DNA from: Mesobacillus jeotgali
GTDB taxonomy: Bacteria; Bacillota; Bacilli; Bacillales; Cytobacillaceae
Assembly (NCBI RefSeq): GCF_900166585.1
Contig: NZ_FVZC01000003.1
Location: forward strand, 1 to 33,184
Reading direction: 5' to 3'
DNA length: 33,184 nucleotides
In this document: positions 1 through 33,184 of the stretch, piece by piece
How positions within the stretch are numbered: the stretch's first letter is position 1
Layout: each line of letters begins with the position of its first letter
Notes under the pieces: generated by a model
Databases searched by the model: none
What the model saw: the letters and a program-made list of their open reading frames with translations, nothing else
What the model was told of the DNA's origin: nothing
Translations under genes and position numbers: made by a program

Positions 1-54
1 TATTAGGCACGCCGCCAGCGTTCGTCCTGAGCCAGGATCAAACTCTCCAAAAAA
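1..54 (-). rRNA. 16S rRNA, 5' end only
   Basis: The reverse complement of the first ~50 bases contains the universally conserved 16S start region (AGAGTTTGATCCTGGCTCAG, followed by the GACGAACGCTGGCGG block). Only the first ~54 nt are inside the window and the rest lies beyond the left edge. The mature 5' end is placed at about 52-55 by analogy with Bacillus 16S rRNA. It is transcribed leftwards from the tandem promoters at 196-316. Confidence 0.97.
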
Positions 55-144
55 GAGTTATGAGTTAGCTCATAAGTTAAAACGTTGGCTCATGTTCTTC
101 TATAATAGAAGCCATGAATAATTTATTATTTGTTGACGCTTGTT

Positions 145-164
145 TGTTTAGTTTTCAAAGAACA
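145..164 (-). promoter_or_regulatory. rrn leader boxA-like antitermination element
   Basis: On the minus strand the leader reads TGTTCTTTGAAAACTAAAC between the promoters and the 16S gene. A TGTTCTTTGAAAACTAAA-type block is a conserved part of Bacillus rRNA leaders and corresponds to boxA, the NusB/NusE-binding signal for rRNA antitermination. The assignment rests on sequence similarity from memory and on position. Confidence 0.7.
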
Positions 165-195
165 ATTTCGTGTGCCGCTCAGAAGCGACTTTAAT

Positions 196-225
196 AATTT
201 ATCACGTTACAGCATCGAATGTCAA
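196..225 (-). promoter_or_regulatory. rrn promoter P2 (SigA type)
   Basis: On the minus strand there is a perfect TTGACA at 220-225, then an 18-nt spacer and TAAATT at 196-201. It lies about 140 nt upstream of the 16S gene, downstream of a second promoter at 288-316, which matches the tandem P1/P2 layout of Bacillus rRNA operons. Confidence 0.7.
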
Positions 226-287
226 CAACTTTTTTTGATTTGTTTTTCACGTTCAAAATGTTGTTATCTGTTCGCGACTGTTTCTAT

Positions 288-316
288 ATACTATCACCGG
301 TTATGCCCAGAGTCAA
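288..316 (-). promoter_or_regulatory. rrn promoter P1 (SigA type)
   Basis: On the minus strand TTGACT (311-316) is followed after 17 nt by TAGTAT (288-293). Together with the promoter at 196-225 it would drive the 16S gene at the left edge. It sits just downstream of the ptsG terminator. Confidence 0.6.
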
Positions 317-370
317 CACCATTAAACCTTGAAATTATTGGAAAAAAATCAAGCCCGCCGTTTCTCAGAA

Positions 371-412
371 AATAACAGCAGCCAGTCTCAAATATGGAGA
401 CTGGCTGCTTTT
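371..412 (-). terminator. rho-independent terminator of ptsG
   Basis: A perfect 12-bp stem (378-389 with 397-408, GCAGCCAGTCTC and its complement) has a 7-nt loop. Reading on the minus strand it is followed by a T-rich stretch. It begins 10 nt past the ptsG stop codon and insulates ptsG from the rRNA promoters. Confidence 0.85.
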
Positions 413-417
413 CGTTC

Positions 418-2499
418 TTATTTAGAGATCGTAATAATGTTCTCTTCATTCACATCTACATTGCCTTGCTTGTTAATAACAATGCTTTCGCCTTCAGAAA
501 GATTCGTGAATACAATCGGAGTAATGATTGACGTTGCATTTTCCTTAATGTAACCAAGGTCAACTTTCAATAATGGCTGCCCCTTTGTTACTGTGTCATT
601 TTCTGAAACAAGAGTTTCGAACCCTTGCCCTTTTAGATTAACTGTATCTATGCCTACATGAATGAGGATTTCTCTTCCGGCTTCAGAAAGGACTCCAATC
701 GCATGTTTTGTCGGGAACACATTGACGATCTTTCCATCTACAGGAGATACAATTGTGCCTTCTGTAGGAACAATCGCAAAGCCGTCACCCATCATCTTGC
801 CTGAGAATACTTGATCAGGCACTTCTGTGATTGGTTTGATTTCCCCTTTAATAGGAGAAACGAATATTTCAGCAGGAACAGCAGGATCTGTATCAAGGTG
901 AGTCTGCAATGCTTCCGGATTCACTTCTTCAATCTGCTGTTCAACCTCTTTCGCCTGGTTCGTTTCAAGCGGACGAGGCTTCTTGCCGCTCATGATGTCT
1001 TTCATTTGGCCCTTAATTGTTTCTGAACGAGGACCAAAGATGGCCTGGATGTTGTTGCCGACTTCTAGAACGCCAGCTGCTCCAAGTTTTTTCAAACGAT
1101 CCTTGTCGACATCTTTAATATCATTTACGGATACACGAAGACGGGTGATACAAGCATCAAGGTGAGCGATATTTTCCTGTCCGCCCATTGCTTCAAGCAC
1201 CTGATACGGAAGATCGCCAGCCTGCCCTTTCGATCCGGCTGGTTCCTCATCTTCATCAGCCGCTTCACGGCCCGGAGTCATTAGATTAAATTTGCGGATT
1301 GCGAAACGGAAACCAAAATAGTAGATTACCGCAAATACTAAACCTACAGGAATGACAATCCACGCATTTGTCTGCGGGTTGATCAGACCGAACAAAATGT
1401 AGTCAATGAGACCACCGGAGAATGTCATACCGATTTTTACATCTAATAGGTGCATCGTCATGAAAGATAGACCTGCAAAAATCGCATGTACTCCGAACAG
1501 GACTGGTGCTACGAACAGGAATGAGAACTCTAGAGGTTCTGTGATACCTGTCAGGAATGAAGTCAACGCGGCAGATACCATGAGACCGCCGACAACTACT
1601 TTTCTTTCAGGACGCGCTTCGTGATAGATCGCCAAAGCTGCAGCCGGAAGACCAAACATCATGAATGGGAATTTACCAGTCATGAAAGTACCAGCAGTAA
1701 GGTTTTGTACATTATCTGCGATTTCAGCCATGAAGATACGCTGATCCCCGCGTACTACTTCTCCAGCCTGTGTTGTGTACTGACCAAACTCATACCAGAA
1801 TGGTGAATAGAAAATATGGTGCAATCCGAATGGAATCAAAGAACGCTCTACAACACCGAAAATGAATGCTGACAGAGTCAGGTTTGCATGAACCATGTTT
1901 TGCGAGAATGCATTTAAGCCATTTTGGATTGGAGGCCAAATGACAAGCATCAATAAACCGAGCAGGATAGCTGTTCCAGCGGTGATAATTGGAACGAATC
2001 GCTTACCGGCAAAGAAACCAAGGTAAGATGGCAATTCGATTTCATAGAACTTGTTGTAAAGGGCAGCCGCAATGATACCAACGATGATACCTCCGAACAC
2101 CCCTGTCTGCAGGGTCGGCACTCCAAGGATATTTGCGTAGTTTAGTCCATTAACATCTTCTGGAGTGATTTGTAAAACAGTACCCATTGTCACATTCATG
2201 ATCAGGTAACCGATAATCGCCGCAAGACCGGCAACTCCTTCACCTCCAGCCAAACCTACAGCTACACCAACCGCAAACAACAGCGGCAGATTTCCGAAGA
2301 CAATGTCTCCGGCTTTTTGCATGACAGCAGCTACCATATCGACGCCGCTGTTATCTAAAAATGGAGCAAGCTCCAGCAGGGCGGGGTTGCGAAGCGCAGC
2401 ACCAAGAGCAAGCAATATACCTGCAGCTGGCAGCAAGGCAACCGGAAGCATCAGCGCTTTCCCTACTTTTTGAAGAACACCAAAAGCTTTCTTGAACAT
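418..2499 (-). CDS. ptsG: PTS glucose-specific EIICBA component
   Basis: This is the glucose permease of the phosphotransferase system, a membrane protein that imports glucose and phosphorylates it to glucose-6-phosphate. From the chosen start it has 693 residues, close to B. subtilis PtsG. The EIIC membrane domain covers ~1-405 with the GITEPLEF motif near 318-325. EIIB follows, with the phosphorylated cysteine in DACITRLRV (Cys450), then a linker and EIIA with the active histidine in [12 protein letters not shown] (His614). The reading frame stays open 42 codons further upstream, but that stretch is the leader terminator. The ATG at 2499 has AGGAGG just upstream and starts the family-typical [20 protein letters not shown]. 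It is probably controlled by GlcT through the RAT element and terminator in its leader. Confidence 0.97.
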
Positions 2500-2544
2500 A
2501 GGAAGACCTCCTGTTATTTTTTCTCCTAAAGCGGTTACAAACAT

Positions 2545-2648
2545 TAAAAAAACAAATAAAAAAGGCATGAGAAAGATGTATCGAAAGAAGCATACGGATA
2601 TATTACCCATAAAACTCCATTTCAATTACATTCTTTACTCATGCCTGA
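2545..2648 (-). terminator. ptsG leader terminator (conditional)
   Basis: On the minus strand GGCATGAG (2638-2645) pairs with CTCATGCC (2564-2571). The helix extends inward through AAAGA/TCTTT and TGTA/TACA with small bulges. The 3' arm is followed by a long T-rich run (2545-2563). It lies between glcT and the ptsG start, and its 5' arm overlaps the antiterminator target, as expected for transcription attenuation relieved by GlcT. Confidence 0.85.
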
Positions 2649-2666
2649 TCGTATCAGTAACACGTA
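2638..2666 (-). promoter_or_regulatory. RAT (ribonucleic antiterminator) target for GlcT
   Basis: The minus-strand RNA ACGTGTTACTGATACGATCA followed by GGCATGAG resembles the ptsG RAT of B. subtilis as I remember it. It forms an imperfect hairpin that BglG/SacY-family proteins bind. It overlaps the 5' arm of the downstream terminator, so protein binding and termination are mutually exclusive. The adjacent upstream gene encodes GlcT, which supports the assignment. Confidence 0.85.
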
Positions 2667-2678
2667 AAAAATAAATGC

Positions 2679-3521
2679 TTATTTAACTTTTTTCTGAAGC
2701 CTTTGAAGATGCATCGTCAGATACACAGCTTCAGCATCGCATACTTGTTTTTTCAAGGTCTGCTGCATCACTTTAATGAGTTTCCACGAAAGATTGTAAC
2801 ATACCGGATATTCTTCTTTCAAGAGGGCTGCAAATTTTTCTGGCTCTTCCACTTTTTCTCCATTATTGACCCTTTCAATCGTGAAACGTATGTGGCGTAC
2901 AAGTCTTGTGTAGTCTATGCCTTCTTTATCGATTTCTATCTCAAGGTTTTCCTCAATCATTTGTACCAGTTTTGTCACAAGCTGTGAGTGTTTGTTCACA
3001 TCAGACAGATTGCGATTCATAACCGCGCTATGGATATGGAGAGCAACAAAGCCGACTTCCCCTACAGGAAGTTCAATTCCGGATTTTTCTTTAATCAACT
3101 GTACAACTTCCCTGGCGATTTCGAATTCATTTGGATACAGTGTCTTTGTTTCCACCAAAAATGGATTTTTGAACTCCATGCCATTCGCGATCCGGTTTAC
3201 CGCAAACATTAAATGGTCGGTCAGGGCAACATGGATGTGTTCGTTGAGCTGGCTGCCTGACCGTTGTTTGATTAATTCTATAGAAGAAATTATTGCCTCG
3301 TGCAGATCATTTTCAACAAAAGGCAATAGCTTGATGTAGTTTGCCTGCTCTTTTTGATCCCTAAGGACAAACGTTTTTTCCGCCTGGCCTTCTTCTATTA
3401 AGTCTCCCTTTTTCCGATTGAAGCCGATGCCTTTGCCGATCAGGATCACTTCCCCGAAGTTTGGATGGTCAGCAATCAAGACATTATTATTCAGCCCTTT
3501 TTTCACTTCGATTTTGTCCAT
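2679..3521 (-). CDS. glcT: BglG-family transcription antiterminator GlcT
   Basis: This RNA-binding antiterminator controls ptsG according to the phosphorylation state of the glucose PTS. The 280-residue protein has the CAT RNA-binding domain at ~1-58 (VKKGLNNNVLIADHP, GKGIGF). Two PTS regulation domains follow: PRD1 (~75-170, with conserved His103 and His162) and PRD2 (~180-280, with His210 and His271). The ATG at 3521 is preceded by GGGGAA at suitable spacing. It has its own promoter (3556-3584) and lies directly upstream of ptsG, whose leader carries the RAT. By family knowledge EIIB phosphorylates PRD1 when glucose is absent, blocking antitermination. Confidence 0.95.
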   Translation of the reverse strand: MDKIEVKKGLNNNVLIADHPNFGEVILIGKGIGFNRKKGDLIEEGQAEKTFVLRDQKEQANYIKLLPFVENDLHEAIISSIELIKQRSGSQLNEHIHVALTDHLMFAVNRIANGMEFKNPFLVETKTLYPNEFEIAREVVQLIKEKSGIELPVGEVGFVALHIHSAVMNRNLSDVNKHSQLVTKLVQMIEENLEIEIDKEGIDYTRLVRHIRFTIERVNNGEKVEEPEKFAALLKEEYPVCYNLSWKLIKVMQQTLKKQVCDAEAVYLTMHLQRLQKKVK

Positions 3522-3555
3522 GCCGGTTCCCCGTTTCAGCTTGTTCTATGGGAAT

Positions 3556-3584
3556 ATCGTATATAACGGAGATTTAGAAGTCAA
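3556..3584 (-). promoter_or_regulatory. SigA-type promoter of glcT
   Basis: On the minus strand TTGACT (3579-3584) is followed after 17 nt by TACGAT (3556-3561). This is 35 nt upstream of the glcT ATG and downstream of the pbuG terminator, so glcT is expected to be transcribed independently of pbuG. Confidence 0.65.
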
Positions 3585-3618
3585 TCTGGAGTGTTTAGCA
3601 GGATAGCTTTAATTTTTG

Positions 3619-3651
3619 CCAAAAAAAAGATCCAGCGGAAGCCGCTGGACC
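3619..3651 (-). terminator. rho-independent terminator of pbuG
   Basis: The stem TCCAGCGG / CCGCTGGA (3631-3638 with 3642-3649, extended by flanking pairs) has a 3-nt loop. On the minus strand it is followed by eight T. It lies just past the pbuG stop codon. Confidence 0.9.
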
Positions 3652-3658
3652 GAATTGT

Positions 3659-4990
3659 CTATTCTGTTAAAAAGACAAAGTAGAGAACGAAAATCACAAA
3701 GAACAAATACATAATCGGATGAACTTCTCTTGATTTCCCTTTCACAAGCATGGTGATTGGGTAGAAAATGAATCCTGCTGCGATTCCTGTTGCGATACTG
3801 GACGATAGCGGCATTGAAATCATTGTCAGGAATGATGGCACTGCAATTTCAAAGCGGCCCCATTCGATTTTGCCAAGAGAAGAAACCATCAGTACACCAA
3901 CGATGATCAACGCTGGTGCAGTTACCGCCGAAGTAACAACCGATAAAAGCGGGAAAAAGAATAGCGATAACAGGAAGAATCCCGCTGTTACTAAAGAGGC
4001 AAATCCACTTCGTGCTCCTGATGCTACTCCGGCAGACGATTCAATATACGATGTTGTTGTCGATGTACCGAAGATTGAACCGACAAGAGATGCAATAGAG
4101 TCAGCGAAAAGTGCACGCCCTGCACGCGGTAATTTATTATCCCTCATAAGCCCAGCCTGGTTTGCTACTGCAACTAGTGTTCCAGCGTTATCAAAGAAAT
4201 CTACGAACAGGAAGGTCAAAATGATTCCCATCATTGTCGCCGTGTAGAAAGATGGGTCGCCGAATGCAGTGAAAACTGCTCCGAATGTAGGAGCTACGCT
4301 CGGTACTGCGCCGACTACTTGTTTAGGTGTATCAATAAGGTTAAAAATCATTCCGACAATAACAGTGATGATGATTCCGAAAAATACTGCACCGTGAATG
4401 CCTCTTGTCAGCATGATGACGGTGATCAACAATCCGAATAGAGCAAGCAATGTATTGCCATTTGTCAGGTCACCCAGTCCAACAAGTGTAGCTGGATTAT
4501 CGACGATGATTCCTGCATTTTTTAATCCAATGAACGTGATGAACAATCCGATACCCGCTCCTACTGCGTGTTTAAGTTCAACCGGGATAGCATTAATCAG
4601 TTTTTCACGCCAGCCTGTAATGGTAAGCAATAGGAAGAAAACACTAGAAATGAATACTGCTGCAAGTCCATGCTGCCATGGAGCACCATGACTTAAAACG
4701 ACGGTATAGGCAAAGAATGCATTCAAACCCATCCCTGGTGCCAGGGCGATTGGGTATTTACCGATCAAGCCCATGATGATCGATCCGACTGCTGCCGCTA
4801 GCGCTGTTGCGACGAAAACCGCACCATAATCCAATCTTAAAGCATCTGGCAGGTCCTTAATGTCCGCCAATGTCAATGTGATTGGGTTAACAATCAGAAT
4901 ATAAGCCATCGCAAGGAATGTGGTCATCCCGCCGATGAATTCGCGGCGATAGTTTGTGCCAAGCTTTTCAAACTCAAAATATTTCTTCAT
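3659..4990 (-). CDS. pbuG: guanine/hypoxanthine permease (NCS2, AzgA-like)
   Basis: This multi-spanning inner-membrane purine base transporter imports guanine and hypoxanthine. The 443-residue protein begins MKKYFEFEKLGTNYRRE, carries the family motif APGMGLNAFFAYTVV and has about a dozen hydrophobic segments. Length and sequence agree with B. subtilis PbuG (YebB). The open frame extends 58 codons further upstream, but that region encodes the riboswitch terminator. The ATG at 4990 has GGGGGAAAG at the right distance. It is transcribed alone from the promoter at 5214-5242 through a guanine-type riboswitch. Its upstream neighbour guaA belongs to the same pathway, and the gene pair is conserved in Bacillus. 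Confidence 0.95.
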   Translation of the reverse strand: MKKYFEFEKLGTNYRREFIGGMTTFLAMAYILIVNPITLTLADIKDLPDALRLDYGAVFVATALAAAVGSIIMGLIGKYPIALAPGMGLNAFFAYTVVLSHGAPWQHGLAAVFISSVFFLLLTITGWREKLINAIPVELKHAVGAGIGLFITFIGLKNAGIIVDNPATLVGLGDLTNGNTLLALFGLLITVIMLTRGIHGAVFFGIIITVIVGMIFNLIDTPKQVVGAVPSVAPTFGAVFTAFGDPSFYTATMMGIILTFLFVDFFDNAGTLVAVANQAGLMRDNKLPRAGRALFADSIASLVGSIFGTSTTTSYIESSAGVASGARSGFASLVTAGFFLLSLFFFPLLSVVTSAVTAPALIIVGVLMVSSLGKIEWGRFEIAVPSFLTMISMPLSSSIATGIAAGFIFYPITMLVKGKSREVHPIMYLFFVIFVLYFVFLTE

Positions 4991-5028
4991 TTTTCTTTCC
5001 CCCTGAATGGAATTCAGGAAATAAGGCC

Positions 5029-5060
5029 AAAAAGAAAACGCCACGGGATACCGGGGCGCT
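5029..5060 (-). terminator. riboswitch-controlled terminator of pbuG
   Basis: On the minus strand GCGCCCCGG (5051-5059) pairs with CCGTGGCGT (5039-5047) with one mismatch and a short loop. It is followed by TTTTCTTTTT (5029-5038). It sits between the purine aptamer and the pbuG ribosome-binding site and is the expected expression platform. Confidence 0.8.
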
Positions 5061-5117
5061 GACTGCAGGCAATTCCGGCGCAATAAAATAATAGATTGCA
5101 AGCCAGAATTATATACC

Positions 5118-5182
5118 TCGTAGTCAAGCCATTTACGGTAGCTCGGTAGAAACTTTTGGGCCATATCCCCAAGATTATACGA
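5118..5182 (-). promoter_or_regulatory. purine riboswitch, guanine/hypoxanthine type (pbuG leader)
   Basis: On the minus strand all conserved aptamer blocks occur in order: TATAATC, GGATATGG, AAGTTTCTACC, CCGTAAA and GACTACG. P1 is closed by TCGTA/TACGA, and P2 and P3 can be formed. The base corresponding to position 74 (the C in GACTA) is cytosine, which pairs with guanine or hypoxanthine rather than adenine. A terminator follows at 5029-5060, so ligand binding is expected to switch pbuG off. Confidence 0.95.
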
Positions 5183-5213
5183 CGAATTATGACAAATTAT
5201 TAAGTTCAGTTAC

Positions 5214-5242
5214 ATTCTAACAGGACTTTTGCCCTGAGTCAA
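5214..5242 (-). promoter_or_regulatory. SigA-type promoter of pbuG
   Basis: On the minus strand TTGACT (5237-5242) is followed after 17 nt by TAGAAT (5214-5219). It is located between the guaA terminator and the purine aptamer. Confidence 0.75.
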
Positions 5243-5275
5243 TAAAAAAAACGAACATTTTAATGTCCGTTTTTA
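5243..5275 (-). terminator. rho-independent terminator of guaA
   Basis: The stem ACGGACAT / ATGTTCGT (5263-5270 with 5251-5258, including G-T pairing) has a 4-nt loop and is followed on the minus strand by eight T. It lies 16 nt past the guaA stop codon. Confidence 0.85.
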
Positions 5276-5290
5276 GATATCGTTCGTCTT

Positions 5291-6838
5291 TTATTCCCAT
5301 TCAATTGTTGCAGGCGGTTTGCTCGTAATGTCATAGACCACCCGGTTCACGTGGTCCACTTCGTTAACGATCCTTGTAGAAATAATTTCAAGTACGTCCC
5401 ATGGAATCCTCGCCCAGTCTGATGTCATTCCATCAATTGAAGTGACTGCACGGATACCGATGGTGTAATCATATGTTCTGGCATCACCCATTACGCCAAC
5501 ACTGCGGATATCAGGCAGGACGGTGAAATACTGCCAGACTTCACGATCAAGGCCCGCTTTCTGGATCTCGTCTCGTAGGATGGCATCAGATTCACGAACA
5601 ATCTCAAGTTTTTCTTCAGATATCGCGCCAAGGACACGGATACCAAGACCTGGTCCAGGGAAAGGCTGGCGCCAGACGATTTCATCAGGAATGCCGAGCT
5701 CTGTACCCAGTGCACGGACTTCATCCTTGAATAATGTATTCAATGGTTCAATCAATTTGAACTGCATATCTTCAGGCAGGCCGCCGACATTGTGATGTGA
5801 TTTGATCGTCTGCGCAGTCGCCGTTCCGCTCTCAATTATATCGGTATATAAAGTTCCCTGAGCTAGGAACTCAATTCCCTCAAGTTTATCCGCTTCATCA
5901 TCAAATACGTAAATAAATTCATTTCCAATGATTTTGCGCTTCTGCTCAGGATCGGAAACACCCTCCAGCTTGCTGAGGAAACGGTCCTTCGCATCCACTT
6001 TAATCACATTCATATTGAAGCCATCGGCAAAAGTCTTCATGACGCCTTCTGCTTCATCCTTACGCAATAAGCCGTGATCAACGAAAATGCAAGTCAGCTG
6101 GTCCCCGATCGCTTTGTGGATCAAGACCGCAACAACTGACGAATCGACGCCCCCGCTAAGCGCACAAAGAACTTTTTTATCACCTACAAGCTGGCGAATC
6201 TTCTCCATTTCAATCTCGATGAAATTCTCCATCGACCAATCGCCCTTGCATTCACATACTTTGAATACGAAATTTTTCAGAAGATCATTTCCGTAAATGG
6301 AGTGTCGTACTTCCGGGTGGAATTGGACCGCGTACAGCTTGCGGCCTTCGTCACTCATTGCCGCGATCGGGCAGGACGGGTTGATTCCATCCACCGTGAA
6401 GCCCGGAGGTGACATCGTGACTAGGTCACCATGGCTCATCCAGACAACCTGTTCACCAGGCGTACCTTCAAATAACCTATTCTGGTTGTGAAGTGTCAGC
6501 AAGGCTTTTCCATATTCACGGTTCTTCGCCTTCTCTACCTTCCCGCCAAAATGCATCGTCATCAGCTGCATTCCGTAGCAGATGCCAAGTATCGGCAGGC
6601 CAAGTTCGAAGATTTCCTCATCACAGCGGAACGCTCCCTCATCATAAACGCTATTTGGGCCGCCTGAGAAAATGATTCCCTTAGGGTTCATCTCCCTGAT
6701 TTCCGCTGCTGTAATGGTATGCGGATGAAGCTCGCTGTAGACGCCAAATTCCCGGATCCTTCTTGTGATCAACTGGTTATACTGGCTGCCAAAATCTAAA
6801 ACAACAATCATTTCCTGGTCTTGGAGCTCGGTTTTCAT
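5291..6838 (-). CDS. guaA: GMP synthase (glutamine-hydrolysing)
   Basis: This cytosolic enzyme converts XMP, glutamine and ATP to GMP, the last step of guanine nucleotide synthesis. From the chosen start it has 515 residues, near the family norm. The N-terminal class I glutamine amidotransferase domain has nucleophile Cys87 (GICYGM) and the His174/Glu176 pair (VQFHPEV). The ATP pyrophosphatase domain carries the PP-loop SGGVDSS at 228-234. The C-terminal dimerisation domain ends [15 protein letters not shown] start nine bases earlier would sit inside the ribosome-binding site. The ATG at 6838 has GAGGTG 6 nt upstream and is preferred. Transcription appears to begin near 7328, about 490 nt upstream, through a guanine riboswitch and a further folded leader. 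Confidence 0.97.
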
Positions 6839-6861
6839 AAATTTCACCTCATTTAAAATAG

Positions 6862-6918
6862 AAACGCGGACTTCTTAAGTACAAGGTTATGTAAATAGTA
6901 TGGCTTGTTGCCGCGTTT
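6862..6918 (-). promoter_or_regulatory. terminator-like stem with alternative pairing before guaA
   Basis: On the minus strand AAACGCGG (6911-6918) is exactly complementary to CCGCGTTT (6862-6869). An inner helix ACAAG/CTTGT forms inside, and CTATTTT follows. The next 5' segment, AAGTCCG, is complementary to CGGACTT at 6952-6958. That pairing would compete with the stem because both use the CCG at 6867-6869. This looks like a second attenuator or anti-attenuator choice just before the guaA ribosome-binding site. The long loop and weak T tract make termination uncertain. Confidence 0.4.
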
Positions 6919-6964
6919 TTTGCTCATGCAGAAATGCGAAAGCTCATTGTTAAGTCCGAAGAGC

Positions 6965-7151
6965 GCTGCCCCTTAAAGGCCATGTCATCCCAAAAGCTAC
7001 CGCTTTCGGCTGTGCAATGCTTTCCTTCAAATCGTTCCTTATCCTTTGGCTGGCGGGTCTAGCCATCGTGCACATCGGAAGGCTCTACCGATACAGTAAG
7101 TCCTTCGACTTCATCGGGGTGAGCGTAACATAGACACGGGCTAGGCGCAGC
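6965..7151 (-). other. folded leader element or hairpin-type dispersed repeat upstream of guaA
   Basis: This part of the gene-free region between the riboswitch terminator and guaA is closed by GCTGCGCC (7144-7151) pairing with GGGGCAGC (6965-6972), with one mismatch. Inside, several nested stems are visible on the minus strand. CTAGCC pairs with GGCTAG. CCGAT pairs with ATCGG and encloses AAGTC-GAAG-GACTT. An 8-bp CCGAAAGC / GCTTTTGG hairpin has a 4-nt loop. No open reading frame with a plausible start fits it. I do not recognise a known riboswitch class. It may be a structured leader RNA or a dispersed hairpin repeat. Confidence 0.4.
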
Positions 7152-7159
7152 AAGACAAT

Positions 7160-7211
7160 AAAAAAAGCCAGACTCCTGCCCTCCAAGAAATAGGAAAGCA
7201 GAATTCCAGCT
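7160..7211 (-). terminator. guanine riboswitch expression-platform terminator (guaA leader)
   Basis: On the minus strand a 19-nt arm (7193-7211) pairs with 7166-7184 with a single mismatch, using several G-T pairs, across an 8-nt loop. A run of T follows (7160-7166). The segment CTGCTTTC in the 5' arm (7194-7201) is also complementary to GAAGGCAG (7232-7239), which forms the 3' strand of aptamer stem P1. Antiterminator and ligand-bound aptamer are therefore mutually exclusive, the arrangement of an OFF switch. Confidence 0.8.
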
Positions 7212-7234
7212 CGTTGCGAACGAAAAGAAGCCTG

Positions 7235-7305
7235 CCTTCATAGTCAAATCATTTCCGGTGATTTGGTAGATACTTTCGACCCATATTATCGAGGATATAT
7301 GAAGG
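7235..7305 (-). promoter_or_regulatory. purine riboswitch, guanine type, divergent (guaA leader)
   Basis: On the minus strand an 8-bp P1 (CCTTCATA / TATGAAGG) encloses GATAATATGG, AAGTATCTACC, CCGGAAA and GACTATG. These correspond to L2, J2/3, L3 and J3/1 of the purine aptamer, and P3 is a perfect AAATCA/TGATTT. The specificity base (C of GACTA) is cytosine, indicating guanine or hypoxanthine. Departures from consensus are CCGGAAA instead of CCGTAAA, GTATCT instead of GTTTCT, and a P2 with only about four clear pairs. A consistent antiterminator and terminator follow at once, and guaA is the next gene. Confidence 0.88.
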
Positions 7306-7327
7306 ATGATTCTATATAGTTGCACAC

Positions 7328-7357
7328 ATTGTATCAGTATAATATTTTAACGGTCAA
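7328..7357 (-). promoter_or_regulatory. SigA-type promoter of the guaA leader
   Basis: On the minus strand TTGACC (7352-7357) is followed after 18 nt by TACAAT (7328-7333), about 22 nt upstream of the purine aptamer. The -35 box overlaps the last codons of the upstream transglutaminase gene, so guaA has its own start although the preceding cluster lacks a clear terminator. Confidence 0.7.
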
Positions 7358-9576
7358 GCCCCAGATTTCTTTATCATGTTTTCCCAGTGTTTTTTCACGT
7401 CCTGCCACATGTCTTCATCCAATTCGCCGCGGTAGAGATACTCCTCATACTTGGCTGTGAGCCTCCGCATATCGCTTGTAGAGAAGAATGAATCCACATA
7501 ATAGGCGTAGTCACGCAATGTCTGGCCATCCTCCCGCTTCAGGCCGTATCGTCTTAGCTGGTTCAAGAGAGCGATATAGGCTTTCTCCAGATACTTGTTT
7601 TGCTTTTGGTATTTATAGAGAAGGATATACAGTGCCGGAAGCCATTTCCCCCGCAGTCTGTACATAATCGCCATGAATACGGCTAGCACCAGCAATGTCA
7701 TCAAAATTTTGCCGAGGTTGGCCTTTAGGAAAGTCCCGGCATTTTTCAGGCCATCTGAAAAAGAAATCTCCGGCTTTCCAACCTGGGCCTGTTCTTCCGG
7801 AAGTTCCGGCTGCTTTGGAGCCACAGGAGCTGCAGTCTCCTCATCCTTTTGCTCTGTTCCTGTTTGAGCCTCGTTTTCACTTTCATATTGAAACTGTACA
7901 TTATTTGAAAAACCTTGTGTCGGTTCAAACGGGACCCAGCCGACACCAGGAAAATAACCCTCGACCCAGGAGTGGGCATTATTATTTGTAACCTCATAAA
8001 GCCGGCGTCCATTGTCAAGCGTTTCGATATATTCCCCTTCTGTATAGCCTTTTACCCATCTGGCAGGAATGCCGATCGAACGCATCATGACGACCATCGA
8101 TGTGGAATAGTTGTCACAATATCCTCGTTGTGTCTCGAACAGGAATTGGTCGACGTAGTCCTGGTCATCCTCTGGTACTGCGACGTTCGTTTGATCATAG
8201 ACAAATTCGTTTGAACGGAAGTATCTTTCGATCGTCTGTGCTTTTTCAAGCCATGTTTGTTTATCTTTCGTAATTTCCTTAGTCAGGTCAACCACCCGCT
8301 TCGGAAGCTCTTCCGGTACCTGTGTGTATCTTGCCAGGAAAGCCGCATTCTCCTCTCCTGCCATAGCTTCAGATCCAGCTGCCTTGAGCTTTTCAACACT
8401 GTAGACAGGATGATCGAAGTTGAGCGAGTAAGGACCGAATGATCCTGATTGGCCATCCGGGAGCGACGTGATCTTCTCTGTAACAGGATCAAGCCTGAAT
8501 TGAAGTATCGTATAGGCTGCGGATGCCTCCACTTGTTTAACCCCAAGTGGATAAACGAGATGGGGATAGCCGATCTTTGGTATCACCCTGCTCATACGCT
8601 GTTCAGTTTTGACCCCTTCTTCGAAAGGCTGCAGCGGAATTGGCTCTTCTGGCAAGAATTCAAACGGCGCCTCAGACGCCTTATCTGTAACCCAGCCTTT
8701 CCCTGTATAAACATCCTTCGTCTCGATTCTCCAGTAATGCCGTCCATCTGCTTCAGCGGCAAAAACGACCCGGTCGTCACCGATGAATGGTCCGCCAAGC
8801 GCTGAATCATCCGTTCCGTAGCCAACTTTACTAACACCGCCTCCACCTTCTCCAGAATCCTGGTTAAAGGAGGTGATGAACGGGACAGGGTCTGGCCAGA
8901 TAGGGTCTGCCTTAGGGGCTGCATAGCCGATTCCCACACTTAAGACGATCATGGCGACTAAAGGAATCATCCATTTTTTCGCATTATTAAGGTTTTTCTT
9001 CACCAGTGCCCTGTCAGCAACCCGGTAGTACGAGAGCATCCCCATCACCGCAAATCCAGCAATGACTGTCCGGACAATCGCCGCATCTGCTTCATACGGA
9101 GTGAACGTGTCAAGCACTGTGATGTAGACGAGAGTCATGAAGAAAAACACGAAAATTCGCTTTCGGTTAATCAGCCAATATTGGATCAGATAAGCCATCA
9201 GCCAGAGCAAAACAAAGAACAATAATGTTCGGAATATGTTTGAAATCTCTGTCCATTCTGCATTTATGATTATCACGGCATTTGCCATGATTTCGTTGCC
9301 AAGCTGGACGAACCACTCCGCGCTGAAAAAAGTACCCTCGAAATACATGAAATGCACACAATAAAGGATGATGATGATTTTAATAAAAGCCCCTGGAACG
9401 ATCGGCATATTGAAAAATGACATCATAAGAGATACGAATACAAATCCGAGGAACACACTTAAATGGCCGGTATCAGTCAGCTCCTTCAATGGCCGCAGCC
9501 ATTCCCAGAGCAGCAAAAAACTGAAAATATAAAGCAGAAAGAATGCTGCGTCTTTTTTTTGCTTAGCTAACGTCAT
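7354..9576 (-). CDS. membrane-anchored transglutaminase-like protein (YebA-like)
   Basis: This 740-residue protein has about six N-terminal hydrophobic segments (~10-220) and an extracytoplasmic region with a transglutaminase core. The core shows Cys487 (RGYCDNYST), His535 (NAHSWVEGY) and Glu551 in PFEPT, where many relatives have Asp. A further transmembrane segment lies at ~624-640, followed by a cytoplasmic DUF4129-like tail. Such proteins may be cysteine peptidases or cross-linking enzymes; the substrate is unknown. The ATG at 9576 overlaps the stop of the DUF58 gene by ATGA, with GGAGGTG upstream, so it is translationally coupled to yeaD and yeaC homologues. B. subtilis has the same trio before guaA. 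Confidence 0.9.
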   Translation of the reverse strand: MTLAKQKKDAAFFLLYIFSFLLLWEWLRPLKELTDTGHLSVFLGFVFVSLMMSFFNMPIVPGAFIKIIIILYCVHFMYFEGTFFSAEWFVQLGNEIMANAVIIINAEWTEISNIFRTLLFFVLLWLMAYLIQYWLINRKRIFVFFFMTLVYITVLDTFTPYEADAAIVRTVIAGFAVMGMLSYYRVADRALVKKNLNNAKKWMIPLVAMIVLSVGIGYAAPKADPIWPDPVPFITSFNQDSGEGGGGVSKVGYGTDDSALGGPFIGDDRVVFAAEADGRHYWRIETKDVYTGKGWVTDKASEAPFEFLPEEPIPLQPFEEGVKTEQRMSRVIPKIGYPHLVYPLGVKQVEASAAYTILQFRLDPVTEKITSLPDGQSGSFGPYSLNFDHPVYSVEKLKAAGSEAMAGEENAAFLARYTQVPEELPKRVVDLTKEITKDKQTWLEKAQTIERYFRSNEFVYDQTNVAVPEDDQDYVDQFLFETQRGYCDNYSTSMVVMMRSIGIPARWVKGYTEGEYIETLDNGRRLYEVTNNNAHSWVEGYFPGVGWVPFEPTQGFSNNVQFQYESENEAQTGTEQKDEETAAPVAPKQPELPEEQAQVGKPEISFSDGLKNAGTFLKANLGKILMTLLVLAVFMAIMYRLRGKWLPALYILLYKYQKQNKYLEKAYIALLNQLRRYGLKREDGQTLRDYAYYVDSFFSTSDMRRLTAKYEEYLYRGELDEDMWQDVKKHWENMIKKSGA

Positions 9577-10790
9577 CCCCTGTTCACCTCCGAAAAGGCT
9601 TCTGCGAACTGACCGTCATGCACCATGACTAGCCGGATTCCCCTTGCATAGGCAGAGGACCTTAAATTAATCTCGCTTTTTGTTGGAGATTCCTGGCTAT
9701 TTTTAATCAAGAAAATACTGACCGCTCCATTTTTTTGATTATAGAATGCCGCTTTTTCAATCAACTCTTTCGACAATTGGGCGGTTATCAGCATAAGTGA
9801 ATTATTTTGCTGGGCAAGGAAGGTTTCTGCTTCCAGAACCCGGCCAAAGGAAACCGGGCTGCCATCCTGGATTTTGGCAAGGTGATAGAGAAGCTGCTGC
9901 TGCTGGCTCTCCCCGCCTCGAGCAGGAAAAGCTACACGCTCAACGCTCGATGTCAGCAGGCCAACCTGGGCACCTTTGCGTAAAATCGCCCTGATCACCG
10001 AAGCCGTAAAAGAAACGACAACTTCAAAATGAGGATCAGGTGCGCAATCCATCAGGATGGTCACATCATGGGACTGCCTTTGTTCGAATTCTTTCGTCAT
10101 AATATCATTCCGCCTGGCTGTCGCCTTCCAGTTGATCCAGGAAAATCGATCCCCGGGCTGGTACTCGCGAACACCGATGGCCATGGAAGTATCACGCTGG
10201 ACACGTTCCTTCGAGGCAGTCATCCCCTGGTCAAAATGGTGGGCAACCGGCCTGTAGAGCATGTCCTGATACGCTGGATAGACAAGAATCCTGTTTTCAG
10301 CGGGCAATATTTTTTCTTTTTCAATCAAGCCGAGCGGATCACCCGTTTTCAGCTTAATGCCCGTCAGGACATGTTCGCCCCTGGGCAAGTTTTCAATACT
10401 ATAATCGAAGCTGACTACCCGGCTGAAACCCGGGAATACCATTGTCTTCGCTTTTTGCAAATCCTGGTTCGCGGCAAACGTATCCCCGGCCTGCTCTTCG
10501 GCAATCGCATAAAACAGCGGGAAAGCGATATTTCTTTCCAGAACAACACTCGCCCTGAACTTCTCTCCGGCGTTGTATTCCTGTTTTGTATACACTCGCT
10601 CTGCTTTGATTTCTTTTAATGAATAAAAACCAAGCCCCAAAGCATACAGCGCAAATGGCACAAAGCTGTAAAACAGGAACCAGCTGACAAAGCCGCCCTG
10701 AAACATCGCATAAGAAAAGGTGATCAGGATCAGCACCAGTAAAACGATGAGCTTCCAAACTTCTTTAAACTTTTGGAAAAATATCTTCAT
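9573..10790 (-). CDS. DUF58 domain protein (YeaD-like)
   Basis: This 405-residue protein has two adjacent N-terminal transmembrane segments (~11-31 and 36-56) and a beta-rich region. The DUF58 core follows, with the typical REYQPGDRFSWINWKATAR stretch near 208-226 and a von Willebrand A-like fold after it (TILMDCAPDP). In known families DUF58 proteins work with MoxR AAA ATPases, possibly as chaperone partners for membrane or secreted complexes; the exact role is not known. It starts 1 nt after the moxR gene and overlaps the transglutaminase gene, forming a tight three-gene unit. Confidence 0.9.
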   Translation of the reverse strand: MKIFFQKFKEVWKLIVLLVLILITFSYAMFQGGFVSWFLFYSFVPFALYALGLGFYSLKEIKAERVYTKQEYNAGEKFRASVVLERNIAFPLFYAIAEEQAGDTFAANQDLQKAKTMVFPGFSRVVSFDYSIENLPRGEHVLTGIKLKTGDPLGLIEKEKILPAENRILVYPAYQDMLYRPVAHHFDQGMTASKERVQRDTSMAIGVREYQPGDRFSWINWKATARRNDIMTKEFEQRQSHDVTILMDCAPDPHFEVVVSFTASVIRAILRKGAQVGLLTSSVERVAFPARGGESQQQQLLYHLAKIQDGSPVSFGRVLEAETFLAQQNNSLMLITAQLSKELIEKAAFYNQKNGAVSIFLIKNSQESPTKSEINLRSSAYARGIRLVMVHDGQFAEAFSEVNRG

Positions 10791-10791
10791 A

Positions 10792-11745
10792 CTACTTCAC
10801 GAGCCTTTGTACCGGCACCGGCACTCTCGCCATCACCCTGTTCACAACATCTTCAGTGGTGATACCTTCAAACCTGGCCTCTGATTTCAAAATGATCCTA
10901 TGGGCAAAAACATATGGTGCCAGATACTGGACATCATCTGGAATGACGTAATCCCGCCCATAAATGAACGCATACGCCTGGGCAGCCTTCATTAAGGCAA
11001 TCGATCCACGCGGGCTGACTCCAAGATAGACACTCGAATGTCCGCGTGTGCGGCTTGCCAGTTCGACAATGTACCGCTTTATCGTTTCGTCCACTACAAC
11101 TTCTTTTATGCTCTGCTGCAGTTCTCTTAAATCTTCAAGCGATACTACTGGCTGCAGATCTTCGATTGGAAGATTTCGCTGGGCACGGTGCAGCACTTCC
11201 ATTTCCTCATCCAATGCAGGATAGCCCATTTTCATTTTCAGCAAAAAGCGGTCCAGCTGTGCTTCTGGAAGTGGATACGTACCCTCGTAATCTATTGGGT
11301 TCTGTGTCGCCATGACAAAAAAAGGCTTATCAAGAATATGTGTCACGCCATCCACTGTCACACTCTGCTCTTCCATCCCTTCAAGCAGGGCAGACTGGGT
11401 TTTCGGAGATGTCCTGTTGATTTCATCCGCCAGAATGATGTTCCCCATGATCGGCCCAGGCCTGAACTCAAACTCCATCTCCTTTGGATTATAGATCGAG
11501 ACACCTGTAACATCCGAAGGCAGTAAATCGGGAGTGAACTGGATCCTTCTGAATTTGGCACTGACAGACTTCGCAAGCGCACGGACCATCATTGTTTTGC
11601 CGACACCCGGCACGTCCTCAAGCAGCACATGGCCGCCCGCAAGCAGCGCAATCAAGCTTAGCTCCGCCACATTCCGTTTGCCTGTCATTACCTTATCTAT
11701 ATTTCCCAGTATTCGATCAACCGTTGGATTCATCTGGTCTCTCAT
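10792..11745 (-). CDS. MoxR-family AAA+ ATPase (YeaC-like)
   Basis: This cytosolic ATPase of 317 residues has Walker A DVPGVGKT (44-51), Walker B ILADEINRT and a sensor region MATQNPIDYEGTYPLPEAQLDRF, all typical of MoxR. The family is thought to help assemble or activate partner proteins, usually the linked DUF58/vWA protein. The ATG at 11745 has AAGGGGGAAA at good spacing and starts MRDQMNPTVDRI. It is the first gene of the moxR-DUF58-transglutaminase unit. I found no convincing promoter in the ~290 nt upstream, although an isolated TTGACA (11826-11831) is present. Confidence 0.93.
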   Translation of the reverse strand: MRDQMNPTVDRILGNIDKVMTGKRNVAELSLIALLAGGHVLLEDVPGVGKTMMVRALAKSVSAKFRRIQFTPDLLPSDVTGVSIYNPKEMEFEFRPGPIMGNIILADEINRTSPKTQSALLEGMEEQSVTVDGVTHILDKPFFVMATQNPIDYEGTYPLPEAQLDRFLLKMKMGYPALDEEMEVLHRAQRNLPIEDLQPVVSLEDLRELQQSIKEVVVDETIKRYIVELASRTRGHSSVYLGVSPRGSIALMKAAQAYAFIYGRDYVIPDDVQYLAPYVFAHRIILKSEARFEGITTEDVVNRVMARVPVPVQRLVK

Positions 11746-11987
11746 TGAAATTTCCCCCTTATATCTATTTATCTATGAAAAATTCATTGCATTTTTATTC
11801 TAATGAGTCTATATTCGCTATTTTCTGTCAAAAATCCTGTATTAGGACGGATGAAAATATTTCCGCTTGTGATAGACGGGAGATATCGAGAGAAAGTTAC
11901 AAAGAAAAGCTCAAGTTCCCTGGAAGACCGAGACAATCGTTAGAGCTGCCAATTCTAAATATGGTAAAAATCTATCTTTTATGATAT

Positions 11988-12014
11988 AAAAAACGGCCCT
12001 CCTAAGAGTGACCG
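11988..12014 (-). terminator. rho-independent terminator of the 124-aa protein gene
   Basis: On the minus strand CGGTC-A-CTC pairs with GAG-GGCCG (11994-12014) around a TTAG loop and is followed by six T (11988-11993). It lies 24 nt past the stop codon. The rest of 11746-11987 shows no gene that I can support. Confidence 0.75.
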
Positions 12015-12037
12015 CCGACATTTATCAGTTAATCTAT

Positions 12038-12412
12038 TTAGCTAGCAGCCTTCGGAATTGCACCCATGCCCTCGAGAATGATTCTGGCGTCTGTGTTTAA
12101 ATACGCTTCAATATCCGTCCGCAAAAACAGGAGAGAATGATCCCTGATGACTACCTTCAAACCTCTTAAGTCGAATTTGGATGCATAGTTGTTTACGGCA
12201 TTGATGATGGCCATATCCTTCCTTGAGAGGGGCTGTTGGCCAGCTTCCATCCGCTTTGTCAAAAATTCGAGCAGCTCTCTTGCATTCGACTTTAAATGAC
12301 TGCGGTTCTCGTTCAGGATTTCGATGTTCTCTTCCATATACATTCTTGCTGCAGCAAAATCGAGTTCCTCAACACTATTGTTAATCCTCGCAATCAAGTC
12401 CAAAACGTGCAT
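12038..12412 (-). CDS. hypothetical small helical protein, 124 aa
   Basis: I do not recognise this protein. The longer frame (147 aa) starts upstream, but the ATG at 12412 has AGGAGG 8 nt before it and gives MHVLDLIARINNSVEELDF, a more natural start. The product is predicted soluble and mostly helical, with no signal peptide or membrane segment, an acidic N-terminal half and a basic middle. Coding character is supported by the good ribosome-binding site and a dedicated terminator at 11988-12014. It is a single-gene unit between the secreted lipase gene and the moxR cluster. Confidence 0.75.
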   Translation of the reverse strand: MHVLDLIARINNSVEELDFAAARMYMEENIEILNENRSHLKSNARELLEFLTKRMEAGQQPLSRKDMAIINAVNNYASKFDLRGLKVVIRDHSLLFLRTDIEAYLNTDARIILEGMGAIPKAAS

Positions 12413-12583
12413 TGCCTTCTCCTCCTGATGTAAAAAAACTGCGCTTATCTTCTTTATCGGTTGGTAACAGCAGTACTCCATCCTTTATATAAAAATTAGT
12501 TATTAAGACTTATCGCTGGGATTGTTAATTAGGCAGAACAGGCTATTGGTTTTTTCTTGTAAATATAAGCATCAGCCTTCGCT

Positions 12584-14038
12584 TTATCTATGAATTTTCC
12601 CAAGTTCATCGACATAAATGGATTCTACCATTGTCCTCTCGAACGGCCTTCCTTTACCGTCAACCCCGGTAACTTCTGTAGTCAGGTTGTAAACGCCCGG
12701 CTGAGAAAAATCCCCGTCGGTGATTTTCCCTGCCTTAACACCTTTACCTGCTTCCTTGAGCTTCTTCTTACTGTCATGGTCATATTTAATCCAACTTGTT
12801 TTATAAGAGGCTTTTACCTTCTGGCTTTGGTCCTTTTTCAATTCAACCGCAAGCGGACTTTTAACACCGACCACGAGCAAATACGCCGCTGCCGGTCCGG
12901 CTACCTTCCAATTCCCCGCTTTTGGCTGGCCAATCTCAAACTGGTGCACCCATGCTCCCTTGAAAAAGTCACCGGTATCCTGTTTAATTTCCGACGGGCT
13001 GTACTCTATGCCATCCGGCCCCTTCAACTTGAGTGACGGCAGCCTTTTTTCACTAAGGAAGGCCATTTGGAAGCCTTCTGCACCTTCTTCGATGATGAAG
13101 CTATCTTTTATTGCTTTTAATGATTTCCCGCCTTTTACAATTTGGCTTGTATCAGGTTCTGCTGAAACCTCAGCCGCTGAAAAGGTACCAGCAGCTGTCT
13201 GGGCAGACATTGTATATGGTTTGAAAACTGAGAAAGTATAGGAACCTTCTCGAATTGTGGTATGATTCCAGGCACCTTCCCGCACAATGCTGCCGCCTGG
13301 CAGGCGGGAACTTGCCACAGTGACCACTCCGTCGTTAGAACCGTAGCTGCTTAGGTAAATCCCTCCCCAGTATAAGGCGCTGCCAAAGGAGCCCCATTTA
13401 TACCCGCCAAGAGTATAGTAATGGTTCTTGGATGCATTTGCATGGTTATCCGTGATACTGCGGAAATAACGCATATTTCCTGTCTGAAGTGAGCGTGTCG
13501 CATCATTATTGCTGCCGAGCAATGCCGCAAGCCACCACGCCGAGCTGCTGTGTGCAAGGTCTGACAGCTGGGTGCCATGGTGCGGAGAAGAAAGTGTGAT
13601 GACATTTGAAACATATTGGTGTGCACCATAGTGGACAAGTGCCGCTTGAGTGTCCACTCCGCCTTTACTGTGGCCAACAACGACCACCTTCTTACCGCCA
13701 AAATATTCATAGATCTGCTTCAGCTTTTCGGCCAGCATTGTCCCGTTCGCCCACATATCCTTTTCCGGATACAAATCGATGAATGCGGTTTGATAACCAT
13801 TCGCCAGTGCAGTCTCGTACATATCATTGCCATCCCACCATACTGAGGCAGCACTATTATATCCATGAACGAAGACAATGGGTGCTTTTGATGGATCAAT
13901 CCAGGAAGGGTCAGCTCCCAGATACCAAGTTCCCGGAACTCCAGATGAACCGCCGCCTAAATCACCGGCCCTGGCCTCAACAGGTACCATCAACAATAAA
14001 ACCATTAGGAATGACATAATCCTTTTGCTCCTCCTCAA
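12584..14038 (-). CDS. secreted triacylglycerol lipase/esterase, alpha/beta hydrolase
   Basis: This is an exported lipase-like hydrolase of 484 residues. The signal peptide (~1-24, basic RRSKR then a hydrophobic core, cleavage after ARA) precedes an alpha/beta hydrolase domain. The domain has oxyanion segment VFVHGYN, nucleophile Ser124 in GHSKGG, probable Asp236 (SNDGVV) and His259 (WNHTTI). A C-terminal beta-rich region (~285-484) may be a substrate-binding or prepropeptide-like domain. The start is TTG at 14038. An ATG seven codons later has an in-frame purine-rich region too, but it would remove the positively charged signal-peptide region, so TTG is favoured. Substrate specificity cannot be read from the sequence. 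Confidence 0.85.
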   Translation of the reverse strand: MRRSKRIMSFLMVLLLMVPVEARAGDLGGGSSGVPGTWYLGADPSWIDPSKAPIVFVHGYNSAASVWWDGNDMYETALANGYQTAFIDLYPEKDMWANGTMLAEKLKQIYEYFGGKKVVVVGHSKGGVDTQAALVHYGAHQYVSNVITLSSPHHGTQLSDLAHSSSAWWLAALLGSNNDATRSLQTGNMRYFRSITDNHANASKNHYYTLGGYKWGSFGSALYWGGIYLSSYGSNDGVVTVASSRLPGGSIVREGAWNHTTIREGSYTFSVFKPYTMSAQTAAGTFSAAEVSAEPDTSQIVKGGKSLKAIKDSFIIEEGAEGFQMAFLSEKRLPSLKLKGPDGIEYSPSEIKQDTGDFFKGAWVHQFEIGQPKAGNWKVAGPAAAYLLVVGVKSPLAVELKKDQSQKVKASYKTSWIKYDHDSKKKLKEAGKGVKAGKITDGDFSQPGVYNLTTEVTGVDGKGRPFERTMVESIYVDELGKIHR

Positions 14039-14156
14039 ACCTTCCCCTCCTCCTTTTTACGCACATCTATAAAAATTATTAAAATGCCTTATTGGTTAGA
14101 AGGGTACTTTGCTTCATTTTGATCAGGAAAATAGTCTTATCTCTCCATTGAACAAG

Positions 14157-14178
14157 AAAAACCCGCCAAACTGGCAGG
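14157..14178 (-). terminator. rho-independent terminator of the substrate-binding lipoprotein gene
   Basis: On the minus strand CCTGCCA / TGGCGGG (14172-14178 with 14162-14168) has a 3-nt loop and is followed by five T. It lies just past the stop codon of the lipoprotein gene. Confidence 0.85.
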
Positions 14179-14187
14179 CCCTCCATC

Positions 14188-15180
14188 TTATTCTCCTACG
14201 ATTTTTGCACCTTTCAGCAGGTCCTCTGTCAATGCGATTCCTTCTTCTTCAGCCGCCTTTTTATTGATGACCAACTCCAGGTTCTCCGGATAGCCAACCG
14301 GCATCTCTGATGGCTTTTTGCCCTCAAGGATTTCTACTGCCATTTTCCCAGTGGTGTAGCCCAGTTCATGATAATCCAGTCCATAGGACGCGAATGCTCC
14401 TCGTTTCACCGAATCACCTTCACCCACGAACATCGGAATATCTTTATCATTTGCTACTGTGATTACAGACTCAAGCGCGGCAACGACTGTATTATCCTTA
14501 GGAATATACATCACATCTACACGTCCAACCATTGATTCAGCCGCCTGCTTCACTTCAGAGCTGGCAGAAATAGTCGTTTCTACGGCCTCAAGTCCCTCTG
14601 CTTCCAATGCTTCTTTGGCGTTTTTCACATTCACGACAGAGTTGGGTTCACCATTGTTATAAATAATCCCGACCTTCTTCGCATCCGGGATGAACTTCTT
14701 GATTGCCGCGATCGTATTCTTGATAGCATCGGGGTGTGTATCCGAGGTTCCCGTTGCATTTCCTCCCGGTTTTTCCATGGATTGTACCAGCTCTGCACCG
14801 ACAGGGTCCGTAATGGCAGTGAACAGGACCGGAATATCCTTTGTCGCCTGGACCGCTGCCTGAGCACTTGGTGTCGCAATTGCTAAAATAAGATCACTAT
14901 CATCTGAAACAAACTTTTGGGCAATCGACGCATTATTATTCATATCACCCTGGGCATTCTGGTAATCAATTTTCAGGTTCTTGCCTTCTTCATAGCCAGC
15001 ATCCTTAAGGGCAGCGATAAATCCCTCTCTTGCCGCGTCAAGTGAAGGGTGTTCGACAATCTGAGTAATCCCAATTTTTACCGTCTTATCCTTTTTCTCT
15101 CCACTCACCTGATTACCGCCGCCACATGCAGCAAGCATGAGCATTGCACCGCTCAATAAAACAGCCAACCTCTTCTTCAT
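14188..15180 (-). CDS. ABC transporter substrate-binding lipoprotein (ABC_sub_bind/TrpX-like family)
   Basis: This 330-residue lipoprotein has signal sequence and lipobox LAAC with Cys19. A two-lobed periplasmic-binding fold follows (VKIGITQIVEHPSLDAAREGF, ATPSAQAAVQATKDIPVLF, KKVGIIYNNGEPNSV). The family resembles PF04392 proteins, some of which bind aromatic amino acids such as tryptophan. That ligand is a family inference only. The ATG has GGGGAGG 5 nt upstream. Unusually, no permease or ATPase gene is adjacent: both neighbours are unrelated and a terminator follows. It may share a transporter encoded elsewhere. Confidence 0.88.
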   Translation of the reverse strand: MKKRLAVLLSGAMLMLAACGGGNQVSGEKKDKTVKIGITQIVEHPSLDAAREGFIAALKDAGYEEGKNLKIDYQNAQGDMNNNASIAQKFVSDDSDLILAIATPSAQAAVQATKDIPVLFTAITDPVGAELVQSMEKPGGNATGTSDTHPDAIKNTIAAIKKFIPDAKKVGIIYNNGEPNSVVNVKNAKEALEAEGLEAVETTISASSEVKQAAESMVGRVDVMYIPKDNTVVAALESVITVANDKDIPMFVGEGDSVKRGAFASYGLDYHELGYTTGKMAVEILEGKKPSEMPVGYPENLELVINKKAAEEEGIALTEDLLKGAKIVGE

Positions 15181-15288
15181 CCGTTTACCTCCCCAGATTA
15201 GTTAACAAATCATGTCTTCACCTGGTGTGTATTTTATATTTTTACTATTTATAATATTCTGATATTAACATGTAATCTTGTCCTCGAC

Positions 15289-15322
15289 AATAGCATTTTT
15301 AATATGAATTCACCATGCTATT
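15289..15322. repeat. 8-bp inverted repeat upstream of the lipoprotein gene
   Basis: AATAGCAT (15289-15296) and ATGCTATT (15315-15322) are exact complements separated by 18 nt of AT-rich sequence, about 110-140 nt upstream of the lipoprotein start. It could be an operator or a weak hairpin. No repressor match is recognised. Confidence 0.35.
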
Positions 15323-15383
15323 TTTCAAAGAATTAATATTCTTTAAGTTCCTATTCATTAAAAACTTACTTTCGAGTACTAGC

Positions 15384-15418
15384 AAAAAATAAAAGGACTA
15401 ACCTTTGCAGATTAGCCC
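15384..15418 (-). terminator. rho-independent terminator of the 147-aa protein gene
   Basis: On the minus strand GGGCTAAT pairs with GTTAGTCC (15411-15418 with 15395-15402, including G-T pairs) around an 8-nt loop. It is followed by TTTTATTTTTT (15384-15394). It is located 10 nt past the stop codon. Confidence 0.85.
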
Positions 15419-15428
15419 CAAAGTGTAT

Positions 15429-15872
15429 CTAATAGCGGATAATCCCTTCTTCAGCCAATAATCGAAGTGCTTTTTTGATATTAGATACATTGAGTATTAT
15501 TGCATTCTCTTCTCCTTGATATATTGCTCTCACTTTCACTTCACGGAACAACGAAGAATAAATGCGGGTTAGTACTCCTTGAGCCCCGGTTTCCAGACCC
15601 AGCAGCTGTATGACCTGCTCCTCTTTGTATTTAACTCCCAGAGAATCAAGAACCTCCCTTACTACACGGTTTGATGCTGGATCATTTGAACGGGGAGGCC
15701 CTACGACAATTCTAACCAAATTGATTTCATGCAGCTTCGTTATAGTAAAGGCAGTAAAACTTACTCCCCTATTAGAAATCTTCGCGATAATTTCATTTAA
15801 AGTCCTGTCGTTCGCAGTAAAAGTAAATTGCTGTCTAATGACAGGAGTTAGTCTTAATCTGTTATTGGACAT
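15429..15872 (-). CDS. hypothetical protein, 147 aa, possible ACT-like N-terminal fold
   Basis: I cannot name this protein. The N-terminal half (FTANDRTLNEIIAKISNRGV ... then HEINLVRIVVGPP) has the beta-alpha-beta pattern seen in ACT-type regulatory domains. The region ~75-95 (SLGVKYKEEQVIQL) continues this. The C-terminal part (AIILNVSNIKKALRLLAEEG) looks like a second small alpha/beta unit. No signal peptide or membrane segment is present. GGAAGTGATGT precedes the ATG. It has its own terminator and is divergent from the ECF transporter gene. A ligand-sensing role is only a guess. Confidence 0.75.
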   Translation of the reverse strand: MSNNRLRLTPVIRQQFTFTANDRTLNEIIAKISNRGVSFTAFTITKLHEINLVRIVVGPPRSNDPASNRVVREVLDSLGVKYKEEQVIQLLGLETGAQGVLTRIYSSLFREVKVRAIYQGEENAIILNVSNIKKALRLLAEEGIIRY

Positions 15873-16159
15873 TACATCACTTCCTTTCCGTTAAAATAGT
15901 TTATTCGGCGGATTATAAAAGGAGTGTTTGTTTGTCCTTAGGAAGGAATATTTTTGGAATGGAATAATCAGAGGCCCAAAAGATTGCCTTTTCCTGCTGA
16001 TTTAGCAAATAAGCCTTGCTGCCGAAAATGAATTGAATTGCGCAACAGCTAGTGTTCCTTTTTATAGATTGAGGCTTCCAATCAATACCTGTGATTTTTT
16101 ATTTATTAAGTACGTGAAATGGATTATCATTATATTAAAAAAAAGAAAGAGGTTACCAA

Positions 16160-16687
16160 ATGAATGCAGCATATTCTACATCTTCTGGGATGACCAAAAC
16201 AAAGGCCCTGGTCATCAATGCACTTTTTATCGCTTTAACCGTTGTAGCGACAATGTTCATCAACATCAAGCTCCCAATCATGGGAAATGGCGGTTTAATC
16301 CACTTAGGGAATGTGCCCCTGTTCATCGCCGCATTTGTTTTCGGCAGAAAAACAGGAGCAATCGCAGGTGCGTTCGGAATGGGCTTGTTCGACTTGATTT
16401 CCGGCTGGGCTGTATGGGCCCCATTCACCTTCGTCATAGTTGGCGCTATGGGCTATGTAGCGGGATTAATGGCTGAAAAAATGCCAGGCAAGAAGGCAGT
16501 GGTTTATTCACTTGCCGTTATCGTTGCAATGTTGATAAAAATCGTAGGTTACTATTTTGCTGAAGTCGTCCTATACGGCAACTGGATTCAGCCGTTTGGA
16601 TCCATCCCGGGCAACATCATGCAGGTTGTTCTTGCTGGATTGATTGTTGTTCCTGTAGCAGGACGTATTAAGAAATTATTATTTTAA
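16160..16687 (+). CDS. ECF transporter S component, substrate unknown
   Basis: This 175-residue integral membrane protein has about six hydrophobic segments. The pattern GGLIHLGNVPLFIAAFVFG, then GAIAGAFGMGLFDLISGWAV, is typical of substrate-capture (S) subunits of energy-coupling factor vitamin transporters. Such subunits bind a vitamin or precursor and use the shared EcfA/A'/T module encoded elsewhere. AGAGG lies 9 nt before the ATG. The ~285-nt upstream region has no riboswitch that I recognise, so the ligand cannot be inferred. It is the only plus-strand gene in this part of the window and ends at a strong bidirectional terminator. Confidence 0.88.
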   Translation: MNAAYSTSSGMTKTKALVINALFIALTVVATMFINIKLPIMGNGGLIHLGNVPLFIAAFVFGRKTGAIAGAFGMGLFDLISGWAVWAPFTFVIVGAMGYVAGLMAEKMPGKKAVVYSLAVIVAMLIKIVGYYFAEVVLYGNWIQPFGSIPGNIMQVVLAGLIVVPVAGRIKKLLF

Positions 16688-16721
16688 TAGAAATCTTTGG
16701 AAGCCTGCAAGTTTCCAAGTT

Positions 16722-16763
16722 CATAAAGAAATCCCCTATCGCTTGATAGGGGATTTCTTTATG
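16722..16763. terminator. strong bidirectional terminator between convergent genes
   Basis: A perfect 19-bp palindrome (16722-16740 with 16745-16763) with a GCTT loop. The core is AAATCCCCTATC and its complement, flanked by CATAAAG / CTTTATG. It can serve the ECF gene from the left and the RacA-like gene from the right. Confidence 0.85.
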
Positions 16764-16794
16764 TATGTGACTCGAAGCATCCAGCCGATTTTGT

Positions 16795-16972
16795 CGATAT
16801 GTATGCCTAAAATGCTGTAGATATTTCTCGGGAAATTGTTGAAATTTGAAAGTGAAATATCGCTTCTCTGACTTTATTGTCGAAGGCTTCAAGATACACC
16901 TTTCATATCGCCCAGCGATATACAAAGCAATGCGACAGCTTCTCATGCAAACCAGGCATGTTGCGTATATCG
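16795..16972. repeat. ATATCG/CGATAT site array downstream of the RacA-like gene
   Basis: In this gene-free stretch the hexamer ATATCG or its complement occurs at 16795, 16857, 16905, 16916 and 16967. Two of them form a perfect palindrome ATATCGC-CCA-GCGATAT (16905-16921). A variant TCGCTATAT lies at 17016-17024 and recurs at 17826-17834 on the other side of the gene. Chance would give well under one hexamer hit in this length. I interpret them as candidate binding sites for the adjacent HTH protein. No gene is supported in 16688-17032: the 105-codon frame there runs through the terminator palindrome. Confidence 0.6.
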
Positions 16973-17032
16973 GAATGCAATACACTGTTTGCTAACTGTC
17001 TTCTTTATAATAGAATCGCTATATCCAGTATT

Positions 17033-17734
17033 TTATTTCTTGAATAAAGAAAATAGCCAGCCCCATTTTCTATTCTGTATCTCCGCTTCTAAACGTTTGT
17101 TAAAATCATTTTGGGAAATCCACTCATTCTTTTGTTCTTCCCGTATTCTTTGTAATTCATTTTGCAGCAGTTCGCTCTTTTCTCTTTCCTGTTCCAGCAG
17201 GCTTTCGTAATGGGTATTTTGCTGTTCGATGATTTTTTCAATCTTCGAATTGGTTCTTTGTGCTGAATTCCCGATGCTGGAGCTGATTACATGATGATCC
17301 TGCTGGAGCTGGGAAACATTCGTCTTCAGCTGAGCCATATCGCTTTTTAGCTGCAGGTTCATTTCACGGGCTGCTGCTAGTTCATTTACAACAAAAAGCA
17401 AAACCTCTTTTAGCTGATTAGGATCCTGCGGCAGATTTTCGTATGTATCGTTAAGAGCGATTTCGGTACCTCCCGCTCCTTCAAGCTTCTCCTTTTGCTC
17501 AGCCACGAGATCCTTGGCCGTTTCATCCAGAGGCTTGTCCGTATCGCGTAACGCTACAAGCGCTTTAATATCAGATTGAACAAAGATTCGCCGATCCCCA
17601 TCTTTTAAGAACTCGTAGCCATTGCGCTCAAGAATCTGTCCATACTTTCGGACTGTAGGAGTCGCAATCCCCACTTCCTCCGCTACTTCCTTCGTTGAGA
17701 ATGCCTGTTCATTCGGTTGTATATCGTGTCGCAT
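17033..17734 (-). CDS. RacA-like protein: MerR-type HTH, coiled coil, amphipathic C-terminus (DUF3967-like)
   Basis: This 233-residue protein starts with a MerR-like helix-turn-helix (~11-58, FSTKEVAEEVGIATPTVRKY then GDRRIFVQSDI). An acidic linker follows, then a long coiled coil (~105-205). It ends in a short aromatic and basic tail, RKWGWLFSLFKK, which could touch the membrane. The layout recalls B. subtilis RacA, which tethers DNA to the cell pole, and DUF3967 proteins common on Bacillus plasmids. Two starts are possible. The ATG at 17743 lies only 3 nt after AGGAGG, so the ATG at 17734 (12 nt) is used here with reservation. ATATCG sites flank and overlap the start, which suggests autoregulation or a partition-like function. 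Confidence 0.82.
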   Translation of the reverse strand: MRHDIQPNEQAFSTKEVAEEVGIATPTVRKYGQILERNGYEFLKDGDRRIFVQSDIKALVALRDTDKPLDETAKDLVAEQKEKLEGAGGTEIALNDTYENLPQDPNQLKEVLLFVVNELAAAREMNLQLKSDMAQLKTNVSQLQQDHHVISSSIGNSAQRTNSKIEKIIEQQNTHYESLLEQEREKSELLQNELQRIREEQKNEWISQNDFNKRLEAEIQNRKWGWLFSLFKK

Positions 17735-17842
17735 ATCGCACATGCACCTCCTAAATACCAATATGCTAGGTTTTAACCACAAATACAAGAGTCATATCGT
17801 CTATATTTATATTCTAGCAGATAGATCGCTATATACATATCG
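17721..17842. repeat. ATATCG site array over the start of the RacA-like gene
   Basis: ATATCG occurs at 17721, 17733, 17794 and 17837. The TCGCTATAT variant lies at 17826-17834 and related TATCG/CGATA pieces at 17841 and about 17898. The first two copies are 12 bp apart and cover the start codon and first codons of the RacA-like gene. A further exact copy lies inside the gene at 17337. With the downstream array this gives ten exact hexamers in ~1.05 kb. The remaining gene-free sequence to 18009 shows no other feature. Confidence 0.6.
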
Positions 17843-18009
17843 TATCGGCAGATTTTTTCATTCCTATAGTCTATTTAGAGGGTTAACCTTTATAAAAGCG
17901 ATACATACGCCTGCAAAACGCCGAGATGTTCCCTGCCTCTCTTAAACCTTTGCGATTTATTTTCTTAGGCTGAATTCAGCGGTATGTTTTCATATAGTAG
18001 GAGAAGAAT

Positions 18010-18046
18010 AAAAAAACTTCCCACTGTTAATATAACCAGTGAGAAG
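18010..18046 (-). terminator. rho-independent terminator of the CoA-transferase gene
   Basis: On the minus strand CTTCTCACTG pairs with CAGTGGGAAG (18037-18046 with 18017-18026, one G-T pair) around a 10-nt loop. It is followed by seven T (18010-18016). Confidence 0.85.
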
Positions 18047-18082
18047 CTTCCGATTAATAAAGCAATTTAATGTTCTAAATAA

Positions 18083-19603
18083 TTATATCTGAACCGTTTC
18101 CGCCGATTCTTCAAGCATTGTACCCTTGCTGGCAAAATTGATATGCCATGATAGGGCCTTTTCCAGAACATGCGGCGTCTGTCCCCCTCTTTCCAGTGCT
18201 TCTTGATAATAGGCTCGAAGCTGATCACGGTACACTGGGTGCGCACAGTTATCAATGATCAGTTCGACTCTTTCCCTTGGTGCAAGACCTCTCAAGTCGG
18301 CATATCCCTGTTCGGTAACAATGACGTCAACGTCATGCTCGGTATGGTCTACGTGAGAGACAAAAGGAACAATGCTGGAGATCTTCCCGCCTTTGGCAAT
18401 GGATTTTGTGACAAAGATCGCAAGGCGGGCATTACGGGCAAAATCACCTGAACCGCCAATACCGTTCATCATTTTAGTGCCAAGGACGTGAGTTGAATTC
18501 ACGTTTCCGTAAATGTCCAGCTCCAACGCTGTATTGATTGAAATCAATCCGAGACGGCGGATGACTTCTGGATGGTTGGAGATCTCCTGAGGGCGCATCA
18601 TCAATTTATCGCGGTATTTTTCAAAATCTGAAAATACCTGCCCCATTTTCTCTTCGGATAGCGTTATCGAACAGCACGAAGCAAATTGAACCTTTCCTGC
18701 ATCGATCAGGTCAAACACTGCATCCTGCAGAACCTCGGAATATACTTCTAAGTTCTCAAACTCTGAATCAAGCATTCCATGGAGAACTGCGTTTGCAACT
18801 GATCCAATTCCTGATTGTAAAGGTGCCAGGCTTTCAGTAAGCCGTCCACTCTGTACCTCTTTTCGAAGGAATTCAATCAAATGCTGGGCCATCACAACCG
18901 TTTCTTCATCGGGAGGAACAATCGTCGATGGTGAATCAAGTTGATTCGTGAACACAATCCCTTTTACCTTATCGACATCCACTGGAATGCCGCTTGTCCC
19001 TATCCGGTCATCTGGTTTAGTGAGCGGAATCGGCTGCCTTGATCCTTGTTTGCCTGGCTCATACAAATCATGAAGTCCCTCAAGCTGTATGGACTGTGCT
19101 GTGTTTATTTCAATAATAATCGACTTCGCATTCTGGGCAAATGCCATAGAATTGCCTATTGAAGTAGTTGGGATGACCATTCCATCCTCGCTGATTGCAA
19201 CCGCTTCCAAAATTGCTACATCTATTTCCATAACATCTGCACGAATCAGCTCTGCCGTATGTGATAAATGCTGGTCTACAAAAAGAAAGTCACCCTGATT
19301 GATGCCACGGCGCATGGTGGCATCTGCCTGGAATGGCAATCTCTTGCCCAGGATGCCTGCCTCCGCGAAAAGCTTATCCACATCAGAACCAAGTGAAGCA
19401 CCAGTATAGACATTAACCTTAAAGTTTTCTTCGTGTTTAACCCTATTAACAAGGGCAAATGGCACCGCTTTCACATCACCCGCACGCGTGAATCCACTTA
19501 GACCCAAAGTCATACCGTTTTCAATCAAGGAAGCTGCCTGTTCAGGAGTCACAACTTTGTCCTTTAGACGGTGATCCCTAATTCGCTCTAATTGCTGTTC
19601 CAT
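18083..19603 (-). CDS. acetyl-CoA hydrolase / succinyl-CoA:acetate CoA-transferase family protein
   Basis: This 506-residue cytosolic enzyme of the Cat1/AarC-type family I CoA-transferases moves CoA between carboxylates such as acetate and succinate, or hydrolyses acetyl-CoA. The N-terminal domain starts RLKDKVVTPEQAASLIENG. Glu290 in YSEVLQD is the expected residue forming the glutamyl-CoA thioester. The GIGGSGDF loop and the TEQGYADLRG motif follow in the C-terminal domain. Length agrees with AarC-type enzymes. GAGGG precedes the ATG, and a SigA-like promoter lies at 19631-19659. The LytTR regulator immediately upstream on the same strand is a likely controller. The physiological substrate pair cannot be told from sequence. 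Confidence 0.9.
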   Translation of the reverse strand: MEQQLERIRDHRLKDKVVTPEQAASLIENGMTLGLSGFTRAGDVKAVPFALVNRVKHEENFKVNVYTGASLGSDVDKLFAEAGILGKRLPFQADATMRRGINQGDFLFVDQHLSHTAELIRADVMEIDVAILEAVAISEDGMVIPTTSIGNSMAFAQNAKSIIIEINTAQSIQLEGLHDLYEPGKQGSRQPIPLTKPDDRIGTSGIPVDVDKVKGIVFTNQLDSPSTIVPPDEETVVMAQHLIEFLRKEVQSGRLTESLAPLQSGIGSVANAVLHGMLDSEFENLEVYSEVLQDAVFDLIDAGKVQFASCCSITLSEEKMGQVFSDFEKYRDKLMMRPQEISNHPEVIRRLGLISINTALELDIYGNVNSTHVLGTKMMNGIGGSGDFARNARLAIFVTKSIAKGGKISSIVPFVSHVDHTEHDVDVIVTEQGYADLRGLAPRERVELIIDNCAHPVYRDQLRAYYQEALERGGQTPHVLEKALSWHINFASKGTMLEESAETVQI

Positions 19604-19630
19604 ATCTCAATCCCTCGCTTATGTATAGTT

Positions 19631-19659
19631 ATAATAATTTTACCCATTAGCACCATCAA
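19631..19659 (-). promoter_or_regulatory. candidate promoter of the CoA-transferase gene
   Basis: On the minus strand TTGATG (19654-19659) is followed after 17 nt by TATTAT (19631-19636), 28 nt upstream of the start codon. A CGTTTAGTAT stretch a little further upstream (near 19677-19686) loosely resembles a LytTR half-site, but the match is too weak to call. Confidence 0.5.
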
Positions 19660-19730
19660 GATATGGTTTTTGGAATACTAAACGAAAAATTCAGACAAAA
19701 CAGCAAATATTGACTCCCAAGCAGAATAAA

Positions 19731-20375
19731 TCAGAATCCTAACAGCTTTCTAAAATAACTGGAGTAGGATTGGCTAACCGGTACCCTTTGACCATTATCC
19801 ATTGAAAGCAGAAAAGTTGAATGAGTGTCCGGATAAATCGTCTTGATGTGGTTCACATTCACAATAAACGAACGATGGCATCGTATAAAGGAATCCTTCG
19901 GGAGCAAATATTCAAACTCCTGAAGGGAGTATTTATGTGTCCCTGATATTTCATTCGTGTAGACATGCGTCTTCTTATCTTTTGCCTCAAGATAGACAAC
20001 GTTTGAAAAAGGAATTGGAATCCAGCCATCCTGTGTTTTCAGGGTTACAACTGACTTTCCATCTGTTAACGCCGGATAGATTGCTGTAACACACCCCTCA
20101 AGCTCTCCATTATGTAAAAACGGAACCGCCATGCCATGATAAGGAATGCCAAATACATCCCGGTTAATAAACTCGGAAACTTTTTGCTTGGACATCAGTG
20201 CTTTATAGGCAATCGTCCCTTCCTTCACAGGATCCCCAGCAGCAATCTTTAAATCGACCCTTTTGCTTGGACGATAGTATATATAGTCTTTTGTATTTGA
20301 AACGGCAATTGAGATTTCATCAGAAAATAATTCCCCGATGACATCCAGTAATGAGCTTAAGGTTATGTCTTCCAT
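19731..20375 (-). CDS. LytTR-family transcriptional regulator with N-terminal sensor domain
   Basis: This 214-residue DNA-binding protein has a C-terminal LytTR domain at ~108-214 (KTQDGWIPIPFSNVVYLEAK, then FIRCHRSFIVNVNHIK). Its N-terminal ~100 residues look like a PAS/GAF-type sensor rather than a response-regulator receiver domain, so a diffusible ligand is more likely than phosphorylation. GAGGTG precedes the ATG at 20375, and a TATAAT (20396-20401) without a clear -35 lies upstream. No terminator is visible between it and the CoA-transferase gene, so partial cotranscription is possible. The direct pairing suggests it regulates that enzyme. Confidence 0.88.
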   Translation of the reverse strand: MEDITLSSLLDVIGELFSDEISIAVSNTKDYIYYRPSKRVDLKIAAGDPVKEGTIAYKALMSKQKVSEFINRDVFGIPYHGMAVPFLHNGELEGCVTAIYPALTDGKSVVTLKTQDGWIPIPFSNVVYLEAKDKKTHVYTNEISGTHKYSLQEFEYLLPKDSFIRCHRSFIVNVNHIKTIYPDTHSTFLLSMDNGQRVPVSQSYSSYFRKLLGF

Positions 20376-20411
20376 ACTTTTCTCACCTCGATATTATTAT
20401 ACTACTATTAT

Positions 20412-20562
20412 TTAGACAAAACTTGGAGAGTTGTTACGCTTAACAAAATTAGAAACCACTGGCATTTCTTTACGAATAAATAGAGCATATCCAATCATCA
20501 TACCGAATAAGACTGATTTGGATGGAAAGATCGATTGCCCATTCGTATTGTAAATAAGGCTC
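20412..20562 (-). pseudogene. possible 3' remnant of a membrane protein gene
   Basis: In one minus-strand frame about 50 codons run without a stop from the kinase terminator to a TAA at 20412-20414. They encode protein-like sequence including SVLFGMMIGYALFIRKEMP, a plausible transmembrane segment with a basic flank. There is no start codon or ribosome-binding site, and the frame begins inside the terminator of the next gene. This would fit the tail of a truncated gene, but an accidental open frame is possible. Apart from this, 20376-20561 holds only the upstream region of the LytTR gene. Confidence 0.3.
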
Positions 20563-20603
20563 AAAAAAAAGAAGCTAGCAGTTCATTGAACTTCAAAAGC
20601 TTC
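20562..20603 (-). terminator. rho-independent terminator of the P-loop kinase gene
   Basis: On the minus strand GAAGCT (20598-20603) pairs with AGCTTC (20571-20576). An inner AGTTC / GAACT helix lies around a 3-nt loop. Eight T (20563-20570) follow. Confidence 0.8.
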
Positions 20604-20701
20604 CACTATAACCCTCTATGTCAGCAAAATGTAATACATTTTTTTGATCATTCATTTGTAACCATCATGCCCTTAGAGTGTCTTTTAAGATATCATCTCA
20701 A

Positions 20702-21232
20702 TTACATATTGAATCTGCTTTCATTAAAGATTGTATTTATAAGGTCATCCAAGTCAACATCATCATTTTCAAGAAGATGCCTTTCAGGAATGTTATCTGT
20801 ATTAAAATCCTCAACGATTTGCCTGATTCTTTCCTCCCCAACAAACGCCGCCCCGGACCGTTGTTTATCCCTTTTGATGATTGTATCAATCTTACTGCTA
20901 ATTACAACGACTTTAATGTTAACATTAAAATCACCTATACGGTCAACAATTGAAAACAGCTGCTCTTTTGAAAAAACATAATCGACAACTGTATGAATAT
21001 TATGTTTACTAAAATTCTCAATCAGGGAAACCATGTTATCCCATAATATATTTAAAAATAATTTGTCATGATCATCACAAGGATGAACCCACCCGCTTTT
21101 CACCATGTTGTATAGCGCATCGCCCTCAATATGAACACTAACTTCATTTATTTTTTCAGCGATTCTTTCTGCCAATGTAGTCTTACCGGCTCCTGGTGGA
21201 CCACTTATTAAAATAACGGTCGGCTTATTCAT
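20702..21232 (-). CDS. P-loop nucleotide/small-molecule kinase, AAA_33 type
   Basis: This 176-residue protein has Walker A GPPGAGKTT at 11-19 and a hydrophobic strand before it. A later basic segment (KRDKQRSGAAFVGEERIRQ) acts as a lid, as in small kinases related to chloramphenicol phosphotransferase, shikimate or gluconate kinases. The acceptor substrate is unknown; motifs HIEGDALYNMV and VVDYVF probably line the active site. AAGGA lies ~10 nt before the ATG. It has its own terminator and is divergent from the cysteine-rich gene. AT-rich codon use differs from the surrounding core genes and hints at acquisition. Confidence 0.8.
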   Translation of the reverse strand: MNKPTVILISGPPGAGKTTLAERIAEKINEVSVHIEGDALYNMVKSGWVHPCDDHDKLFLNILWDNMVSLIENFSKHNIHTVVDYVFSKEQLFSIVDRIGDFNVNIKVVVISSKIDTIIKRDKQRSGAAFVGEERIRQIVEDFNTDNIPERHLLENDDVDLDDLINTIFNESRFNM

Positions 21233-21271
21233 AAAAACACATCCTTCACAGCATAAATTTGTCTCATTCCA

Positions 21272-21337
21272 TTAATCCTCTTTATTCCTGTATTTCTTGC
21301 GTTCCCATTCAATCGCCTTCTGTTCCAGGTTTTGCAC
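21272..21337 (-). pseudogene. short open frame or gene remnant upstream of the kinase
   Basis: A 21-codon minus-strand frame beginning GTG encodes QNLEQKAIEWERKKYRNKED and then stops. The composition is that of a charged helical protein terminus. No good ribosome-binding site precedes it, and an in-frame stop lies two codons upstream. It may be a remnant or a leader peptide of the kinase gene 40 nt downstream. Confidence 0.2.
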
Positions 21338-21510
21338 AAATTACTTTTTAAAAATTGATTCAAGCGGACAGTGTTCTAGTACATTAAAAGATTAAAAGAT
21401 AAACCTGCCAGCAGTTCCCTAAAGACCTCGAAGGACATTCGTCCACTCAAGTAAGGTGTTATATGCATATCCATATTAAAGAATAAACATAAGGGAGTGT
21501 TATTAAAGAA

Positions 21511-22161
21511 ATGCAAAAGGAATTTATTAACGAGAATGGGGAAGTTAAAAACCTGCTCCCGTCTCTGCCTGAACATGATGATGCTGAGGGTATGGATTCT
21601 GAACCAGTTATTCCTCATCAAGCTGATGACCCTCCGTGTGGACCGGTTAATCGAAACGTCAATTTTTGCTGTGAGGTGGAAATTCCTGAAGGTTTTATGG
21701 GAGTAATTGACGATATAAGGTTAATTTATAATACAAATCAATTAAGAGCCCATATAGAAGAATGTGATAAGACTGTTGATACTGACTGTGGCCCTGTAAC
21801 AGTACCATTATATCAAGTAAGGGTTACAGGATGCATCCCATTTATAGGAAGCGTATCAGTAATAGGTGATTGCGGAGGATTAGAAACCACAGGAAATGAC
21901 CCTGCTTGTCCTCCAGCATTAGATAATTCTGGACTTGGACGTATAAGTTGTTCAGGTAAAGTATGTGTAGACCATGTTATTGGTTGTTCGACAACTCTGC
22001 CCACCACTCTCCCTGCTTTGAACTGTGACACGATTCCGGTAACAGGATATGGTGTGTTTAATAATAATCGGCCTGGAGTAGTATGTGGACTTCAGATTAT
22101 ATGCAGAAGCATAATCTTTGCAGGTACCTTCCAACTTCCTGCGATTAACGACAGCAAATAA
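21511..22161 (+). CDS. cysteine-rich protein, 216 aa, possibly a spore-surface protein
   Basis: I do not recognise this protein. It has 14 cysteines spread over its length, including FCCEVEIP, TGCIPFIG, VCVDHVIGC and VVCGLQIICRS, and no signal peptide or hydrophobic helix. Beta-rich segments (YQVRVTGCIPFIGSVSVIG) dominate after an acidic, flexible N-terminus (~1-45). High cysteine in a non-secreted Bacillus protein is common in spore coat and exosporium proteins that are cross-linked by disulfides; this is inference. GGGAG lies ~11 nt before the ATG. It is on the plus strand, convergent with groEL, and AT-rich in codon use. No sporulation promoter could be assigned confidently. Confidence 0.75.
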   Translation: MQKEFINENGEVKNLLPSLPEHDDAEGMDSEPVIPHQADDPPCGPVNRNVNFCCEVEIPEGFMGVIDDIRLIYNTNQLRAHIEECDKTVDTDCGPVTVPLYQVRVTGCIPFIGSVSVIGDCGGLETTGNDPACPPALDNSGLGRISCSGKVCVDHVIGCSTTLPTTLPALNCDTIPVTGYGVFNNNRPGVVCGLQIICRSIIFAGTFQLPAINDSK

Positions 22162-22202
22162 GAAAAGGCCTCCCATCAGTTCAGCAGACTGAGGAAGACC
22201 TT
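22157..22202 (-). terminator. terminator of groEL, also able to act for the convergent gene
   Basis: On the minus strand AAGGTCTTCC-TCAGT pairs imperfectly with ACTGA-TGGGAGGCCTT and is followed by TTCTTATTT. It lies 117 nt past the groEL stop and begins right behind the stop of the plus-strand cysteine-rich gene. The plus-strand side lacks a good T tract. Confidence 0.6.
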
Positions 22203-22318
22203 CTCCAAGAAAACATTTTTGTGAAAAGAGTGAGCATTTTTTGCTTACTATGAGCAAAAATAGAGCTTATATCTTATTCCACTTTAAAACTTCTATATAT
22301 CAGGCTTTATGATGTTAA

Positions 22319-23962
<1,644 letters not shown>

Positions 23963-23998
23963 TCAGAATTTTAAATTTATTAAATGTACTGTCAGTGA

Positions 23999-24283
23999 TT
24001 ATTCAACTACAGCTAAAATGTCGTTTTCGCGTAGGATCAGGTACTCAGTTCCCTGATACTTCACTTCTGTGCCTGCGTATTTTGAGAAGATAATGCGGTT
24101 TCCGACTTCAACTTCAAGAGCAACACGCTCACCGTTTTCAAGTACACGGCCAGTTCCAACAGCTACGACTTTACCTTCTTGAGGTTTTTCTTTCGCTGTG
24201 TCGGGTAAAACGATACCGCTTGCAGTTTTTTCTTCAGACTCAACAAGCTCGATAATAATGCGATCTCCTAATGGCTTGATCAA
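23999..24283 (-). CDS. groES: co-chaperonin GroES (Hsp10)
   Basis: This heptameric lid of GroEL, 94 residues, has the mobile loop [14 protein letters not shown] and the end [14 protein letters not shown]. The start is TTG at 24283, giving LIKPLGDR with GAGGAGG 9 nt upstream and exactly the length of B. subtilis GroES. A longer frame from a TTG at 24301 would begin inside the ribosome-binding site and is not credible. It is the first gene of groESL. Confidence 0.97.
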
Positions 24284-24323
24284 GTGAAACAACCTCCTCA
24301 AATTATATGTAGATTATTTTTTA

Positions 24324-24350
24324 TTAGCACTCGCCTCAATAGAGTGCTAA
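24324..24350 (-). promoter_or_regulatory. CIRCE operator (HrcA binding site)
   Basis: TTAGCACTC, nine bases, GAGTGCTAA: a perfect consensus CIRCE inverted repeat between the promoter and groES. HrcA binding represses groESL until heat or misfolding stress. Confidence 0.98.
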
Positions 24351-24360
24351 CACAATTTAT

Positions 24361-24389
24361 ATATTAAATAATCTTATTTTTTTTTGCAA
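24361..24389 (-). promoter_or_regulatory. SigA-type promoter of groESL
   Basis: On the minus strand TTGCAA (24384-24389) is followed after 17 nt by TAATAT (24361-24366), immediately upstream of CIRCE, the normal arrangement for groESL in Bacillus. Confidence 0.8.
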
Positions 24390-24417
24390 GTGTGAAGCAA
24401 AAATTTTTGGTAAAAAT

Positions 24418-24963
24418 TTATGGTTTTCTGCTATGATCTATGTCTGATTGAAACAATACATGCTTATTCAAAGGACTGTCCTGCTCCACATTCGGATGGT
24501 GAAATGTTTTAACAGGCTCCATGCCGATTTTTCTCATCACATTGATAGAGGGCGCATTAATTTCAGCAGTAAAACTAAAAATCTCGCTGAAGCCCAATTG
24601 ATGAAACCCATAATCCAGACAAGCCTTGGCACCCTCTGTTGCATATCCTTTTCCCCACGCCTCTTTCTTCAGCCTCCATCCAATTTCGACACACGGGGTG
24701 AAATCTGCTTCGAATGTTGCCCTGTGAAACCCTATGAATCCAATAAACTCTTTAGAGTCTTTCACTTCTGCCGCATACAACCCATAACCATAATCCTCAA
24801 ACTCGGAAAGGATTGCCTGATAAAACCGTTCAGTTTCTTCGTGTGAAAGCATACGAGGAAAATACTTCATTACATCCTCATCTGCATTCATATTGCAAAA
24901 CGGCTCCAAATCTGCTGCTGACCAGTCTCGCAAATAGAGTCTTGAAGTTTCTAAATAAATCAT
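24418..24963 (-). CDS. GNAT-family N-acetyltransferase, RimJ/RimL type
   Basis: This 181-residue acetyltransferase has the beginning LETSRLYLRDWSAADLEPF. The acetyl-CoA-binding loop EAWGKGYATEG lies near 100-110. The segment INAPSINVMRKIGMEPV is typical of the RimJ/RimL/SpeG-like group that acetylates protein N-termini or small amines. The substrate is unknown. GGGGG precedes the ATG at 24963. The stop lies only about 30 nt before the groESL promoter, and no separate terminator is visible, so some read-through into groESL is possible. Confidence 0.88.
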   Translation of the reverse strand: MIYLETSRLYLRDWSAADLEPFCNMNADEDVMKYFPRMLSHEETERFYQAILSEFEDYGYGLYAAEVKDSKEFIGFIGFHRATFEADFTPCVEIGWRLKKEAWGKGYATEGAKACLDYGFHQLGFSEIFSFTAEINAPSINVMRKIGMEPVKTFHHPNVEQDSPLNKHVLFQSDIDHSRKP

Positions 24964-25060
24964 TTGAACCCCCGTCCATTTTCAAGAAGAAAAATTCACC
25001 TTAACAAGTATGCGGTTTTCCATGAATATTTAACCCTTCTAAGGATGCTGACTCTACAAT

Positions 25061-25090
25061 TTGAACTTTCCAATCGTTTACTAGTAGAAT
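25061..25090 (+). promoter_or_regulatory. SigA-type promoter of ydiL-ydiK
   Basis: TTGAAC (25061-25066) is followed after 18 nt by TAGAAT (25085-25090) on the plus strand, ~115 nt upstream of the ydiL start. Confidence 0.55.
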
Positions 25091-25203
25091 AAAGAAGTGT
25101 GATTCATAACGAAGCTGTACCCCGTAGTTTATTTTACAGGCCCGCATATTATTACGTAAAATTTCAGGATATACATTATCTGCATCGTTAAGGAGTTTTT
25201 TTA

Positions 25204-25935
25204 TTGAAAAGAGAATACTGGTACGTCATCATTGCTTATATTGTCATGCAGCTTTCAAGTCTGATCGGCATTCCGATCGTTGCATTCGTTGGGGCTGCGA
25301 TGGGGAAAAGCCTGCAGGAAATGGAAACCCTCGCGATTCCATACTGGCTCGTGATAAGCTTTTCGCTCACGCTTTTAATTATCCTGCTGATTTTGAGGAA
25401 AGAAAGACACTCACAGGCTGACTTACGCGGAGCAGCTTCTCCTGCCAACTCGGCTGGCTGGGCATTTGCCGGTGTTTTTCTTGCCATGTTCGCTCAATCC
25501 ATTGCAGCCAGCATTGAAAACATGCTTGGCATTGAGATGGGCTCGGAGAATACACAGGAAATCATCAAGCTGATTGAAAGCTTCCCGGTTGTCATCCTCG
25601 TCAGCTCAATCATCGGACCGATCTTAGAGGAAATCGTCTTCCGAAAAATTATTTTTGGCAGCCTGCATAAGAAAATGAACTTCTTTTTCGCGGCGCTGAT
25701 CAGCTCGGTCATATTCGCATTGGCGCATATGGAGCCCGAGCATGTGATCCTTTACTCTGCGATGGGCTTCACCTTTGCATTCCTTTATGTGAAAACAAAG
25801 CGGATCATCGTGCCGATCATCGCGCATGTTACAATGAATACGATGGTTGTCCTGCTTCAATCCGTATTTCGGGAAGACATTGAGAGAATGATAAAAGAAG
25901 CAGAGAAAATTCAAAGCTTTATTGGGGGATTTTAA
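25204..25935 (+). CDS. ydiL: CPBP-family intramembrane metalloprotease-like protein (YdiL)
   Basis: This 243-residue membrane protein has about eight hydrophobic segments and the CPBP (Abi/Rce1) signature. Glu142-Glu143 and Arg147 fall in LEEIVFRK, His175 in FALAHMEPEH, and His208/Asn212 in AHVTMN. Family members are membrane proteases or enzymes involved in peptide maturation and immunity; the role of YdiL is not established. The start codon is TTG at 25204 with AAGGAG 8 nt upstream, and no ATG lies nearby. It is followed 3 nt later by ydiK on the same strand, as in B. subtilis, and divergent from the GNAT gene. Confidence 0.92.
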   Translation: MKREYWYVIIAYIVMQLSSLIGIPIVAFVGAAMGKSLQEMETLAIPYWLVISFSLTLLIILLILRKERHSQADLRGAASPANSAGWAFAGVFLAMFAQSIAASIENMLGIEMGSENTQEIIKLIESFPVVILVSSIIGPILEEIVFRKIIFGSLHKKMNFFFAALISSVIFALAHMEPEHVILYSAMGFTFAFLYVKTKRIIVPIIAHVTMNTMVVLLQSVFREDIERMIKEAEKIQSFIGGF

Positions 25936-25938
25936 GAC

Positions 25939-26139
25939 ATGAAGCAATCGCCTTTATTTTCAGGCATTGTCTACATCTTGTTAGGCAGCTTATTCACCTA
26001 TTTCGCAATCCAGAATGTAAACGAGACAGGCTGGGGATTTTTCAGCTATCTGCTTGTAGCCCTTGCCACGTTCGACTTCGGGTCCGGTATCAGAATGATC
26101 CTGTTCCATTTCAAACTGAAAAATATCCAGAAAAAATAG
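25939..26139 (+). CDS. ydiK: small two-helix membrane protein YdiK
   Basis: This 66-residue protein has two transmembrane helices (about 8-24 and 33-54) and a basic C-terminus (HFKLKNIQKK). It corresponds in size, position and sequence character to B. subtilis YdiK, of unknown function. It starts 3 nt after ydiL and ends within the 5' arm of the terminator shared with rex. In B. subtilis a tatAY-tatCY pair lies near here; it is absent in this window. Confidence 0.85.
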   Translation: MKQSPLFSGIVYILLGSLFTYFAIQNVNETGWGFFSYLLVALATFDFGSGIRMILFHFKLKNIQKK

Positions 26140-26166
26140 CCCCTTCATCTGAAGGAGCTATTTTTT
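26131..26166. terminator. bidirectional terminator between ydiK and rex
   Basis: AAAAAATAGC pairs with GCTATTTTTT, and CCTTC with GAAGG, across one mismatch and a 4-nt loop. The A/T runs at both ends allow use on both strands. It overlaps the last bases of ydiK and the stop codon region of rex. Confidence 0.9.
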
Positions 26167-26830
26167 ATTCTTCGATTTCCGTAATTTCTGTATCTGTCGG
26201 ATAATGTTTCAGGAAATAAATTAATGATTGAAGTTCTACTGCCAGGTCAATATGGTGAATCCTGATGGAAGGAGGCACATTCAGCCTCGCAGGCGTAAAA
26301 TTCAGGATTCCCTTTACGTTTGCCTGTACCAGTCTGTCCGTGATTGGCTGAGCCACTGCTGATGGCACAGTCAGGATGGCCACCTGGATCCCTTCCTCTA
26401 CGACTACACGATCCAGATCATCCATATGGTAGACAGGTACATCGCCAATTTGAGACCCAACCTTGTCTGGGTCGACATCAAAGGCAATCTCGATTTTTGT
26501 GTTATTGTTCTTGGAAAAATTATAATTTAAAAACGCGGTTCCCAAATTACCCACACCGATCAGTGCAACCTTTGTAAGCTCGTCCTGGTCGAGCGTCTTT
26601 CGGAAAAAAGTCAGCAGATAATTCACATTGTAGCCGTATCCCTTTTTACCCAAAGCCCCGAAATAGGAAAAGTCCCTTCTGATCGTCGCTGAATCCACTT
26701 TAACCGCCTCGCTCAGCTCTGCGGACGATACCCTCTGCTTGCCTGAAGAATGTAAGTTCAATAAGAATCGGTAATATAGCGGCAAACGTTTTGCGGTTGC
26801 CTGAGGAATCTTCATAGCATCATTCGTCAT
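26165..26830 (-). CDS. rex: redox-sensing transcriptional repressor Rex
   Basis: This dimeric NADH/NAD+-sensing repressor of fermentation and anaerobic respiration genes has 221 residues. The winged-helix N-terminus ([16 protein letters not shown], then [14 protein letters not shown]) is almost identical to B. subtilis Rex. The Rossmann domain has [11 protein letters not shown], and the C-terminal swap helix is [20 protein letters not shown] precedes the ATG. It lies 25 nt downstream of moaC with no terminator between, so the two are probably cotranscribed, as in B. subtilis. Confidence 0.98.
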
Positions 26831-26855
26831 TCTCCATCCTCCACCTGTTCTATTT

Positions 26856-27350
26856 CTATTTTAACTTTCCATCTCTCTTAAAATCACCGTTTTTACCGCC
26901 TGTTTTTTCTATTAGATAGGTCTTGCCGATAACCATTCCTTTGTCAACGGCCTTGCACATATCATAAACTGTCAGCGCACATGCAGATGCCGCTGTTAAC
27001 GCTTCCATTTCTACCCCTGTATTCCCTTTGGTTTTAACAGAAGCGGCAATATTTAAAATATAATCATTTTCATTTTGCTCCCATTTAAACGAAAGGTCAA
27101 TGCCTGTTAATGGAAGCGGATGGCACATAGGGATGATTTCAGAAGTCTTTTTCGCTGCCATGATGCCAGCCACCTGTGCAACTGCCAGCACATCTCCCTT
27201 TTTCATTTTATTTTCAGTAATCCTTACATATATATCTTCATTAACGGTAATGCTTGAATGGGCGACTGCAGTGCGTACCGTCTCCGGTTTATCGCTGACA
27301 TCGACCATTTTCGCTCTGCCCTCTTCGTTAAAATGCGTAAATTCTGCCAT
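26856..27350 (-). CDS. moaC: cyclic pyranopterin monophosphate synthase MoaC
   Basis: This is the second enzyme of molybdenum cofactor synthesis; it converts the MoaA product to cyclic pyranopterin monophosphate. The 164-residue protein has the catalytic motif [11 protein letters not shown], then [15 protein letters not shown] and [10 protein letters not shown]. The open frame extends 32 codons upstream, but the ATG at 27350 has AAGGAG 7 nt before it and gives the family-typical [11 protein letters not shown]. No other molybdopterin genes are nearby. It is the first gene of moaC-rex. Confidence 0.96.
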
Positions 27351-27384
27351 GTTCAAGCTCCTTTCAACCAAATAATACACTATT

Positions 27385-27424
27385 TTCACAAACTTGTGTG
27401 TGAACTTTGTTTCCATTTTCACAA
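27385..27424. promoter_or_regulatory. cluster of TTCACAA/TGTGAA half-sites upstream of moaC-rex
   Basis: TTCACAA occurs at 27385-27391 and 27418-27424, with TGTGAA at 27399-27404. These match halves of the known Rex operator (TTGTGAA, four bases, TTCACAA). The order and spacing do not form the canonical operator. It could be a degenerate autoregulatory site, a different palindrome, or chance. Confidence 0.3.
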
Positions 27425-27474
27425 TACAACATGAAAATTTTTTCATCCTTTAAGCTGGTCGCAGACCGCACATA

Positions 27475-27503
27475 TTGCCGAGCCCATTGTATTGGGTTAC
27501 ACT
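27475..27503 (+). promoter_or_regulatory. candidate promoter of ydiF
   Basis: TTGCCG (27475-27480) is followed after 17 nt by TACACT (27498-27503), ~29 nt upstream of the ydiF start on the plus strand. Confidence 0.5.
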
Positions 27504-27531
27504 ATCCCTAAGGCATTAGAGGTGAAAAATA

Positions 27532-29460
27532 ATGATATTATTACAGGTGAATCAGCTATCAAAATATTTTGCTGCTGATCTTATTTTATCGAATATAAAG
27601 TTTGAAATACAAACCAATGACCGTGTAGCGCTGGTTGGCCGGAATGGAGCGGGGAAATCGACTCTCCTGAAAATCATTGCTGGCTATGAATCTCATGAGG
27701 ACGGTGAAATCATCCGTCCAAAAGGGACATCCATCGGCTATCTCGCACAAAATACCGGATTGGAATCCGAGAAAAGCATATGGGATGAAATGCTGGCTGT
27801 TTTTGACCATTTGCACAGAATGGAAAAAGAGCTTCGCCGGCTTGAGGAAAAAATGTCTGATCCTGGCATCCTTTCGAACGAGTCAGAGTATGGAAGAGTA
27901 TTGAAGGACTATGACATTCTCCAGGTCGATTTTAAGGAAAAAGGCGGTTATCAATATGAAGCGGACATCCGTTCCGTCCTTCACGGCCTTAACTTCCATT
28001 CTTTTGATTATTCCACAAAAATCTCTACTTTAAGCGGAGGACAGAAAACCAGACTTGCCCTCGCCAAGCTGTTATTGACCCGTCCGGATATTCTGATTCT
28101 CGATGAACCGACGAACCATCTGGACATTGACACTCTTTCCTGGCTTGAACAGTACCTGCAGGGTTATGACGGTGCGATTCTCATTGTTTCCCACGACCGC
28201 TACTTCCTTGATAAGGTTGTGAACCAGGTATACGAAATCTCTCGTCACCAGCTGATGAAGTTCCCTGGTAATTACAGCTCGTATTTAGAGGAGAAAGCCG
28301 CAAATTACGAGCGAGACCTAAAGCTATATGAGAAGCAGCAGGATGAAATCGCCAAGCTGCAGGACTTTATCCAGCGGAACCTTGCCAGGGCGTCAACAAC
28401 AAAACGTGCCCAGAGCCGCCGGAAACAGCTCGATAAAATTGATCGGCTGGACAGGCCTATGGGTGATGAAAAGTCCGCTTCCTTCAGCTTCCAGATTGAA
28501 CGACAAAGCGGAAATGATGTCCTGAAAGTCGATACTCTCGCGGTAGGCTATCATGATGAAGCCGTTTCGAGGGACATAACCTTTCATCTGACACGTGGAG
28601 ACAGCACTGCCCTGGTTGGACCTAATGGCGTTGGCAAGTCAACATTATTGAAAACAATCGTTGAAAAATTGCCATCAATATCTGGGAATATCCAGTATGG
28701 TTCTAACGTGTCCATCGGCTATTATGACCAGGAACAGGCAGAGCTTAGCTCCAATAAAAAGGTTTTAAATGAGCTTTGGGATGAATATCCGCTGAAATCA
28801 GAAAAAGAAATCCGCACCGTATTAGGAAACTTCCTTTTTTCAGGCGATGATGTATCAAAGATTGTCTCCACCCTGAGCGGCGGTGAAAAAGCACGTCTGG
28901 CACTGGCCAAGCTTATGCTGCAGAAGTCTAATTTCCTTATTTTGGATGAACCAACAAACCATCTGGACCTGGACAGCAAGGAAGTCCTGGAGAACGCCTT
29001 GATTGATTATCCAGGAACGATCCTGTTCGTTTCCCATGACCGTTATTTTATCAACAGGATTGCTACGAAGGTGCTCGAACTTGACCGTGGGGGAGCAACA
29101 GAATACCTTGGCGACTACGATTACTATGTCGAAAAAAAATTAGAGCAGGAAGAGCTTAAGGAACTTGCCAGACAAGCCGCAATAGCAGCAGGCACTGTCT
29201 CAGAAGCAATAAAGCAAGATAAAACCTCCTACCAGCAGGACAAAGAGGCTAAGAAACTCGAACGCCAGCGAAAACGGCGTATGGAGGAAGTCGAAGCGCT
29301 CATCGACAAACTGGAGACCGAGGTAGCAGAATATGAAGAATTGCTCTGTGACCCCGAGGTATTCCAGGATCATGAAAAAGCAGGAGAAATAAATTCAAAA
29401 ATCGAAGCAGCCAAAGAAACACTTGATGAACTGATGGAAGAGTGGACAGAATTGGCGTAG
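27532..29460 (+). CDS. ydiF: ABC-F family ATP-binding protein (YdiF)
   Basis: This 642-residue cytosolic ABC-F ATPase, likely ribosome-associated, has no membrane domain. Two nucleotide-binding domains are present: Walker A GRNGAGKST (36-44) with signature LSGGQ and DEPTNHLDI, and Walker A GPNGVGKST with LSGGEKARL and DEPTNHLDL. An interdomain linker (~255-325) and a long C-terminal coiled coil (~560-640, rich in Lys/Glu) follow. Family members rescue stalled ribosomes or protect against antibiotics; YdiF of B. subtilis is the closest match by position and sequence. GAGGTG precedes the ATG. A strong terminator follows immediately. Confidence 0.95.
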   Translation: MILLQVNQLSKYFAADLILSNIKFEIQTNDRVALVGRNGAGKSTLLKIIAGYESHEDGEIIRPKGTSIGYLAQNTGLESEKSIWDEMLAVFDHLHRMEKELRRLEEKMSDPGILSNESEYGRVLKDYDILQVDFKEKGGYQYEADIRSVLHGLNFHSFDYSTKISTLSGGQKTRLALAKLLLTRPDILILDEPTNHLDIDTLSWLEQYLQGYDGAILIVSHDRYFLDKVVNQVYEISRHQLMKFPGNYSSYLEEKAANYERDLKLYEKQQDEIAKLQDFIQRNLARASTTKRAQSRRKQLDKIDRLDRPMGDEKSASFSFQIERQSGNDVLKVDTLAVGYHDEAVSRDITFHLTRGDSTALVGPNGVGKSTLLKTIVEKLPSISGNIQYGSNVSIGYYDQEQAELSSNKKVLNELWDEYPLKSEKEIRTVLGNFLFSGDDVSKIVSTLSGGEKARLALAKLMLQKSNFLILDEPTNHLDLDSKEVLENALIDYPGTILFVSHDRYFINRIATKVLELDRGGATEYLGDYDYYVEKKLEQEELKELARQAAIAAGTVSEAIKQDKTSYQQDKEAKKLERQRKRRMEEVEALIDKLETEVAEYEELLCDPEVFQDHEKAGEINSKIEAAKETLDELMEEWTELA

Positions 29461-29465
29461 GAATG

Positions 29466-29498
29466 GAAAAACGGGCATGAATGTGCCCGTTTTTTTTC
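29466..29498 (+). terminator. rho-independent terminator of ydiF
   Basis: ACGGGCA / TGCCCGT (29471-29477 with 29484-29490) with a 6-nt loop, flanked by A and followed by seven more T on the plus strand. Confidence 0.93.
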
Positions 29499-29510
29499 TT
29501 ATGAAAAATT

Positions 29511-29600
29511 ATTCGCATAAATTTGTCGGTTATTCGCAAATATCTTTATTTCTTCGGGAATAATGCACTTTTATTCGCAAATTAGTGCTATATATTCGCA
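29511..29600. repeat. phased tandem repeat with ATTCGCA core, ~20.5-bp period
   Basis: ATTCGCA occurs exactly at 29511, 29532, 29573 and 29594. A degenerate copy (CTTCGGG) sits at 29552, where the missing unit is expected. Spacings of 21, 20, 21 and 21 bp put all cores on one face of the helix. The sequence between cores is AT-rich and not conserved. It lies between the ydiF terminator and the DnaA-box cluster. No coding potential is seen. Confidence 0.6.
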
Positions 29601-29654
29601 AACTAGAAAATACTCAGGGATAATTTCCAGTTTATAAAACCAGAAAATTTCAGT

Positions 29655-29878
29655 TTTTCCACAGAAAAAAGTCCCGATTCAAAACCGGGACTTTTTATTC
29701 ACACAGTTATACACATAGTAAATACTGTTTTAAGGCTTATCCATAGACTTTTCCACATTATCCACAAAATTAACGATTTTTATCCACATTGTACACAGTT
29801 CAATACCCTGTCCGTCGACATATCCACAGAAGAGTCAGACAACAATTATTTTTCACTTCCTACTTTGGTTGTGGATAG
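29655..29878. promoter_or_regulatory. DnaA-box cluster at the ydiF-tsaD junction
   Basis: Perfect TTATCCACA boxes lie at 29758-29766 and 29780-29788, with TTATTCACA (29695-29703) and TTATACACA (29707-29715). One-mismatch boxes are at 29655, 29737, 29749, 29789, 29820 and, inverted in the tsaD 3' end, 29870. A further inverted perfect box (30030-30038) lies inside tsaD. Stable DnaA-binding clusters are known in B. subtilis outside oriC; I recall the gcp(tsaD)-ydiF junction as one of them. They limit initiation by titrating DnaA. No AT-rich unwinding element or replication gene is present, so this is not proposed as an origin. Confidence 0.8.
29666..29696. terminator. terminator of the tsaE-tsaB-rimI-tsaD operon
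   Basis: AAAAAGTCCCG pairs with CGGGACTTTTT (29666-29676 with 29686-29696) around a 9-nt loop, symmetrical and usable on both strands. It ends transcripts coming leftwards from tsaD, whose stop codon is ~155 nt away across the DnaA-box cluster. Confidence 0.85.
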
Positions 29879-30884
29879 TTATCTCCAGACCAGGATTTCC
29901 GTTCAAAGTCAGGTCCGCTCTTTGGCCTTTTTCATACATAACACTACCCGCCGCAGCAATCATGGCTGCATTGTCAGTGCATAAGGACAGCGGAGGTATG
30001 ACAATTTCCACATCTGAATCGGCAAATTCTGTGGATAATTTTTCTCTTAAGCCTTTATTTGCAGCAACTCCGCCGGCAAGAAGGACTTGTTTCACACCAT
30101 ATTCCTGCACAGCCTTTTGAGTTTTAGTGACAAGTACATCAATGACACTTTCCTGGAAACTTGCTGCGAGTTCTTCAGGGATAATTACCTCTCCACGTTG
30201 CTCTGCGTTATGCACAACATTGATCACAGCCGATTTTAGGCCGCTGAAACTGAAATCGTAGGAACCCTCCTCCAGCCAGGCTCTCGGCAGATCAATGGTG
30301 GCCTGTCCTTCATGGGCAAGCCTGTCTATATGCGGACCACCGGGATACGGAAGATTCAAGGTACGAGCAACCTTGTCATAAGCCTCTCCCGCTGCATCAT
30401 CCCGTGTCTCGCCAATCACCTCGAAATGGCCATGCTCCTTCATATAAACAAGTTCTGTATGGCCGCCGGACACGACAAGCGAAAGCAGTGGAAAATTCAT
30501 CTCGGCAACAAGGCGGTTCGCATATATATGGCCTGCAATATGATGGATTCCTATAAGCGGAATGCCATTAGCGAAGGCTAGTGCTTTAGCAGCGTTGACT
30601 CCGATTAATAAAGCTCCAACTAGACCCGGCCCTTCTGTTACAGCAATCGCATCAAGCTCTTTAATATCCATATTCGCCTGGGCAAGTGCTTCCTCCAGCA
30701 CAAGTGTGATCTGCTCAACATGGTGCCTGGAGGCAATCTCCGGTACCACCCCGCCGAATCGTTTATGGCTCTCAATCTGGGAGGCAACGACATTCGCCAG
30801 GATTTCCCGCCCATTTTTCACAATAGCCACAGCAGTTTCATCACAGCTTGTCTCTATTCCCATTATTAATTGGTCTTTTGTCAT
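29853..30884 (-). CDS. tsaD: tRNA N6-adenosine threonylcarbamoyltransferase TsaD
   Basis: This Kae1-type catalytic subunit transfers threonylcarbamoyl to A37 of ANN-decoding tRNAs (t6A). The 343-residue protein has [12 protein letters not shown] at the N-terminus, metal-binding His115 and His119 in [20 protein letters not shown] and the nucleotide motif [10 protein letters not shown]. The annotated frame can begin at a GTG five codons earlier, but the ATG at 30884 overlaps the rimI stop codon by 1 nt (TAATG) and has GGGTGA upstream, so it is preferred. It is the last gene of the tsaE-tsaB-rimI-tsaD unit. DnaA boxes extend into its 3' end. Confidence 0.97.
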
Positions 30885-31333
30885 TATATATTCACCCACA
30901 TTACTAAAGCGTCTTCCATATTATCTGTATAGTATTGTTTCCTGATAGCCCCTTCTTCGAAACCAAACTTTCGATAGAGGTTTTGTGCCCTTTCATTGCT
31001 GACCCTCACTTCGAGCGTCATTCTCAAAGCTCCCATTTCGCGTGCCAGTTCCATCATCTTTGCCATCAGTGCCTCGCCAAGCTTCATTCCCCGGTATTCC
31101 GGCAGCAAAGCGATATTCGTGATATGCGCTTCATCTACAATAATCCACACACCACAGTAACCTACCACCTTTTGATCCACTTCCACTACAAGGTACTGTG
31201 CGAATTGATTCTTCGTCAGTTCATTGAAAAATGCTTCCCTGCTCCATGGAACAGCAAAAGAATTAGCCTCAACCACCATCACATCATCCAGATCATCAAT
31301 GGTCATATTTCGGAATGTTATCGTTTTATTCAT
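30884..31333 (-). CDS. rimI: ribosomal protein S18-alanine N-acetyltransferase RimI
   Basis: This 149-residue GNAT enzyme is of the RimI group. Acetyl-CoA motif A is seen in [12 protein letters not shown], then [25 protein letters not shown] and a C-terminal [13 protein letters not shown], all characteristic of RimI. By family it acetylates the N-terminal alanine of ribosomal protein S18. It lies between tsaB and tsaD (13 nt and a 1-nt overlap), the conserved ydiC-ydiD-ydiE order of B. subtilis. Confidence 0.95.
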
Positions 31334-31346
31334 CTTCTTTTCCCAC

Positions 31347-32048
31347 TTATTTTTTAGTCTCTTGCGCTTTTAGCCAGTTAGCTTCTGCTTCTGCCAGCCG
31401 TATATAGTTAGGGACGAATGTGTGAAGATCCACAGCCTCTTTATCCCTGCCTAATAAAGCAAGCTCTGCGGGTCTGGGGTTCAACTCAGTGATCTCTGCC
31501 AATACCGCTTTATCCCCTAACTCTTGCTTAATGACATCCTCATGGAGCCCCAAATCATTGCTGGTGAACAAAACCTTGCTGTCCATTTCATTCAAGGCCC
31601 TTACCCAATCAGCTGACATCACAAGCTGATCATCTTTCACAGTTTCCAGACTTTGATTTTCAAACTTATATAAGCCCGTATAAATCTGGCCTCTCCTCGC
31701 GTCAAAGAATGGAGAAACATAACCGTCAAAGTAACGTCCTGCTGATGCAGCTGCCACTTGAAGGCTGGATACACCAGCCAGCGGAATATTCAACGTCCAG
31801 GCCATGGTCTTGGCAATCGTCACACCGATACGGACTCCTGTGTATGATCCCGGGCCTTCGGCAACAACAATCTTCGCAAGATTCCCAGGTTTAATATTGC
31901 ACTCCTCCATCAAAGTCTGGATAGCCGGCATAACCCGGACGGAATGGTTCTTTTTAATATTGGAAATATACTCGCCCAAAACGGTTTCGCCATCAAGCAG
32001 ACCAATACCCAGGACATAATTGGACGTATCAATCGATAATACCTTCAT
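31347..32048 (-). CDS. tsaB: TsaB, partner protein in t6A synthesis
   Basis: This 233-residue ASKHA-fold paralogue of TsaD forms the TsaB-TsaD-TsaE complex. The N-terminus is MKVLSIDTSNYVLGIGLLDG, with the family motif AEGPGSYTGVRIG and DARRGQIYTGLY. It lacks the TsaD metal-binding histidines, as usual. AAGGAG precedes the ATG, and the start codon follows directly on the tsaE stop, so the genes are coupled. Confidence 0.96.
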   Translation of the reverse strand: MKVLSIDTSNYVLGIGLLDGETVLGEYISNIKKNHSVRVMPAIQTLMEECNIKPGNLAKIVVAEGPGSYTGVRIGVTIAKTMAWTLNIPLAGVSSLQVAAASAGRYFDGYVSPFFDARRGQIYTGLYKFENQSLETVKDDQLVMSADWVRALNEMDSKVLFTSNDLGLHEDVIKQELGDKAVLAEITELNPRPAELALLGRDKEAVDLHTFVPNYIRLAEAEANWLKAQETKK

Positions 32049-32501
32049 TTAAAAAATCTCCTTACACAATTCTTCATAACGCTCGCCCTTTGGCTGAGCG
32101 ACAATTCTTCTCACGCCATTGTCATCCAGGTACAACTTAAGCAGCAACAGCTCCTTCGGCAGCTGAGCTTCAATAAGATGTGCCCATTCAACAACCGTTA
32201 CTCCATTACCTTCAAAGTATTCTTCAAAACCAAGATCTTCAAACGCGTCTTCCACACGGTATACATCCATATGATATAAAGGAAGCCGTCCCTGATATTC
32301 CTTGATAATCGTAAATGTAGGACTGTTCACATTCCTAGTGATTCCCAACCCCTCGGCAAGCCCCTTTGTAAAAGTCGTCTTTCCCGCTCCCAAATCACCT
32401 TCAAGGGCAATCACGTCACCTGCCTTAAGAAGACCAGCCAGCCTCTTGGCAAATTCCCTCGTGTCTTCCGGCAGCTTTGAAATGAATTGATAAGTCGCCA
32501 T
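32049..32501 (-). CDS. tsaE: TsaE, ATPase of the t6A complex
   Basis: This 150-residue P-loop protein has Walker A GDLGAGKT (35-42), switch region VNSPTFTIIKEY and LYHMDVYRV, and the typical VVEWAHLIEAQLP. TsaE hydrolyses ATP to regenerate the TsaB-TsaD complex during t6A synthesis. The ATG at 32501 with GGGTGA just upstream is chosen over a TTG four codons earlier. It is the first gene of the operon. A terminator hairpin (32535-32562) lies between its likely promoter and the start. Confidence 0.95.
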   Translation of the reverse strand: MATYQFISKLPEDTREFAKRLAGLLKAGDVIALEGDLGAGKTTFTKGLAEGLGITRNVNSPTFTIIKEYQGRLPLYHMDVYRVEDAFEDLGFEEYFEGNGVTVVEWAHLIEAQLPKELLLLKLYLDDNGVRRIVAQPKGERYEELCKEIF

Positions 32502-32534
32502 TATATCACCCAACTAACAATCAATTTTATAATA

Positions 32535-32562
32535 CAAAAAAACCTTAGGATGCCTCCTAAGG
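32535..32562 (-). terminator. terminator upstream of tsaE (tRNA operon end or attenuator)
   Basis: On the minus strand CCTTAGG (32556-32562) pairs with CCTAAGG (32543-32549) around a 6-nt loop, then seven or more T. It may be a second terminator for the rrn-tRNA transcript. It also lies downstream of a promoter-like sequence at 32580-32608, so it could attenuate the tsaE operon. Confidence 0.75.
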
Positions 32563-32579
32563 ATGACGATTCTATATGT

Positions 32580-32608
32580 AGTTTACACGATTTATCCAGC
32601 CTGGGCAA
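32580..32608 (-). promoter_or_regulatory. candidate promoter of the tsaE operon
   Basis: On the minus strand TTGCCC (32603-32608) is followed after 17 nt by TAAACT (32580-32585). It lies between the tRNA-operon terminator (32660-32683) and the hairpin at 32535-32562. Confidence 0.45.
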
Positions 32609-32659
32609 AGAAACCAGACATTTTCCTGTTTTAGGCTAGGACAGCCTATTTTTAAAAGC

Positions 32660-32683
32660 AAAAAAAAACGAAACCCTGTTTCG
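32660..32683 (-). terminator. terminator of the rrn-tRNA transcript
   Basis: On the minus strand CGAAAC pairs with GTTTCG (32678-32683 with 32669-32674) around a 3-nt loop, followed by eight T (32661-32668). It lies 28 nt past the tRNA-Asp gene. Confidence 0.85.
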
Positions 32684-32710
32684 CTTTGCGATTCTAGCAA
32701 TCTAGAAAAA

Positions 32711-32786
32711 TGGCGGTCCCGACCGGGATCGAACCGGCGATCTCCTGCGTGACAGGCAGGCATGTTAACCGCTACACCACGGGACC
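32711..32786 (-). tRNA. tRNA-Asp (anticodon GTC)
   Basis: A full 76-nt cloverleaf on the minus strand. The acceptor stem GGTCCCG pairs with CGGGACC, the anticodon loop is CTGTCAC with anticodon GTC, the T-arm reads CCGGTTCGATCCCGG, and CCA is encoded. It follows tRNA-fMet by 22 nt. Confidence 0.97.
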
Positions 32787-32808
32787 AAATATGTATGAAG
32801 ATGGATTA

Positions 32809-32868
<60 letters not shown>

Positions 32869-32882
<14 letters not shown>

Positions 32883-33028
32883 TCGATAAGAAAGAATATT
32901 ATATTGTTTATGCTCTTAGAGCACACGCTGTCCCGATCTCAGGATGCTTAACCAAGAAGCGGCTCGATCGGTACAACTCGCAGCGGATTCTGGGAAGTAA
33001 CGCTCGTTGCTCCACCCCGCGTCGATAA
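32869..33028. repeat. 21-bp direct repeat of the tRNA-fMet 5' end, 139 bp apart
   Basis: The bases at 32869-32889 (tRNA-fMet nucleotides 1-14 plus seven upstream bases) recur exactly at 33008-33028. The 118 bp between (32890-33007) resemble no tRNA or gene that I recognise. The upstream copy is only a tRNA fragment, so it cannot form a tRNA. The arrangement looks like a duplication or insertion at the tRNA 5' end between 5S rRNA and tRNA-fMet. Confidence 0.8.
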
Positions 33029-33057
33029 TATTAAAAATCCATTTAATTGTTCAAACA

Positions 33058-33173
<116 letters not shown>

Positions 33174-33184
33174 CTATTTGGTTT

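Follow-up and report, generated by a model that had tools for sequence, protein, structure and literature searches.

Introduction

RacA, a Bacillus subtilis protein of polar chromosome anchoring during sporulation that depends on DivIVA, the single-protein plasmid partition protein Par of the Staphylococcus plasmid pSK1, and the Streptococcus chromosome segregation protein RocS are the described systems closest to the locus reported here. Par has its cognate repeats at its own gene. RacA sites are described as dense near the origin and spread over the chromosome (PMC6593407). RocS is described as having a winged helix-turn-helix (wHTH) and a coiled coil, followed after a kink by a short membrane helix at the C terminus (PMC11500499, PMC13042908), and RocS and Par are said to have in common the wHTH, the coiled coil and a MinD-like tail, both being proposed as DNA-membrane tethers (PMC11500499). 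How such ATPase-free single-protein systems hold or move DNA is presented in that report as an open question (PMC11500499).

We analysed a stretch of 33,184 nucleotides from Mesobacillus jeotgali (hereafter the window), in which a wHTH-coiled-coil gene lies within an array of what appear to be its own targets, as is also seen in some distant plasmid relatives, and which may thus encode a one-gene chromosome anchor. Our best reading, to which we give even odds, is that a single protein encoded near the origin regulates its own gene and anchors or partitions DNA in the manner of pSK1 Par, RocS and RacA, although it lies outside those families. A literature search, for which subscription papers were mostly out of reach, showed no paper on this locus among those listed.

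Results

A gene enclosed by an array of short sites

The gene occupies positions 17033 to 17734 on the minus strand and encodes 233 amino acids if translation starts with the ATG at 17734. The reading frame has another ATG farther upstream, at 17743, which corresponds to a product of 236 amino acids, but we prefer the second ATG because in most relatives AGGAGG sits 6-7 nt before it; in the window this ribosome-binding site, a sequence match, is at 17747 to 17752 on the minus strand. Upstream of it, on the same strand, a sigma-A-like promoter lies at 17760 to 17788, with a -35 element TTGTAT (17783-17788), a spacer of 17 bp and a -10 element CATATT (17760-17765). Its neighbours, one on either side, are genes for a riboflavin-type ECF transporter and for a succinyl-CoA:acetate CoA-transferase. 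At 16725-16760 a terminator-like hairpin, recognised by eye, ends the ECF transporter gene and borders the 3' array.

An earlier note on this DNA had counted ten exact ATATCG/CGATAT hexamers in 1,048 bp around the gene, and all ten are present, far above expectation (2,000 dinucleotide shuffles of this segment gave 0.82 on average and never more than 5). The whole window holds 24 ATATCG sites, a number reached in 1 of 100 whole-window shuffles. The placement described in that note is also correct: five hexamers lie behind the gene (16795, 16857, 16905, 16916 and 16967), four lie over or upstream of the start codon (17721, 17733, 17794 and 17837), and the remaining one is inside the gene, at 17337. 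In the 3' cluster (16795 to 17024) the half-sites at 16795, 16857 and 16967, together with TCGCTATAT at 17016, surround the perfect ATATCGC-N3-GCGATAT palindrome reported behind the gene, which we located at 16905 to 16921 with CCA as its spacer and which is the sole exact TATCGC-N3-GCGATA of its own genome; relatives also have downstream clusters. The 5' cluster (17794 to 17847) comprises CGATAT at 17794-17799, 5 bp off the -35 element, then TCGCTATAT at 17826, which is thus found in a single copy on each side of the gene as claimed, ATATCG at 17837 and CGTATCG at 17841. Across the start codon there is a direct repeat of CGATAT with 12-bp spacing (17721 to 17738), which reads GCGATATGCGACACGATATA in the window. 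Within the gene we found, besides the half-site at 17337 to 17342 (plus strand; GCGATAT on the coding strand), a palindrome-like site with two mismatches at 17542 to 17556, within conserved coding sequence; such in-gene palindrome-like sites may reflect coding only, because conserved residues are encoded there.

The sites are conserved in relatives and linked to the gene

As relatives we kept the best 80 of 128 matches from one scan of genome contigs, which with the window make 81 loci that are not phylogenetically independent. Their proteins are 70-90% identical to the window protein, with a mean column identity of 83% over 38 aligned sequences, and their records carry the names Mesobacillus, Cytobacillus, Peribacillus, Metabacillus, Rossellomorea, Neobacillus, Sutcliffiella, Halalkalibacter, Fictibacillus, Alkalihalobacillus, Fredinandcohnia, Gottfriedia and Bacillus. 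One further record, labelled Chryseobacterium sp. ISL-80, is a Bacillaceae locus at 90% protein identity, and its label looks wrong.

In the 800-bp flanks of the relatives' genes we counted 264 copies of ATATCGC/GCGATAT, spread over 79 of 80 loci, where the frequency in DNA beyond 3 kb would predict 15.6. For GCGATATA/TATATCGC the count was 138 against 3.5 expected on the same basis (72 of 80 loci). Site density is high over about 200 bp upstream, within the gene and over some 500-1,000 bp downstream, and in 76 of 80 loci no more distant 1 kb of that locus is as dense as the densest 1 kb at the gene, with a tie in 3. Spacing was likewise conserved beside the relatives' genes, as the earlier note had proposed to check: among exact TATCGC-Nx-GCGATA arrangements with spacers of 0-12, x was 3 in 93 of 93 cases, the commonest spacer being TGG (49). 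Exact palindromes were found in the gene or its flanks in 53 of 81 loci, and when up to two mismatches are allowed the flanks contain 187 (52 upstream and 135 downstream, against 2.1 expected), with at least one in all 81 loci; beyond 3 kb from the gene, these loci have 7 exact palindromes in 1.09 Mb of DNA. The promoter pattern, searched as a regular expression, matched 51 of 81 loci, 49 of them with a spacer of 17, and has a half-site just 5' of the -35 element.

Conservation extends to sites within the reading frame. Under the start-site repeat, which coincides with the residues MRxDI, Asp is encoded by GAT in 79 of 79 loci, Ile by ATA in 76 of 79 and Arg by CGA in 71 of 79 (L073 and L074, which do not have MRxDI, were left out), whereas at other positions of the genes the same codons account for 64%, 40% and 20%, respectively, some of the codons counted there being flanking DNA in L048, L073, L083, L092 and L097, where the matched stretch is longer than the gene. 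The start-site codons are nearly fixed, and therefore the DNA, beyond the protein alone, is held constant. The in-gene half-site also recurs at one place, which is occupied in most relatives (AACGATATG in 51 of the 72 loci covered, out of 81).

We then compared 25 genomes carrying the gene, drawn from about 80 close-match genomes (90 with any match) and picked, G029 excepted, for few contigs, with 25 non-carriers drawn from 103 genomes without a match. Carriers have 44 exact palindromes, of which 38 lie within 2 kb of a gene copy or remnant (hand count) and 6 elsewhere, against 5 in the non-carriers; reversed-pattern controls gave 4 in each set. Carriers often have two palindromes at the gene, the first some 65 bp in front of it and the second some 45 bp behind. 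The exact palindrome is absent from 9 of the 25 carriers, among them all six of the same genus, and the gene itself is missing from about half of the genomes in the GTDB family. The idea that the sites form a set tied to the gene was borne out, as they flank the gene in all 80 kept relatives and the exact palindrome is at background in the 25 non-carriers, and we regard conservation and gene linkage of this candidate set as well supported. The hexamer ATATCG is part of a larger unit, the conserved unit being TATCGC-N3-GCGATA together with half-sites and the 12-bp direct repeat over the start codon.

A predicted three-part protein

Structure prediction agrees with the MerR-type HTH plus coiled-coil layout first read from the sequence. 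In the model (236-residue numbering, minus strand) a MerR-type winged-helix domain spans residues 13-90 (17474 to 17707) and a long coiled-coil helix residues 108-224 (17072 to 17422), and past a break there is a C-terminal basic-aromatic tail with a short helix at 228-234 (17036 to 17071), the tail being conserved in the alignment. This last helix is a possible membrane-targeting helix. The amphipathic character earlier ascribed to the tail could not be told apart from that of shuffled tails, 17% of which reach its hydrophobic moment of 0.49, and as this is not significant we dropped amphipathicity as proof. The predicted fold is a MerR-type wHTH nearest to RacA-type DNA-binding domains, and the score for the MerR Pfam family PF00376 is below gathering (14.4 against 28.2 bits). 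Neither DUF536 (PF04394) nor PF13152 (DUF3967) appears among the Pfam matches listed for the window protein, the former up to E 1.

The protein had also been called RacA-like, and this identification was not upheld. The RacA family model NF009646 is not among the NCBIfam matches of the window protein up to E 1, and another gene of the same genome does match it, with an E-value of 1.6e-16 but short of the curated cut-off, a shortfall common to all 173 matching genomes and to the B. subtilis control. The missing family-model match and the separate RacA-like gene rule out RacA orthology. RacA-style dispersal of sites is ruled out for the exact palindrome only, 38 of 44 copies being at the gene's own locus.

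The protein could be a local autoregulator only, controlling its own gene and perhaps a neighbour and having no architectural or segregation role. In favour of this explanation, there are sites beside the promoter and across the start codon, and the closest folds of the window protein are mostly MerR-type transcription regulators; against it, 135 of the 187 flanking palindromes lie behind the stop codon and some sites are in the gene, the neighbours change between genera, and the model has a long coiled coil and no predicted ligand domain. We therefore consider purely local autoregulation unlikely.

Relatives on plasmids and distant chromosomes

Distant matches were found by tblastn in 132 plasmid records and in no phage record, and a phage origin was set aside. 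In the 20 matches listed, the wHTH of plasmid relatives is 27-51% identical to that of the window protein. The DUF3967/MerR proteins of Bacillaceae plasmids have a related wHTH, a coiled coil and a basic-aromatic tail, as in the window protein, and some members on large plasmids have arrays, but the core bases of their sites differ from those in the window. Six of nine plasmid relatives pass the PF13152 cut-off and one falls just short; L111 and L118 were not among the proteins listed.

In two near-identical Priestia megaterium loci, on plasmids of 103 and 116 kb, the gene is near replication and stabilization genes. The first of them has tandem 74-bp repeats with TGTTGCCCATCGACATA upstream, TGTCGCCCTGCGATA sites downstream, half-sites across the start codon and one palindrome inside the gene. 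Of the 23 CGTTATA half-sites on P. filamentosa p1, 22 lie in the interval from ParM to the gene, and TATAACG-N5-CGTTATA is formed by some of the 23; pBstUI51 has two TATAACG 12 bp apart before the start. The CG-N5-CG spacing and the 12-bp repeat are thus retained on plasmids with other core bases. On plasmids L118 and L121, ParM/StbA genes are annotated beside or near the wHTH relatives, so that the plasmid protein may work with a filament.

Arrays are restricted to a minority of the distant relatives. In a test for enriched 6-mers on 27 of 28 loci (L140, for which no reading frame was obtained, was left out), six loci were at 0 of 200 shuffles (L111, L118, L120, L124, L131 and L141, with L111 and L124 near-identical), L132 was at 3 of 200 and L130 at 4 of 200, and the other 19 at 12 of 200 or more. 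A second test, for CG-NN-ATA, placed four of 11 plasmid loci at 0 of 300 shuffles (L111, L118, L122 and L124), with L120 at 24 of 300; L122 fails the 6-mer test (49 of 200). The small plasmids L113, L114 and L123 had no array that we could see. A rule that every distant relative has an array was rejected, since most show no clear one. L131 and L141, both on a 3.8-Mb contig of G124, are distant chromosomal relatives in regions enriched in other CG-words, GAACGA occurring 19 times in the first and AAAACG 9 times in the second.

Chromosomal position and history

The gene and dnaA are on one contig in 25 of 27 genomes searched, and in all 25 the gene is oriented away from dnaA at a distance of 150-672 kb (distances taken by hand, one genome size being rounded). 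The gene is on the other arm, still within 0.7 Mb, in G066 and G155 and, as an extra copy, in G029. Proximity to the origin is largely shared synteny, because groEL is within about 120 kb of a gene copy in 22 of 25 genomes; in G121 groEL is on a different contig. The genes flanking the locus vary from genus to genus.

We found 85 extra pieces of the gene near it, mostly decayed and without exception on the same strand; 65 are downstream, in 23 of the 81 loci, and 20 are upstream, in 12 loci. Some pieces in L048, L073, L083, L092 and L097, for the most part short and immediately upstream, match flanking DNA instead, and one in L097 is a near-full second copy. Being nearby and on the same strand, they point to repeated tandem duplication and decay. 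Decayed copies beside an intact gene, mostly downstream, can be seen for instance in L046, L049, L055-L063 and L103, and in G029, G065 and G124.

Such a history could suggest a settled plasmid-derived or selfish cassette, namely a former plasmid partition or incompatibility locus that copies itself or acts against incoming plasmids with the same sites. The many plasmid relatives, the decayed same-strand copies, the variable neighbours and the absence from part of the family are compatible with it, but the proteins are strongly conserved, the core bases of the chromosomal half-sites are unlike those of the plasmid arrays seen, and the gene mostly stays in the groEL region, and we consider this explanation improbable.

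ATATCG elsewhere in the genome

The earlier note had named equal ATATCG density elsewhere in the genome as a ground for refutation, and in part this objection applies, as the locus is not unique in raw density: three intergenic repeat blocks, picked by clustering of GCGATATA among the first 100 genomic places listed, hold 6, 8 and 14 ATATCG in their densest 1,048 bp, against 10 here. The palindrome and its conservation still set the locus apart. The blocks, outside the window (L142 2490-2750, L143 1690-2460 and L144 1680-2260), are intergenic tandem repeats rich in TATATCGCCCAC/ATATCGACCAC, and their common 12-mer TATATCGCCCAC has 12 copies in this genome and 0 or 1 in each of 20 other genomes of the genus. 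Kinship of the array with these repeats was set aside, as they are tandem repeats with other flanks. One-mismatch matches to the palindrome occur at six more places in the genome, against five control places. A functionless run of ATATCG due to chance or local composition, for which one could cite these three ATATCG-rich blocks, one of them denser, hardly merits consideration given that none of 2,000 local shuffles matched the array, that it is kept in 80 relatives with a fixed 3-bp spacer, and that the other blocks have different flanks and a 12-mer almost wholly confined to this genome.

Discussion

We favour an anchoring or partition locus, in which a dimer of the MerR-type winged helix would bind TATCGC-N3-GCGATA and the half-sites around its own gene, and the sites beside the -35 element and across the start codon would repress that gene. 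Through the coiled coil, dimers bound at several places in the array would join in a single nucleoprotein complex, and the basic-aromatic C-terminal helix would tether this complex to the membrane, so that a point of the chromosome near the origin is held in place. Binding of the protein to these sites we hold to be very likely and autoregulation by it probable, while for an anchoring or partition role the odds appear to be even. This last role is supported by the relatives on large plasmids, which lie beside replication, stabilization or ParM genes and have arrays of the same geometry, and by the constant orientation and limited distance of the gene relative to dnaA. Several observations count against it: a RacA-like gene is also present, and the need for a second anchor is not accounted for; arrays are found in a minority of distant relatives, and nine carriers have no exact palindrome; the tail's amphipathicity is not significant; groEL synteny goes with the position; and about half of the family's genomes do not have the gene.

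A broader proposal, which we put forward tentatively as possible rather than probable, is that many Bacillaceae chromosomes possess, in addition to a RacA-like gene, an autonomous centromere consisting of one gene. It would be a partition cassette of plasmid type that has settled close to the origin, with the protein's sites in promoter, start codon, coding sequence and flanks. Across the wider family the site would keep one geometry (CG-N5-CG palindromes, with a 12-bp repeat at the start) and switch two core bases (AT, AC, TT), a code by which centromeres on chromosome and plasmids would be compatible with one another. The locus is a chromosomal system that resembles RocS and pSK1 Par, and its candidate site in soil bacilli is short and conserved. 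The sites of plasmid relatives depart from it chiefly at two core bases, and direct tests of recognition, anchoring and compatibility are thus within reach.

Compared with the known systems, the window protein is predicted to have a MerR-type winged helix of the RacA type, but ram sites of RacA are distributed chromosome-wide (PMC6593407), whereas exact sites of the window type are confined to their own locus. RocS, like the window locus, is chromosomal, and the window-protein model resembles it in having a break and then a short last helix, with a membrane character of the tail that is not significant. RocS and pSK1 Par have DUF536, in contrast to the window protein, which has no match to it. 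No defined target site for RocS was met in the portions of PMC11500499 and PMC13042908 available to us, whereas the window locus has conserved candidate sites; RocS localises to the membrane at the cell equator. Like pSK1 Par, a plasmid system with cognate repeats at its own gene, the chromosomal locus has candidate cognate sites in its conserved, gene-linked palindromes. By analogy, Par is most plausibly the closest parallel, with one protein, its own array and autoregulation, of which the window locus would be a chromosomal variant.
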